NCBI GenBank assembly: GCA_030950395.1
Contig: JAUZRP010000011.1
Span: forward strand, 54,070-118,069
From: Desulfonauticus sp.
GTDB lineage: Bacteria; Desulfobacterota; Desulfovibrionia; Desulfovibrionales; Desulfonatronovibrionaceae
DNA length: 64,000 nt
Reading direction: 5' to 3'
In this document: piece after piece, positions 1-64,000 of the stretch
How positions within the stretch are numbered: the first letter of the stretch is position 1
Layout: the number at the start of each line of letters is the position of its first letter
The notes under the pieces: generated by a model
What the model saw: the letters and a program-made list of their open reading frames with translations, nothing else
The model's database searches: none
What the model was told of the DNA's origin: nothing
Translations under genes and position numbers: made by a program

Positions 1-837
1 ATAAGTAATAATAGTAGGCAAAGATAAAAGAGCACATTCCAGAGTTACTGTGCCAGATGCTGCCAAAGCAAGTTTAGCTGAAGCCATTTGTTCGTATCTT
101 TTCTCAGTATCAACGATCTCATAATCATGTTTTAAGGGCAAAAAAGACTTAATAAAATTTAGTTCTAGATTATGGGATTTAATCAAAGTTACCTGTAAGT
201 TGGGATTGTTTTTTTGCAGTAAAGAAACTGTTTGTCCAAATACAGGTAACAATTTACTGACTTCTTTTTTTCTACTCCCTGGCAATAAAAGCAATTTGTT
301 AGGTTTTCTGGGAATAGAAGAATAAACAGAAAAATCTATTAATTCTAAAAGAGGATGTCCCACATACAAAGTATTAACGCCTTGTTTTTGAAAAAATTCC
401 TTTTCAAAAGGAAAAATAGCAAATACTTTGCGTACGTATTTTTTTAAAAACTTTACTCTACTAGGACGCCATGCCCATAACTGAGGTGCAATGTAGTAAA
501 ATACGGGGATATTTAAACCAGCAGCATATTTTGCCAGGCGAAAGTTAAAATCAGGGGCATCAAACAAAATAATTGCATCTGGTTTGTACTTAGCTAAACT
601 AAGCTTTATATTTTTTAATAATTTTAAAATACGAGGCAAACTGGAAAATACTTCTACCAAACCCATTACAGATAGATCTTCTGCTCTATAAAGAGCCTCT
701 AAACCTGCCTTGCGACTATGTAGCCCACCCATACCTATAATTTTTAGACAAGGACAATGCTTTTTTAACCAAGAAATTAAAAGTCCTGCATAAATATCTG
801 CAGAAGGTTCGCAAACGTTTATCCACAGTGTGGGCAT
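1..837 (-). CDS. lpxB: Lipid-A-disaccharide synthase LpxB (3' end runs off the window)
   Basis: Reverse-strand translation starts MPTLWINVCEPSADIYAGLLISWLKKHCPCLKIIGMGG and contains ILFDAPDFNFRLAKYAAGLNIPVFYYIAPQLWAWRPSRVK, typical of LpxB. Confidence 0.9.
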   Translation of the reverse strand, partial: MPTLWINVCEPSADIYAGLLISWLKKHCPCLKIIGMGGLHSRKAGLEALYRAEDLSVMGLVEVFSSLPRILKLLKNIKLSLAKYKPDAIILFDAPDFNFRLAKYAAGLNIPVFYYIAPQLWAWRPSRVKFLKKYVRKVFAIFPFEKEFFQKQGVNTLYVGHPLLELIDFSVYSSIPRKPNKLLLLPGSRKKEVSKLLPVFGQTVSLLQKNNPNLQVTLIKSHNLELNFIKSFLPLKHDYEIVDTEKRYEQMASAKLALAASGTVTLECALLSLPTIITY

Positions 838-859
838 ATATTTTTCCCAAAAAATTATT

Positions 860-2227
860 TTATTTTCCAATACAAAAATTTTGAAATATATTATTTAAAA
901 CTTCATCAGTGGTAATTTCCCCTGTAATTTCCTGTAAATAACGACAGGCTAAATCCAAGTGCACGGCTAACAGATCATAGGGTAAATCCCCTAAATGGGT
1001 CAATAAATTTTCCAATTCTTGGTATGCCTTTTGAAGACAATTTTTTTGTCTTAAATTAGGTACTAAATCAGAAGTAGCTTCCAAACTATCACCGCTTAAG
1101 TGTCCCACAATAGCATCTATTACATCAGAAATACCTTCTCCTGTTGCAGAAGATATTTTAAAAACAGGTAAGTTTAATGTTTTTACCCAGGAAGGCTCTT
1201 TTGAGCTCAAATCAACTTTAGTTAAAAGCAAAAAAACATCTCTGAAGGATTTTAATTCTAAAATTTTTTGTTCGTAAGAGGTAAATTTTTCTCTTATATC
1301 GACTAACAACAAACAAAGATCAGATTTTTGAATAAGCTCCAATCCCCTTTGAAGGCCTATTTGCTCTATTTCATCCTGAGTTTCTCTAAGACCTGCTGTA
1401 TCTATCAATTTTATTGGAAGACCTTTAAAATTTACGTATTCTTCCAGATAATCTCTGGTAGTACCTGGAATAGACGTAACAATCGCCCTTTCCCTACCCA
1501 ATAAAGCATTGAGTAAACTTGACTTGCCAGCATTGACTCTGCCTGTTAGAACCACAAGGGCCCCATCCTGATATAAGTGTTTTTGTCTGTAACTTTCAAT
1601 AAGGCTGTTAATTTCCTGCAAAACCTTTTGGACTTTTTCCTGGACCAGATGAGGCGGGGCACATTCCAAATCTTCTTCTGGAAAGTCAACAGCTACACAA
1701 AAATCCTGTTTTAATTCTTCTAAAATTGTTCTAAGGGAAGCAATTTTTTGTTGTAAAAGACCTTGTAATTTTTTCTGGGCCAGAGGAATAGCTGCTTGAG
1801 TAGGAGCATTAATGAGTTCCATTACTGCTTCGGCTTGGGTTAAATCTATCTTGTGGTTTAAAAAAGCCCTATAGGTAAACTCTCCAGGATTAGCCAGCCG
1901 TGCTCCAGCTTTTAAAACCTCTTCTAAAACACTCTGCAATACAGCAGGCCCTCCATGGCAATTAATCTCTACCACGTCTTCACCAGTATAAGAACCTGGG
2001 GCAGGCATGTAGGCCAACAAAATTTCGTCTAACACCTCACCTTTAAGGCTAACAAAATATCCGTGATGCAGCCTATAAGGTTTGATACAGGTGAAATCTT
2101 TTTTCGCTGAAGAAAAAAACTTTTGGCCTATAACTAAACTTTTGGCCCCACTTAAACGAATAATACCCACCCCTCCCTTTCCAAGCGGGGTAACTATAGC
2201 TGCAATAGTATCTGTTGATTGCTGCAT
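860..2227 (-). CDS. mnmE: tRNA modification GTPase MnmE/TrmE
   Basis: DTIAAIVTPLGKGGVGIIRLSG N-terminus, GRVNAGKSSLLN P-loop, C-terminal CIGK. Confidence 0.97.
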   Translation of the reverse strand: MQQSTDTIAAIVTPLGKGGVGIIRLSGAKSLVIGQKFFSSAKKDFTCIKPYRLHHGYFVSLKGEVLDEILLAYMPAPGSYTGEDVVEINCHGGPAVLQSVLEEVLKAGARLANPGEFTYRAFLNHKIDLTQAEAVMELINAPTQAAIPLAQKKLQGLLQQKIASLRTILEELKQDFCVAVDFPEEDLECAPPHLVQEKVQKVLQEINSLIESYRQKHLYQDGALVVLTGRVNAGKSSLLNALLGRERAIVTSIPGTTRDYLEEYVNFKGLPIKLIDTAGLRETQDEIEQIGLQRGLELIQKSDLCLLLVDIREKFTSYEQKILELKSFRDVFLLLTKVDLSSKEPSWVKTLNLPVFKISSATGEGISDVIDAIVGHLSGDSLEATSDLVPNLRQKNCLQKAYQELENLLTHLGDLPYDLLAVHLDLACRYLQEITGEITTDEVLNNIFQNFCIGK

Positions 2228-2266
2228 TCTAATTGAGTCTATCTATGCACCTTTTTTATCTTCTAA

Positions 2267-2731
2267 TCAAAGCAAACCAAAACTTTTTAACACATTGGCC
2301 ACCTGACGATCGCTTTTAGCCAACTCCCTTAAAGCCAGAATTAAGTTTCTTAACTTCCCTTCTCTTTCTATTTCTCTTATGGCTTCTTCTTTGGCCTTAG
2401 ATATAATAGTCCTTCTGTCCCAATAGGCAAAACCTATAACTCCCAAAGTCAAAGTGGTAAATATAGTCGTTAGAATCCATAAGAAATTCATCATTTGCTC
2501 AAAACGCTTATCCACCTGCTCAAAACGCTTATCCACCTGCTCAAAACGACTATTCATATCTTTTCTTAAATCTTCTAATCGCTTATCGGTCTGCTCCATA
2601 AATACCTGCAGAGTGGTTTCTAGTTTGATCAAACGCTCTCTATCTGCCTGAGTAAAACCTGTGGGAGCAGCCCTGACCTGAAAGGCAAACAGCAAATACG
2701 CAAGCAGAATAAATAAAATCTTTTTTTTCAT
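2267..2731 (-). CDS. Small exported/membrane coiled-coil protein with RFEQVDK heptad repeats
   Basis: Signal peptide-like N-terminus, repeated DKRFEQV, one TM segment; no known function. Confidence 0.7.
   Translation of the reverse strand: MKKKILFILLAYLLFAFQVRAAPTGFTQADRERLIKLETTLQVFMEQTDKRLEDLRKDMNSRFEQVDKRFEQVDKRFEQMMNFLWILTTIFTTLTLGVIGFAYWDRRTIISKAKEEAIREIEREGKLRNLILALRELAKSDRQVANVLKSFGLL
2496..2557. repeat. 21-bp in-frame tandem repeat (tgctcaaaacgcttatccacc), 2 full copies plus a partial
   Basis: Direct reading; encodes RFEQVDK repeats of the overlapping CDS. Confidence 0.9.
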
Positions 2732-2771
2732 AATTTTCTCCTGCCCCTTATTTTACCTTACCTTACTGCCC

Positions 2772-3875
2772 TCACACTTGCATGGCAATAAAATCTCCCA
2801 TCTGAGAACAGGTCAATTTTTTTTGCCCCTGGGTAAAAATGTCTGCTGTTCTATAGCCTGCATCTAAAGTCTTTTGGACTGCTGTTTCAATAGCTTTAGC
2901 TTCTTCCTGGAGATGAAAAGAATGTTCCAACATCATGGCTACAGACAAAATAGTAGCTATAGGATTAGCTATGTCCTGTCCTGCAATGTCTGGAGCAGAG
3001 CCGTGAATTGGTTCGTAGAGTCCAAGATCCCCTTGCCCCATAGAAGCAGAAGGTAAGGTGCCAAGAGTTCCACTTATTACCCCTGCTTCGTCAGACAAAA
3101 TATCTCCAAATAAATTACCCGTAACAATAACGTCAAATGTATAAGGTCGAGCCACGAGCTGCATGGCTGCATTATCTACGTATAAGTGCTCTAGCTCAAC
3201 TTCTGGATAGTCTCTAGCCACTTCTTGCACCACTTCATTCCACAGTTGCGAGACTTCCAAAACATTGGACTTATCCACTGAAGTGACTTTTTTTCTCCTG
3301 GTTAAAGCAATTTTAAAAGCCAAATGGGCTATACGTCTAACTTCTGACTCAGTGTAACGCATGGTATTAAAGCCCACCTTTTCCCCATTTTCTTCTTTGA
3401 TGCCTTTGGGCTCACCAAAATAAATACCACTGGTCAGTTCTCTGACCACGATAAGGTCAATACCCCTGGCAACAATATCTTCTCTAAGTACGCTGGCCTT
3501 CTGCAAAGCAGGGAATAATTTCACCGGACGCAAATTAGCAAACAAATCCAACGACTTTCTAATACCTAACAAACCACTTTCTGGCCGCAAGTGACGGGGC
3601 AAATTATCCCACTTAGGGCCACCTACTGCTCCCAACAATACGGCTTGACTATCTTTACACTTTAATATGGTCTCCTCTGGCAGTGGCTCTCCTGCTTTAT
3701 CAATAGCCTCCCCGCCAATCAATGCAGTTTCTAAGACAAGAGAATGGCCATATTTCTGAGCCACGGCCTTTAAAACCTTTACTCCTTCTCGTACCACTTC
3801 TGGGCCTATACCATCTCCAGGCAACAAACATATTTTTAATTGCATTTTAAGCCCCCTGTAATCTTTGTTTGGCAA
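2772..3875 (-). CDS. leuB: 3-isopropylmalate dehydrogenase
   Basis: [19 protein letters not shown] and [31 protein letters not shown] motifs; the start may be at [12 protein letters not shown]. Confidence 0.96.
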
Positions 3876-4344
3876 AAGGAATAAGTCCTCCTGCTTGCAG
3901 TATTTTTTGGATAAATTCAGAAATAGGATTTAATTCAAACTCCACGTTTTGAGTAACATTTTTTAACATATTCTGGGTAGTATCAATTTCCAATAAATCA
4001 CCTTCTGCAATCTCCCCTACCCGATCCCCTAACTCTAGCAACAACAGGCCCATATTAAAACCATTTCTATAAAAAATTCTGGCAAAACTATGGGCCACAA
4101 CGACTTTAATACCTGCCCCTAAAATAGCTAATGGAGCATGCTCCCTGGAAGATCCGCAACCAAAATTTTTACCAGCCACTAAAATAGTATCAGGCTGAAT
4201 CTTTTGCCTAAAATTTTCTTCCAAACCAGACAGACAATGTTTACCCAACTCTTCCATATCTGTGGTTACTAAAAACCTTGCTGGAATAATTGCATCTGTA
4301 TCTATATGATCCCCAACTTTTAATGCCTTTCCTTTGTAAAACAT
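3847..4344 (-). CDS. leuD: 3-isopropylmalate dehydratase small subunit
   Basis: [15 protein letters not shown] and [17 protein letters not shown] motifs. Confidence 0.96.
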
Positions 4345-4411
4345 AGAACCTTCTCCTAATTATTGTTTAATTCTTAACAAATAAACAATTAAACGTAACT
4401 TTACCCCTTTC

Positions 4412-5668
4412 TTACACATCTTTAGGATTGGTGATATAACCTGTAAGGGCTGAAGCAGCAGCTACATATGCACTGCTCAAATAAACTTCACTGTCCAGAC
4501 TTCCCATTCTGCCCTTAAAATTACGATTGGTAGTAGCCACGCACTTTTCGCCAGCAGCCAAAATCCCCATATGTCCTCCCAAACAAGGACCACAAGTAGG
4601 CGGGCCTATTACTGCTCCAGCTTCCATAAAAATCTCTAACAATCCTTCTTTAAGAGCCTGTTTATAAATATTGGGCGTGGCTGGCAAAATAATCAAACGC
4701 ACTCCCTTAGCCACTTTATTACCTTTGAGCAATTCTGCGGCCTGTCTCAAATCAGAAATTCGACCATTGGTACAAGAACCTATGACCACTTGATCTATTT
4801 TTATGCCTTTAACTTCATCTACAGGACAAACGTTTTCAGGCAAGTGAGGACAACTCACCACAGGCTCTAATTTGGTGGCATCAAAAGTAATTTCACGCTC
4901 ATAGTTAGCATCTTTTTCTAAAACCAATTCCCTATCTTGCCTGCCACAAGCAGAAGTATAAGCCAACGTCTTAGCATCTGCAGGGAACAACCCTGCTTTG
5001 GCTCCTGCTTCTATAGCCATGTTGGCAATGGTCATTCTGCCTTCCACATCTAAGTCAGAGATAACCTCTCCTGTAAATTCTAAAGCTTTATACAGGGCTC
5101 CATCCACTCCAATATGACCAATGACTGTCAAAATAATGTCCTTGGCAGTGACAAATTTATTTAATCTGCCTTTAATCTCTACTAAAATGCTGCCAGGCAC
5201 TTTAAACCAGGTTTCTCCAAAGGCCATAGCATAAGCAATGTCAGTGGACCCAAGACCTGTGGCAAAAGCTCCTAACCCACCATAAGTGCAGGTATGACTA
5301 TCTGCACCTATCACCACGTCCCAGGGTCCAACCAGTCCTAACTCTGGCAAAAGGGCATGTTCTACTCCCACGTCTCCACCTTCGTAATAATGCACAATAC
5401 CTTGCTCCTGAGCAAATTCCCTGACTTTTTTTACCTGCTCAGCAGATTTAATGTCCTTATTTGGGGTAAAGTGATCACAAACCAAGATCACCTTTTCCAC
5501 ATCAAACACTCGTTTTGCTCCCATTTTAAAAAAAGATTCTATAGACAAAGGAGCAGTAATGTCATTGGCTAAGACTTTATCCACTTTTACCTGCACGATT
5601 TGACCAGGCCCTGTGATTTCCTCACTAGTATGGATTTGTAAAATTTTTTCACTAAGAGTTTTGGCCAT
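4412..5668 (-). CDS. leuC: 3-isopropylmalate dehydratase large subunit
   Basis: GADSHTCTYGGLGAFATGLGSTD, GSCTNGRISDLR and GPPTCGPCLGGHMG motifs. Confidence 0.96.
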   Translation of the reverse strand: MAKTLSEKILQIHTSEEITGPGQIVQVKVDKVLANDITAPLSIESFFKMGAKRVFDVEKVILVCDHFTPNKDIKSAEQVKKVREFAQEQGIVHYYEGGDVGVEHALLPELGLVGPWDVVIGADSHTCTYGGLGAFATGLGSTDIAYAMAFGETWFKVPGSILVEIKGRLNKFVTAKDIILTVIGHIGVDGALYKALEFTGEVISDLDVEGRMTIANMAIEAGAKAGLFPADAKTLAYTSACGRQDRELVLEKDANYEREITFDATKLEPVVSCPHLPENVCPVDEVKGIKIDQVVIGSCTNGRISDLRQAAELLKGNKVAKGVRLIILPATPNIYKQALKEGLLEIFMEAGAVIGPPTCGPCLGGHMGILAAGEKCVATTNRNFKGRMGSLDSEVYLSSAYVAAASALTGYITNPKDV

Positions 5669-7184
5669 TAGTTTGTTCCTCCTCTTTTTTTACCAACCTA
5701 TTTAAAGCATTTATATAAGCTTTGGCACTGGCTACGATAATGTCTGGATCAGAAGCTCTGCCCACGGCTGTAAGGTTATTTTCCTCCACACGCACAGTTA
5801 CCTCTCCTTGGGCATCAGTGCCTCCTGTAATAGCGTTTACAGAATAACGCAAAAGCTTTGGTTTTCTATCCACTATTCGGCTAATGGTATTAAATATTGC
5901 ATCAATGGGACCAACTCCAAAGTCAGCTAATTTTTTCTCCTCCCCATTGACTTGCATTTTTAAAACAGCCGTAGGGATGGCCATGTTTCCAGAAATAGCA
6001 CTCAAATACTTTAATTCAAATTTATCTGGCAAACGATAAACCTCTTCCAGAACAATGGCCTCCACATCTTCATCGTAAATCTTTTTCTTTTTATCTGCCA
6101 AATTTTTAACTGCTAAAAAAACTTTATTTAATTCTTCTTCTCCCAAATTATAGCCCAATTCCTGCAATTTCTGTTTTATAGCGTGCCTGCCGGAATGTTT
6201 TCCCAAAACAATATCTGAGCTAGTTTTGCCCACACTTTGGGGAGTCATAATTTCGTAGGTCAACCTATTTTTTAACACTCCATCCTGATGGATGCCAGAT
6301 TCGTGCGCAAAAGCATTGGCCCCTACAATAGCCTTATAAGGAGGTATGGGTTGACCAATAATTAAAGAAAGCAACCTGCAGGTAGGATAGATTTGCTCTG
6401 TTTGAACATTGGTAACAAAATTATAATACTCCTTACGCACAGTTAAATTCATAATGACTTCTTCTAAAGCTGCATTTCCAGCCCTTTCTCCAATACCACT
6501 CACCGTAACCTCTGCCTGCTTTGCCCCAGCCTTAAGAGCGGCTAAAGTATTGGCCACTGCCAGACCAAGATCATTGTGACAATGCACACTAAAAATAACT
6601 TTTTCTGCCCCTCGCACGTGTTTTCGCAAATAAGTAATTAACTCAAAAAACTCACCTGGTTGCGTATAGCCCACCGTATCGGGAACATTTAAAACTTTGG
6701 CCCCACTTTCAACAGCTACGCTAAAAACTTCCACTAAATAATCCCAATCAGACCGTGAGGCATCCTCGGCAGAAAATTCTACGTTTGGACACAATTTAGC
6801 AGCCAAACGCACGGCTTCTCGGGTAATGTCTAAAACCTCTTGTCTGGATTTTTTTAATTTATATTTTAAATGCACATCCGAGGTAGCAATAAACGTATGA
6901 ATACGTGGCTCTGGACTATGCTTTACAGCTTCGTAAGCCAAGACAATATCTTTTTCCACTGCCCGACAAAGACCTGCCACCTGAACCTGTTGAACTGATC
7001 TGGCAATCTCCTGGACAGCTTTAAAATCACCTTCACTAGCAGCAGGAAAACCAGCTTCTATAATATCCACACCCAATCTTTCCAATTGCCTGGCCATTCT
7101 CTTTTTTTCCTGTAAATTCATGGTAGCTCCAGGAGATTGTTCTCCATCTCTTAAGGTAGTATCAAAAATGTATATTCTCTCCAT
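5652..7184 (-). CDS. leuA: 2-isopropylmalate synthase
   Basis: FDTTLRDGEQSPGATMN, HCHNDLGLAVANTLAA, HESGIHQDGVLKN. Confidence 0.97.
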   Translation of the reverse strand: MERIYIFDTTLRDGEQSPGATMNLQEKKRMARQLERLGVDIIEAGFPAASEGDFKAVQEIARSVQQVQVAGLCRAVEKDIVLAYEAVKHSPEPRIHTFIATSDVHLKYKLKKSRQEVLDITREAVRLAAKLCPNVEFSAEDASRSDWDYLVEVFSVAVESGAKVLNVPDTVGYTQPGEFFELITYLRKHVRGAEKVIFSVHCHNDLGLAVANTLAALKAGAKQAEVTVSGIGERAGNAALEEVIMNLTVRKEYYNFVTNVQTEQIYPTCRLLSLIIGQPIPPYKAIVGANAFAHESGIHQDGVLKNRLTYEIMTPQSVGKTSSDIVLGKHSGRHAIKQKLQELGYNLGEEELNKVFLAVKNLADKKKKIYDEDVEAIVLEEVYRLPDKFELKYLSAISGNMAIPTAVLKMQVNGEEKKLADFGVGPIDAIFNTISRIVDRKPKLLRYSVNAITGGTDAQGEVTVRVEENNLTAVGRASDPDIIVASAKAYINALNRLVKKEEEQTNGQNS

Positions 7185-7251
7185 TAGGTATACCTCCTTT
7201 TTAAAGGCTTTCGATGTTATTAAATGTTAATTATGAGGGGGGGATGTAATT

Positions 7252-8007
7252 TTACGAGAGCTCCTTACGGAACTCCCGTAGGTTAGACTTTCTTAGAGGG
7301 AGATAAAGAAATGTATAAAAATAACCAGAAAAAAAATAAATAAGAAAAAATATAAAGCCCAAAAATTTGGGTTCTGAGACAAGAAGAGTAAACAAAAAGA
7401 TAACTACTACAGTGCTAGAAAAAGGATGAACTCTGGCCATTTCTACGTCTTTAAAAGATGCGTACTTTATGCGGCTGACCATAGTAAGAGCTAAAACAAA
7501 AGTCAAGATCAAAACAAGTTTTGCAAGCCATACAGAATTTACTATGTGAATATAATTGGCAAACAAAACAAACGTAGCTATGGTGCAGGCTGCTGCAGGT
7601 ATGGGTAAACCAACAAAAAATTTTTTAGAGCTGGTTTTAGCCTTGACATTAAAACGAGCCAAACGCAACGCCCCACAAGCCAAAAACAAAAAACTGGTCC
7701 CAATCCCTATACGGCCAAAACAATGAGTCTGCCATAAATAAACCAAGACAGCAGGCCCCACTCCAAAAGCTATTAAGTCAGCCAAAGAATCGTATTGTAC
7801 CCCAAATTCTGAACTCGATCTGGTAAGCCTGGCAACCTTTCCATCCATTCCATCAAAAAGACAACTTACTAAAATAGCTAAAGCTGCCTTTTCAAAACTA
7901 CCTTCTATGGAAAACAATATACCCAAAAAACCAGAAAACAAACTGGCCGTTGTTAATAAGTTGGGCAGGACGTACAAAGATTTATATTTAGGAGTAACCT
8001 TATTCAT
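7252..8007 (-). CDS. pssA: CDP-diacylglycerol-serine O-phosphatidyltransferase
   Basis: CDP-alcohol phosphotransferase motif FDGMDGKVARLTRSSSEFGVQYDSLADLIAFG. Confidence 0.93.
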   Translation of the reverse strand: MNKVTPKYKSLYVLPNLLTTASLFSGFLGILFSIEGSFEKAALAILVSCLFDGMDGKVARLTRSSSEFGVQYDSLADLIAFGVGPAVLVYLWQTHCFGRIGIGTSFLFLACGALRLARFNVKAKTSSKKFFVGLPIPAAACTIATFVLFANYIHIVNSVWLAKLVLILTFVLALTMVSRIKYASFKDVEMARVHPFSSTVVVIFLFTLLVSEPKFLGFIFFLIYFFSGYFYTFLYLPLRKSNLREFRKELS

Positions 8008-8692
8008 TGGTTCTTTTTTTAGCTAAAATACTTTCCCCGGCTAAAACTTTATCTCCGATATTCACCACTGGTTTATAAGAAGATGGTAAATAAAGGTCAA
8101 GTCTTGAGCCAAATTTAATCAAACCAAAACGTTCTCCTCGCTTTAAAAGCTCTCCTATCTCCCAAAAACACACTATCCTTCGAGCTATAAGCCCAGCAAT
8201 TTGCACCACTGTCCAAAGATTTTTCTCTTCATCTTCAATATGTAAGAGATTTCTTTCATTATCTTTAGAAGCCTTGTCTAAAGAAGCATTAAAAAATTTT
8301 CCAGGAATATAGCGAACACTTTTTAACTTGCCAGTAACAGGAGTTCTATTCACATGCACATTAAAAATATTCATAAAGACGGAGATCACTTCTCGTTCTT
8401 CTCCAGTAAAAGGGCATATGTCCCTCCAAATTTTAACTACCTTACCGTCTGCAGGAGAAACAGCCACATCTTTTTCCTGAGGAATAACTCTATAAGGATC
8501 CCGAAAAAAATTTAAAACCAAAACAAATAAAATAAAAACCAAAAAACTTAACCACTCCCATCCCCAAAGGGCTAAAAGCAAACTAAAAAATCCTAACCCT
8601 ATCAAGTAAATAGTCCCTTCAGGACATATCCTGATTTTAGGCTTATACATAAATCCTCCTACTAACTGCAACAATTGACTTAACAAAATCAA
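8000..8692 (-). CDS. psd: Phosphatidylserine decarboxylase (short Psd type)
   Basis: NFFRDPYRVIP, VSPADGKVV, FMNIFNVHVNRTPVTG, FGSRLDLYLP. Confidence 0.93.
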   Translation of the reverse strand: MILLSQLLQLVGGFMYKPKIRICPEGTIYLIGLGFFSLLLALWGWEWLSFLVFILFVLVLNFFRDPYRVIPQEKDVAVSPADGKVVKIWRDICPFTGEEREVISVFMNIFNVHVNRTPVTGKLKSVRYIPGKFFNASLDKASKDNERNLLHIEDEEKNLWTVVQIAGLIARRIVCFWEIGELLKRGERFGLIKFGSRLDLYLPSSYKPVVNIGDKVLAGESILAKKRTNE

Positions 8693-9003
8693 CTCATCAA
8701 CTTCTTAATCTCCTCAACATCCTTTGCCGCCTTAATGGCTTCACTTATTGCCTCAAGCAAATCTACATCCTTTATCTTTTTTATTTCTGGATAAATTTTT
8801 AGCCCCTGAACACCAAACTTTAGCTCTAGCCCAAGCCCTATGGCCTTTAACATCCACATGCCCTGCTGAAGGCCTCTTTCCATTCCTTGCTGGATGCCCT
8901 TTTCCAGTCCTTGCTGGATGCCTTCTTTGATGCCCTCTTGTTTTATAATTTCATAAGCCGCGCTCTCTATCATAATGTCTCTCCTCTTATGAATTAATTG
9001 CAA
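8689..9003 (-). pseudogene. C-terminal fragment of an Rpn/PD-(D/E)XK nuclease-family transposase-like protein
   Basis: GIKEGIQQGLEKGIQQGMERGLQQGM repeats then LELKFGVQGLKIYPEIKKIKDVDLLEAISEAIKAAKDVEEIKKL; N-terminal nuclease domain absent. Confidence 0.6.
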
Positions 9004-9112
9004 GGGAATATCTTCTGATATAAGTCCCCCTTAAAATACCCTAACCTAGCGATGTTGTAAAACCCTTTAATACCATAACCGATATAGTGGTAACTATAAA
9101 AAATCACTTTTT

Positions 9113-10381
9113 TTAAATTTTATTTCCCAGATATTGTTTTTTCCATTCGTCCAAAAACAGCAAGGCAGCCTCCAATTCAGAGAGCTCTCCTTGTTTTTCT
9201 TTTATACGCAGGACAATCTCTTCTAATTCACTATTCAAGGTTAAACCTAAATTGGCCAAAAAAAGCTCTAATTCAGATCTAACCTCTTCTGGCAATCCAG
9301 AAATTTCTAATTTGTCTTCTCCAACAGAACACAGGTTGATTTTACTGGTAATAAAATCAAGTAAAGTTTCCATCCTGTGAGTGTAAGTATGTTCCGCCAA
9401 AACTCTAATGTAAGCGTTGTGAGCAAACTCCTGTCTTTTTTCAGGATGCTTTAAAAAGTAATCTATTTGTTTTTTTAATTCTGTTACTGAAGAAAAAACA
9501 ACGATCTCTTCGTCAGGTAGAAACAACTCTGAGAGCAAGCTCCTCTCATCCACCAATTGAAAGGCTCTACATCCTGCTATCTCAAAAGTCCTTGGATTGA
9601 CAAAATCTCCTTTACTTATTTCTATCCAGTCCACACTAGAATGTAAATTAAGATTTATTTTACTGGCGTTAAAAATTTTTACAATTTCTTCAGGAGAAAC
9701 TCTTCTTCCTCCTTCTTGAACAAAAGGAGTTAAAATAGCATCGCCCTCCCATTCTGTGCCCCAAATTTTAAAATCATAATCCACCAATTCTTTAAATACT
9801 TTTCTTCTATTAGGATAGCCAGCTCCCATAAAAGATAAATCACTGCCATAACGTTTTTTATCCACAGGATTAAGAGAAAGAGGTTTATGCACTTCAGGAC
9901 AACAGGCAAGAGGTAAATAACAAACATTATTTTGACCAATTTTCTTTAAACTAGAAAAAAAAGGCTCTTTTTGAATAACTGCAAAAAAATCATAACAGGG
10001 AGCAAAGGCCCTCCAATAAGTAAAGACTTGAAAATCTTCCACAAACCACATAACTGTTGGTATGCCGTTTTGTCTGAACTTAGCCAAAATCTGTCTAGTC
10101 AAAGGAGCCTGAGCCAAGGCTAAAACAAATGAAGGAGCAAATTCTTCTACCTTAGCATAAATAGCCTGAGACACCAGATGAAGAAACCCCTGTTCCAACT
10201 GCTCCAAATTACTTACACCAATTTTAATCTGCTTTAGAGCCTTAAAAGCAGAATAAAACAAAGGAGAATCAAATACCTCTACTATATGTCCCAATTGTTC
10301 AAGCCCTCTGGCCGCAAATCGTCCCACAGGCAGAGAACCACCATAAAATGGCAGTACTACCAATATCTTATATTTTCTCAT
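9113..10381 (-). CDS. CgeB-like glycosyltransferase family protein
   Basis: PTVMWFVEDFQVFTYW, KINLNLHSSVDWIEISKGDFVNPRTFEIAGCRAFQLVDER pattern. Confidence 0.75.
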   Translation of the reverse strand: MRKYKILVVLPFYGGSLPVGRFAARGLEQLGHIVEVFDSPLFYSAFKALKQIKIGVSNLEQLEQGFLHLVSQAIYAKVEEFAPSFVLALAQAPLTRQILAKFRQNGIPTVMWFVEDFQVFTYWRAFAPCYDFFAVIQKEPFFSSLKKIGQNNVCYLPLACCPEVHKPLSLNPVDKKRYGSDLSFMGAGYPNRRKVFKELVDYDFKIWGTEWEGDAILTPFVQEGGRRVSPEEIVKIFNASKINLNLHSSVDWIEISKGDFVNPRTFEIAGCRAFQLVDERSLLSELFLPDEEIVVFSSVTELKKQIDYFLKHPEKRQEFAHNAYIRVLAEHTYTHRMETLLDFITSKINLCSVGEDKLEISGLPEEVRSELELFLANLGLTLNSELEEIVLRIKEKQGELSELEAALLFLDEWKKQYLGNKI

Positions 10382-10478
10382 ATCTTCTCACCTAGTTAGG
10401 GTTAAACGTTAAGAATTCAAAGTGTGATCTTGATTTTTTATGCTGGTACCAACCCCAAGATTAAATCGTGTTTTTATT

Positions 10479-10946
10479 TCAAAATACTTGACTCAAGTGA
10501 TGACTAAGTTCTTCTGTCAAAGTATCCATTTGATAACCGTGGTCATAACCCAACAAATGTAAAACACCGTGCGCTGTCAACCTCCAAAAGTGTTCTTTTC
10601 TGTCTTGAACATATAAAAAAGATTCTCTAATAACTGCTGCCACGTTTATGAATAATTCTCCAAGAAACTCCCCATCTCCAGGAAAACTCAAAACATTGGT
10701 AGGTCCTAAACAATGTAAATACCTTTGGTTTAATTCAGCACTTAAAACATCATCTACCAAAACTACACTCAAACTTTTATCCAATATATTTAAATATTCC
10801 CCTAAATAAAAAAAACCTAATTTCAGCTCAGTTTTACCCAGACCCAAACTAGCCAATACATTGGTTTTAAAATGTAATTGTAAAAAATCTGACGGTATAT
10901 TGTTTAACCGTGAACGTAAACAACTATTTTTGTATTCTTCAGCCAA
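10479..10946 (-). CDS. ybeY: Endoribonuclease YbeY
   Basis: TNVLSFPGDGEFLGELFINVAAV and HGVLHLLGYDHGYQMD metal-binding motif. Confidence 0.95.
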   Translation of the reverse strand: MAEEYKNSCLRSRLNNIPSDFLQLHFKTNVLASLGLGKTELKLGFFYLGEYLNILDKSLSVVLVDDVLSAELNQRYLHCLGPTNVLSFPGDGEFLGELFINVAAVIRESFLYVQDRKEHFWRLTAHGVLHLLGYDHGYQMDTLTEELSHHLSQVF

Positions 10947-10990
10947 TTATTCTCTCCATTAGTAAAAAAAAACACATGCCCTTAAATTTT

Positions 10991-11953
10991 TTAATTATTT
11001 TGTTTAGAAAATTTCTCATAAGCCTGCACGATTTGGGCTACTAAATTATGCCTAATCACGTCTTTTTGAGAAAAATAGATAAAACTTACATCTTTAAGAT
11101 TTGACAAAACCAATTTAGCTTCTACTAGCCCAGACCTCTTCTTTTCTGGCAAGTCAATTTGAGTAATATCTCCTGTTACCACCATTTTGGAATTAAATCC
11201 CATTCTGGTCAAAAACATCTTCATTTGTTCAGACGTAGTATTTTGCGCCTCGTCCAAAATAATAAAAGCATCATTTAGAGTTCTACCACGCATAAATGCT
11301 AAAGGAGCTACTTCAATCTGTCCACTATCCAACATTTCCTGCACTTTTTTAAAATCCAACATATCGTTTAAAGCATCATAAAGAGGCCTTAAATAAGGAT
11401 TTACCTTTTCCACCATATCTCCCGGCAAAAAACCTAACTTTTCACCTGCCTCCACCGCAGGCCGAGTCAACAGGATTCGCTTTACTTTATGCTCTAAAAA
11501 ATAAGAAATAGCCATTGCTACTGCCAGATAAGTCTTGCCCGTACCTGCAGGACCAATGGCAAAGACCAAATCCTTTTGTCTCATCTGGACAAGATATTTT
11601 TTCTGAGTAAGGGTACGAGGAGAAATAACCTTTTTACCCGAAACAACCAAAATTTCTTCTTTAAAAAAACGGGTTAAATCTATATTTTTATCTCTAGCGA
11701 GTATCTTTAAAGCATCTTCTACGTCTTCTGGATAAATTTTATAACCTTTTTTTAACAATTTATACAGCTCCCGCAAACACTTATCTGCCCACAATAAGTC
11801 TTTCTTGCTCTCAGACCGGAGAATTAACACCTCCCCTCTATTTTCAATCTGCACTCCTGTAATTTTATGAATAATATCTAGATGTTTACCCAATGGTCCA
11901 AACAAATCCACTAATACTTTACTGTTCTTAAACTCTAAAGTAATTTCTTCCAT
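10991..11953 (-). CDS. phoH: PhoH-like ATPase
   Basis: FAIGPAGTGKTYLAVAMA, RPAVEAGEKLGFLPGDM, FIILDEAQNTT. Confidence 0.95.
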   Translation of the reverse strand: MEEITLEFKNSKVLVDLFGPLGKHLDIIHKITGVQIENRGEVLILRSESKKDLLWADKCLRELYKLLKKGYKIYPEDVEDALKILARDKNIDLTRFFKEEILVVSGKKVISPRTLTQKKYLVQMRQKDLVFAIGPAGTGKTYLAVAMAISYFLEHKVKRILLTRPAVEAGEKLGFLPGDMVEKVNPYLRPLYDALNDMLDFKKVQEMLDSGQIEVAPLAFMRGRTLNDAFIILDEAQNTTSEQMKMFLTRMGFNSKMVVTGDITQIDLPEKKRSGLVEAKLVLSNLKDVSFIYFSQKDVIRHNLVAQIVQAYEKFSKQNN

Positions 11954-11999
11954 TATTTTTCTTTCTCACTTTAAATTTTTATCTAATCATCTAAAAAAA

Positions 12000-12908
12000 T
12001 CAATTTGTTCCATTAGAGACTTTATAATTTTCTCGTTTGGCCTGTTTTACCACTGTACCAGGTGCTACATCATGGGTAATCCACACATTACCACCAATAA
12101 TAGATCCCTTTCCTATAGTTACTCTACCCAAAATAGTAGCTCCAGAATAAATAATAACATTATCTTCTACAATAGGATGTCTTGGAAGACCCTTTACCAA
12201 AACGTTTTGTTCATCTTTAGGAAAACTCTTAGCTCCAAGAGTTACACCCTGATAAATTCTAACATTATTTCCTATAATACAAGTCTCACCAATTACTGTA
12301 CCAGTTCCATGGTCTATAAAAAAACTCCTTCCAATCTTTGCGCCAGGATGAATGTCTATACCTGTTTCTGAATGGGCCATTTCTGTAATTATTCTAGGGA
12401 TTACGTGTACACCAAGCTCCTCTAAAGCATGAGCTAACCGATAGTTCGTCAAAGCCCTGATGGAAGGATAACAAAAAATAGCTTCTCCTGGAGTTTTAGC
12501 AGCAGGATCTCCTACATATGCAGCCATCACATCGCTAACCAATAAGTCCCGTATCTGAGGTAAACTCTGCAAAAACTTCTTAGCTACCTGCTCTGCTTTT
12601 TTTTCACATTGGGCACAATGCTCTTCTTCTGCTGTACAAACAAAACATTCTCCTCGCAAAACTTGCTCTTTTAAAATTCTATAGACTTTATCCAACTTTG
12701 CTCCAAGATAATATTCTTTAACCGTGTCATCTACGTAACAAGGCCCAAAATATCCTGGGAAAATAATCGCTCTTAAATCTTCTATCATTTCTTTTAAAAA
12801 AACAGACGATGGAAGGGGGATTTTTTTAGCCAGAGCTATCTTACTTTTAGGAAAATATTCTTTTTCTGCCAAACTCTTTACTATATCTTGAAACAAACTT
12901 TTATCCAT
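12000..12908 (-). CDS. cysE: Serine O-acetyltransferase
   Basis: Hexapeptide repeat protein: DIHPGAKIGRSFFIDHGTGTVIGETCIIGNNVRIYQGVTLGAKSFP. Confidence 0.93.
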   Translation of the reverse strand: MDKSLFQDIVKSLAEKEYFPKSKIALAKKIPLPSSVFLKEMIEDLRAIIFPGYFGPCYVDDTVKEYYLGAKLDKVYRILKEQVLRGECFVCTAEEEHCAQCEKKAEQVAKKFLQSLPQIRDLLVSDVMAAYVGDPAAKTPGEAIFCYPSIRALTNYRLAHALEELGVHVIPRIITEMAHSETGIDIHPGAKIGRSFFIDHGTGTVIGETCIIGNNVRIYQGVTLGAKSFPKDEQNVLVKGLPRHPIVEDNVIIYSGATILGRVTIGKGSIIGGNVWITHDVAPGTVVKQAKRENYKVSNGTN

Positions 12909-13860
12909 TTTCTACTCCATCAAAAAGAGATGTACTAAGATATCTTTCTGCTGTATCGCAAGCAGGGAAAACAATCATCTTGCCTGCATTTTCTTTTTTT
13001 TTAGCCAGACTTAAAGCAGCCACACAATTGGCCCCAGAGGAAATACCTGCCATAATTCCTTCTTTTCTAATTAATTGGGCAGCCATATCTAAAGCATCTT
13101 CATCCTGCACCTTAATAACTCCATCTATTAAGTCTGTATCCAAAATCTCTGGCACAAATCCAGCACCTATACCCTGAATAGCATGCAACCCAGGTTGTCC
13201 ACCAGATAACACAGGAGAATTAACTGGTTCCACTGCATAAATTGCTATCTCTGGATTATATTCTTTTAACCTCTTTCCCACCCCAGTAATAGTTCCACCA
13301 GAGCCAACACCTGCCACAAAAATATCTATTTTACCTTCTGTATCCTGCCAAATCTCTTCTGCCGTATATAAATAATGCGCTTCTACATTATCTAAATTTT
13401 CAAATTGAGAAGTCAAAAAAGTATTATTATGTTCTTTTGCTATTTTCAGAGCCTTTTCTACTGCTCCACTCATTCCCTCTTCTGGAGGCGTCAAAACAAG
13501 CTCTGCTCCCAAAGCTTTTAGAATTCGCTGTCTCTCCAAACTCATATTAGCAGGCATCACAATCAGTAACTTCAACTTCATAACTGCACAAACCAGCGCA
13601 AGACCTATACCAGTATTGCCGCTTGTAGCCTCAATAATAAGGGTAGAATTATTAATCTTGCCTTGCTCTCTGGCTCTCACCAAAATCTGTCTGGCAATCC
13701 TATCTTTAATAGACCCCCCAGGATTAAAAAATTCTAGTTTAGCAACCACATTAGCCTTACATTCTCTAGCAATATTGGACAAAGCCACCAGAGGCGTATT
13801 ACCTATTAACTCTAACACGTTGCTATAGATCACATCCTTACCCCCGTTTTTTATTTCCAT
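12901..13860 (-). CDS. cysK: Cysteine synthase
   Basis: ELIGNTPLVALSNI, NPGGSIKDRIA, EATSGNTGIGLALVCA, GVGSGGTITGVGK. Confidence 0.95.
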   Translation of the reverse strand: MEIKNGGKDVIYSNVLELIGNTPLVALSNIARECKANVVAKLEFFNPGGSIKDRIARQILVRAREQGKINNSTLIIEATSGNTGIGLALVCAVMKLKLLIVMPANMSLERQRILKALGAELVLTPPEEGMSGAVEKALKIAKEHNNTFLTSQFENLDNVEAHYLYTAEEIWQDTEGKIDIFVAGVGSGGTITGVGKRLKEYNPEIAIYAVEPVNSPVLSGGQPGLHAIQGIGAGFVPEILDTDLIDGVIKVQDEDALDMAAQLIRKEGIMAGISSGANCVAALSLAKKKENAGKMIVFPACDTAERYLSTSLFDGVENG

Positions 13861-14327
13861 CCTTAATCCTCAACAGAGACTTTAAAGCACTCCTACAAAA
13901 CACATTAAAAATTTGTCTCCAAAATGTCCCAATCCCAATCGACCTAATCCTCTATAACCTATTGAAAAAAACTAAAACTATCAACACCTTTCCTTTAAAC
14001 TATCAAAATGCATATACACCCAATACAATCCTTTCTTCACAACCAGTGCCAGGCTAAAACCGTGAAAGCAGAACCCTTTTTATCCAAAAAACTTAAAACA
14101 CCACGGAAACACTGGAAATCAAGCTGACCAAAAGCATATTTCTAAAAATTTCCAAAAGATAAGACCTAAAAAAGTCTATTGCCTTTTGACCAAGAAGAAT
14201 TTATGTAAAGTTAATGTGCACTTATTTCTGGCAGACAGTATATTTTTAGAATTTAAAGCCACCCCTAAGCTTAAATCTAATCTAGCTAAAAACGGCAAAT
14301 TTTTATATGAACTAATGAGGGCAAAGC

Positions 14328-14963
14328 ATGATAAGTATTATTAACTATGAAGCAGGGAATTTAACCAGCGTAAAAAGGGCTCTTGATTATCTAAAAATAC
14401 CCAATGAAATCACCAACGATCCCCAGAAAATCCTCTCTAGCAAAGCTATTATTTTCCCAGGAGTGGGAGCGGCTGGTGCGGCCATGTCCTATTTAAAAAA
14501 ACAAACTTTAGACCAAACTCTAAAGCAGGCCAAAAAAAAATCCATTCCCATTTTAGGTATCTGCCTTGGATGCCAGGTGATTTTAGACTTTAGTGAAGAA
14601 GGCAATACCAAAACCTTAGGTCTCATCAAAGGAAAGTGCAAAAAATTTTCTCTGGACCTCAAAGAAAACGGTATTCCTATCAACATTCCCCACATGGGCT
14701 GGAATCAAGTTCAACTCCATAAAGAATGCTTACTGTTTGAACACATTGATTCAGCGTCAGAATTTTATTTTGTCCACTCTTATTATCCAGATCCTCATCC
14801 TGAATTTATAATTGGCACTACCTGTTATGGCCTTAACTTTTGCTCGGTTCTGGGGCAAACAGGTCTATGGGCGGTCCAGTTTCATCCTGAAAAAAGCGGC
14901 AGGCCTGGATTAAAATTATTAGAAAATTTTTACAATTTTGCCTGGAGAAGATACAATGCTTAG
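14328..14963 (+). CDS. hisH: Imidazole glycerol phosphate synthase subunit HisH
   Basis: [33 protein letters not shown]. Confidence 0.96.
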
Positions 14964-15735
14964 CAAAAGAATTATACCCTGTCTTGATGTTCGAGATGGA
15001 AAACTAACCAAAGGTATAAAATTTAAACAAAATATAGACATAGGCGATCCTGTAGAAAGCGCGCGTATTTATTACGAGCAAGGGGCAGATGAAATAGTCT
15101 TTTACGACATCACGGCCTCTCATGAAGGAAGGGGCATTATGTTAAAAGTAGTAGAAAAAGTTGCCTCCCAAATATTTATTCCCTTTTCTGTTGGGGGAGG
15201 GATTGCATCTGTTCAAGACATGAAAGATGTGCTTCTGGCTGGAGCAGAAAAAATATCCATTAATTCTGCTGCAGTAAAAAATCCATCCCTAATCACAGAA
15301 GGGGCAGAACTCTTTGGCTCTCAATGCATTGTGGTAGGAATGGATGTTTTAAAAGTGCCCCCTTCCCAACACATACCTTCAGGATATGAAGTAGTAATTC
15401 ATGGAGGAAGAAAGCCAACAGGTCTGGATGCCCTAAAATGGGCCCAAAAAGTAGAATCTTTAGGTGCTGGTGAAATTTGTTTAAATTCTATTGATGCAGA
15501 TGGCACAAAACAGGGATATGAATTAAATTTGACCAAACTCATTGCCGAGCAGGTAAGGATCCCTGTTATAGCCTCTGGTGGAGCTGGACATCCTGAACAC
15601 ATGGTAGAAGCAGTTACCACAGGCAAAGCCTCTGCTGCCCTTATTGCCTCCATTGTCCATTATGGAGAATGGTCCATTCCAGACATAAAAAAATATATGC
15701 ATCAAAAAGGAGTAAAAGTTAGAATTGTCTGGTAA
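14956..15735 (+). CDS. hisF: Imidazole glycerol phosphate synthase subunit HisF
   Basis: [50 protein letters not shown] at 14956 overlaps the hisH stop (ATGCTTAG). The ORF track lists an upstream start at 14938. Confidence 0.96.
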
Positions 15736-15955
15736 AATTATTTTAGAAGTAATGACCCATTGCGAAGCAGAAGTAATCACCAAAGAGATTAGTGCTCAAA
15801 ACACAGGAGAGCTCAAAAAACTTTTGGAACAAATGAGAAAAAATAAATTTCAAAGTGTAGCCTGGCTAGACGACAAATATCTTGGTGGAACATGGTTTAA
15901 CGTAAATACTTACCAATGGACGGCTGAACTACTGGATGAAGTTTGGAGTGATTAG
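15725..15955 (+). CDS. Hypothetical protein downstream of hisF
   Basis: 76-aa ORF, TTG start overlapping the hisF stop; no recognised domain. Confidence 0.45.
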
Positions 15956-16452
15956 TTCAGACTACAATCCTTTGCCTGAAATATTCCACTTTTTCCACCT
16001 TCTTTATACAACAAACGACTTTTTCCTAAAATAATGTCTTTTTGCACGGCCTTACACATGTCGTAAACTGTCAGCATAGCGATGTGTACTGCTACCAGAG
16101 CTTCCATCTCTACCCCTGTTTTCCCTTCTGACTCTACTTTAGCTTCTATTCTCAATCTGTGTTTAACTTCATCTAAATCAAACTTTATATCCACACTTGT
16201 TAAATTCAATTGATGACATAAAGGGATGAGGTCTTGAGTTTTTTTAGCAGCCAAAATCCCAGCTACTTTGGCCGTGGTTAAGACATCTCCCTTGGGAAGG
16301 GCTTTTTGCTGCAACAAACCAAAGGTTTCCTCGGAAAACTCCACATAACCTTCAGCAATAGCTATTCTCCTCGTAGCTGCCTTGCCACCCACGTTGACCA
16401 TTTGTATCTGGCCCTTTTCGTCTAGATGAGAAAATGACTTCAATTTAGCCAC
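15952..16452 (-). CDS. moaC: Cyclic pyranopterin monophosphate synthase MoaC
   Basis: [53 protein letters not shown]. Confidence 0.96.
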
Positions 16453-17542
16453 CCATTACTTTTTTAAAAATTTTTTTAAAACCACTCTCTTTTTTAGATT
16501 GCTCGATCTCTTCAAATTCTTTTAACAGTTCTACCTGGCGCTTGGTTAAATTTTGGGGAGTTTTTACTATTACTTCCACTAATAAATCCCCTTTATAGGG
16601 ACTATTTAAGGCAGGTAATCCCAACCCTCGCAATTTAAAAACTTCTCCAGATTGAGTGCCCTTAGGTATTTCCATATCCACAGGTTCGTCTAACGTAGGT
16701 ACTTTTATTTTGGCCCCAAGGGCAGCCTGAGCAAAACTCACTTCTACCCTAACTATAAGGTCCTGTCCCTCCCGTCTAAATACTTTATCTTCTTCTACAT
16801 AAATTACGACATAAAGATCTCCTGGAGGACCACCGTACTCTCCAGCCTCTCCTTCTCCTCTAATCCTAAGTCTAGTGCCATTATCAACGCCAGCAGGAAC
16901 CCGAACTTTAATTGTTTTGGTAACACGCACAACTCCCCGTCCCTTACACTTCTTACAGGGATTACGAATAATTTCTCCCCTTCCGCTACACATAGGACAG
17001 GGCATAGATACCCTAAAAAAGCCTTGAGACCGATAAACCTGTCCCCTACCGCCACATTGAGGACAAATTTCTATTTTGGAGCCTGGCTCTGCTCCAGAAC
17101 CTCCACACTGAGAACACGTTTCTCTTTTGGGAATATTCAAATCAACTTCTGTTCCCTTGGCTGCTTCTCTAAAAGAAATAGTTAGGTTGTAGCGCAAGTC
17201 CGCACCCGGTCTGGCATAGCTTCCAGAGGTAGAGCCAAAACCAAAAAATTCTGCAAAAATATCACTAAAGGTATTAAAAATATCTTCTGTACTCTCAAAA
17301 CCACCACCATAACCATTGCCAAGCCCTGCATGCCCAAACCTATCGTACTGAGCTCTTTTTTGAGGATCACGTAAGACCTCATAAGCCTCTGCTGCTTCTT
17401 TAAACTTTGCCTCTGCCTCAGGATCGTCTGGATTTCTATCCGGGTGATACTTAAGCGCCAACTTACGGTAAGCAGTCTTTATTTCTTCTGCAGTAGCGTC
17501 TCTAGATACCCCAAGGATCTCGTAATAATCTCTTTTGGTCAT
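16445..17542 (-). CDS. dnaJ: Chaperone DnaJ
   Basis: J domain [33 protein letters not shown] and four CxxCxGxG zinc repeats. Confidence 0.97.
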
Positions 17543-17544
17543 CT

Positions 17545-17760
17545 TTACCTTAACCTTTTACTGCTCTCTAAATTTTCCTCTGCCAAAACCACTTTCCCTG
17601 CAGCAATCTCCCGCAAAGCCGTAACTATTTCTTTGTTTTTACTGTCCACCAAAGGCTTATGACCTTCTTTAAACTGTTTAACTCTTTTAATGGCCATGTG
17701 AATTAAAACAAATCTATTTCTTACCTTTTCCAAACAATCATCTACTGTAATTCTCGCCAT
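17545..17760 (-). CDS. rpoZ: DNA-directed RNA polymerase omega subunit
   Basis: [50 protein letters not shown]. Confidence 0.93.
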
Positions 17761-17837
17761 CTATTCTTACCTCCTAAATTATAATCATCTCTAAACGCCT
17801 TAAACCACCTACCCCATTCTATAACTATATGACCTTC

Positions 17838-19127
17838 CTAATCCATTCCTTGCAATTTATTTTTTATCTCCTGGACCACGTCTGTATCTACAAGGTACCA
17901 CTTTTTAGCTCCTTTTACCCGTACCCAAAACTTGCCTTTTTCTTTCTTGTCTGTCCAAAAACCAAGATCTGCAATGACCTTATTTTGATTATCCTGTAAA
18001 ATAACGTTTAACACTTTTTTATCTTTGCTTGGATTATCACTCGGTGGGCTCACGTATTCTAAATCTTTTAATTCCCACAAAATAAAATCCATCCCAGAAA
18101 ATTCTTTTTGCGTTCCCACAAAGTGCCAAGTCTGTTTATGCCTGCAAAGCACAACATCGCTCTTAAAATCGCTAAACTCTACACGGGTAACGTCTTGCTC
18201 GTTAAAACTTAGAAAATGACGATCAGTTAAGAGAAAAACATTTTTATCTAGCCCATTTACCCTAATTTGGTCAAGCACATAGTACCAGGATTTTTCAGGC
18301 ACTTTGGCTAAGTATTGAGAATGCTCTTTAGTCTTAAAAATCAGCACTTTGCCCTGTCTAAGATCTTTTAGGGTATATTCTAGAGTAAACAACAATTTTT
18401 TCGGACCAGGTTTAGCCACAAAGTCTGTTCCTTCTAAGGTAGAAAGGTTAAAAAATAAAGAAGTTGCTTCAGAAACATTAACTTTTTTAGATGCTAAAGG
18501 CTTTACAAAAACAAACTGACTTTCACCCTGTTTTTTTAGCTCCCATTCAATTTTACCATTTTTTATTTTTTTTAAACGCAATAGTTCTTCATCGCTAAAA
18601 GAAAATAATTTTAAATCATAAAATTTTTTGACTTTAGCCTGCACCTGATTTTTATAACTAAAAGGCAGTAAGATAAGCTTATCAGGCCAAAGAGAAGTTA
18701 GTGCGTAAATACCATCAAAACTAGGATTTTCACTGCCATAAATCAAATAAAAAGCAAAATTTTTACCCTGAAAACTGATTTTATTTTTTTCTTTCAGTCC
18801 ATAAGTTGCCCATTGTGCTTTTTTTATTGGGCCAATAATTCTTTTGGGCCTATTTTGGCCTAAAAATCTAAGAAAACTTTCTACCTCTGATTTATTGGCC
18901 GGAAAAATAGTATTCTTTTGCCTGACCTGCCACTGCCCCTGCTCTTTTTTTAAACTAAAATCTGGAAAATTTATCTGAAAAATGTCTTTTTTTTCAAAAT
19001 TTGGCCACAAAGAAGTCTGCTCTTTCTTCTGACCAACTCCAAAATAAACTCCTGCCCAAACAATAAGAGCCAGCAGGCCCAACCACCATACCCTTTTCAT
19101 TGTCGTCAAAGCCTCCTTTACTCTCAA
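17838..19127 (-). CDS. DUF4340 domain-containing protein of a Gld-like ABC cluster
   Basis: WQVRQKNTIFPANKSEVESFLRFL pattern; next to GldG/GldF/GldA-like genes. Confidence 0.75.
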   Translation of the reverse strand: MRVKEALTTMKRVWWLGLLALIVWAGVYFGVGQKKEQTSLWPNFEKKDIFQINFPDFSLKKEQGQWQVRQKNTIFPANKSEVESFLRFLGQNRPKRIIGPIKKAQWATYGLKEKNKISFQGKNFAFYLIYGSENPSFDGIYALTSLWPDKLILLPFSYKNQVQAKVKKFYDLKLFSFSDEELLRLKKIKNGKIEWELKKQGESQFVFVKPLASKKVNVSEATSLFFNLSTLEGTDFVAKPGPKKLLFTLEYTLKDLRQGKVLIFKTKEHSQYLAKVPEKSWYYVLDQIRVNGLDKNVFLLTDRHFLSFNEQDVTRVEFSDFKSDVVLCRHKQTWHFVGTQKEFSGMDFILWELKDLEYVSPPSDNPSKDKKVLNVILQDNQNKVIADLGFWTDKKEKGKFWVRVKGAKKWYLVDTDVVQEIKNKLQGMD

Positions 19128-19400
19128 TACCTTAATAAATACAAATATTCACTAGCCCAAATCTATCCACTCAACACACAGCAATAAAACCTAATTCTTT
19201 GGAATTAAGGGCTGACTAATTAGCGTGTAAATATTAGCTCATTTTAGTTTTTTTGAGCATTAAAAATTGTCTTGTTGAAATGCATTTAGCCAGCCTAGAA
19301 CAGTTTTGATTGTCCAGATTCCACCCAACCTATCCCCACGCCTCAACTAAAAACATTCGGTACGCTCAAAGGCCAAAATCCCCCTACGTTTTCGAATAAC

Positions 19401-20726
19401 TTACCTTCTCCTTTGAACTGCCACCAACACAGCCAGAACAATACAAAGCACAGGCAAAATAACTAAAGGCACCCAGGTTAAAACAAATTTTTCTCCTGGA
19501 GACAAAAACAAAAACACATTGTTCACTTTTGATTTAGAAATACTTAAAAGATTATCCTTCTCTCTTAACCAATTTAAAGCATTTCGCACCAGATCTTTAT
19601 TACCACCCAGGTTAATATATCTATCTGTAAGAAAATCATCGTCTCCAAAAACCAAAACCCTGCTTTTATTTTTTTTGTTCTTTAATGTTTTTTCAGCCCA
19701 AAAACCAAAAACCAGAGGACCTTTTTTATCTGTTTTTTGATCAAACTGAGCTTCTCCTTTTTTTAAATCCTTAATATCCGTCTCCAACCAAGAACCTGCA
19801 GATGTTTTTAACAATGCCCCCATCTGCCAGTTGGTTGTTTTTTGGGGCAAATCAAAAGCCAGGGCCGTCGGGAATACAGTAATAAAATTAAAATCTCTAG
19901 TAATTGGATGATAAGGATAACTCTCAGCAATAGCAGCCATAAAACTACCCACAACAAGCTTACCTACAGAGTCTATAATAAAGCCCTTTAATACTTTGAC
20001 TCCCAATAATTTTTCCACAAAGGAAGATATATTACTGGTGGTCTCAGGACCAAAAGCAATAAGCAACCTGCCCCCTCTATTAACATAATTTTGTAAAAGG
20101 GTTAGTTCCGCACTTAAAAAATCTTTTTGTGGTCCTAAAATCAATACACTCAAGGCATCCTGAGGAATACGTTTTTGGCCCAATAAACTAATCTCTTTGC
20201 TCTTAATGCCTTGATCTGCCAAAAGTTTACTTAAGTTAGATATGCTTCTTGTTCCCGCAATGGTTTCCTCCCCGTGCCCTTTGACAATATAAACAAATCC
20301 CTTTTCTTCATTACAAAGACGCAAAATAGCATTGGTAATCTTTTCTTCATCAGGAAATAAAACCTTTTCCTTTTTTTTGCCCTTAATTAAAACTACTTCC
20401 CCTGATTGAAATATTTCATATTCTTTAGCCAAATTAGGAGCTCTATCTGGATCAATAAATTCATAACTAAAATGCTTATTTTCCCTAGCATAAAGCTTTA
20501 ACAAATCTTCAAGTTGTTCCTTACCATTATCTCCTGGACGATAAAAACAAAGAACCGTTATTTTAGAGTGTAAAGATTTAAGCACCTTTTGAGTTTCTTT
20601 GGACAAAGAATAGCGTTTGTTAGCAGTCAAATCCCATTGCCAACCAGCACGCTTGATCAAAATATTAACCCCTACCAACAAAGCCAAACCTAAAACTACG
20701 GTTATAAATAAATTTAATTTTCTCAT
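19401..20726 (-). CDS. GldG-like ABC-type auxiliary component
   Basis: WQWDLTANKRYSLSKETQKVLKSL, VYIVKGHGEETI, GGRLLIAFGPE, C-terminal TM helix. Confidence 0.85.
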   Translation of the reverse strand: MRKLNLFITVVLGLALLVGVNILIKRAGWQWDLTANKRYSLSKETQKVLKSLHSKITVLCFYRPGDNGKEQLEDLLKLYARENKHFSYEFIDPDRAPNLAKEYEIFQSGEVVLIKGKKKEKVLFPDEEKITNAILRLCNEEKGFVYIVKGHGEETIAGTRSISNLSKLLADQGIKSKEISLLGQKRIPQDALSVLILGPQKDFLSAELTLLQNYVNRGGRLLIAFGPETTSNISSFVEKLLGVKVLKGFIIDSVGKLVVGSFMAAIAESYPYHPITRDFNFITVFPTALAFDLPQKTTNWQMGALLKTSAGSWLETDIKDLKKGEAQFDQKTDKKGPLVFGFWAEKTLKNKKNKSRVLVFGDDDFLTDRYINLGGNKDLVRNALNWLREKDNLLSISKSKVNNVFLFLSPGEKFVLTWVPLVILPVLCIVLAVLVAVQRRR

Positions 20727-20727
20727 T

Positions 20728-21492
20728 TTACACTCTCCAACGCTGGTTTTCTAAACTAAGCAAGGTTAAACCAACAAAAAATATCAAAAAAGAACAAAGA
20801 TAAGCAAGATCTGCCCCAGAAATAACACCTTTGGCAAAAGACTCAAAATGAGGCAAAAGAGAACAAAAATCTACCAACTCTTTATAACTCTTAGGTACTA
20901 CATCTTTTATCCACCCCAGTAGCCACAACACAAGCAAAGCTCCAAAACTAAGAGAAGCAGACACGATCTGATTTTCCGTAAGCGAAGACAAAAAAATACC
21001 CAGAGCAGAAAATCCTAAAGCCAAAAGAAATAAGCCACCATAGCCGGCCAAAGTAGGCAAAAGCTCTGGTTTAGAATAAATAAAAAGCAAAATAGGACCA
21101 ATAGCATTTAAAAACAAGGCAATAAAAATAAATCCGGCTACAGCCAAAAGTTTACCTAAAACCACCTGCATCTCTGTAACAGGATAACTAAGCAATAATT
21201 CAAAAGTACCCAGTTTTTTTTCTTCACTAAATGTCCTCATGGTTATAAGAGGAATAAAAAAAAGTAAAATTACAGCAGAATTTTGTAAATATGGTCTAAT
21301 AATCCATTCTTGAGGCGTAAAATTTTCCACCCCTTGCATTTGCATAGCCTGTAAACTAAATAACTGATATTGAGCAACCAGGCTTACAAAAAAATAACCA
21401 GATATAAATAAAAAACAGGCTAGAGTAAGATAAGCTAATGGAGATCGAAACAATATATTAAAATCTTTTTTTGCTACAATAAAAGCTTTCAT
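20728..21492 (-). CDS. ABC transporter permease (GldF-like)
   Basis: LIFKKDFNILFRSPLAYL-type start, FFIPLITMRTFSEEKKLGTFELLLSYPVTEMQVVLGK, multiple TM segments. Confidence 0.88.
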   Translation of the reverse strand: MKAFIVAKKDFNILFRSPLAYLTLACFLFISGYFFVSLVAQYQLFSLQAMQMQGVENFTPQEWIIRPYLQNSAVILLFFIPLITMRTFSEEKKLGTFELLLSYPVTEMQVVLGKLLAVAGFIFIALFLNAIGPILLFIYSKPELLPTLAGYGGLFLLALGFSALGIFLSSLTENQIVSASLSFGALLVLWLLGWIKDVVPKSYKELVDFCSLLPHFESFAKGVISGADLAYLCSFLIFFVGLTLLSLENQRWRV

Positions 21493-22424
21493 TAGTGTAC
21501 CTCCCCTCTATAAATCATTTTTACAAAAACTTCTTCTAAGCTAGAACGCTTAGGATAAAATTCTAATAATATCCCATTATTTTTTACAACTGTGTCAAAA
21601 ACAAAAGACCTTATATCGTTTTTAGTTTTTGGAGATATTTCTAAAATATGTCCATCTTCTACTTTATAAATTTTATGAATTTCACATTGATTGGTTAAAT
21701 CTAATTTTAACTTTTCTAAATCGACTTCACCTGCAACAAGCAAAACGTATAAAGTTTTCTCTACTTTTTTAAGTAGGTTTTCTAAATCTTCATCAGCTAA
21801 AATTCTTCCCTGATTAATAATAATTACTCGCTTACAGAGTAACTCTACCTCAGAAAGAATGTGCGTGCTAAGCAGGATAGTTTTTTCTTGACCAAGTTTC
21901 TTTATCAAGTCTCGTATTTCTCGCACCTGAGCAGGATCCAATCCCACTGTTGGCTCATCCAAAATAATTAATTTAGGGTTGCCAAGCAAAGCCTGGGCAA
22001 GACCAACTCTTTGCCTATATCCTTTACTCAAATAGCCAATTAATTTGGCCTTAACTTTGCTCAAACCACACTCGGAAATTACCTTATCTACTTCCTGAGA
22101 TGTATTTTTTACAATTCCTTTTAACTCCGCTACCCAGCTCAAATACTCTGCCACTTTTAACTCTGGATATAAAGGAGCAGTTTCTGGCAAATAACCAAGA
22201 TGTTTTCGCAAAAAAATAGGATCCTCACTTATATCTTTGTCCAAAAACAACACCTGGCCAGAACTTGGCTTTAAATAACCGGTCAAAATACGCATAGTAC
22301 TAGACTTACCTGCCCCATTTGGCCCCAAAAAACCAAGAATTTCTCCCTGATTTAGACTAAAATTGAGGTCAAACAGAACTTGCTGAGAACCATAAGATAG
22401 GTTAAGATGCTGGACTTTTAACAT
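21492..22424 (-). CDS. ABC transporter ATP-binding protein (GldA-like)
   Basis: Walker A GPNGAGKSSTM, LSKGYRQRVGLAQALLGNPKLIILDEPTVGLDP. The likely start is MLKVQHLNLSYGS at 22424; the ORF track extends upstream. Confidence 0.93.
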   Translation of the reverse strand: MLKVQHLNLSYGSQQVLFDLNFSLNQGEILGFLGPNGAGKSSTMRILTGYLKPSSGQVLFLDKDISEDPIFLRKHLGYLPETAPLYPELKVAEYLSWVAELKGIVKNTSQEVDKVISECGLSKVKAKLIGYLSKGYRQRVGLAQALLGNPKLIILDEPTVGLDPAQVREIRDLIKKLGQEKTILLSTHILSEVELLCKRVIIINQGRILADEDLENLLKKVEKTLYVLLVAGEVDLEKLKLDLTNQCEIHKIYKVEDGHILEISPKTKNDIRSFVFDTVVKNNGILLEFYPKRSSLEEVFVKMIYRGEVH

Positions 22425-22549
22425 ACAAAAACTCCTTATGAGCTGAAGTTTCAAAGAAAATGCAAGACAAGAAAGTTGACGTAGAGCAAAATATAAAGTC
22501 AATATATTAAGTGTCAAGAGATTTAGGATAAAATAACAGGGCATGAAAA

Positions 22550-23281
22550 ATGAAATATTTAAAAAAAATGACCTATGCTCAAAAGCAGGTAGTTGGCCTA
22601 TGTGGGAAACTGATGCAAAGTCAGGACATGCTTTTCCCTGGGGCACGAGTAGGAATAGCCTTATCTGGAGGAGTAGATTCCTGGACATTACTCCAGGTGC
22701 TTATAATCAGGCAAAAAATAGTCCCTTTTTCTTTTGAATTAATGATTCTTCACTTAAATCCAGGTTTTGATCCTAACAACCATCAACCACTTCTAAAGTG
22801 GTTAGACAAAAATCCCATGTCTGCCCATGTGGAGATAACAGATTTTGGGCCAAAAGCTCATTCTGAACAAAACAAAAAAAAATCTGCCTGTTTTCTTTGT
22901 GCCTGGAACAGACGAAAAAGACTTTTTGAACTCTGTGCCCAATATCATCTCACCCATCTAGCCTTTGGCCATGTCTTGGACGATCTGGTGACAAACTTTT
23001 TTTTAAACCTTATTTACAATGGAAAAGTAGAAGGCATGTCCCCAAAAGAGTCTTTTTTTAAAGGCAAACTCTTAGTAATTCGCCCATTACTTGCTGTGGA
23101 AAAAAAAATTATTCAATCAGCAGCCAAACAATGGAAGTTGCCCGTGTGGGAAAATCCATGTCCCTCTGCCCAAAATACCAACCGAACTTTTTTGACTCAA
23201 TCTATCTCTGCCCTTGCCCCTAACCCAAGGCTTTTAAAGAATATTTTTCGAGGAATTCGAAAATGGCAACTTGACTTTTGA
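22550..23281 (+). CDS. TtcA/TilS-superfamily tRNA thiolation-type PP-loop ATPase
   Basis: PP-loop IALSGGVDSWTLLQVL, CFLCAWNRRKRLFELCAQYHLTHLAFGHVLDDLVTNFFLNLIYNGKVEGM. Confidence 0.8.
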   Translation: MKYLKKMTYAQKQVVGLCGKLMQSQDMLFPGARVGIALSGGVDSWTLLQVLIIRQKIVPFSFELMILHLNPGFDPNNHQPLLKWLDKNPMSAHVEITDFGPKAHSEQNKKKSACFLCAWNRRKRLFELCAQYHLTHLAFGHVLDDLVTNFFLNLIYNGKVEGMSPKESFFKGKLLVIRPLLAVEKKIIQSAAKQWKLPVWENPCPSAQNTNRTFLTQSISALAPNPRLLKNIFRGIRKWQLDF

Positions 23282-23407
23282 AGGTTATAAACCTAAAAAG
23301 TCAAAATTAATTAACATTCTTTGCCAAGAATATTTTTTATCAACCACTTAAAAATTGCCAATTTTTATAAACATCTACAAAAAATATAAAATTAAATCAG
23401 GGAATAA

Positions 23408-24310
23408 ATGTTCAATCAAAAATACGAAATTCTTATTTTTAAAGACAAAAAAGGTTTAAGTAAAAACTTTACTCTTAAAGGCAGAACTATCCTTTTCTTT
23501 CTTATCCTGGCCATAACTATTACAAGTATAAACGTCTATTTTGCTTATCATAGCTATAACTATCTGCACTTACAATCCTTATACCAACAAGCCACTTCCA
23601 GATTGGAAAAACAAAATCAACAATTACTAGCTTTTGCCCAAAAAATTAAACAACTCCAGCATAATTTAACCAAAATGGCAGAATTGGATCGCAGAATCAG
23701 ACTAATGATGAATATAGAAGGCAACAACAATCTATTAGAATCTATTGGCGGCACTCCAGAAAATTCTGTTACCTTAAACTACATTCCAGCCTATAGACAA
23801 GAAGCTCTGGCCAGAAAACTGCACAACTTTTTAAAACAACTCAACATCCAGGCCCAATTAGAAAAAATACGCCAAAAACAACTTCTAACTCTACTTAAAG
23901 ATAAACAGGCCATTTTAGCCTCAACACCATCTATCTGGCCCGCCCAAGGCTGGGTATCTTCTGGATTTGGCTATCGTATATCTCCTTTTACAGGACAACG
24001 AGAGTTCCACAAAGGACTCGATATCTCTGGTCCCGTAGGTACACCTATTATTGCCCCTGCAAATGGTGAGGTAATCTTTGTAGGACACAATGGTGGATAT
24101 GGCTTAAGCATTGTCATCAACCATGGAAACGGCATTACTACCAGATATGCTCACCTTCAAAAATCCCTTGTAAAAAAAGGAGATAAGGTAAAACGAGGAG
24201 AAATTATCGCTTACATGGGCAACTCGGGACGATCCACTGGCCCTCATCTCCATTACGAAGTAAGGATAAATGGCTTACCTGTAAATCCTCTTAAATACAT
24301 CCTCAATTAA
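23408..24310 (+). CDS. M23 family metallopeptidase
   Basis: SSGFGYRISPFTGQREFHKGLDISGPVGTPI, GHSGRSTGPHLHYEVR-type motif. Confidence 0.93.
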   Translation: MFNQKYEILIFKDKKGLSKNFTLKGRTILFFLILAITITSINVYFAYHSYNYLHLQSLYQQATSRLEKQNQQLLAFAQKIKQLQHNLTKMAELDRRIRLMMNIEGNNNLLESIGGTPENSVTLNYIPAYRQEALARKLHNFLKQLNIQAQLEKIRQKQLLTLLKDKQAILASTPSIWPAQGWVSSGFGYRISPFTGQREFHKGLDISGPVGTPIIAPANGEVIFVGHNGGYGLSIVINHGNGITTRYAHLQKSLVKKGDKVKRGEIIAYMGNSGRSTGPHLHYEVRINGLPVNPLKYILN

Positions 24311-24316
24311 AAATCC

Positions 24317-24413
24317 AACTGAGAAATTTATTTTAAATAGTCAGAAAGAAAATTTTTTTCAATAAATTAAGCCAAATACAATTTGAGGCCTTAATACAAA
24401 TTTTATTTGTAGT
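24317..24413. repeat. Dispersed intergenic element copy E (degenerate)
   Basis: caactgagaaatttattttaaatag...tttttttcaataaattaagccaaatacaatttga...caaattttatttgtag aligns with the copy at 51086. Confidence 0.55.
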
Positions 24414-24529
24414 AGAGAAATAATGGGCCAAAATTACTAATGGCCAAAATAGATTAGACGTTTGTAAGACTAGTTAAATTAAAAAATTTTAACGTAAAAA
24501 ACTCGTGCAACAATATTCTATTAACAATT

Positions 24530-24551
24530 AGGCCATTTTAAAACGGCCTAT
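24530..24551 (-). terminator. Inverted repeat taggccattttaaaacggccta, possible terminator of the 24558 gene
   Basis: Near-perfect palindrome just 3' of a minus-strand ORF. Confidence 0.45.
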
Positions 24552-24557
24552 ACTTTC

Positions 24558-24785
24558 CTAATCTTTTGTGCCAGAATAAGTAAATCCTTTGGCTATCATT
24601 TTATAATATCTACCCTTATCAATAGCAATTATTTGACCACAAGAACAATATATTTTATTTTCTATTTGTTTATATTGATAAATTTTAGTTATCCTATCTT
24701 TGTGGCAACGCAAAACCTCTCCCTGGCCTATTTTATAGTACTTCCAAATTTTTCTTTTACAGCCAGCACATTTAATAGTGAGCAT
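24558..24785 (-). CDS. Small zinc-ribbon-like hypothetical protein
   Basis: 75 aa with CAGC and CSC motifs (CAGCKRKIWKYYKIGQGEVLRCHKD...IYCSCGQ). Confidence 0.5.
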   Translation of the reverse strand: MLTIKCAGCKRKIWKYYKIGQGEVLRCHKDRITKIYQYKQIENKIYCSCGQIIAIDKGRYYKMIAKGFTYSGTKD

Positions 24786-24994
24786 AATAGATTAAATAGA
24801 CCAAAGTATAATTGTCAAAAATAAAAAATTTTCTCTTTACAAATTGTCACACCATCACAGGCAGACACAAGATTTGCCCCTAAAAAACATTTATCCTTAT
24901 CCACAACCTCTATAATTTTCATACCCTCTAACACCTATCATCCCCTAGACCTTGGACCATGCTCTTTTGACTATGGACCACAAATTACTAATAA

Positions 24995-25753
24995 TTAATT
25001 TTTATTTTTTTTAGAACAGATCCATTCTATTTGCCTACAAATCCCCATAAATAAATTATATTCGTTTTTACGTAAGCGGACTCTATAAAAAAATCTTTTT
25101 AAAGGTAACATAAAATAATCTGGATTATTATCCAGATGTAAAAAATCTATTTTTAGAAGCACTTTTTGTAAATTAATAAATAAGCGCTGTAAATCTTGAG
25201 AAGTAATCAAGGTGGTTTGTTTGTCGTGAATAGGTCTTAATTTACGTTGGGAAAACAGTTTAAAACATTCATAAAGCAAGATCAAAACTGCTTGAGCCAA
25301 ATTTAGAGACCAGGCATCTGGACAGGTAGGTATAGATACCAATTGACCACACAATTTTATTTCTTCGTTAGTAAGACCTTTATCTTCTGGACCAAAAACT
25401 ATAGCCACTTTCCCCCTTAACTCTACGATGTCGTGTATTTCCCGAGCGCATTCTTCTGGCAATAAAACACTTTTTCTCCAGCCACCCAGTCTAGCTGTAG
25501 TAGCAAATACCCCGTGGAAATCTGCTATGGCTTCTGTTAAAGAAGGAAAGATTTTTATCTTCTCTAAAACCTGTTTGCCTTTTGGAGTAGCTAGAGGCAA
25601 AGCTCTTTCTAAAATAAAATTTTCTGGAGAAACTAAATATAAATTAGGACATCCCAAATTGGCACAGGCCCTTGCTACAGAGCCAATGTTTTCGGAAAAC
25701 TTAGTTCTAACCAAGACAATAGTAAGGAAAGAAAGGGGTTGCAAATCAGACAT
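24995..25753 (-). CDS. trmJ: TrmJ/TrmH-family RNA (SPOUT) methyltransferase
   Basis: ENIGSVARACANLGCPNLYLVSP, VAIVFGPEDKGLTNEEI, SLNLAQAVLILLYE. Confidence 0.88.
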   Translation of the reverse strand: MSDLQPLSFLTIVLVRTKFSENIGSVARACANLGCPNLYLVSPENFILERALPLATPKGKQVLEKIKIFPSLTEAIADFHGVFATTARLGGWRKSVLLPEECAREIHDIVELRGKVAIVFGPEDKGLTNEEIKLCGQLVSIPTCPDAWSLNLAQAVLILLYECFKLFSQRKLRPIHDKQTTLITSQDLQRLFINLQKVLLKIDFLHLDNNPDYFMLPLKRFFYRVRLRKNEYNLFMGICRQIEWICSKKNKN

Positions 25754-26756
25754 TGAAACGAAAGGTTATGATATCTCCATCCTGAACGATATAATCTTTA
25801 CCTTCTAACCGTAAAGCTCCCTTATCTTTGGCTACTTTAAAATCTTTGTACTTGAGAAAATCCCCCCAAGACAAAACTTCAGCCCTAATAAATCCTTTTT
25901 GGAGATCAGAGTGAATTACGCCTGCTGCCTCAGGAGCAGTAGATCCTTTTTTCAAAGGCCAGGCTCGGACTTCTTTTTCCCCTGCAGTTAAAAAAGTGAT
26001 AAGATCCAACAACTGATACGTATTTTTTATAACTCGGTGTAAAACAGATTCTTTAAGGCCCAAATCTTCTAAAAACATCTGGATTTCTTCTGGATCGTTT
26101 AATTCTGCTATCTCTTTTTCTAACTTTGCTGAAACAGCTATGTGAATTTCTTTTTCCTTAGAAACAGGCAGTTCGATTTGGTCTAAATTATCTTCTAACA
26201 CGTTCCAGGCATAAAGGATAGGTTTGGCACTTAAAAAACAATAACCTCTTAAAATCGGATCACCAGCCAGTTCTTGAAATTCTCTCAACGGCTTTTCAGC
26301 TTCTAAAATTTCCTTAATTTTGCTCAAAAGTTCTTCTTCTTTTGGATTCACCAAATTCTTAGCCTTTTTCTTATCCACAGCCATTTTTTCGAGTTTTTTC
26401 TCTACCACTGCTAAATCAGAAATTAACAAGTCTGTTTCTATTTCCTGCCACTGAGCTGCAGGATTATTGGCCCCACTAAAACCATCTAACACAGCCAAAA
26501 GACAATCATAAGCTCTAATTTCATTCAAAACTCTTGCTCCAAGTCCCCCACCTTTACCACCACCTCCAGGAATATCTAGATACTCAATCTCCGTATAGGT
26601 AACTTTAGGGGGGTTAAATAGATCCTTTAAAGGATCTAACCGCTCTTCAGGAACCTTTACCCTAGCTCTATTGATATTATGGCCACCAGGTCCAGCTAAA
26701 GCCAAAAATAAATCAGTCTTGCCTGAACCAGAAAACCCAAAAATAGCTGTCTTCAT
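25746..26756 (-). CDS. YchF/Obg-family GTPase with DUF933-type C-terminus
   Basis: AIFGFSGSGKTDLFLAL P-loop, YLDIPGGGGKGGGLGARVLNEIRAYD, C-terminal WPLKKGSTAPEAAGVIHSDLQKGFIRAEV. Confidence 0.88.
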   Translation of the reverse strand: MKTAIFGFSGSGKTDLFLALAGPGGHNINRARVKVPEERLDPLKDLFNPPKVTYTEIEYLDIPGGGGKGGGLGARVLNEIRAYDCLLAVLDGFSGANNPAAQWQEIETDLLISDLAVVEKKLEKMAVDKKKAKNLVNPKEEELLSKIKEILEAEKPLREFQELAGDPILRGYCFLSAKPILYAWNVLEDNLDQIELPVSKEKEIHIAVSAKLEKEIAELNDPEEIQMFLEDLGLKESVLHRVIKNTYQLLDLITFLTAGEKEVRAWPLKKGSTAPEAAGVIHSDLQKGFIRAEVLSWGDFLKYKDFKVAKDKGALRLEGKDYIVQDGDIITFRFNV

Positions 26757-26950
26757 CTTTGTATAGTTCCTCTATCTGTATTATCATCTAGTGGTTAGTT
26801 TAAAAGTAAAGATACCCATTTTTACCCTCCCCCACAACCAATTACAAATTATCAAAATATCACGGGCAACCACACACTTTCGCCTCTACAACCAACCCAT
26901 TCACTATCCACCCATCCCCCATAACCTATCGCCTTTAGCCCAATCACCAA

Positions 26951-27988
26951 TTACTTTTTCTCAAAACTCAACAAAATAGGACTTGCTACGTAGATAGAAG
27001 AATACGTCCCCACAATAATACCTATAAACAAAGCCAGGGCAAAATCATGAATAACCCCACCACCCAGAATCAACAAACTAAGCACTACCAATAAAGTAGT
27101 ACCTGAAGTTAAAATAGTTCTGCTCAAAGTTTGATTGATACTTTTATTTATAATTTCTGCAAAATTTCCACCTTTTTTCCCTTTTAAATTTTCTCTAATT
27201 CTATCAAAAACAATAATCGTATCGTTTAAAGAATAACCTATAATTGTTAATAGAGCAGCTACTATGGTTAAATCAAATTCTTTATTTAAAATAGAAAATA
27301 TACCTACAGTAATAGTAACGTCATGAATAAGGGCTACAATTGCTCCAAGAGCATATTTAAGTTTTAAATACCAGCATAAAAACAAAGTAATAAGCATTGC
27401 CCCGATAATTAAAAAGGCCATAGGCAAAGAAAAAAGTTGCAAAACATACACTCCCAACCCCAAAGCCGCAGCCATAATAGCAGAAAGCACCCATTTATAT
27501 TCAAAGCGACCAGAAATATAAATAGCAATTAAAAGCACTGCATAAAATAAAGCCTCAAGAGCTTTCTTTTTCAAATCTTTACCTACCTTTGGACCAACCA
27601 TCTCTAAACGTTGAATAGTAAAATTAACTCCTTTCAAATGCTTAGCCAAAGCTGTTGCAATAAGCTTTCTTATTTGTTCACCTGTTTGCTTTAGTTGAGG
27701 TAAACGCAAAAGATATTCGTGATCAGCCTCATTGCCAAACTTCTGGATAATCAGTTGAGAAAGACCTGTTTTAGCTAAAGCTGCCTTTAAGTTACTTTCT
27801 GGGATACTACGACTTAGTTTAATTTGAACGATCATGCCTCCCGAAAAATCAATACCATACTTAGGACCACCTTTAACCAAAAGAGAAATAAGGCCTATCA
27901 AAATTAAAAATCCAGAAATGGCAAAAGCTACTTTGCGAAAACCAATAAAATCCCAATTCGTGTCTGGCTTAATAATCGTAAGTCCCAT
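26951..27988 (-). CDS. secF: Protein translocase subunit SecF
   Basis: [49 protein letters not shown]. Confidence 0.96.
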
Positions 27989-27997
27989 CCTGGCCTC

Positions 27998-29593
27998 CTA
28001 AATATTTAAAGACTTAAGTTCTTGTTTTCTGGATAACCACCAATCAAAAAGAACCTTAGAAACAAAAATGGCTGTAAACATAGATGCTAAAATGCCCAAA
28101 GTTAGAGTTACAGCAAACCCTTTAATAGGACCTGTTCCAAATTGATATAAAATAACGGCAGCGATAATAGTTGTAATATTAGCGTCTAAAATAGTTAAGG
28201 TTGCCCTAGAAAACCCTTCTTCTACTGCCTTTCTAGGAGTAACTCCCTGTCTTAATTCTTCTCTTATTCTCTCAAAAATAAGTACATTGGCATCTACAGC
28301 CATGCCTATAGTTAGAATAATACCTGCAATTCCTGGTAAAGTTAAAGTAGCACCAAAAATCGCCAAGCCTGCCATGATCAAAATCAAATTAAAAACAAGA
28401 GCAATGTCTGCAATAAGCCCTGCAATACCATAATAAACAAACATAAACAAAACAACCAGACCACCCCCCACGATAGCAGAAACTATGCCTTTTTGGATAG
28501 ACTCTTGACCCAGCGAAGGACCAACAGTCCTTTCTTCCAGAATCTTAACAGGTGCAGGAAGCGAACCAGCCCTCAAAACAATAGCTAAATCATGAGCCTC
28601 TTCTGTAGTAAAATGCCCAGTAATGCTGGCTCTACCACCTATAATCTTTTCCTGAATCACTGGAGCAGAATAAACTTTGCCATCCAGCACTATAGCCAGT
28701 CTTTTATTAACATTTTCCCCTGTAACTCTTTCAAAAATCTTAGCGCCTCGAGCATTAAAAGTCATAGAGATATAAGGTCTTCCAAAAGAATCAAAGGCAA
28801 CATTAGCATTGGTAATATACTCTCCCGTAAGCACAGGAGTATCTATCAACACTATTGGTTGCTTTATTTCTCTGCCGTCAGGAGTTTGCTTATAAAGATA
28901 ATACAGTTTCCTTCCCGGCGGCAAAATACCTTTTTTAGCTTTTGCCAAATCTACATTATCATCTACAAGCATAAATTCTAAATGAGCGGTTTTGCCAATA
29001 ACTTTTATAGCTCTTTCTGGATCACTCAAACCGGGTAATTGAACCTGTATTCTATTGCCCTGTTCTCTGCGAATATCTGGCTCTGCAACACCAAACTGAT
29101 CTATTCGGTTTCTGATAGTTTTAACTGCCTGATCTATAATTAACTTTATTTGTTTTTCTTTGTAATCTTTTTTAAAAGCAAGAACATATTTTACCTGATC
29201 ACCAACAGGTTCTTTTTGTAATATTTCCAACATGGGAAAGTATTTTTTTAACAACTTATCTAATTCTTGCACTTGAGAAGATTTTAATAACGTAAATGTT
29301 AACGTATCATTATTGATGTGAGGCTTTAAAATAAAAATATTTTTTTCTCTTGCAGTATCGCGAATATCCTCTCCTATCTGAGCCAGACTATTTTTAAGAG
29401 CTGTTTTAATATCCACGCCAAGAGTAAGATGCATACCTCCCTTAAGATCCAATCCTAAATTTATTTTATCATCTGGCAAAAACTTTCCCAACTTGGAATT
29501 TTTAATCTGAGGGATAGAAGGCAAAGTATAAATAAGTGCCATAAACAAGATAACAAAAACAATTACAAAACGCCAACGCAAGCTACTATTCAT
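27998..29593 (-). CDS. secD: Protein translocase subunit SecD
   Basis: LGLDLKGGMHLTLGVD, GMAVDANVLIFERIREELRQG. Confidence 0.96.
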   Translation of the reverse strand: MNSSLRWRFVIVFVILFMALIYTLPSIPQIKNSKLGKFLPDDKINLGLDLKGGMHLTLGVDIKTALKNSLAQIGEDIRDTAREKNIFILKPHINNDTLTFTLLKSSQVQELDKLLKKYFPMLEILQKEPVGDQVKYVLAFKKDYKEKQIKLIIDQAVKTIRNRIDQFGVAEPDIRREQGNRIQVQLPGLSDPERAIKVIGKTAHLEFMLVDDNVDLAKAKKGILPPGRKLYYLYKQTPDGREIKQPIVLIDTPVLTGEYITNANVAFDSFGRPYISMTFNARGAKIFERVTGENVNKRLAIVLDGKVYSAPVIQEKIIGGRASITGHFTTEEAHDLAIVLRAGSLPAPVKILEERTVGPSLGQESIQKGIVSAIVGGGLVVLFMFVYYGIAGLIADIALVFNLILIMAGLAIFGATLTLPGIAGIILTIGMAVDANVLIFERIREELRQGVTPRKAVEEGFSRATLTILDANITTIIAAVILYQFGTGPIKGFAVTLTLGILASMFTAIFVSKVLFDWWLSRKQELKSLNI

Positions 29594-29639
29594 ATCTAAA
29601 CCCCTTTACCAGTTAATTTGCCTTTTAAAACAGTCATTT

Positions 29640-29766
29640 TTCGCAAAATTTATAAATCTTAAATTCAAAAATTTTATATCAAGTTTAATAAAAAATTTTT
29701 TCAACAATTTTAACTAATTATAATTTGAAAATTTAGCCAAAAACACAAATTTTGACCTTTTGCAGC
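29640..29766. repeat. Dispersed intergenic element copy A
   Basis: Ends ccaaaaacacaaattttgaccttttgcag; core tttttcaacaattttaactaattataatttgaaaa matches the copy at 51086; left end cgcaaaattt is degenerate. Confidence 0.65.
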
Positions 29767-29807
29767 TAAATCATCAATTGATTTCTAAGAAATCAAAAAA
29801 AATATAC

Positions 29808-29841
29808 AAAAAAAGGCCCGGTAATATAAACCAGGCCCTTT
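29808..29841 (-). terminator. Rho-independent terminator downstream of yajC
   Basis: aaaaaaggcccggtaatataaaccaggccctttt hairpin with T-tract on the minus strand. Confidence 0.8.
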
Positions 29842-29863
29842 TATCTCAACTCTTTCACTTTGG

Positions 29864-30247
29864 CTACTTTTTTTCTTGTCCTTTTTTCCCAGATTTTTGT
29901 TTATTTGAGACAGATCTCTCTTTTTCCTGGTTCAAAACACTGGCAATATAACTCCTATTAACTTTCACCTGAACCTTATCAGCAACTTCAAGAGTAAGAA
30001 CATCTTCGTCTATATCAATAATACGTCCATACAATCCTCCTCCTGTCATCACTCTATCGCCCCTTTTTAAAGCGGCCAACATTTCTCTATGTTGTTTAGC
30101 TTTTTTTTGCTGGGGCCTAATCAACAAAAAATAAAAAATAGCAAACATTAAAATTAAAGGCAAAAAAGCCCCTATGGGATTAGGTTGTCCTCCCCCATTA
30201 GCTCCTCCTGCTTGACCCATTGCATAGGCGATACTCACCAAATCCAT
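29864..30247 (-). CDS. yajC: Preprotein translocase subunit YajC
   Basis: FLPLILMFAIFYFLLIRPQQKKAKQHREMLAALKRGDRVMTGGGLYGRI. Confidence 0.95.
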   Translation of the reverse strand: MDLVSIAYAMGQAGGANGGGQPNPIGAFLPLILMFAIFYFLLIRPQQKKAKQHREMLAALKRGDRVMTGGGLYGRIIDIDEDVLTLEVADKVQVKVNRSYIASVLNQEKERSVSNKQKSGKKGQEKK

Positions 30248-30317
30248 AAAACCTCCTTGATATTTTCCTCTTACTTAATACATTCTCAAATACTTTTTAT
30301 TTGAAGTCAACTATTTT

Positions 30318-31577
30318 CTAGTCATCATAGTCTCCATCACCCACGTTTGTTCGCAAATTTTCCATCTGTTTAATCTTATCTAAGCTCCACAGAGAAGGAT
30401 CTTCTATCCTTGTAGCCTTTGGCCCAAGATCATAAGAACCCTTTTCTAAAATAATTTCTTTAGCAATATCAGCTGTATCTTTAGCGTAAAAAACGTTTAC
30501 CAACAAATCATAAACAAAATCTTCTACAGCTCTAGTCATTCTCTCTCGCACCTCTTTGGGCTCACTCAACATCTTGGTCTCAAAAGGTAAATTGAGCCAT
30601 TTGTAATTGCCAGGCTTCCAGCCTTTTTCTTTTGCATAGGCAACCATTTCGGCCCACAACTCTTCACTTACTCCCTTATCTTTTTCCTTTACCAGATTGC
30701 CCTGTTCGTCTAAAACCGCATTGCCGTATTCATCAACTTGTACACCCCAAGCTAACATCTGCAAGGCAGTAGCCACATTGGCTTTGGTGGTAGCAGTTTT
30801 GGTGGCAATCTCCCGCAATCTGTCTGAATTATTACCGGATGTGCCGTGCTGAGCCCCTGAAATTTTGTATGGCTCAAGGGCTGCATGAATTTTAGCTGTG
30901 AGATCTACTTGAATCCCAGCGTTACTATCCTGAATGCCGTGCGTTGTCCCATTATTTAAAGCTATCCAATCAGGAAAAATCTCATGCGCATTTAGACCTC
31001 TAATTAAAAACAAGGCCTCTTCAGGCGTAGACAAACCTTCTTTACCCTTAATCTCTCCTACCTCTGTCTCATAGCCTGCCCAGGACGGAACGTATTTAGA
31101 AAGCTCTATATTGGCCAACAAATTATCTACATCAGGCAAGTGAGAAGCATCTATAGCAATAGAAGTAATGCCAAAGTGAAAAAGAGAAGGTATTTGTTTT
31201 TTGGCCAATTCTATATCTTTTGCATTTTTTATGGTAAAATGATCCGCATGAATGGCAATAGGTACAGTAATGCCCAACTCATTAGCAACAGTATCCGCAT
31301 AGCGAGCCAAATTCCACATATTAATATGACAATAATTACTTTCAGATTTGGCAATTTCTAAAATAATAGCAGCATTGGCCTTTTGTGCAGCCAACAAAAC
31401 TCCTCTTAGTACGAAATAATTTCGACAATTAGCTGCAATAGTCATACACTTGCCTTTTTTCAGCATTGCCCGATCAATCACCTTACCACTGACTAATAAG
31501 GCCTTACTATTAGGAAAAAGTTTTTTAATATTTTCAGGCCTTCCAATTTCTAAAAGTTTTGCATAAGCATCACTCAT
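30318..31577 (-). CDS. fba: Class II fructose-bisphosphate aldolase
   Basis: IAIHADHFT, SIAIDASHLP, YETEVGEIKGKEG, HGTSGNNSDRLREIA motifs. Confidence 0.85.
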   Translation of the reverse strand: MSDAYAKLLEIGRPENIKKLFPNSKALLVSGKVIDRAMLKKGKCMTIAANCRNYFVLRGVLLAAQKANAAIILEIAKSESNYCHINMWNLARYADTVANELGITVPIAIHADHFTIKNAKDIELAKKQIPSLFHFGITSIAIDASHLPDVDNLLANIELSKYVPSWAGYETEVGEIKGKEGLSTPEEALFLIRGLNAHEIFPDWIALNNGTTHGIQDSNAGIQVDLTAKIHAALEPYKISGAQHGTSGNNSDRLREIATKTATTKANVATALQMLAWGVQVDEYGNAVLDEQGNLVKEKDKGVSEELWAEMVAYAKEKGWKPGNYKWLNLPFETKMLSEPKEVRERMTRAVEDFVYDLLVNVFYAKDTADIAKEIILEKGSYDLGPKATRIEDPSLWSLDKIKQMENLRTNVGDGDYDD

Positions 31578-31863
31578 TATAGCCTCCTTTTGGTTAATGA
31601 ACTAAGCACTTATTTCTAAAAAAAGTGCCCCAAAAAATACCTTTTGGCAAGCAAAAGACAAAATTATTTTTAACCTTTACACTTAACCTCGAAAGACACA
31701 TACCTTAAAAAACCCTTCACAACAAAACCATCAAAACTAGCAATAATTCATACCCAAATCACCTTAGCCCAAAAATCTTATTTTGTATAGTTTTTATAGC
31801 TTATTAGGTGGTAAGAAACACTTGAAAAGAAATAAGAGAAGAAAGTTCTGATTTGTTTTAGGA

Positions 31864-31940
<77 letters not shown>

Positions 31941-32177
31941 CCAATTGAGAGAAATTATTTTATATATTTTTTTAATTATGTCAAGAAAAATCTTACTTAA
32001 TTTCCGTGTATCACACCCTAATTGGTTGATAAAATAGATAGTAACCGTGGAGGCTTTGGTCATGTAGTAAAGCTAGATCGTAGGCTAAGTTTTTTTGAAG
32101 CTCCAAAATTTGCGCATTAAGCATTTAACCATTTTTATTTATGTTTTACTTATGCTAAAAAACTCATCAATCTCCCC

Positions 32178-33326
32178 TTAAAAAACTTCCAGCAACAAAT
32201 TGTCTGCGTGGATAACTTCTGAATAGAGGGCATCTTTTAACTTTATGCTAAGATCAGAGCTTTTTTGTCCTTTAATCTTTTCTACTTCTCTGGCTGAATA
32301 ATTACTTAACCCAACTCCTAACCACAGTCCATCTTCGGTAATTACTTTTACTAAAGCACCTTTTTCAAAATTTCCTTTTACCTGTTTAATGCCCACAGGC
32401 AAAAGACTTTTCCCTTTTTTTAGAGCCAGTCCAGCCCCTTTATCGATTATGATCTCACCTTCTGGATCTAGGTTATAAGCAAACCAGAATTTACGGCGGG
32501 CAATCTTTTTACCTTCAGGTAAAACCCAGGTGCCAATATCTTCTCCTTTAAACAGCTGTTCTAAAACAAAACGCTTTTTACCAGGTAAAATTACAGTAGG
32601 CACACCCAACTGAGCAGCCCGTTTGGCAGATAATAGCTTGCTATACATGCCGCCTGTGCCACACTCACTTTTACCTTCACAAACTTCTGTTAAATTTAAA
32701 GAAAATATATTATCTATGTATTCTATTTTAGCGGCTTCAGGATATTTTTTGGGATTTTTTTCAAACACTCCTTCTGCAGAAGTAAGATTAATAAGCAAAT
32801 CAGCCTCCACCAAATTTACAATACGCACAGCCAACTGATCGTTATCGCCAAATTTTAACTCCTGAACTGCTACTGTGTCGTTTTCATTTACTATAGGTAA
32901 AATTTTCCATTTAAATAATTGAAAAAAAGTATTTCTAGCATTTAAAAACCTTTCTCTATGCTTTAAATCATCTTTTGTTAGAAGCACCTGAGCGGTTATA
33001 GTGGAAAACCTGGCAAAGGTTTCGTCATATACGTGCATCAACCTACTTTGACCAATGGCCGAAATAGCCTGTTTGGCAGTAATTTTAAATCCTTCGTGGC
33101 CAGTTAAAGACAATGTCCTGGCTCCAGCAGCCATAGCTCCAGAACTAACCAATACTACTTCCCTTCCCTGAGAATGCAACCCAGCCAAATCGTCTGCCAA
33201 TCTGGTAATAACCTTTAAATCCAGTCCATTTTCTGTAGTTACCACTGCACTGCCAATCTTAACGACTATTCTTTTGGCCTTAGCAAGTATCTTTTTTTTA
33301 TAGGTCAAAAATTCTTCTCTGTTCAT
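32178..33326 (-). CDS. proB: Glutamate 5-kinase (with PUA domain)
   Basis: IVVKIGSAVVT, VLVSSGAMAAGA, FGDNDQLAVRIVNLVEADLLINLT, C-terminal LPVGIKQVKGNFEKGALVKV. Confidence 0.95.
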   Translation of the reverse strand: MNREEFLTYKKKILAKAKRIVVKIGSAVVTTENGLDLKVITRLADDLAGLHSQGREVVLVSSGAMAAGARTLSLTGHEGFKITAKQAISAIGQSRLMHVYDETFARFSTITAQVLLTKDDLKHRERFLNARNTFFQLFKWKILPIVNENDTVAVQELKFGDNDQLAVRIVNLVEADLLINLTSAEGVFEKNPKKYPEAAKIEYIDNIFSLNLTEVCEGKSECGTGGMYSKLLSAKRAAQLGVPTVILPGKKRFVLEQLFKGEDIGTWVLPEGKKIARRKFWFAYNLDPEGEIIIDKGAGLALKKGKSLLPVGIKQVKGNFEKGALVKVITEDGLWLGVGLSNYSAREVEKIKGQKSSDLSIKLKDALYSEVIHADNLLLEVF

Positions 33327-33360
33327 AGTACCTATGTGCCTATTAAAATGCTCTGACAGA

Positions 33361-34374
33361 TTAAGAAAGATAAAATTTGTCCCACATTTCTTTTAACAAT
33401 GTCTCCAGTCCATATTTTTTTAAAGCTGAAATTAAATAAATATCTTTACCTTTAACAGTATCTTTTAAAGTATTTAATTTGTCTTCTGGAAGCAAATCTA
33501 TTTTATTTAAAACTTTTATTTGGATCTTGCGACTTAATTCTTTATTAAAAAGAGCTAATTCTTCGTTAATCAAGGCAAAACCTTTTTCTATATTGTGAAA
33601 ATCAGCAATATTTATGTCTTCCACACTTAAAATATGAACTAAAAATTTTGTTCTCTCCACGTGTTTTAAAAACCTATGCCCCAATCCTTGTCCCAAATGC
33701 GCTCCTTCAATTAGTCCTGGAATATCGGCAATGACCATTTTATTACCTTTATCATCTGCAATCACTCCTAAGTTAGGGGTTAAGGTGGTAAAAGGATAAG
33801 GAGCAATCTTTGGTCTAGCAGCAGAAATAGCTGATAAAAAAGTTGATTTCCCAGCATTAGGCAGACCAAGCAAACCAACGTCAGCGATTAGTTTTAATTC
33901 TAGGCGTATTTTTTTTTCTTCTCCCAAAAGACCTGGTTGGGCATAACGAGGGGCCTGATTCGTAGGAGTTTTAAAATACATATTGCCCTTGCCACCTTTT
34001 CCTCCTCTGGCCACGCAAACTTTTAATCCATCCCGATTTAAGTCTGCCAACAAAATTTCTTGATTATTTTCTTCGTCTATTTCATAAATTAAGGTTCCTA
34101 CAGGCACTTTTATAATCAAATCCTTTCCTGCCCGCCCATCTCTTTGGCTACCCATACCAGGTTGGCCATTTTCTGCCTGATACACTCTTTTTAAACGAAA
34201 ATCGTATAACGTTAACAAATTATTGCTAGCTACAAAATAAACACTCCCCCCCTTACCTCCACTTCCACCATCTGGACCACCCTTAGGAATAAATTTTTCC
34301 CGTCTAAAAGAGACACAACCTCGTCCCCCTTTACCAGCTCTAACTAAAATTGTAGCTTCGTCTATAAAACGCAT
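33361..34374 (-). CDS. obgE: GTPase ObgE
   Basis: MRFIDEATILVRAGKGGRGCVSFRREKFIPKGGPDGG, GLPNAGKSTFLSA. Confidence 0.97.
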   Translation of the reverse strand: MRFIDEATILVRAGKGGRGCVSFRREKFIPKGGPDGGSGGKGGSVYFVASNNLLTLYDFRLKRVYQAENGQPGMGSQRDGRAGKDLIIKVPVGTLIYEIDEENNQEILLADLNRDGLKVCVARGGKGGKGNMYFKTPTNQAPRYAQPGLLGEEKKIRLELKLIADVGLLGLPNAGKSTFLSAISAARPKIAPYPFTTLTPNLGVIADDKGNKMVIADIPGLIEGAHLGQGLGHRFLKHVERTKFLVHILSVEDINIADFHNIEKGFALINEELALFNKELSRKIQIKVLNKIDLLPEDKLNTLKDTVKGKDIYLISALKKYGLETLLKEMWDKFYLS

Positions 34375-34422
34375 CCCTATGTCCCGATATACAGAATTTA
34401 TGAACCTGATTTCGCCTAATTA

Positions 34423-36261
34423 TTATTGTTTTTGTTTTTTGGCTTTAGAGGCAAGGGCGTGCCTTTTTTGAGCGGAAAGCACTATTTTTCTCAATCTCAC
34501 ACTTTTTGGAGTTACTTCTACCATCTCATCATCTTTTATAAAATGTAAAGCCTTTTCCACAGTCAGAGGTAAAACAGGGGTCAAAACCACGGCATCATCT
34601 TTACCAGCCGCGCGTAAATTAGTTAATTTTTTGGACTTACAAGGATTAACGTCTATATCATTTGCCCTATTATGTTCGCCAATAATCATTCCTTCATAGA
34701 CCTTATCCCCGGGTTTAATAAATAATTGCCCTCTTGGTTCTAAATTAAACAAGGCATAAGCCACAGCTTCTCCTTGACGATCAGAAACCAAGGCGCCAGT
34801 AAATCTAGAAGGAATCTCTCCAGCATAAGGTCCATAACCTTCAAACAAAGAATGCATAAGACCTGTGCCTTTGGTATCTGTTAAAAATTCGTCTCTATAC
34901 CCAATCAACCCTCTAGCAGGAATAATAAACTCTAACCTCACCCTACCCTTACCATTATTAACTAAATTTTGCATTTTTCCTTTGCGCAAAGAAAGCTTTT
35001 CGGTAACTACTCCCATAAAAATCTCTTCACAATCTACAAATACTCTTTCCATAGGCTCCAACAATTGACCGCCTTCTTGTTTAAAAATAACTTTTGGCCT
35101 ACCCACACACAGTTCAAATCCTTCTCTGCGCATTGTTTCTACCAAAACTGCCAGTTGAAATTCGCCTCTACCTTTTACTAAAAACGCATCTTTATTTTCT
35201 GTTTCCTCCACTTCAATAGCAACATTTAGCAAAGTCTCTTTAAAAAGTCTTTCTCTAATTTTTCGAGACTGAACATATTTGCCTTCCTGACCAGCAAAAG
35301 GAGAAGTATTAATAGAAAAAAGCATAGATACTGTTGGTTCATCTACTTTAATTCTGGGCAAAGAGATAGGTCTGGCCTGAGTGGCAATAGTGTCACCGAT
35401 TCTTACGTCCTCCAATCCAGAAATTACAACAATGTCTCCTGGTTCAACGTTTTCTACTTCTACAAAATCCATGCCTTCATAGACCTGTAACTTAGAAATT
35501 TTTAAGGTCTGCGTCCGATTTTGTCCAATACATACCAGAGTTTCATTGGATTTCACCCTGCCATTAAAAACTTTACCAATAGCTAGCCTACCCAAATAGT
35601 CAGAATAGCCAAGATCTGAAACAAGCATCTGAAAAGGAGCATTTGGATCATAAGCTGGACCAGGAATATGCTCTAAAATAGTATCAAACAATAAAGATAA
35701 ATCACCATCGGGATCATTTAGATCTTTTTTGGCCACTCCAATTTTACCAATAGTGTATAATACAGGGCACTCCAATTGATCTTCTGTAGCGTCTAAATCT
35801 ATTAAAAGATCATACACTTCATCTAAAACCTCTGTTGCTCTGGCATCGCTACGATCAATTTTATTGATACAGACAATTAAAGCCAAGCCTGCTTGTAAAG
35901 CCTTTTGCAACACAAATCTAGTTTGAGGAAGTGGCCCTTCAGAAGCATCCACCAACAAAATTGCTCCATCAACCATAGACAAGGCTCGCTCCACTTCTCC
36001 CCCAAAATCAGCATGGCCAGGTGTATCAAGAATGTTTATTTTTACGTCTTTATAAAACATAGAGCAATTTTTAGCAGCAATAGTAATGCCCCTTTCCCTT
36101 TCTAGCTCCAGAGAATCCATCACCCTATCTAACTCCTGACTCTCCCTAAATAAACCACTTTGTTTTAACATACTGTCCACCAAAGTGGTTTTGCCGTGAT
36201 CAACGTGAGCAATAATGGCAATGTTTCTAATTTGCGAATTTATTTGTTCTTTTTTAGTCAC
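34423..36261 (-). CDS. typA: GTP-binding protein TypA/BipA
   Basis: [56 protein letters not shown]. Confidence 0.97.
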
Positions 36262-36282
36262 AATCTTTATCTCCTAAAAAAT

Positions 36283-36311
36283 AAAAAAGCCCCTTTTGCA
36301 AGGAGCTTTTC
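36283..36311 (-). terminator. Hairpin between rpmA and typA
   Basis: aaaaaagccccttttgcaaggagcttttc stem-loop with a T-run on the minus strand. Confidence 0.6.
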
Positions 36312-36479
36312 AACTAAAACAACATAAAACTTTATTGAACCTGCCTTACCAAAACATCTACACAAAATTTAAACTTTTACCCTGATCCTAAAACCACCCT
36401 ACCCCGTTAATCAGTTAAAAGCTAACCATTGACAATGCTTGCTTCAGACAAAACAAAGCCACACGTCTTACTAAAAAAA

Positions 36480-36743
36480 CTAAGCAGGTACCACACTAAC
36501 TCTTGTTTTAACTTTATTATTCCTTTTATATTTTTCAAACTTAACAATACCATCAATTAGGGCAAATAACGTATAATCTTTGCCCAAACCAACGTTTTCG
36601 CCGGGATGAATTTTGGTGCCCAACTGACGCACCAAAATATTTCCAGCTCTAACTTTTTGACCTGAAAACCTCTTCACTCCCCTTCTTTTGCCAATACTGT
36701 CTCTTCCGTTTCTAGTACTACCACCAGCTTTTTTATGAGCCAT
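36480..36743 (-). CDS. rpmA: 50S ribosomal protein L27
   Basis: [26 protein letters not shown]. Confidence 0.97.
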
Positions 36744-36756
36744 TACAAAAACCTCC

Positions 36757-37068
36757 TTAGGCCTGAATCTCTTTTACTTTTAACGTGGTAAACCACTGCC
36801 TATGGCCTTGTTTTTTTCGATAGCCTTTTCTTCTCTTCTTTTTAAACACAACAATTTTTTTATCCCTACCATGCCCCAACACTTCACAAACTACTTTTGC
36901 TCCTTCCACATAAGGAGTACCGATCTTTACCTCACTACCTTCACCCACAACTAATACGTTATCCAAAACAAATTCTTGACCATCTTCCACATCTAATTTT
37001 TCAACCTTCACTGTTAGTCCTTCCTGGACACGATATTGCTTACCACCTGTTTCTACTATCGCAAACAT
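36757..37068 (-). CDS. rplU: 50S ribosomal protein L21
   Basis: [39 protein letters not shown]. Confidence 0.97.
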
Positions 37069-37218
37069 AACTTTAACCTCCCAAAAAATGAAACAGCATC
37101 TATATCCTACTTATCCGTAACTAGTCAAGATTTTTTCTAACTTCTATATTTAATTTTCCAACTTTACAAATAATTTCAAAAATCTAGTCCTGGCATAAAA
37201 AGCTCTTGTAGTTGAAAA

Positions 37219-37443
37219 TTAAATAGATAGTTTGGTTTTAATACTCTGTACAGGCCTCAATCCAAGAAAATGAAAATCCTCCTCCAATCCTCTACTCCTA
37301 TCCCAGCTACCTTTATTCACGCTCACCCTTTTACCAGCATAACACGTAAACCCATCGTTGGACCAATTATACGGAGAATCAGCAAAAATTAAATCTATAC
37401 TTTCCTCAGGCAATTTACTTAAAACCTCTAAAACATCTCCCAA
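37219..37443 (-). pseudogene. Remnant of a DNA methyltransferase (N-terminal DLIFADSPY segment)
   Basis: GDVLEVLSKLPEESIDLIFADSPYNWSNDGFTCYAGKRVSVNKGSWDRSRGLEEDFHF matches the N-terminus of N6/N4 amino-methyltransferases; the rest is missing. Confidence 0.75.
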
Positions 37444-37499
37444 GTAAAGAATAATTTCATTTTATATGCACCCTAAAAAATCATCAACTCCTCAAAAAC

Positions 37500-38306
37500 T
37501 CAACTAATCGCTCTAGCCAAAACCAGCACTTCAATATGTCTAACTCCGTGTTGCAGCAAGACTTTCGTTATTTCCCTACAAGTTGAACCTGTGGTAAAAA
37601 TATCATCCAACACTAAAACCTTTTGACCTGTCAATAGGCTCTTTTGTTTTGCTTCGAACGCTCCTTTTAAATTACGCTGTCTCTCTTTTTTATTTAATAT
37701 GCGCTGGGGCTTGGTATCTTTTCTTTTTACTAAACAATTATGTTTAACTTTTGTCCCCAAACGCTTGGCCAAGGACTTGGCCAATTCTAGGCTTTGATTA
37801 AAACCTCTTTTTCTTAATTCTGTTCTAGACATAGGGACAGGAAGAATAAGATCAGGATAGACAAATTTTTGCTCCCAAAAAGTTCTTTCTAAAAGATCTG
37901 TAAAGTAACCTAAATAAGAAAAATCCCCTTTAAATTTAAATTCGTATAAAATTTGCTGAAATTTTCCCTTTAACACACAACCAAATCCAAAATTATGCCA
38001 AGATGGCGGGGTAATTTGACAATCCAGACAAAGATGAACACTAGGCAAGTAATAGACCTTACCGCACAGGGCACAATACCCCCTGGCTTCCAAGTTAGAG
38101 AATTCTCTTGCACAAGAAAGGCAAAAATAACCTTCCACATTAGGAATACCACACAATAAACAACGATTTTGAAAAAATTTGGCCCAAAAGTTTAATTGCC
38201 TTAAATACAATTTTGACACGCTGGTCAGTTGGGTCAAAAATTCAATAAAATCTTTTTTGATAAATAATTTTAAGTGGTTATTAACTTCTTTTGTTTCTTT
38301 TAGCAA
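37500..38306 (-). CDS. comF: ComF family phosphoribosyltransferase
   Basis: RCLLCGIPN...YCALCGKVY zinc cluster, VLVLDDIFTTGSTCREITKVL PRPP motif. Confidence 0.92.
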   Translation of the reverse strand: MLKETKEVNNHLKLFIKKDFIEFLTQLTSVSKLYLRQLNFWAKFFQNRCLLCGIPNVEGYFCLSCAREFSNLEARGYCALCGKVYYLPSVHLCLDCQITPPSWHNFGFGCVLKGKFQQILYEFKFKGDFSYLGYFTDLLERTFWEQKFVYPDLILPVPMSRTELRKRGFNQSLELAKSLAKRLGTKVKHNCLVKRKDTKPQRILNKKERQRNLKGAFEAKQKSLLTGQKVLVLDDIFTTGSTCREITKVLLQHGVRHIEVLVLARAIS

Positions 38307-38312
38307 AGTTTC

Positions 38313-38870
38313 TTACCCCAAAAGAAAAGAAAAAACTCGTTCTAAAACAGCAGGAGAAACATCTTTAGGACTATCAATTCCTCTTAAATTTAAACACGTT
38401 ACCTCTAAATCAAAAATTTTGGCAAAATAAGTCAAAGTCAACTCTGCTCCTGAAAACAATTTTTCACCTTTTGATCTCCCGGCCAAAAGCACAACTTTGA
38501 GTTTCCCTGAATTTGTTTTTAATCTTTTATGAATCTTTAAAGCGTAAAAACTTTGAGCCCTATCTAAAAAACTTTTTAATTTACCAGGCAAATGGTAAAA
38601 ATAAATAGGAGCAAACAAAACAACTTTTTGCCCAAGGGCTAATTTAGAAAAAACAAAATTTACCTCATCTTTTGGGCCAAAAACACATTCTCCAAGAGAA
38701 TTAGACTCCATACACTGCTGACAACCAAGACAAGGGTAAAAATTAGTTTGACTTAATTGAACTAAAAAAAACTCGTCTCTCACAGAACCTAGCCAATTAA
38801 AGACTAATTTTTCTGTACTACCTCCCAAATGAGGGCTGCCACTTATAACCACAAGTTCTGGTTTCTCCAC
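38313..38870 (-). CDS. NADPH-dependent FMN reductase / flavodoxin-like oxidoreductase
   Basis: VISGSPHLGGSTEKLV, CLGCQQCMESNSLGECV, FAPIYFYHLPGKLKSFLDRAQ. Confidence 0.88.
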   Translation of the reverse strand: MEKPELVVISGSPHLGGSTEKLVFNWLGSVRDEFFLVQLSQTNFYPCLGCQQCMESNSLGECVFGPKDEVNFVFSKLALGQKVVLFAPIYFYHLPGKLKSFLDRAQSFYALKIHKRLKTNSGKLKVVLLAGRSKGEKLFSGAELTLTYFAKIFDLEVTCLNLRGIDSPKDVSPAVLERVFSFLLG

Positions 38871-38904
38871 TCTAACTCCTCCACCACTGCACTCTTTGCA
38901 TCCA

Positions 38905-39948
38905 TCAGCCTAAATCCATTTTTTTATACTCTTGCCAATACTTTTGGCCCATACTTTGAACTGAAAAATATTTTTCTGCTCTTGCTCTAGCCAATTCTCC
39001 TATTCTTTTTAACAAAAGAGGTTGATTTAACAGATCAATGGCCATTTTAATAAATTCTTGTTCCTTGCCTAAAGACACCAAAAAACCTGTATCACCATCT
39101 TGGATTTGCTCTGGAATACCTCCCACCCTATAGGCCAAAACAGGCAACCCCGTAGCCATAGCTTCCAAAATGATCAAAGGATGATTGTCTGCCAGACTAG
39201 GATAAAGCAATAAAGCACTTTTTTGCATTATGTTCCAGAGATATCTAGACGGAAGATAGGGTAACACCTGAACGTCTGTTTGAGAAGTATATTCCTTTCC
39301 ACCTACAATAATCGCCTTTGCCTCTGGGATATGTTGTTTTATCTCTTCCCAGATAAAAAGCCACCTCTTAGCACCTTTTAATTCAGCCTGCAATCCTCCA
39401 TGAGCCACAAACAACACCACCTTACTTTTGTATCTCAAAGGAGAAAAATTATAATTTATTTTATCGGTTTCTACTCCATTGGGAATTAACTTGACCCGTA
39501 AAACAGGCATAGCCTGTTTAATCAAAGATTTTAACCAACGCGAGGGAGAAATAACAAAAGGAGACAGTCTGGTTAACAGACTTTTTTTTAACCAATACCG
39601 TCTGTTCGCTTCTGGAAGGTTAAGCGGACAATCCAGACAATCCCTGGTCCAACCTCTACAATCAAGAGGATTTAAACATCCTCCAGCAAACAAACTAAAA
39701 TCATGGGCCGTAATAATCACCCTATTTTCTAACGGCAAAGACTGCAATAGATAAACCCAATTTACTGTAGAATGAAAGTGCCAGATCCAAGAAGAATATT
39801 TTTTAAAATTAACCGGGTCAAAAGCTCTTTCTTGTTCGTCCCAGCGAAGTACATCAACTCCTTTACTGAGAAAAAAATTCTGTAAGAGATTGGCAACTCT
39901 AGCTGCACCGCCCTGTTCCTTTAAACTGGAATACAAACAGACTTTCAT
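38905..39948 (-). CDS. Glycosyltransferase family 4-type protein
   Basis: MKVCLYSSLKEQGGAARVANLLQ, VISPSRWLKSLI, LILEAMATGLPVLAYRVGGIPEQIQDGDTGFLV. Confidence 0.88.
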   Translation of the reverse strand: MKVCLYSSLKEQGGAARVANLLQNFFLSKGVDVLRWDEQERAFDPVNFKKYSSWIWHFHSTVNWVYLLQSLPLENRVIITAHDFSLFAGGCLNPLDCRGWTRDCLDCPLNLPEANRRYWLKKSLLTRLSPFVISPSRWLKSLIKQAMPVLRVKLIPNGVETDKINYNFSPLRYKSKVVLFVAHGGLQAELKGAKRWLFIWEEIKQHIPEAKAIIVGGKEYTSQTDVQVLPYLPSRYLWNIMQKSALLLYPSLADNHPLIILEAMATGLPVLAYRVGGIPEQIQDGDTGFLVSLGKEQEFIKMAIDLLNQPLLLKRIGELARARAEKYFSVQSMGQKYWQEYKKMDLG

Positions 39949-39967
39949 AGAAAACAATTTCAGGTGT

Positions 39968-40092
39968 AACTGCAAAATCCCAAAGTTTGTTTTTTTTAAA
40001 AAGTTTGTTTTTTTAACAAATTGTCAAATTATAACCAACTTAAATTATTGGACTTTTGTCGCACTTATATTTACCTCTTATTTTTTGCAGTT
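39968..40092. repeat. Dispersed intergenic element copy D (inverted relative to the copy at 51086)
   Basis: aactgcaaaatcccaaagtttg...caaattataaccaacttaaattattg...ttttttgcagtt, complementary to the 51086-51200 copy. Confidence 0.75.
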
Positions 40093-40187
40093 GGATCATT
40101 TTACAAACAAGCTATTTTTGAACAATAATTTTAAACAATTACAAATCAACTCCATTAAAATAAAAAATGCAAACAAACACACTCCCA

Positions 40188-40829
40188 TCAAGATAAATAA
40201 TTATATTGAACAAAAAAAGGATTGTGTAATTTTTCTTCTTTTACCAGCGTTTCTTCTCCATGACCAGGATAGACAATAGTCTCTCCTGGTAAAGTAAAGA
40301 TTTTTTCTTTTACTGCGTTTTTTAAAGTTTCTAAATTTCCTCCAGGAAAGTCCGTCCTACCAACAGATCTAAAAAAAAGTAAATCTCCAACAAAAACTAT
40401 TTTTTGCTCTGGAAAATAAAACGATAGGCTTCCCGGAGTATGACCAGGAGTTTCCAAAACCTGACATTCTACGCCTAAAACTTGTAACGTTCCTGGCTCA
40501 AGACGTTGAAAACCAAAAGGTTCTACCTCTGGAAAATCCATAAATCCGCCTCTGCCAAGCTCAGAATCCAGCAAAAATCTATCCTTTTCACTGGCCAAAA
40601 TAGACGCACCTGTGTGTTGACTTAATTTAGCATTCCCATAAGTATGATCAAAGTGCAAATGGGTGTTGAAAATATTCTCAACACTAAGACCATTATCTTC
40701 CAAAAATGAGATAACTTCTTCAGGATCTCCGCCAGGATCTATAACTACTGCTTTTTGATCAGAAAACAAGACATAACAATTGGTACCCAAAGGACCTAAA
40801 GTAAAAATTTTTACTTTCAACATAACCAA
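40188..40829 (-). CDS. MBL-fold hydrolase (glyoxalase II-like)
   Basis: GTNCYVLFSDQKAVVIDPGGDPEEV, THLHFDHTYG, TPGHTPGSLSF. Confidence 0.92.
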   Translation of the reverse strand: MVMLKVKIFTLGPLGTNCYVLFSDQKAVVIDPGGDPEEVISFLEDNGLSVENIFNTHLHFDHTYGNAKLSQHTGASILASEKDRFLLDSELGRGGFMDFPEVEPFGFQRLEPGTLQVLGVECQVLETPGHTPGSLSFYFPEQKIVFVGDLLFFRSVGRTDFPGGNLETLKNAVKEKIFTLPGETIVYPGHGEETLVKEEKLHNPFFVQYNYLS

Positions 40830-40867
40830 ACTCCATCATTGTACGATATTCTTTTGTTTGCAAAAAT

Positions 40868-41368
40868 TCAGCCCTCTATCAAAAGTTCTTCAATATTTTT
40901 TCTTTGGGAACTGCCTTTTTGAGCCGGATGACCAATAGCCAAAACAGCCATAAGACTTAACTCTTCAGAATTTGTGCCCAAAACCTGATGCACTTTCTGT
41001 TCTTGATTTAAAATTTCACCCAACCACACTCCACCTAAATTAAAACTATGAATAGCTAACAACATATTTTGAATACAAGCGCCAATACTTTGAGCATCTT
41101 TTATAAGATGATAAGAACTTGGCTTGTGTAAAAACACCACAATCAAAACCTGAGCATTTCTAATAATGTGGCCATATTTCGTACAATGAGACAACAATTC
41201 CTTTTTTTGGACATCACGCACAACTGCAAAACGCCAGGGCTGATTGTTAAGACCGGAAGGTGCCCACCTGCCTGCTTCTAAAATTTTGGCAATATCTTCG
41301 TCAGATACAGGCAAATCTGTAAATTTACGAATACTTCTTCTAGTTAAAATAGCATCTAACACTTCCAT
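40868..41368 (-). CDS. Nitroreductase family protein
   Basis: AILTRRSIRKFTDLPVSDEDIAKILEAGRWAPSGLNNQPWRFAVV. Confidence 0.93.
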   Translation of the reverse strand: MEVLDAILTRRSIRKFTDLPVSDEDIAKILEAGRWAPSGLNNQPWRFAVVRDVQKKELLSHCTKYGHIIRNAQVLIVVFLHKPSSYHLIKDAQSIGACIQNMLLAIHSFNLGGVWLGEILNQEQKVHQVLGTNSEELSLMAVLAIGHPAQKGSSQRKNIEELLIEG

Positions 41369-41387
41369 ATCCTGCTCCTTTTTCTGC

Positions 41388-43415
41388 TTATAAAAAATCT
41401 TCTATTTTACTTGGTTTTGAGAACAAATACCCCTGAGCAAACGCATTGCCCTTAAAACCTACATCTTTTATGATAATTTTTAATAACTCCAAAATTTGCT
41501 CATTTTCTACGTATTCGAATATAATGTCTTTGCCAATCTTATTGGCCAGAAACGTAGATGTTTCTACTATGTGTTTATGATGTTTGGAGTCAAGAACGTA
41601 TTTTAAAATATCTCCATCAATCTTTAAAAATTTAACATTTTCTTTATAAGATAATTCAGCCACTCTTTCCAAATTTGTATAACCTCGCCCAAAATCATCC
41701 AAAGCAACATCAACATCTAAACTCGTTAAAACGTTCATTATAGAACTATTATCAATTGATTCATATTCTGTTATTTCAAAAACTAAAGATATACCTCTAT
41801 CTTTTGCCTTATAATTTAATTTTCTAACAGTGTCTAATACTTTTGTATCAATGTATGAAGTTGGAAATAAATTAATAAAAATTCTTTTTAAATTTTTCAT
41901 CTTATCTAAATATCCATTTACTATAGATAAAACTTTTAAATCTAAATCTCTAGTCAATTCTTTTTCCTTTATATAAGATATAAACTTATAGGCAGGAATT
42001 GTAGTTTTATCGTCTAAAATACGAACCAGAACTTCCACTCCAAACAAAGAACTGTCTTGAATAGATATTATTTTTTGGCCAAATATCTCCAATCGTTCAG
42101 TTCCAGAAACATAATCCTGACATTCTTTACTTCTGATATTGAGAAGAAGATTGTCTATGAGACAACCATACGTTACTATTTCCATTACTTTTTTATATAT
42201 ATCATCTAATTCTTTTTTAGAATAAACAAAAAATTCTTCTTTTTGATTCATAGTATAATCAGAAATTATCTCAAACATAATAGAAAGTTGAAATGCATCT
42301 AAAGAATAAGTTCTTTTAATCATGTCTACGTCAACAAATGAAATCCTATATTTTAAAGCATTATCTATTTCCTTTTTTTCTTTAATCTGTTTTTTTATCT
42401 TATCTACAGATTTTTTTATAATATCTACAACATCATTCACAGATGAATAATTATAGGTAATAAAATAAATTTTATTTTTTAACATAAAACCAAATAATTT
42501 ATCCTCATAGATACAATTTATGTGTTTTATTAATTTTTCAGAAAATTCACTAAATAAATAATCTTTATAAAATGTTTTATCAGATGGAGTTACGACAAGT
42601 GTAACTATATTATCACTAAACTTTGGATCAGATAAAAAATTAAAGAAAATATTTTCTTTATCTTTATCCCACTTATAAAAAAGATAAATAGTGTATAAAA
42701 TAAATAAATATAAATTTATGGAAAACATTCTGGCCATTCTTAGGGCTTTTATATAGTCTCTTTTTACTAAAAATTGCAATAAACGTACGCTAAAATCATG
42801 AAGATTTTTATGGAAAAATTGTATAATAGGCGCTATTTCTTTATAAGAGTAAGAAATAACCAAAAAAGCAGGACTTGAAAGCCAATTACTCACCTTATCT
42901 TGTCCAAATAAACTTTTATTTGCAATATTTTCAAAATCTTCTTTTTCTATAATATCTCTTAAAAATTCAACAAATTTCAATTGATGATAAATAAGTTTAT
43001 TATTCTCCTTCAACATCTTTAAAATTTTTATAGATTCGTTTAATATGCCTTGAATGTAGGTAAAAGCATTACCACTCTTAAAATCCAAAAAAACATTGTC
43101 TATATTTTCCAAAGGTAAAGATATAGCATTATTAAAAACTAAATTTTTAATCATCTTATTTACGTAATCAAACATTTCAAACATAAAGTCCTCTTGAATT
43201 CTAAAGTTAAAATGTATTTTACCTACCTTTTGACCATAATCAAAAGATTTTGTTCCATCTAAAAGTTGTTCTTGAAGATATTTTGCTTGTTGTCTAATCA
43301 ATTGAGGAAATTGTTCAAAAGATGAAAAAAAATCATTCAAATAAGGATCTTGTAATACTTTCATATAAAAATATTGAAAAACACTTTCTAATTCTTCTAT
43401 GTCCCTATTGTTCAT
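41388..43415 (-). CDS. Predicted globin-coupled sensor protein with C-terminal EAL phosphodiesterase domain
   Basis: C-terminus: GVEVLVRI, LVFEITE, VALDDFGRGYTNLERV, FLKIDGDIL, FEYVENE, AQGYLFSKP. N-terminus FQYFYMKVLQDPYLNDFFSSFEQFPQLIRQQAKYLQEQLL...VGKIHFNFRI resembles sensor globins. Confidence 0.8.
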   Translation of the reverse strand: MNNRDIEELESVFQYFYMKVLQDPYLNDFFSSFEQFPQLIRQQAKYLQEQLLDGTKSFDYGQKVGKIHFNFRIQEDFMFEMFDYVNKMIKNLVFNNAISLPLENIDNVFLDFKSGNAFTYIQGILNESIKILKMLKENNKLIYHQLKFVEFLRDIIEKEDFENIANKSLFGQDKVSNWLSSPAFLVISYSYKEIAPIIQFFHKNLHDFSVRLLQFLVKRDYIKALRMARMFSINLYLFILYTIYLFYKWDKDKENIFFNFLSDPKFSDNIVTLVVTPSDKTFYKDYLFSEFSEKLIKHINCIYEDKLFGFMLKNKIYFITYNYSSVNDVVDIIKKSVDKIKKQIKEKKEIDNALKYRISFVDVDMIKRTYSLDAFQLSIMFEIISDYTMNQKEEFFVYSKKELDDIYKKVMEIVTYGCLIDNLLLNIRSKECQDYVSGTERLEIFGQKIISIQDSSLFGVEVLVRILDDKTTIPAYKFISYIKEKELTRDLDLKVLSIVNGYLDKMKNLKRIFINLFPTSYIDTKVLDTVRKLNYKAKDRGISLVFEITEYESIDNSSIMNVLTSLDVDVALDDFGRGYTNLERVAELSYKENVKFLKIDGDILKYVLDSKHHKHIVETSTFLANKIGKDIIFEYVENEQILELLKIIIKDVGFKGNAFAQGYLFSKPSKIEDFL

Positions 43416-43618
43416 AACTCCTCCCCTGATTATAAAACAAATATACAAAAAAACCTTACAGCCAATTTCAATATCTTTTTTCCCTATTCCTTCCTGGTTT
43501 GAATAATTACCAGTTAGTGTTTAACATTACAACTGAAATTTTTAATACCTGGTCTTGACTAGTTGAACTAAAAATAAAAGCAACACTCTGAACGGAATAT
43601 TTAACAGATAAGCCGAAA

Positions 43619-44395
43619 TTAAACCTTAGAATAAAGATAAGAATATTCTCCTTCCTGAGTAGGTAAAATTAAAAAAAGCACCTGTCTGGTTTTATTTAAC
43701 TTTTGAAAAGTGGTAGGAAAATCTTTAAGAGTGGTAAGGCAAATTTCCTGATCTGGCCAGCCTACCCGATAACCAATCACTACCTGACTATTCTCATCAT
43801 AACCAGCCTGCACAAAGGCCTGATAAATTTTTTCTGTTTGTCTGGCAGAAAGATAAATAGCAAAAGCGCTCTTGCTCCGAGCTAACCTTTCAAGAGATTG
43901 ACTATCTGGCACTATAGTAGTGCCTGAAACTCTGGTAAAAATTAAAGTTTGATTAGCTTTAGGCAGGGTAAAAGAAATTTTTGCTTCAGCCGCCAAAGCA
44001 AAAGCAGTTGTAATACCTGGAACGATCTGGTAAGGAACATTTAATTTGTCTAGCTCTTTTAATTGTTCCCATACTGCTCCATAAAGCAAAGGGTCTCCCG
44101 TATGAACGCGCACCACCAATTGATGCTTTTTATATCCCTCAAACAATAAGTTAACAATTTCTTCCAAATCTAAATTAGAGCTATCTATTTTACGCCTGGC
44201 TTTAGAAGACAAAAACAAATTTTCCGGCACCAAAGAACCTGTATAAACGATAAAATCCGCCTCATCTATAAGCTTCTTAGCCTTTACAGTAAGCAACTCA
44301 GGATCTCCAGGCCCTGCCCCTACAAAATAAACAGGATAAAAACTGGAACTAAAAAAAGACTTTTTAGAAAAAATATTTTTTAATAATCTCAACAT
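43619..44395 (-). CDS. cobM: Precorrin-4/cobalt-precorrin-4 C11-methyltransferase
   Basis: VYFVGAGPGDPELLTVKAKKLIDEADFIVYTGSLVP, VRVHTGDPLLYGAVWEQ, VPGITTAFALAAEAKISFTLP. Confidence 0.92.
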   Translation of the reverse strand: MLRLLKNIFSKKSFFSSSFYPVYFVGAGPGDPELLTVKAKKLIDEADFIVYTGSLVPENLFLSSKARRKIDSSNLDLEEIVNLLFEGYKKHQLVVRVHTGDPLLYGAVWEQLKELDKLNVPYQIVPGITTAFALAAEAKISFTLPKANQTLIFTRVSGTTIVPDSQSLERLARSKSAFAIYLSARQTEKIYQAFVQAGYDENSQVVIGYRVGWPDQEICLTTLKDFPTTFQKLNKTRQVLFLILPTQEGEYSYLYSKV

Positions 44396-44436
44396 ATTAA
44401 CTCAAGAAAACTTAAACAGTTTCACTTAGCGCAATT

Positions 44437-45747
44437 TTAAGATTCACTCTGGGCTATGATCTGTTTTAAGCGTAAAAAGCTATCTTCTAAAGTAGATTTT
44501 TCTTCCACAGGTTGGCGCAAAAAATTATTGATAGGCTCAATCAATTCAATGGCTTTATCTATCTCAGGGTTACTACCTTTGGCATAAGCCCCTATATTTA
44601 TCATATCTTCAACCTTTTTATACGTTGATAAAAGGGACAGCACTTTCCGTCCAGCCAAAATTACGTCTTTTGGAGCCACGTCAGAATACAACCTGCTTAC
44701 ACTTTTTAACACGTCAATAGCAGGATAATGACCGTGATCTGCTAGTTCTCTGGTTAAAACAATGTGCCCATCCAGTATGGAACGAACAGCATCTGCCACA
44801 GGCTCGTTAAAATCGTCTCCCTCTACCAAAACAGTATAAATAGCAGTAATGCTACCCTTACTACTTTTACCTGCCCGCTCTAATAAGCGAGGCAAATGAG
44901 TAAACACTGTAGGAGTATATCCTCTAGTAGTAGGAGGTTCACCCGCTGCCAAACCCACTTCCCTTGCTGCCATCGCAAACCTAGTAACAGAATCCATCAT
45001 CAGCAAGACATCTTTTCCCCTGTCTCGAAAGTATTCTGCAATACTTGTAGCTGCATATGCTGCTCTCATCCTTATCAAAGGACTTTGATCCGAAGTAGCC
45101 ACAACTAACACAGAACGCTTTAATCCCTCTTCTCCCAGATCTTTTTCTATAAATTCTCTCACTTCTCTTCCCCGCTCTCCTACCAGGGCAATCACGTTCA
45201 CGTCTGCCTTGGTATAACGAGCAATCATTCCCATAAGAGTACTTTTACCCACTCCAGATCCAGCCATAATCCCCACCCGCTGTCCCTTACCTAAAGTGAG
45301 CAAACCATTAATAGCTCGTATGCCCACGTCTAAAGGTTCTGTAATGCGAGGCCTGTCTAACGGAGAAGGTGGATCATTGTAAAGGGGATAAAAATTGGTA
45401 ATACTAATAGATTCTTTTTGATCTAAAAATTGCCCAAAAGCATCCACAACTCTGCCAAGCAATTGCTCCCCTACGGGAATTAAAGGCGGATGAGCTGAAT
45501 TTTTAATCAAACTGCCCGGAGCAATACCACGCACGTCTCCATAAGGCATAAACAACACAGAGTTTTCTTTAAAACCTACCACCTCTGCTCCTAAATACTT
45601 ATCCCCGGATAAAATTTCACAAGTGGAGCCTAAAGAAGCTTTGATCCCCTGTCCTTCTACAATCAATCCTACCACTTTGCTTACTCGTCCATAAACACGA
45701 GCAAGATTTAAATTGGACACCAAGTCAAAACATTGGCCTAACTTCAA
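44437..45747 (-). CDS. fliI: Flagellum-specific ATP synthase FliI
   Basis: GIMAGSGVGKSTLMGMIARYTKADVNVIALVGERGREVREFIE, DSVTRFAMAAREVGLAAGEPP. Confidence 0.97.
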   Translation of the reverse strand: MKLGQCFDLVSNLNLARVYGRVSKVVGLIVEGQGIKASLGSTCEILSGDKYLGAEVVGFKENSVLFMPYGDVRGIAPGSLIKNSAHPPLIPVGEQLLGRVVDAFGQFLDQKESISITNFYPLYNDPPSPLDRPRITEPLDVGIRAINGLLTLGKGQRVGIMAGSGVGKSTLMGMIARYTKADVNVIALVGERGREVREFIEKDLGEEGLKRSVLVVATSDQSPLIRMRAAYAATSIAEYFRDRGKDVLLMMDSVTRFAMAAREVGLAAGEPPTTRGYTPTVFTHLPRLLERAGKSSKGSITAIYTVLVEGDDFNEPVADAVRSILDGHIVLTRELADHGHYPAIDVLKSVSRLYSDVAPKDVILAGRKVLSLLSTYKKVEDMINIGAYAKGSNPEIDKAIELIEPINNFLRQPVEEKSTLEDSFLRLKQIIAQSES

Positions 45748-45749
45748 CC

Positions 45750-46475
45750 TTACTCCTCCAGACTAAGCTGAGCCAACAATTTATCTATTTCTTTTAATCT
45801 CACCTGAACTTGGTTTTCCACCAATCCTGTCCCATTTTCTACAACTACCCCACCAGGCTCAACCTGAGCTTCTTCTTTTACTTGGGCCATGTTTAACTCT
45901 GGATAGTGCTCTTTTGTTTTATTTAATATTTCCAAAATAAGTTCTTTATCCTGAGGATTTACTTTTATTTTTAATTCCTGCTTACTCTGCATAAACTCCA
46001 AAGCTTCTGTAAATAGTCTTTCTATGATCTTTTCATATTCTTTATCTAAGGTAAAATTTACTATTTTTTCCACGCATTTTCGCACCAACAAAACCAAATC
46101 TTGCTTATAATTAGCAAGTATTGTTTTTTTTTCCTGTTCTAAATTACGAAAAAAAGTTATCCATTTATTTTCCAAATCTTTTTTTAAGGCTATTACCTGT
46201 TTTTGAGCTTCAGCCTGTCCCTTGGCATAACCTTCCTGAAAAGCCTTATTTCGTATATCCTCTGCTTCTTTAATAGCCTTAGTCAAAATTTCTTTTGCTT
46301 TTTGCTCAGCTTTTTGAGTTGCCCTTTCCAAAATTTTTTTTTCAATTTCTTCTGGAGACATTAAATTGTTGCTATACCCTTCCAGCTCTTCCAGCTCTCT
46401 GGCTTGCAAGCCAATTATTACCCTGGCTTTGGTCCTGGGAATACGTTCAGAGTTAGACAAGGACATCACCTCCAC
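45750..46475 (-). CDS. fliH: Flagellar assembly protein FliH
   Basis: Coiled-coil AEDIRNKAFQEGYAKGQAEAQKQ, C-terminal EPGGVVVENGTGLVENQVQVRLKEI; between fliG and fliI. Confidence 0.88.
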   Translation of the reverse strand: MEVMSLSNSERIPRTKARVIIGLQARELEELEGYSNNLMSPEEIEKKILERATQKAEQKAKEILTKAIKEAEDIRNKAFQEGYAKGQAEAQKQVIALKKDLENKWITFFRNLEQEKKTILANYKQDLVLLVRKCVEKIVNFTLDKEYEKIIERLFTEALEFMQSKQELKIKVNPQDKELILEILNKTKEHYPELNMAQVKEEAQVEPGGVVVENGTGLVENQVQVRLKEIDKLLAQLSLEE

Positions 46476-47454
46476 CCTTACCTCCTATGACGATACGTCC
46501 TTCTGCTTCAAGTTTTCTAACGATTTTTACAATATTTTGTTGAGCTGCCTCTACATCAGAAAGCTTGACAGGCCCCATAATCTCCAAATCTTCCTTAATC
46601 ATGTTGGCAGCTCTTTCTGACATATTAGAGAAAAACTTTTCTTTTAGCTCTGGAGGAGCTGTTTTTAGGGCCAAAGTCAAATCTTCATTGCTCACTTCTT
46701 TAAGTACTTCACGAATAGCTCTATCATCCAACTGCATAATATCTTCAAATACAAACATAAGTTGCCTAATTTCCTCAGCCAATTGAGGAGCTTCTTCCTC
46801 AATTTCAGAGAGAACCTCTTCTTCAATGCTTCTTTCCACCGCATTAAGGATCTCGGCCACAGCCTGTACTCCTCCCACTTTCTTGCCTTCTTTAGCACCA
46901 ATAGCAATGAGTTGACTTTGAAGCACCTTATCTACGTCATAAAGCATTTCTTCTGGAACAGACTCTAATTTGGCCAAACGCATTAACACTTCTGGCCGCA
47001 CTCCTGGAGGTAAGTGAGAAATAAGATCTGCCGCATGTTCTGGCGGAAGATGGCCAATAATAAGAGCCAAAGTTTGCGGATGTTCGTTGCGTAAAATCTG
47101 AGCCAAAATTTTAGGGCTCACGTTACTAAGCTCTTTAAAAGGAACCTGTCCAGCATCCAACTCCAGAGAGTCCAGCACGTATTTGGCAGTTTCCTCATCC
47201 ACATTCTCCAGGAGCTTCTTCACCACATCTGGACCACCCAGAAGCATTTCTTTACTAATGGTCAATGTTTCGTTAAATTCTTTTAGTACTTCTTCAGCTG
47301 TTTCTTTAGGTACGCTTTCCATTTCTACCATGGCCTTAGAAATCTTGGCCACATCTCGCCTATCCAATTTTTGAAACACCTGTGAAGCAAACTCTTCTCC
47401 TAAAGCTAAAAGCAAAATAGCAGTTTTCTGAGTGCCTGTTAATTTGTCAGCCAA
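46453..47454 (-). CDS. fliG: Flagellar motor switch protein FliG
   Basis: LTGTQKTAILLLALGEEFASQVFQKL, NEHPQTLALIIGHLPPEHAADLISHLP. Confidence 0.97.
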   Translation of the reverse strand: MADKLTGTQKTAILLLALGEEFASQVFQKLDRRDVAKISKAMVEMESVPKETAEEVLKEFNETLTISKEMLLGGPDVVKKLLENVDEETAKYVLDSLELDAGQVPFKELSNVSPKILAQILRNEHPQTLALIIGHLPPEHAADLISHLPPGVRPEVLMRLAKLESVPEEMLYDVDKVLQSQLIAIGAKEGKKVGGVQAVAEILNAVERSIEEEVLSEIEEEAPQLAEEIRQLMFVFEDIMQLDDRAIREVLKEVSNEDLTLALKTAPPELKEKFFSNMSERAANMIKEDLEIMGPVKLSDVEAAQQNIVKIVRKLEAEGRIVIGGKGGGDVLV

Positions 47455-47455
47455 A

Positions 47456-49057
47456 TTACGCTTCCTCCTCCTTTAACCACATTTTAAGTACTCTAAATGC
47501 TCTCTCAAAATCTTCACTAACCAGTTGTTTAGCCAAAACAGTTTGATCTTCTATTCTCTTTTGCATTTCTAAAGCTTCTCGTTCTTCAGGAGAAAGTTCT
47601 TCCAGGGCTAACTTAGGCTCTCCCTCTGGAAGTTCCTCCACTTCTTCTACTTCTTCCTCTACAACTTCTGGTTTTAGTATAGCCATAACCACTGGACGAA
47701 CCACCAAAAGTAAGAACAGCAGGATAATTACTGTATTTAAAAGAGGCTTACCAACTATCTGAAAATACTGCAAAGCTTTTTGTAACCAGGATGTAGCCTG
47801 AAGTTGCTCTGGTTTACCAAAGGCTAAATTAGTAACTTCTATTTGATCTCCCCTGGTACTATCATAACCAACAGCCTTTTCTACAAGGCCCCTAATCTGA
47901 TCCAAAACTTCCTTTGGAAGAGGCTTGTAAACGTATTCTCCTTTGGCATTTTTTACATACTGACCATCCACAACTACTGCAACGCTAAGCCGTCTTATCT
48001 CTCCTACAGGAGCTATAATTTGTTGCTCTTCTTTATTAATTTCATAGTTGGTAATGGAACTAGTTCTACTTGTTTGTTGAGTAGTACCTGTACCACTTAA
48101 AGTGCTTCCTCTATAAGCTGGCTCAGGAGAACCTGTCTGTAAATTTGTAGTCCCTTTACTTTCTTCTTCTGTTTTTTGTTCACTCCTTACAACAGTAACA
48201 TTGGGATCGTAAAGTTCTTTATGGATTGTTTTGCGGCTAAAATCAATATCTGCACTAACCCTAGCAATAACTTTATCCCTACCGCCCACAATAGGAGCCA
48301 ATAAATCCTCTATCCTCTGCTCCAGAGTTCTCTCTAAAGAGAGCTTATATTCCAATTGAGTAGAAGATAATCCATTTATAATATCTTGTTTTGGCTCATA
48401 TAAAATTCTTCCTCTGGTATCAGAAATCGTTATCCTATCCGGAGTCATTCCCTCTACGCCTGTAGTAATCAAATTAACTATACTTCGCACCTGCTCCTTA
48501 GACAAACTAGCTCCTGGTTTCAAGGTCAAGACCACAGAAGCAGAAGGTGGCTCATTTTCTTCTATAAACAAACTCTTTTGAGGCAACACTAAGTGCACTC
48601 TGGCACTCTCCACCTCGTCAAACTCAGCAATAGTACGCTCTAATTCTCCTTGCAAGGCCCGTTGATAATTAATCTTTTGCACAAAGTCAGTTTGACCTAT
48701 TCTAGTTGAGTCAAATATTTCAAATCCTACTCCCTGACCATGCAAAACCCCTTTGCCAGCTATCATAAGCCTAAGACTATAAACTTTATCTTCAGGTACT
48801 AATATGGTATTACCATTATTGGCCAATTTATAGGGTACTTTTTGTTTTTTCAAAACCTCTACAACTCTGGCAGCATCTTCTGGATATAAATTAGAGTACA
48901 ACACTTTGTAATTTGTACTGTTCAATAAAATAAACAAAACTATACCAACCACAAAAAAGGAAGCTACTAGTCCAGAATATAAAATCTTCTGCGGCAAAGT
49001 ACTATTGTTCCATAATTTTTTTATCAACCTTATCTTTTCTTCTATAAACTGTGCCAT
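47456..49057 (-). CDS. fliF: Flagellar M-ring protein FliF
   Basis: YKVLYSNLYPEDAARVVEVLKKQKVPYKLANNGNTILVPEDKVYSLRLMIAGKG, INYQRALQGELERTI. Confidence 0.97.
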   Translation of the reverse strand: MAQFIEEKIRLIKKLWNNSTLPQKILYSGLVASFFVVGIVLFILLNSTNYKVLYSNLYPEDAARVVEVLKKQKVPYKLANNGNTILVPEDKVYSLRLMIAGKGVLHGQGVGFEIFDSTRIGQTDFVQKINYQRALQGELERTIAEFDEVESARVHLVLPQKSLFIEENEPPSASVVLTLKPGASLSKEQVRSIVNLITTGVEGMTPDRITISDTRGRILYEPKQDIINGLSSTQLEYKLSLERTLEQRIEDLLAPIVGGRDKVIARVSADIDFSRKTIHKELYDPNVTVVRSEQKTEEESKGTTNLQTGSPEPAYRGSTLSGTGTTQQTSRTSSITNYEINKEEQQIIAPVGEIRRLSVAVVVDGQYVKNAKGEYVYKPLPKEVLDQIRGLVEKAVGYDSTRGDQIEVTNLAFGKPEQLQATSWLQKALQYFQIVGKPLLNTVIILLFLLLVVRPVVMAILKPEVVEEEVEEVEELPEGEPKLALEELSPEEREALEMQKRIEDQTVLAKQLVSEDFERAFRVLKMWLKEEEA

Positions 49058-49107
49058 GCCAACTCCCTTATTATCAATTTATTTTTTATAAGTATTTAAA
49101 AATAAAT

Positions 49108-49413
49108 CTAAAAATTTAAATGCATTATTTCTTTATAAGCATCTAAAACTTTATTTCTAACAGCAGCAGTCATTTGCATGGCAATATTTGCTTTTTGTAA
49201 GGCTATCATTAATTCATGAATGTTTTGATTCTCCCCTGCAGCAAAAGATTTTATCATAGATTCTTTTTGTTCCTGGAGATCATTCACTTTTTTTAAAGAT
49301 TTTTTTAAAGTATCGGTAAAAGAATCAACCTTATGTTTAGATTCATTTTTATTTAAGGTTAAATCTTGAGAATTCAAATATGCCTTTAAACCTATATTAT
49401 TTATAGCACTCAT
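49108..49413 (-). CDS. fliE: Flagellar hook-basal body protein FliE
   Basis: SFTDTLKKSLKKVNDLQ, NIHELMIALQKANIAMQMTAAVRNKVLDAYKEIM. Confidence 0.93.
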   Translation of the reverse strand: MSAINNIGLKAYLNSQDLTLNKNESKHKVDSFTDTLKKSLKKVNDLQEQKESMIKSFAAGENQNIHELMIALQKANIAMQMTAAVRNKVLDAYKEIMHLNF

Positions 49414-49424
49414 TGTCTATCCTC

Positions 49425-49862
49425 CTATCTACCGATTTCTAAAGCTTTATTGTACATAGTTTTCACTGTAGTAATTACAGAAACGTTGGCCTCGTATGTT
49501 CTAAGAGTCGTCATCATATTGGCCATTTCTTCTACAACATTAATGTCTGGATAATACACATAGCCATCTTTATCCGCATCCGGATGACTGGGGTCATATA
49601 CTTTCTTAAATGGACGATTATCATTTACTATAGCTCTTACCTTAACCCCTTTAATCTCTCTATCTAAAAAAGAATTCATTTCCTTGGCAAAAGGGGTATC
49701 TAGCGGAACAGCTTGTAAAATCACTGTTTTTCTACGATATGGTCCCCCTTCTGGGGTTCTGGTAGTTTGGGCATTGGCAAGATTCATAGAAATAACATTT
49801 AAACGAGTGCGTTCAGCACTTAAACCAGATGCACCTATGTTTAATGCTGTTAAAAGATCCAT
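49425..49862 (-). CDS. flgC: Flagellar basal-body rod protein FlgC
   Basis: ALNIGASGLSAERTRLNVISMNLANAQTTRTPEGGPYRRKTV. Confidence 0.96.
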   Translation of the reverse strand: MDLLTALNIGASGLSAERTRLNVISMNLANAQTTRTPEGGPYRRKTVILQAVPLDTPFAKEMNSFLDREIKGVKVRAIVNDNRPFKKVYDPSHPDADKDGYVYYPDINVVEEMANMMTTLRTYEANVSVITTVKTMYNKALEIGR

Positions 49863-50272
49863 TATCTAGCCCCCTCCTGAATTATAAGTTTTTCGGTGTC
49901 AAAACTTTTTTTGGTTAGCTGAGCTAACGTATTATAAATCATGGCATTTTTAGCCATCTTGGACATTTCTTTATCCAGATCCACGTTATCATCACCTTGA
50001 ATAACTCTAGGATCAATACTTTTTAATAAATCTGGAGAAATTTTATTGGGATCAAAAGGCATAGGAAGATGTTTGGGATCTGTTCGAGTAATATTTTTTC
50101 TTTCTTCTGCTTCTAAAGCAGCTTGTAATTTATCCTCAAATTCAACCCGCTTGGCTTTATACCCAGGAGTATCAATGTTCGCTATGTTTACAGCGATAAT
50201 ATTTTGACGCACCAGGTGTAAATCCATTGACTTGGCGGTCCAGGGCAAATAACTTTCAAACAATGACTTCAT
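49862..50272 (-). CDS. flgB: Flagellar basal-body rod protein FlgB
   Basis: RQNIIAVNIANIDTPGYKAKRVEFEDKLQ. Confidence 0.95.
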   Translation of the reverse strand: MKSLFESYLPWTAKSMDLHLVRQNIIAVNIANIDTPGYKAKRVEFEDKLQAALEAEERKNITRTDPKHLPMPFDPNKISPDLLKSIDPRVIQGDDNVDLDKEMSKMAKNAMIYNTLAQLTKKSFDTEKLIIQEGAR

Positions 50273-50502
50273 AACCTACCCCCTAAAGTAATCTGGAGTT
50301 ATTCCTGTGTGTTGCAACTATTGTTCCAAAACGCACACAATTTTAATCTGCTCAAAAAATTAAAAATTCTCTTCTATAATCCGATAAATAAAATTATCCG
50401 TAAAATCCAAACATATATCCCCTCAAAAAAAAACAAACCCAAACTAAAATTGGCACACATTGTGCATTTAACAAACGCAAAACACTTATAAGGAGGAATT
50501 TT

Positions 50503-51066
50503 ATGAACGCATTAAATTACGAAATCAACAAAGAATTAGGGGAATGTTATTTATTTATGGGCGAAATGGACAAGGCTGAAGAATATTATCAAAAAGCCTG
50601 CTCTTCCAATGGTAGTCATGCTGATCCTTATTTGGGTCTGGCCACCATTTACATCCACAGGCAAGATTTACAAAAAGCCAAATCTTATTATGAAAAAGCC
50701 TTGGAAATAGAGCCTGAAAACGATAAGGCATTGGCAGGATTAGGCTTATTGGCCGTAGAAAACGGAGATCAAGAACAGGCCTTTTCTTTTTTTAAAAAAG
50801 CATTAGATTTAAATCCCCAAAATATAGTTGCTATTTATGGCTTGGTGCAAGCAGCTTATTCCTTGGATAAAATAGATGAAATTATCACCTATTTACGCAA
50901 CTATTTAGTATTAGATCCAGGAAATGTAGAAGTAAGATATACTTTGGCAGGTTGTCTCTACTCTTTGGGCCAAAAAAAGCAAGCGCTAGACGAATTGAAC
51001 CATATTTTACAAATGGACCCAACTAATAAAAATGCCTTGGAATTAATAGAAAAGATAAAAAATTAA
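50503..51066 (+). CDS. Tetratricopeptide repeat protein
   Basis: Tandem TPR motifs (YLGLATIYIHRQDLQKAKSYYEKALEIEPENDKALAGLGLL), aggagg RBS. Confidence 0.88.
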   Translation: MNALNYEINKELGECYLFMGEMDKAEEYYQKACSSNGSHADPYLGLATIYIHRQDLQKAKSYYEKALEIEPENDKALAGLGLLAVENGDQEQAFSFFKKALDLNPQNIVAIYGLVQAAYSLDKIDEIITYLRNYLVLDPGNVEVRYTLAGCLYSLGQKKQALDELNHILQMDPTNKNALELIEKIKN

Positions 51067-51085
51067 TCCCAAAACATATTATTCA

Positions 51086-51200
51086 ACTGCAAAAATTATT
51101 TTGAACAGTGAAATACGTGTTCAACAATATTTTTTCAATAATTTAAGCTAGTTACAATTTGATAACTTGATCAAAAACCCAAATTTTAGGCTTTTGCAGT
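51086..51200. repeat. Dispersed intergenic element copy B (most complete)
   Basis: actgcaaaaattattttg...tttttcaataatttaagctagttacaatttgataac...caaaaacccaaattttaggcttttgcagtt; short terminal inverted repeat ACTGCAAAA/TTTTGCAGT. Confidence 0.8.
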
Positions 51201-51328
51201 TTATAAAAAACAAAAAATTGTCTAATTAGCTGGAGTTAACAAGGGAAGCAAAAAAACTACGGACACAACTCTGCCCAAAAAACTATCTGCAGTTACGTAT
51301 TCTTTGTGACAAAAGACTTGCAATTTAG

Positions 51329-51961
51329 GTGTTTTTTTGCCAATTGATGATCAAACAGGGGGGATTAATGCAAATTTTATCTATAAAAAGAGCTTTACTA
51401 AGCGTTACAGACAAGACAAACTTGCTTGAGTTAGCCAGCTTTCTAGAACAACAAGGGGTGGAAATCGTCTCTACAGGAGGGACCCAAAAACTTTTAACCT
51501 CCAAAGGGATTAAAGTCACATCCATAACCGAAGTAACTAACTTCCCAGAAATTTTAAACGGCCGGGTAAAAACCCTCCATCCCAACGTACATGCTGGCAT
51601 TTTAGCTGATAAAGATAATCCAGAGCACGTGCAAACTATTAAAAATTTTAATTTAGACTTTTTTGATCTCATTTGTGTAAATTTGTACAATTTTAAAGAA
51701 GCTATAAAAAACTCCCTAGAGCTTAAAGAAGCTGTTGAAAAAATTGACATAGGCGGACCTACCTTGCTTAGAGCAGGAGCCAAAAATTTCCATTCTGTAT
51801 GTGTGTTGCCTGATCCCCAATTTTACGCAGACTTTAAACAAGAATTGATCCAACACAATGGAATAACTCTAACCTTTAGATTAAAAATGGCTACCGAGAC
51901 TTTTAAACTTACATCTAATTACGATAAAATGATTGCAGATTACTTTGAACTCCAGAGCTAA
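51329..51961 (+). CDS. purH: Stand-alone IMP cyclohydrolase (PurH N-terminal MGS-like domain only)
   Basis: KRALLSVTDKTNLLELASFLEQQGVEIVSTGGTQKLL, EVTNFPEILNGRVKTLHPNVHAGIL, EKIDIGGPTLLRAGAKNF; stops before an AICAR transformylase domain. Start likely at MQILSIKR. Confidence 0.9.
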   Translation: MFFCQLMIKQGGLMQILSIKRALLSVTDKTNLLELASFLEQQGVEIVSTGGTQKLLTSKGIKVTSITEVTNFPEILNGRVKTLHPNVHAGILADKDNPEHVQTIKNFNLDFFDLICVNLYNFKEAIKNSLELKEAVEKIDIGGPTLLRAGAKNFHSVCVLPDPQFYADFKQELIQHNGITLTFRLKMATETFKLTSNYDKMIADYFELQS

Positions 51962-51972
51962 GGAGTAACAAA

Positions 51973-53595
51973 ATTTCCAAATTACGCGGCAATCTAACAG
52001 GCTTAAAACCTGCTCAAATAAAAGAGTTAAATAAATTTTATTCCAAACGTTTTCCTGTAGATGCGCCTTTCAGACCGGAATTAGCCCATCAGCTAGCCCG
52101 CCTAAGCCGCTCTATTTCCAGACAAATCGGTCTGGTGATTAACCGTAAAGGCGGGGTAGAAGTGGTTATAGTTGGCGACCACAAGCGTATCGTAATCCCA
52201 TTTTTAAACAAAGTAAAACACGATCCTGCCAGACTAAGCGGAGTTCGTATTCTCCATACCCATTTAGAAGAACAAACTCTGGACCAAGAAGATCTTATGG
52301 ATATGATCTTTTTACGTCTGGATTCTATGGAAGTCTTGACTGTGTCAGAGGAAGGCTCTCCGCGTTCTTTTGCTTGGGCTCACATTTTACCTTCTACCAA
52401 ACAAAACCAGGCCTACTTTCTAAGTCCTCTTTGCCCCTGGGATAAAGCAAATTTCAATCCCCTTGTTTCTGCTCAAAACTTGGAAAAAGAATTAGAGCGC
52501 ATCAGCCAATCCTCTTCACCAGTACAAAGAGAAAACACAGCCTTGCTCATTAGTATAGATAACACCTCTAAAAAAATTCAGGAACAGTCTTTACAAGAAT
52601 TAGAAGAACTGGCCAAAACAGCAGGACTAGAAGTTAAAGGCTATTTTATCCAAAGGGTAAAAAAAATAAATCCTTCCCACATCCTGGGCAAAGGAAAATT
52701 AGCGGAATTGGAAGTGGCTGCTCTCCAACAAGGAGCCTCCATTTTAGTATTTAATAGAGAATTATCCCCATCTCAATTAAGAAACTTAACCAATATCACA
52801 GAACGTAAAGTTCTAGACAGAACCCAACTCATTTTAGACATATTTGCCCAACATGCCAAAACCAAAGCAGGCCAGCTTCAGGTAGAAATGGCCCAATTAA
52901 AATATACTTTGCCTCGTCTTATTAAGCAAAATAGGGCATTTAGCAGATTAGCAGGAGGCATTGGTGGGAGAGGACCAGGAGAAACAAAGCTAGAAATCGA
53001 TAGGAGAAAAATTAGAGACAGAATAAGTAAAATAAAAAAAGACCTTGAGCAAATAAAAAAACAAAGAGCCACAGCCAGAAATCTGCGTCAAAAATCAGAC
53101 ATCCCCACTGTAGCTCTGATAGGTTATACCAACGTTGGCAAATCCACTCTTCTAAATACCCTAACCCAGAGTAACGTGCTCGTGGCCAACAAGCTCTTTG
53201 CCACTCTTGATCCCAGCAGCAAAAAAATGCGCTATCCAGAAAATAAAGAAATTATTTTCACAGACACAGTAGGTTTTATTAGTAATCTACCAACAGATCT
53301 AAAAGAAGCCTTTTCAGCTACGTTAGAAGAACTTTATCCAGCCCATTTACTGCTCCATGTAGCAGACGCAAGCCATCCCGATTTGGAACATCAAATTCAA
53401 GCCGTAGAACATATTTTAAAAGATCTCCATCTAGATGAAAAACCCAAATTGCTAATTTTAAACAAATGGGACAAACTTACTCCATCCCAACAAACAAAAT
53501 TACAATTAACCTACCCTCAGGCCATAGCAATCTCTGCTCTAAAAAAAATAGGCTTAAAAGAATTAACTGAAACAATCCTGCAAACCTTATTTTAA
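51973..53595 (+). CDS. hflX: GTPase HflX (apparent ATT start)
   Basis: GYTNVGKSTLLNTLT, FATLDPSSKKMRYP, FTDTVGFISNLP; the N-terminus extends upstream of the track's 52135 GTG through ISKLRGNLTGLKPAQIKELNKFYSKRFPVDAPFRPELAHQLARLSRSISRQIGLVINRKGG. Confidence 0.85.
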   Translation: MSKLRGNLTGLKPAQIKELNKFYSKRFPVDAPFRPELAHQLARLSRSISRQIGLVINRKGGVEVVIVGDHKRIVIPFLNKVKHDPARLSGVRILHTHLEEQTLDQEDLMDMIFLRLDSMEVLTVSEEGSPRSFAWAHILPSTKQNQAYFLSPLCPWDKANFNPLVSAQNLEKELERISQSSSPVQRENTALLISIDNTSKKIQEQSLQELEELAKTAGLEVKGYFIQRVKKINPSHILGKGKLAELEVAALQQGASILVFNRELSPSQLRNLTNITERKVLDRTQLILDIFAQHAKTKAGQLQVEMAQLKYTLPRLIKQNRAFSRLAGGIGGRGPGETKLEIDRRKIRDRISKIKKDLEQIKKQRATARNLRQKSDIPTVALIGYTNVGKSTLLNTLTQSNVLVANKLFATLDPSSKKMRYPENKEIIFTDTVGFISNLPTDLKEAFSATLEELYPAHLLLHVADASHPDLEHQIQAVEHILKDLHLDEKPKLLILNKWDKLTPSQQTKLQLTYPQAIAISALKKIGLKELTETILQTLF

Positions 53596-53766
53596 ACTTA
53601 ACCTATTCATTTATCCTCGTAGTTCTTACTATACTAAGCCATAATTCCTGGACAGATTTAAGTTTGTAATTGGTAGTGGGGGATAGGCGAGAGGCAAAAA
53701 GTTAGGAGTGAACTGTGATTGAGGAAATGTCTAGATTTTCGGGAGACAGCACACCCAAACAAAACT

Positions 53767-54363
53767 CTACCTTTCCCTCCATGATTTTTCTGTTCCCAAA
53801 ATAAGACGCTCTATATTTGCCTTATGTTTTACAATAACCAAAACAGCTATTGCCAAACTTAGGGGAAAATAACATGCCTTTTCGCTAAATAACAAAAAAA
53901 TAGGCACTACACTTACAAATAAAATAGAACCAACAGAAACGTAGCCTGTTAACCATACTGCAAACACAAAAAACAAAAGACCTGCCAATAAAAAAGAAGG
54001 GAACAAAGCTAAATAAACGCCCACCGTAGTGGCCACACCTTTTCCGCCTTTACCATATAAAAAAACAGAAAACATGTGCCCCACTATAGCCAAAAATGCT
54101 GTCAAAGATAGAAACCAGGGAGAATTAGAAACTACTTGTCCCACATAAACAGGCAAAAAACCTTTTAACAAATCCAAAACCAAAACCATAAGCCCATACT
54201 TTAAGCCACAAACCCTACAGACATTGGTTGCTCCAATATTCTTAGAGCCATGGAGTCTAGGATCTATCCTGCAACACATCTGAGATATAAACAAGCCAAA
54301 GGGAAAAGCACCGCACAAATAAGCAAAGGTCCACCAGGCAAAGTAAACGATAGCCATCTCCAT
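53767..54363 (-). CDS. plsY: Glycerol-3-phosphate acyltransferase PlsY
   Basis: YLCGAFPFGLFISQ, GSKNIGATNVCRVCG, FLYGKGGKGVATTVGVYLAL. Confidence 0.95.
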   Translation of the reverse strand: MEMAIVYFAWWTFAYLCGAFPFGLFISQMCCRIDPRLHGSKNIGATNVCRVCGLKYGLMVLVLDLLKGFLPVYVGQVVSNSPWFLSLTAFLAIVGHMFSVFLYGKGGKGVATTVGVYLALFPSFLLAGLLFFVFAVWLTGYVSVGSILFVSVVPIFLLFSEKACYFPLSLAIAVLVIVKHKANIERLILGTEKSWRER

Positions 54364-54570
54364 CTCCTTGGGTATTTTTGTTTTCTATTTTCTAAAATAA
54401 ATTTAAAAAATCTGAAACCAAATATTTCCTAATTGAACAAATTTTTCAAACAGATACAACTCAGCGAACTATAACACTTATTAATCGGCTTAAGTTTAAT
54501 TGTAAATTTTTTTTTCAAAAAAAACTTGCCAAAAATAACAAGTTCGTATAAAAGGACTTTCTTATCTGGT

Positions 54571-54646
54571 GCCGAGGTAGCTCAGTCGGTAGAGCAGGGG
54601 ACTGAAAATCCCCGTGTCGGCAGTTCGATTCTGTCCCTCGGCACCA
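54571..54646 (+). tRNA. tRNA-Phe (GAA), CCA encoded
   Basis: gccgaggtagctcagtcggtagagcaggggactgaaaatccccgtgtcggcagttcgattctgtccctcggcacca. Confidence 0.97.
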
Positions 54647-54897
54647 TTACCAAACAAAATCTATAACCCCTAAAAAATATCCCTAAAATTTATCTAACTC
54701 TTAGGCTAACATAAAAAACACAATCCTTCTATAATTTCTAAAAAAAACAACAAAATTTCACAAAAACATCTTCAACCTGTCAAACGTTCACTTTAGCAAT
54801 AAATCTAAGATACTTAAATCAGGGCCTAATAAAAATACGTTCCTTGTTTTAGGGTTGATTTGCCAAACCAAATAAAAATAGAAAAAGGATCCATAAA

Positions 54898-56127
54898 ATG
54901 GCCAAAATACTAATTTCCTCTCTTGGGACAGGTAAAAGACAAAACAACCAATACGATAGAGCAATTTATGAATATAACGGCAAACAAAAAGAAACCCCAT
55001 TTATTGCCAAGGCTTTAAGCGACTTTTTAGAAATAGACAAACTGTTTTTAGTTGGCACTAAAAAATCTATCTGGGACTGTGTGTGTTATGAGTTTGGAGG
55101 AAATGAAGATTATACCCTAAAACTATACGACAAACAACATAACGGGACCTTATCTCAAAATGACCTCACAACCTTAAACACTATTATTGACAACTATCTA
55201 GGCACTAAGGGCTCTGAATGCTTCATTATAGAATATGGCCTAAATGAAAAAGAATTATGGAACAATTTTCACATTTATCTAAAGATTTTAGAAAAAATAA
55301 CCGATAAAGATAAAGTGTATTTGGACATCACTCATTCCTTCAGGTCATTATCTTTAATGAGCTTTGTCATGTTAAACTTTGGAGAAATCATAAAAAAGAA
55401 GACTTTTACTATAGACGGCATTTTTTACGGCATGTTAGAATACAGGCACGAGAATAATGGCATCACACCCATTGTGGATTTAAAAATGTTTTATGCTTTA
55501 ATGAAATGGATAATAGCCATAGAAAATTTTACTGAATATTCTAATGGTGACAAAATTGTTTCTTTGCTTCAAGAAAATGAAAATAAAGAAGAGAAAAAAA
55601 TATTTGAAAGAATATCTCTCTCATTTCAAATGTCCAATCTCTTTTATCTTCATCAAAACGTAAAGCAATTATCTAACAAATTAAACAAACTTAAAAACAG
55701 TAAAAATCAAATTGTAAACCTTCTCATTGAAGAAGTAGAGAATTTTATTAATTTCTTAAACAGAGATAGAATTTCAGACTTCCAATTGGCAGTTGCCAAG
55801 TGGTTTTACGAACACAAAAATTATGCCCTAAGCTATATGGCCTTAACAGAAGCAATTGTTAGTAAAGTCTGTGAAGCAAAAGGTTACAATGTTGAAGATA
55901 AAGACGCCAGAAATCAGGCTAAAAAGGAAATTTCACAAATAAATAAAAACTTATACCATGTCTTTAAAAACGTAAGAGAAATTAGAAATAACATAGCTCA
56001 CCAACTGCAAGACAGAAAAGATGCAGTAAGTCAAGATAGAGTAAATCTCGAAAATTATTTAAAAAAGACAGAAGATCTATTTTTTACAATTGATTATTCG
56101 TCGATAGCACATAAAAAATTTGAATAA
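54898..56127 (+). CDS. CRISPR-associated CARF-HEPN protein (Csx1/Csx2, DxTHG family)
   Basis: MAKILISSLGTGKRQNNQYDRAIYEYNGK..., VYLDITHSFRSLSLMSFVML (DxTH-S/G motif), C-terminal HEPN RNase motif REIRNNIAHQL (R-x4-H). Confidence 0.88.
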   Translation: MAKILISSLGTGKRQNNQYDRAIYEYNGKQKETPFIAKALSDFLEIDKLFLVGTKKSIWDCVCYEFGGNEDYTLKLYDKQHNGTLSQNDLTTLNTIIDNYLGTKGSECFIIEYGLNEKELWNNFHIYLKILEKITDKDKVYLDITHSFRSLSLMSFVMLNFGEIIKKKTFTIDGIFYGMLEYRHENNGITPIVDLKMFYALMKWIIAIENFTEYSNGDKIVSLLQENENKEEKKIFERISLSFQMSNLFYLHQNVKQLSNKLNKLKNSKNQIVNLLIEEVENFINFLNRDRISDFQLAVAKWFYEHKNYALSYMALTEAIVSKVCEAKGYNVEDKDARNQAKKEISQINKNLYHVFKNVREIRNNIAHQLQDRKDAVSQDRVNLENYLKKTEDLFFTIDYSSIAHKKFE

Positions 56128-56227
56128 TAAAAAAGCGTTAAAAGGAATGATCCTTGCAGAAGGTAAGCTTAGGTGGGAAACTTTTTATAATAAATTTTAA
56201 CTAAAATTAACCTTAAGGAGGTGAAAC

Positions 56228-56518
56228 ATGACTCTCACAGTAACCAATCAATGTCCATACGACCCAATGGGCATGGCTCAAGGGCCACGAAATGGCACAG
56301 GTCCTAGGAGACAAAGGGCGCAACAGGTTCAACAACGTTCTCAAATTCAGGTACAAAACCAAGTCCAGAACAGGATACAAACTCAAACCAGAACGAGAAA
56401 CAGAATACAACAACAAACTCAGGTCAGCAACCCTATACAGCAACAAACTCAAAATCAAGTTTTACAGCAAACTGACCTCACTACAAGCATCGGGACGAAT
56501 TTAAATGTTGAAGCCTAG
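56228..56518 (+). CDS. Q/T/N/R-rich low-complexity small protein
   Basis: Strong RBS aaggaggtgaaacatg; 96 aa, GPRNGTGPRRQR then Q-rich repeats; followed by a hairpin. Confidence 0.65.
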   Translation: MTLTVTNQCPYDPMGMAQGPRNGTGPRRQRAQQVQQRSQIQVQNQVQNRIQTQTRTRNRIQQQTQVSNPIQQQTQNQVLQQTDLTTSIGTNLNVEA

Positions 56519-56558
56519 TACCCGCTAAAAATAACCTGTTTTCTCAACAAACAATTTT

Positions 56559-56592
56559 ACGTCTTGCCTGTAAAATTTTACGGGCAAGACGT
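56559..56592 (+). terminator. Hairpin acgtcttgcctgtaaaattttacgggcaagacgt downstream of the Q-rich ORF
   Basis: Near-perfect inverted repeat spanning 34 nt. Confidence 0.65.
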
Positions 56593-56676
56593 ATTTATCA
56601 AACGTTAAATTTAATACTCACGAAAAAATTTAGATAAAATTTGTTAGCACTGATTAAGCGGTATCTTAAATTAGAG

Positions 56677-57129
56677 TTAAAAAATCTTTTTATCCAAAAC
56701 GAGATGGGATAGGTAACCAAGCACGGCAAATCCATAATAAATCAAAAATTCTAAAGAAACCTTTCCATAAATCAAATAAGGCAACAAAATTAGAGGAAAA
56801 GGCACTAGCAGCATAGCCCACCAGGTATGTGTCCAGCCTCTATGTCTGCCAAGTCCAGGCAAAATTGCTAATAAGCCTATCAAAGCAGCTAGTTTGAAGT
56901 TTTTTACAAAAATAAAATAAATATCCCCAACAAGCAAAATTCCATAAAACAAATTTTGCCCTTTAGAATCAGTATCCACATCCGGAAAAAGAGCACCTAA
57001 AAGACCAATAAAACCAGCTAATAACATTTGTTCAACAGAAGGATGCCACCATTCTAACCACACAACACTACCTATAGCTGCACCAACACAAAACAACCCA
57101 AAACCTACGTGCACCCGATATCCCGGCAT
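56677..57129 (-). CDS. YdjM/LexA-regulated-type membrane-bound metal-dependent hydrolase (DUF457-like)
   Basis: GLLGALFPDVDTDSKGQ, GRHRGWTHTWWAMLLVP, LGYLSHLVLDKKIF. Confidence 0.85.
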   Translation of the reverse strand: MPGYRVHVGFGLFCVGAAIGSVVWLEWWHPSVEQMLLAGFIGLLGALFPDVDTDSKGQNLFYGILLVGDIYFIFVKNFKLAALIGLLAILPGLGRHRGWTHTWWAMLLVPFPLILLPYLIYGKVSLEFLIYYGFAVLGYLSHLVLDKKIF

Positions 57130-57198
57130 AATCCAACCTTTTCTATTTAATTTAAAAGACTTACTAACTCCTATCTTAAAATCAATTTAAAAGATCCC

Positions 57199-57297
57199 AC
57201 TGCAAAAACTAATTTAATTAGTTAAACAGAAATTTAACAATAAAAAAATAGTTACAGCCCAAAAATTTAATCAAAAACAATTTTGGGCTTTTGCAGT
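57199..57297. repeat. Dispersed intergenic element copy C
   Basis: actgcaaaaac...aacaataaaaaaatagttaca...aatcaaaaacaattttgggcttttgcagt. Confidence 0.75.
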
Positions 57298-57303
57298 TAC
57301 GTC

Positions 57304-58467
57304 TTAAAACATGTCTTTTTCCGTTTCTGCAATAATTTTATCAATAGCTTGTTTTAACTTTAGAGGAAGCCCCATAATATCTACGTTCATAAAACCTCGC
57401 ACAATAGTTGAAGTAGCTTCATCTTCGTCAAGTCCTCTGGCCATAAGATATTCTATTTCTTCCTGAGCTATTTTACCTACAGCAGCCTCATGAGATAATT
57501 CCACCCCACTTCTAGTGCCTTTTAACTCTGGAATTGCGTGAATAACACCATCGTTCAAAATCAATCCCTTACATTCTAAATGTCCTTTAGCAGGTACATT
57601 ATTAGCTTCTATAACCCCTGGAGCAATGATTTCACCGCCAGTAGTAATGGCTCTGGAGATAATTTCTCCTCTTGTATTAGGAGCATTTAAGACTATTTTA
57701 TTTCCAGAGTTAATGTAAGATCCAGGAGTAGCCACTAAAATAGAATTAAATCTAGCCACTGCTCCAGAACCATTTAAGTACACTACAGGGAAAGATTGAA
57801 CTATTTTAACTGGTTTTAATAAAATATAATTACTTTGAAAAACTGCATCCTGTTCTAGAATACCTACTGTTCTAGGACGTACTTCCACCTGCTCTCCCCA
57901 ATTGTGCACCATAGTAAATGTGAGTTTAGCTCCTTTTTTCAGAAAAAATTCTGATATGCCAAGATGTAAGGCACTTTTAACTTTATGAGATGTAGCACAA
58001 CCTGTTATAATATGTACTTCTGCTCCTTCTTCTACAACTACAATATTATGCACACTTTGTCCTACATTCTCATCTTTTATAAACAAGCAAGACTGTACAG
58101 GATCTTTTATTTTTACATTTTTACTTACTCTTATGAAATATCCTCCATGCACTTTAGAAGCAGCTAATTTGGTATATTCATCTTTATTTTTATCAACAGC
58201 CTTCCAATAATAATCAGGAAGACCGTCATATTTGCTTAAAGCATCTTTTATATCTAAAATCTCTAACCCTGATTGATGACTTTTGCACTGAAGTGGATTT
58301 TGATTGAGATGCAAATACGTGCCACTTCTTTCCAATTCATTTACAACAATGCCAGCCATTTCTAATTCTTCTTTGTATTTGCTGACAAATTGTTGTAAAT
58401 CTTGCTCTACTTCCATTCCTTCTAGTTTAAAGCGATCTATTTTTATTTGTTCAGACATCTTACACAC
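57304..58467 (-). CDS. SufB/SufD-family Fe-S scaffold protein (single copy)
   Basis: [64 protein letters not shown]. Confidence 0.9.
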
Positions 58468-59216
58468 TCCTTGTATCCAAATTTACTAATATGTTCCAAA
58501 ATATCGCGTGGACGGCCTTCACAACAAAGCTGGCCATTCATCAGAACCTGTCCTCTGTCAGCATTAACGTAATCCAAAATATAACCCGTATGAGTGATAA
58601 TTAATCCAGAAACCTGACGTATTTTTTTTAATTCTTTCATAGGCACATCAGGCCTTGGAGACTCACCGTTACCTCTTAATAAATTTTTTACAATCTTACC
58701 TATAAGGGCCATGTTTTCCAGATCCACTCCAGATTCTGGCTCATCAAACAAAAGCAAATCTGGCTGCTGGGCCATGAGCTGCAGTAATTCTGAACGTTTT
58801 ATTTCTCCCCCAGAAAATCCAGAATTTATATCTCTATCCAAAAAATCTAAAAAATTTACCTTCTTGGCAAGGTTAAGCACATCTATTTCTTTATTTTGGG
58901 CATATTTAGCACACATTTGAACTAAATCTCTGGTTTTTAAACCATGAATGGTGGGCGGACGTTGAAAAGACATTCCAATCCCCATCCTGGCTCTTTCATA
59001 AACGGGTAAATTAGTAATATCCTTACCTTTAAAAATTATTTTTCCCTTGACTACCTTGTACCCAGAAAACCCCATTAAGGTCATAAGCAAACTAGTCTTT
59101 CCAGAGCCATTAGGACCAAATAAAATAAATGTCTCTCCAGACTTAATTTCCAGATTAAGCCCCTTTAAAACTTCTCTATCTCCTACTTTAACGTGTAAAT
59201 CTTCAATTACTAGCAT
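58443..59216 (-). CDS. sufC: SufC-type ABC ATPase
   Basis: [72 protein letters not shown]. Confidence 0.92.
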
Positions 59217-59732
59217 AGATTGTCCCCTTTTAAAAATCCTTTTTTTGACATTTTGAGGATATTATAAATTTTTCAATTTAATTACTAACCTCTTACAACC
59301 TGAAAAATTATTTCTAGCAAATATTTTTAATATGCTCAATGTTAATTCTTAAGGCTGCTAAAAAAATCAAATATATTCTTTAAGATAGAAGAAAAAGATA
59401 AAAATTTAAACAACTAACTGCTTACAGATATATTTACAATGTCCCATCTTAGGGTTATAGTTTATAGGCAAAAGGCCATAGTTGACTGACAACTAAAAAT
59501 AGCACCTGATGATATTAGAAAAGGGCATCAATTCTATAAAACTTGGTCTTAAAAATCGTTAATAGAGGAACTAAATGCCAACTCTAGATCCCTTTTCATA
59601 TTTAACCAGCCTTAACCCAAGGTTATTCACTAGTTACTATCATTAACCAACTATCACTAATTTTAGCTCTGAATTTACATGGCCTTGATCCAAAAATGCG
59701 GCTTTTATTCACATAATTTGTAGGAGGATAAG

Positions 59733-60053
59733 ATGGATAACTTCCTAGATTTTCTTAATTTTAAATTATTTATTAGCATTCCAATATTAAAAACTATTTA
59801 TTACGTCGGAGCTATTTTACTCCCCTTAACTGTAGGGATCATATTGATGTGGCTTGTCCAAAAATCACCCACCATTTCATCTTTTTTTGAAAAAAGTAAA
59901 AAACTTTTCTGGAATAACCTACAAATAAAACATAAAATCATCCTGGGTATAATATTTATCTGCTGCTTCTTGCTCTTAGAAACTATCTGGAGAATGATTT
60001 TTGAATTTCTAATTGCCTACATTCAAATCCGAAATTCTTTAATAGGTGGGTAA
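59733..60053 (+). CDS. Hypothetical membrane protein with C-terminal WRMIFEFLIAYIQIRNSL
   Basis: 106 aa with two TM segments and a taggaggataag RBS. Confidence 0.55.
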   Translation: MDNFLDFLNFKLFISIPILKTIYYVGAILLPLTVGIILMWLVQKSPTISSFFEKSKKLFWNNLQIKHKIILGIIFICCFLLLETIWRMIFEFLIAYIQIRNSLIGG

Positions 60054-60153
60054 ATAATAGATTTAACCAACATGAGCTATACTAAACTCTATAAAAAACT
60101 CTAGACTTTTGAGGTGTAGTGCAAGAACATCTCAAGATTATGGGGCTTAAAAT

Positions 60154-60375
60154 ATGAGGAAAAAATCTTTTATTCCCCATGAATTACCACCTAATGGTAT
60201 TGTATGGGAAAACCTTATTTCACTAATTGGTGAAGCCAACCGTAAAATTGCAAAGTATGATGCTTTGTTAAGTGGATTAATAAACCCCAATGTGCTCCTT
60301 TCTCCTCTCACTACAAATGAAGCAGTGATTTCTTCAAGAATTGAGGGCACGCAAGCCTCTATACTGCTCCCCTAA
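60154..60375 (+). pseudogene. Truncated Fic-family protein (N-terminal segment)
   Basis: FIPHELPPNGIVWENLISLIGEANRKIAKYDALLSGLINPNVLLSPLTTNEAVISSRIEGTQAS is the Fic N-terminal region; ends before the Fic core. Confidence 0.8.
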
Positions 60376-60489
60376 GTACTGGACAGATTTAGAGAGTAGA
60401 GTTTATGTGGTTATGGGAAATTAAATAAGGGGGTATAAAAATGTCCTCCTTTGTCAAAACCAATTTAGCAATATTTTTTATTCCTTTCA

Positions 60490-60761
60490 TCAAGCTACAC
60501 TTTGTAGCAATTCTTCTTTTGCAATATTGCAATTTTCTATCCAACCATTATAAACTTCATCAGGTGTTTTGTATCCTATAGATGAATGAATTCTTTTTTA
60601 ATTATAGATATTAATATATTCAGCTATACCATCTTTTGACTCCTTTTTGGAAGTAAATTATATTTATTAGCTATCTCATTTAATATTTTATCTCCTTCTA
60701 ATAATTCTAGTACTACTTTAGCTTTAAACTCTGCACTAAAATTTATTCTCTTTTTACTCAT
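60490..60761 (-). mobile_element. IS3-family transposase remnant with internal deletion
   Basis: MSKKRINFSAEFKAKVVLELLEGDKILNEIANKYNL (OrfA start) followed after a frame change by KDGIAEYINIYN*KRIHSSIGYKTPDEVYNGW (OrfB end). Confidence 0.8.
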
Positions 60762-60994
60762 TGTCTCTCTCCTTTATTCTCTATAAAATTAGAATAACTT
60801 ATTCTACCATATTGGCCTTTTTTTTGATGGACATTATACAGGCGTCTAACAACTACTTGGGCATACGGATATATCCACAACGGCTATTTATCTACAGCTT
60901 TCAGGAACGGAAATAAAGCAGATTATGCAGGACAGAGGGTTGATCTAAGGTTTTGCTTATGTTTGTCAACTCCAGGGATAGGATCTCAACATTC

Positions 60995-61150
60995 TCTAGC
61001 CGTATCAATCCACAGTTTTATTGCGTCTTTTATGTTTTTAACTGCTTCTTCATAGGATTTCCCATGAGCCATACAACCAGGGAGTTCTGGTGCTTCGGCG
61101 ATAAAAGCATTATCTTCATCGCTCCAGTAGATTATGATTTTATATTTCAT
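60995..61150 (-). pseudogene. hicB: HicB-family antitoxin, truncated by TGA
   Basis: MKYKIIIYWSDEDNAFIAEAPELPGCMAHGKSYEEAVKNIKDAIKLWIDTAREC* then in-frame DPIPG. Confidence 0.8.
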
Positions 61151-61151
61151 T

Positions 61152-61404
61152 TTAAATCCCTCTCTGTAAACTTATTATTATTTTTCTTATCTGTTTAACC
61201 TGATAAGGCTTTGCATGACTTCCATCCATTTGAAGGTTAATTTTTTCTATAATTCCTTTTTTTCTAAAAATGTGATGACTGCCTCTTATTCTTTCAGTAA
61301 AGCCTAATTTTTTTTAATAGATTACATAGATCAAGAAATTTTATATTATTATCAGATTGTCCTGATAATATCGCAAATATTAACTTTTCATATTTTCCCA
61401 TCAT
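61152..61404 (-). pseudogene. hicA: HicA-family mRNA interferase toxin with +1 frameshift in an A8 tract
   Basis: MMGKYEKLIFAILSGQSDNNIKFLDLCNLLKK / LGFTERIRGSHHIFRKKGIIEKINLQMDGSHAKPYQVKQIRKIIISLQRGI across a frame change. Confidence 0.8.
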
Positions 61405-61581
61405 CCTATCCCTTAGCATTTCTCTAGCGTAAAGTTAAGTTTTAAGCAAGATAAATAGTTATCCAGGGACGAAGTTAAGGGATTTATCCCATATTCTTAT
61501 CTCCATTTCTTAACAAAATTCAGATTTTGCTAATAGATAGGATAGGGAAAAAATATTAACCTAAAAAAGGAGGGATTAAGG

Positions 61582-61671
61582 ATGTTATGGTTAAAGATTT
61601 TATCCGTTGTGTTCATGCTTTTCTTACTTGCTCAGGAGACGGAAAAGGTTATATTACCTGAAACAGGCTAA
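61582..61671 (+). CDS. Possible 29-aa peptide MLWLKILSVVFMLFLLAQETEKVILPETG
   Basis: Good RBS aaaggagggattaaggATG and a hydrophobic N-terminus; very short. Confidence 0.3.
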   Translation: MLWLKILSVVFMLFLLAQETEKVILPETG

Positions 61672-61831
61672 GAAGAAGGGATTGATTTAAGGGAAGCGGA
61701 AAGGCAAAGTCATCTCCGTTACATTTTTTTATTCTTTGTCCTTACCCAGTAAGCAAAGAATAGCATCGGGAACAAAGGAAAATATACGTATTTGTCAGTG
61801 TATATTACAAGCGTAGTTCCGTCCAGATATT

Positions 61832-62168
61832 TTAATTAAGTCCATTCCTTTCAACCACTTTTCCGTCCTCTTCAACGAATTCAAAGTAAAGATTAAGTTT
61901 TTTAATGATCAGATAAAGAGTTCTGGAATCTGAAAGGTCGTAATAGAGAGAATCATATTCTGTTTTTACCACTTCATCCGTTGCAAGATCAAGGACAGTT
62001 ACCATTCCTCCATGGTGCATCACAGCTGCCAGCGGATCAAGGGTGAGCTTCTCATTGGGATACGAATACAACAGGTTATCCCTACCAAACAACAAAGTCT
62101 TTGCGTTTACAGGGCTAAACGCACCAAACAAAGCAATCAAAGCAAGGAAAAAAAATAATCTTTTTCAT
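61832..62168 (-). pseudogene. Small exported protein; signal peptide out of frame by one T in a T8 run
   Basis: Downstream frame MIALFGAFSPVNAKTLLFGRDN...; removing one T gives MKKIIFFLALIALFGAFSPVNA, a canonical signal peptide. Confidence 0.55.
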
Positions 62169-62292
62169 AATATACCCCCTTTGTTTAGGTTAAACATTTA
62201 AAACCACCACCTAATAAACAACAAAAACGGAAGAAAAGGGGGCAGGAAAAGAAGAGAGAGGATTATTTATGGAGGCAATCATAGGAATAAAC

Positions 62293-62523
62293 TTAATCTG
62301 CCAGGCCAAGTTTTTTCTCCATTTCTTCAATGGGTATCGCTTCTTCTCCGCTTTTTAAAAATTCTTCATATTCTTTTTCAGCCAGATAGGCATCTTCCAG
62401 GTCTTCAATCACTCTTTCCAGGGCTTCCTGGATAAAATAACTTTTACTTTTTTTGGTGGCCTGGGCAAGTCTGGAAAGTCTGACGTCCAAAGGTTTTGAA
62501 AGTGTAACGGTAGTAGTGCTCAT
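62293..62523 (-). CDS. Ribbon-helix-helix (RelB/CopG-like) antitoxin
   Basis: TTVTLSKPLDVRLSRLAQATKKSKSYFIQEALERVIEDLEDAYLAEKEYEEFLKSGEEAIPIEEMEKKLGL. Confidence 0.8.
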   Translation of the reverse strand: MSTTTVTLSKPLDVRLSRLAQATKKSKSYFIQEALERVIEDLEDAYLAEKEYEEFLKSGEEAIPIEEMEKKLGLAD

Positions 62524-62656
62524 AATTTTAATCCCTCTTTTTATATCTATCTAAAAATGTTTTTATTTAATGTCAATCTTGTCCAATAGAGAGGGAAAAT
62601 AAAGATTTTGTTATAAAGTATAAGGTTCTTCAACCTTAAGCCTCCTTCTCCTTACT

Positions 62657-62684
62657 GCCCCCGTCCAGGGGGCTTTTTTTTTTT
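62657..62684 (+). terminator. Strong Rho-independent terminator gcccccgtccagggggc + T11
   Basis: Direct reading. Confidence 0.85.
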
Positions 62685-62902
62685 GGATATGGCCATAGGG
62701 AAGGAGAAAGAATTCTTTTCCCTTCCCTACTGCCTAGTCAGTTAAAAGAAAGAAAAAATGGAAAGGAAAACTTCTTACCCGTCTCCAGCCCCTATTATTT
62801 TTAACTAGGGGGCATAGACATCTTGTAACTAATTAAAATAATTAACCTTTTTCAGCCGTTTAAAAAATTTTCATTCAAATTTTTTAGGGGGGGGGGGGGA
62901 GA

Positions 62903-63130
62903 TCAGACTACTCCGAGGAATTTTTCCCACCATCCAAGGAGTTGTCTTCTTTCTTCCAAGAAATCACTCCTCATGTAGGCTCTTGTAACTTTTGTCCCGA
63001 TTACATGCGCAAGTTGTGTTTCTATTACTTCAGATCCAAAACCATGTTCCTTTTGGTGCAAGTAGCATAACGTAGAGAAGGAACTCCTGAAACCGTGTGT
63101 CCGTAAGCTTTTTTGCCATAAGTGGGTAAC
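62903..63130 (-). pseudogene. C-terminal remnant of a P4-type tyrosine integrase
   Basis: SLRTHGFRSSFSTLCYLHQKEHGFGSEVIETQLAHVIGTKVTRAYMRSDFLEERRQLLGWWEKFLGVV*. Confidence 0.88.
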
Positions 63131-63280
63131 CTTTTTTTATCCGTTTTTTGGTTACCTAAATGTTACCCATTTTTTTGGGTTTTGCATAGTTTTTTCTGGT
63201 TTTGGGTAATCGTTATTTTGACCTTAACTTGTTGTTTTTTAAGGATTTAGCTTGGGAGGATTTTTGGGAGTTTTTATACT

Positions 63281-63643
63281 TGGTGGAGGCGGTGGGAGTT
63301 GAACCCACGTCCGGGAACGTTCGGAACAAGGCATCTACAGGCTTAGATCAGGTTTAACATCTCGTCTTTGGGTTAGCCCCTGATCCGGCGCCCAAAGACC
63401 AGCCTACTCCTATTTCACTAACAATCCCGTAGGCAAAGATTGTTAGCTAGCCTGATTTGACCGCCGTTTCTACCCTCCCCTCAGGCCAGGAAAGGTAGAA
63501 ACGCTGGCTTTAATTAAGCAGCCAGAGCGTATTCGTAATTATCGTTGGCATTTATTGCTTTGCTGCGTGTTTTACGAGGACCTCGCAGCACCTCGGCCTG
63601 CAACCTTGACCTCAACCATCCCCGTCGAAGCCATTTCGCCCCC
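63281..63643 (-). ncRNA. ssrA: tmRNA; tag peptide (A)NDNYEYALAA encoded at about 63514-63549
   Basis: 5' GGGGGCGAAATGGCTTCGACGGGG, resume codon region GCC AAC GAT AAT TAC GAA TAC GCT CTG GCT GCT TAA, 3' GTTCAACTCCCACCGCCTCCACCA; G3-U70 pair in the acceptor. Confidence 0.97.
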
Positions 63644-63718
63644 ATATTCTAGGGCTAAAAACAAAGAACTCTTTAAATTAAAAATAACCATAAATCTAGG
63701 TCATGACAAGAGTAAAAA

Positions 63719-63750
63719 CAAAAAACTCCTGATTTATACCAGGAGTTTTT
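63719..63750 (-). terminator. Hairpin aaaaactcctgatttataccaggagttttt between tRNA-Met and ssrA
   Basis: Inverted repeat ACTCCTG/CAGGAGT flanked by A and T runs. Confidence 0.8.
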
Positions 63751-63754
63751 AGCT

Positions 63755-63831
63755 TGGTAGCGAGGGAGGGACTTGAACCCCCGACTCTGCGGATATGAGC
63801 CGCATGCTCTAACCAGCTGAGCTACCTCGCC
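63755..63831 (-). tRNA. tRNA-Met, elongator-type (CAT anticodon; tRNA-Ile2 not fully excluded)
   Basis: GGCGAGGTAGCTCAGCTGGTTAGAGCATGCGGCTCATATCCGCAGAGTCGGGGGTTCAAGTCCCTCCCTCGCTACCA. Confidence 0.93.
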
Positions 63832-63887
63832 TCAAAGGTCAAATCTTTTATCCTTTTTTAAAAAAAAATCAAGTAAAATTTTGCCCC

Positions 63888-64000
63888 TCAAACCTGATCC
63901 AAAACAAACTCTGCCTCAAATTCCCTAGCTTCAAAAGTAACAATCTTTATCTTTACTCTTTTATCTTTAAACAACAAGTAGGGGGTTTCCAGGCTTAATT
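63888..64000 (-). CDS. 3' end of an unidentified CDS (5' part outside the window)
   Basis: Open frame LSLETPYLLFKDKRVKIKIVTFEAREFEAEFVLDQV*. Confidence 0.4.
   Translation of the reverse strand, partial: LSLETPYLLFKDKRVKIKIVTFEAREFEAEFVLDQV

What the first reader, a model, noticed from the sequence alone, without database searches (positions are those of the whole stretch)
54898..56127. Orphan CARF-HEPN (Csx1/Csx2-like) RNase gene without CRISPR context
The ORF carries a DxTH-S/G motif (VYLDITHSFRSL) and a HEPN catalytic motif (REIRNNIAHQL). In the Csx1/Csm6 group these mark cyclic-oligoadenylate-activated RNases of type III CRISPR. The window has no array, Cas10 or other cas gene; the gene sits 250 bp after tRNA-Phe, next to housekeeping genes. 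It may serve a distant type III locus in trans, or respond to a nucleotide signal outside CRISPR.
Basis: partly seen in the sequence, partly recalled or inferred. Interest (0 to 1): 0.72.

Follow-up and report, generated by a model that had tools for sequence, protein, structure and literature searches.

The report
Csx1 RNase serving distant CRISPR loci
The gene encodes an ordinary CRISPR-linked RNA-cutting enzyme (Csx1) that sits away from any CRISPR locus, in a genome that carries several type III CRISPR systems predicted to make the signal that switches it on.

Summary
ORF 54898-56127 (+) encodes a 409-aa CARF-HEPN protein (TIGR02221/Csx1, PADLOC CARF2--CARF_HEPN) with an intact DxTH CARF motif and RNxxxH HEPN motif. 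No CRISPR array was found in the window. The suggested CRISPR-independent role is not supported. The same genome carries at least five type III loci: two III-B, one III-A, one III-C and one III-D-like. Four of their Cas10 proteins have a GGDD cyclase motif. Two loci encode a CARF-RelE (Cami1-like) effector of a family known to respond to cA4. The closest homologues examined mostly lie in type III operons, usually just after csm5 of III-A. The best solved relative, Marinitoga Csx1-Crn2, is a cA4-activated RNase. The gene is absent from two congeners, has unusually low GC, and lies where two blocks that are separate in the congeners meet. It looks like a gained, displaced type III effector. Best explanation: a Csx1 RNase activated in trans by cA4 from the unlinked Cas10 complexes. 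Unlinked CARF genes and in-trans effector sharing are already described or proposed in the literature. Activity was not tested.

The parts
54898..56127 (+). csx1/csx2 (TIGR02221) gene, 409-aa CARF-HEPN protein
   Evidence: full-length profile match to Marinitoga Csx1-Crn2 structures
54907..55572 (+). N-terminal CARF (cOA-sensing) domain, residues 4-225
   Evidence: TIGR02221 match to residues 4-225
55315..55350 (+). CARF motif VYLDITHSFRSL; H146 aligns with H129 of Csx1-Crn2, a residue needed for cA4 activation
   Evidence: PMC7293037
55975..56007 (+). HEPN catalytic motif REIRNNIAHQL (R363, N364, H368)
54571..54646 (+). tRNA-Phe; right end of the left-hand block (flagellar genes, hflX, plsY, tRNA-Phe)
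56228..56518 (+). small Q-rich ORF (96 aa) between csx1 and the next conserved block; not found in congeners; no Pfam match; relation to csx1 unknown

Best explanation
This is a Csx1-family (TIGR02221/Csx2) ancillary ribonuclease of type III CRISPR-Cas immunity, encoded away from any CRISPR locus. Shown by sequence: family, domain order, intact sensing and catalytic motifs, and type III loci with GGDD Cas10 elsewhere in the same genome. Inferred: when one of those Cas10 complexes binds target RNA it makes cyclic tetra-adenylate; the signal diffuses, binds the dimeric CARF domain around the DxTH motif, and switches on the HEPN site (R363/H368), which cuts RNA without sequence specificity to slow the phage and the host. 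Also inferred: the gene came from a III-A-type operon by horizontal transfer or displacement and landed at a rearrangement junction beside tRNA-Phe.
For: Family: TIGR02221 148.6 bits, PADLOC CARF2--CARF_HEPN 5e-116. Cas10 in the own genome: palm-domain hits over cut-off at C123 (two) and C131. PADLOC names III-B (C123), III-A (C131), III-C (C85) and III-D-like (C24) Cas10. GGDD is present in the two C123 Cas10s and in those of C131 and C24. Arrays are on C123 and C24. CARF-RelE effectors lie in the C123 III-B and C131 III-A loci; the Cami1 CARF-RelE family is cA4-activated (PMC11229360). Only one TIGR02221 gene is in the genome. The closest homologue found in named genomes (35% over residues 1-366) sits directly after csm4-csm5. 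Homologues in G058, G007, G125, G301, G160, G379 and G134 lie in III-A loci, in G023 and G033 in III-B loci. Profile match over the full length to Marinitoga Csx1-Crn2, 6e-27, a cA4-activated RNase whose H129 and HEPN histidine are needed (PMC7293037). In-trans effector sharing is proposed on statistical grounds in PMC11229360.
Against: No co-regulation, cOA binding or RNase data. The assembly is a 172-contig draft and the contig ends about 8 kb after the gene, so a nearby unassembled cas locus is not excluded. The two congeners have Cas10 but not this gene, so it is not obligatory. Which Cas10 feeds it is not known. The AlphaFold models are poor, so the fold rests mainly on sequence profiles.
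Confidence: 0.87

Rival explanations
1. A Csx1 that has been separated from its locus and is now a relic, no longer used, on the way to being lost.
For: Patchy distribution: 6 of 61 relatives including the own genome; a homologue in G058 is broken by stops; the gene sits at a synteny breakpoint.
Against: The reading frame is intact over 409 codons and the sensing and catalytic residues are kept.
Confidence: 0.07
2. A CRISPR-independent CARF-HEPN nuclease that answers a nucleotide signal from another pathway, for example a CBASS-like cyclase or stress signal.
For: No cas gene beside it in the window; [quoted passage not shown] One homologue (G306, L076) shows no recognised cas gene within about 9 kb and another (G024) is about 21 kb from Cas10.
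Against: The own genome has several GGDD Cas10 loci, and 10 of the 12 homologue contexts examined are in type III operons. No alternative cyclase was seen next to the gene.
Confidence: 0.04
3. The gene is part of a further type III locus that the assembly breaks up, so it is not truly unlinked.
For: The contig ends about 8 kb downstream; some cas loci lie on short or cut contigs such as C1 and C164.
Against: Both flanks are housekeeping genes conserved in congeners (plsY and hflX on the left, YdjM-like and sufBD-like on the right), and the junction on each side of csx1 is inside the contig.
Confidence: 0.02

Closest known systems
TIGR02221 / Csx2 (TM1812-type) branch of Csx1, PADLOC CARF2--CARF_HEPN PDLC01826
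   Same: Domain order, length, DxTH and RNxxxH motifs, full-length profile match
   Different: Most examined homologues lie in type III operons; this one is unlinked
Marinitoga Csx1-Crn2 (PDB 8y6z, 8y75, 8y7g; PMC7293037)
   Same: Full-length profile match of the Csx1 part; CARF histidine and HEPN RN...H align
   Different: No fused Crn2 ring nuclease here; sequence identity is low; cA4 activation shown there, only inferred here
csx1 after csm4-csm5 in a Halanaerobiaceae MAG (L041)
   Same: 35% identity over residues 1-366
   Different: It is inside a III-A operon

Membership tests
Csx1 (TIGR02221 / CARF2--CARF_HEPN) | Profile match above the curated cut-off | tested here: met
   148.6 bits against 76.25; PADLOC 5e-116
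Csx1 (TIGR02221 / CARF2--CARF_HEPN) | CARF domain with DxTH motif | tested here: met
   D143, T145, H146; D143 and H146 invariant in 11 homologues; TIGR02549 above cut-off
Csx1 (TIGR02221 / CARF2--CARF_HEPN) | HEPN RNase site R-x4-6-H | tested here: met
   R363-N364-x3-H368, aligned with the HEPN site of Csx1-Crn2
Csx1 (TIGR02221 / CARF2--CARF_HEPN) | CARF-HEPN three-dimensional fold | tested here: inconclusive
   Model of low confidence (pLDDT 46); the 20 best Foldseek matches are nevertheless Csx1/Csm6-type proteins, at low TM-scores
Csx1 (TIGR02221 / CARF2--CARF_HEPN) | RNase activity switched on by cA4 | not testable with these tools
   needs purified protein
Type III CRISPR-Cas ancillary effector | A cyclase-competent Cas10 in the same cell | tested here: met
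   Cas10 with GGDD at C123 (two), C131, C24; cyclase activity itself not tested
Type III CRISPR-Cas ancillary effector | Encoded in or beside a type III cas locus (usual, not required) | tested here: not met
   No array or cas gene in the window by array scan and reading of nearby ORFs; the type III loci found are on other contigs
Csm6 (cA6-activated CARF-HEPN) | Best match to Csm6 rather than Csx1 profiles | tested here: not met
   Csm6 profile PDLC01448 8e-5 against the best Csx1 profile PDLC01345 at 1.6e-53

The most novel reading that the evidence does not exclude
A stand-alone Csx1 kept as a shared downstream RNase for several co-resident type III systems (III-A, two III-B, III-D-like), so that one effector gene is activated by several Cas10 complexes in one cell.
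Probability: 0.3. Interest if true: 0.35.

Novelty: new member of a known kind. Interest (0 to 1): 0.17.

Why it matters
It is a clear, single-copy example of a csx1 unlinked to any cas locus in a genome with several cyclase-type Cas10 loci, so it could serve as a test case for the proposed in-trans sharing of cOA effectors between type III loci. It does not show a new mechanism.

Tried and rejected
PF09455 (Csx1_HEPN) gave no match in the own genome, probably because that model covers another Csx1 branch. phmmer of the single protein against PDB found nothing; the profile of 11 homologues did. Scans of viral contigs failed three times. tblastn found no phage homologue and only distant plasmid csx2 homologues. 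A tRNA-borne integrative element was considered: the repeat search around tRNA-Phe and csx1 showed only short imperfect repeats and no copy of the tRNA 3' end downstream, and no integrase ORF was recognised near it.

Full report
Observation. The ORF at 54898-56127 (+) is real, 409 aa, with an AAGGA-like ribosome site. It matches TIGR02221 with 148.6 bits (cut-off 76.25) and the DxTHG model with 32.9 (cut-off 21). Its best PADLOC model is CARF2--CARF_HEPN at 5e-116. In an alignment of 11 homologues D143, H146, R363 and N364 are invariant and H368 is kept in all that reach it. The window has no CRISPR array and the gene follows tRNA-Phe by about 250 bp.

Genome context. The window is part of contig C13 of a 2.22-Mb draft in 172 contigs, completeness 96.87%, contamination 1.94%. 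The rest of the genome has type III loci: RAMP-family hits on C123, C131, C85, C24, C164 and C108 (the weakest were not examined) and Cas10 palm hits over cut-off at C123 (two) and C131. PADLOC labels the Cas10 proteins III-B (C123, two), III-A (C131), III-C (C85) and III-D-like (C24). Both C123 Cas10s, and those of C131 and C24, carry GGDD; the C85 III-C protein does not. Arrays lie on C123 and C24, with shorter ones on C1 and C108. CARF-RelE proteins lie in the C123 III-B and C131 III-A loci. An RtcR-type CARF-AAA-HTH protein adjoins the C24 Cas10, and a CARF5 protein is near cas1 on C46. The csx1 of the window is the only TIGR02221 gene. The C131 contig belongs to this organism's genus: its uvrA-like region and its CARF-RelE gene match both congeners at about 70% DNA identity.

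Relatives. The gene is absent from the two congeners, which do have Cas10. Their left block (flagellar genes, hflX, plsY) and right block (YdjM-like, sufBD-like, ABC ATPase) match the window but lie apart, so csx1 and a small Q-rich ORF sit where two blocks meet in this genome. csx1 has 30.3% GC, second lowest of 51 ORFs of 150 aa or more in the window (mean 36.8%, sd 3.2). The closest homologue found in named genomes, in a Halanaerobiaceae MAG, follows csm4 and csm5. G058 has a homologue with stops beside III-A genes. G007, G125, G301, G160, G379 and G134 have homologues in III-A loci; G023 and G033 in III-B loci. G024 is about 21 kb from Cas10 and G306 has no cas gene recognised within about 9 kb. 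The subtype reading for the G125-G134 group comes from matches to this genome's own cas proteins, not from curated models.

Structure and mechanism. A profile of the 11 homologues matches PDB 8y75, 8y6z and 8y7g over the full length at 6e-27; 8y7g is described as Marinitoga sp. Csx1-Crn2 with cA4. The Csx1-Crn2 of Marinitoga piezophila, also 563 aa, is a cA4-activated RNase; the CARF change H129W abolishes activation and the HEPN change H402A abolishes cleavage (PMC7293037). H146 here aligns with H129. The HEPN RN...H aligns with R401/H406 by my count in the PDB numbering, four residues from the R397/H402 of the paper; I could not explain that offset. AlphaFold models were poor, but the top Foldseek matches of the better one are Csx1 and Csm6 structures. 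Csx1 is defined as cA4-activated, and the Cami1 CARF-RelE family also uses cA4 (PMC11229360), so the CARF-RelE genes beside two of the Cas10 loci fit cA4 as the cell's signal. This step is inference.

Known or new. CARF genes unlinked to CRISPR-Cas are described in each CARF family (PMC4012209), and sharing of effectors between type III loci in one genome has been proposed (PMC11229360). The finding is an ordinary member of a known kind in an unlinked position.

Noticed in passing
56228-56518 (+): Small ORF of 96 aa rich in Q, R and N, with a strong AGGAGG site, between csx1 and the next conserved block; no Pfam match and absent from congeners.
   Followed up: partly
41388-43448 (-): 686-aa EAL-domain protein with a weak N-terminal protoglobin match and 24.6% GC, by far the lowest of the window's larger ORFs.
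   Followed up: partly
56558-56593: 18-nt inverted repeat with no spacer (TACGTCTTGCCTGTAAAA / TTTTACGGGCAAGACGTA), probably a terminator between the small ORF and the facing gene.
   Followed up: no
L023 (G000:C131) 1-38: The first 38 bases of this III-A contig match a unit repeated at about 75-bp steps in congener G002 (C19, C61), so the contig probably ends in a CRISPR array.
   Followed up: no
L058 (G002:C104) 2-4519: In congener G002 type III-like cas genes (a Cas10 palm hit and neighbours) adjoin the far end of the same flagellar/plsY block that ends beside csx1 in the window.
   Followed up: no
L025 (G000:C24) 4023-7030: An RtcR-type CARF-AAA-HTH regulator gene directly precedes a GGDD Cas10 of III-D-like type.
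   Followed up: no
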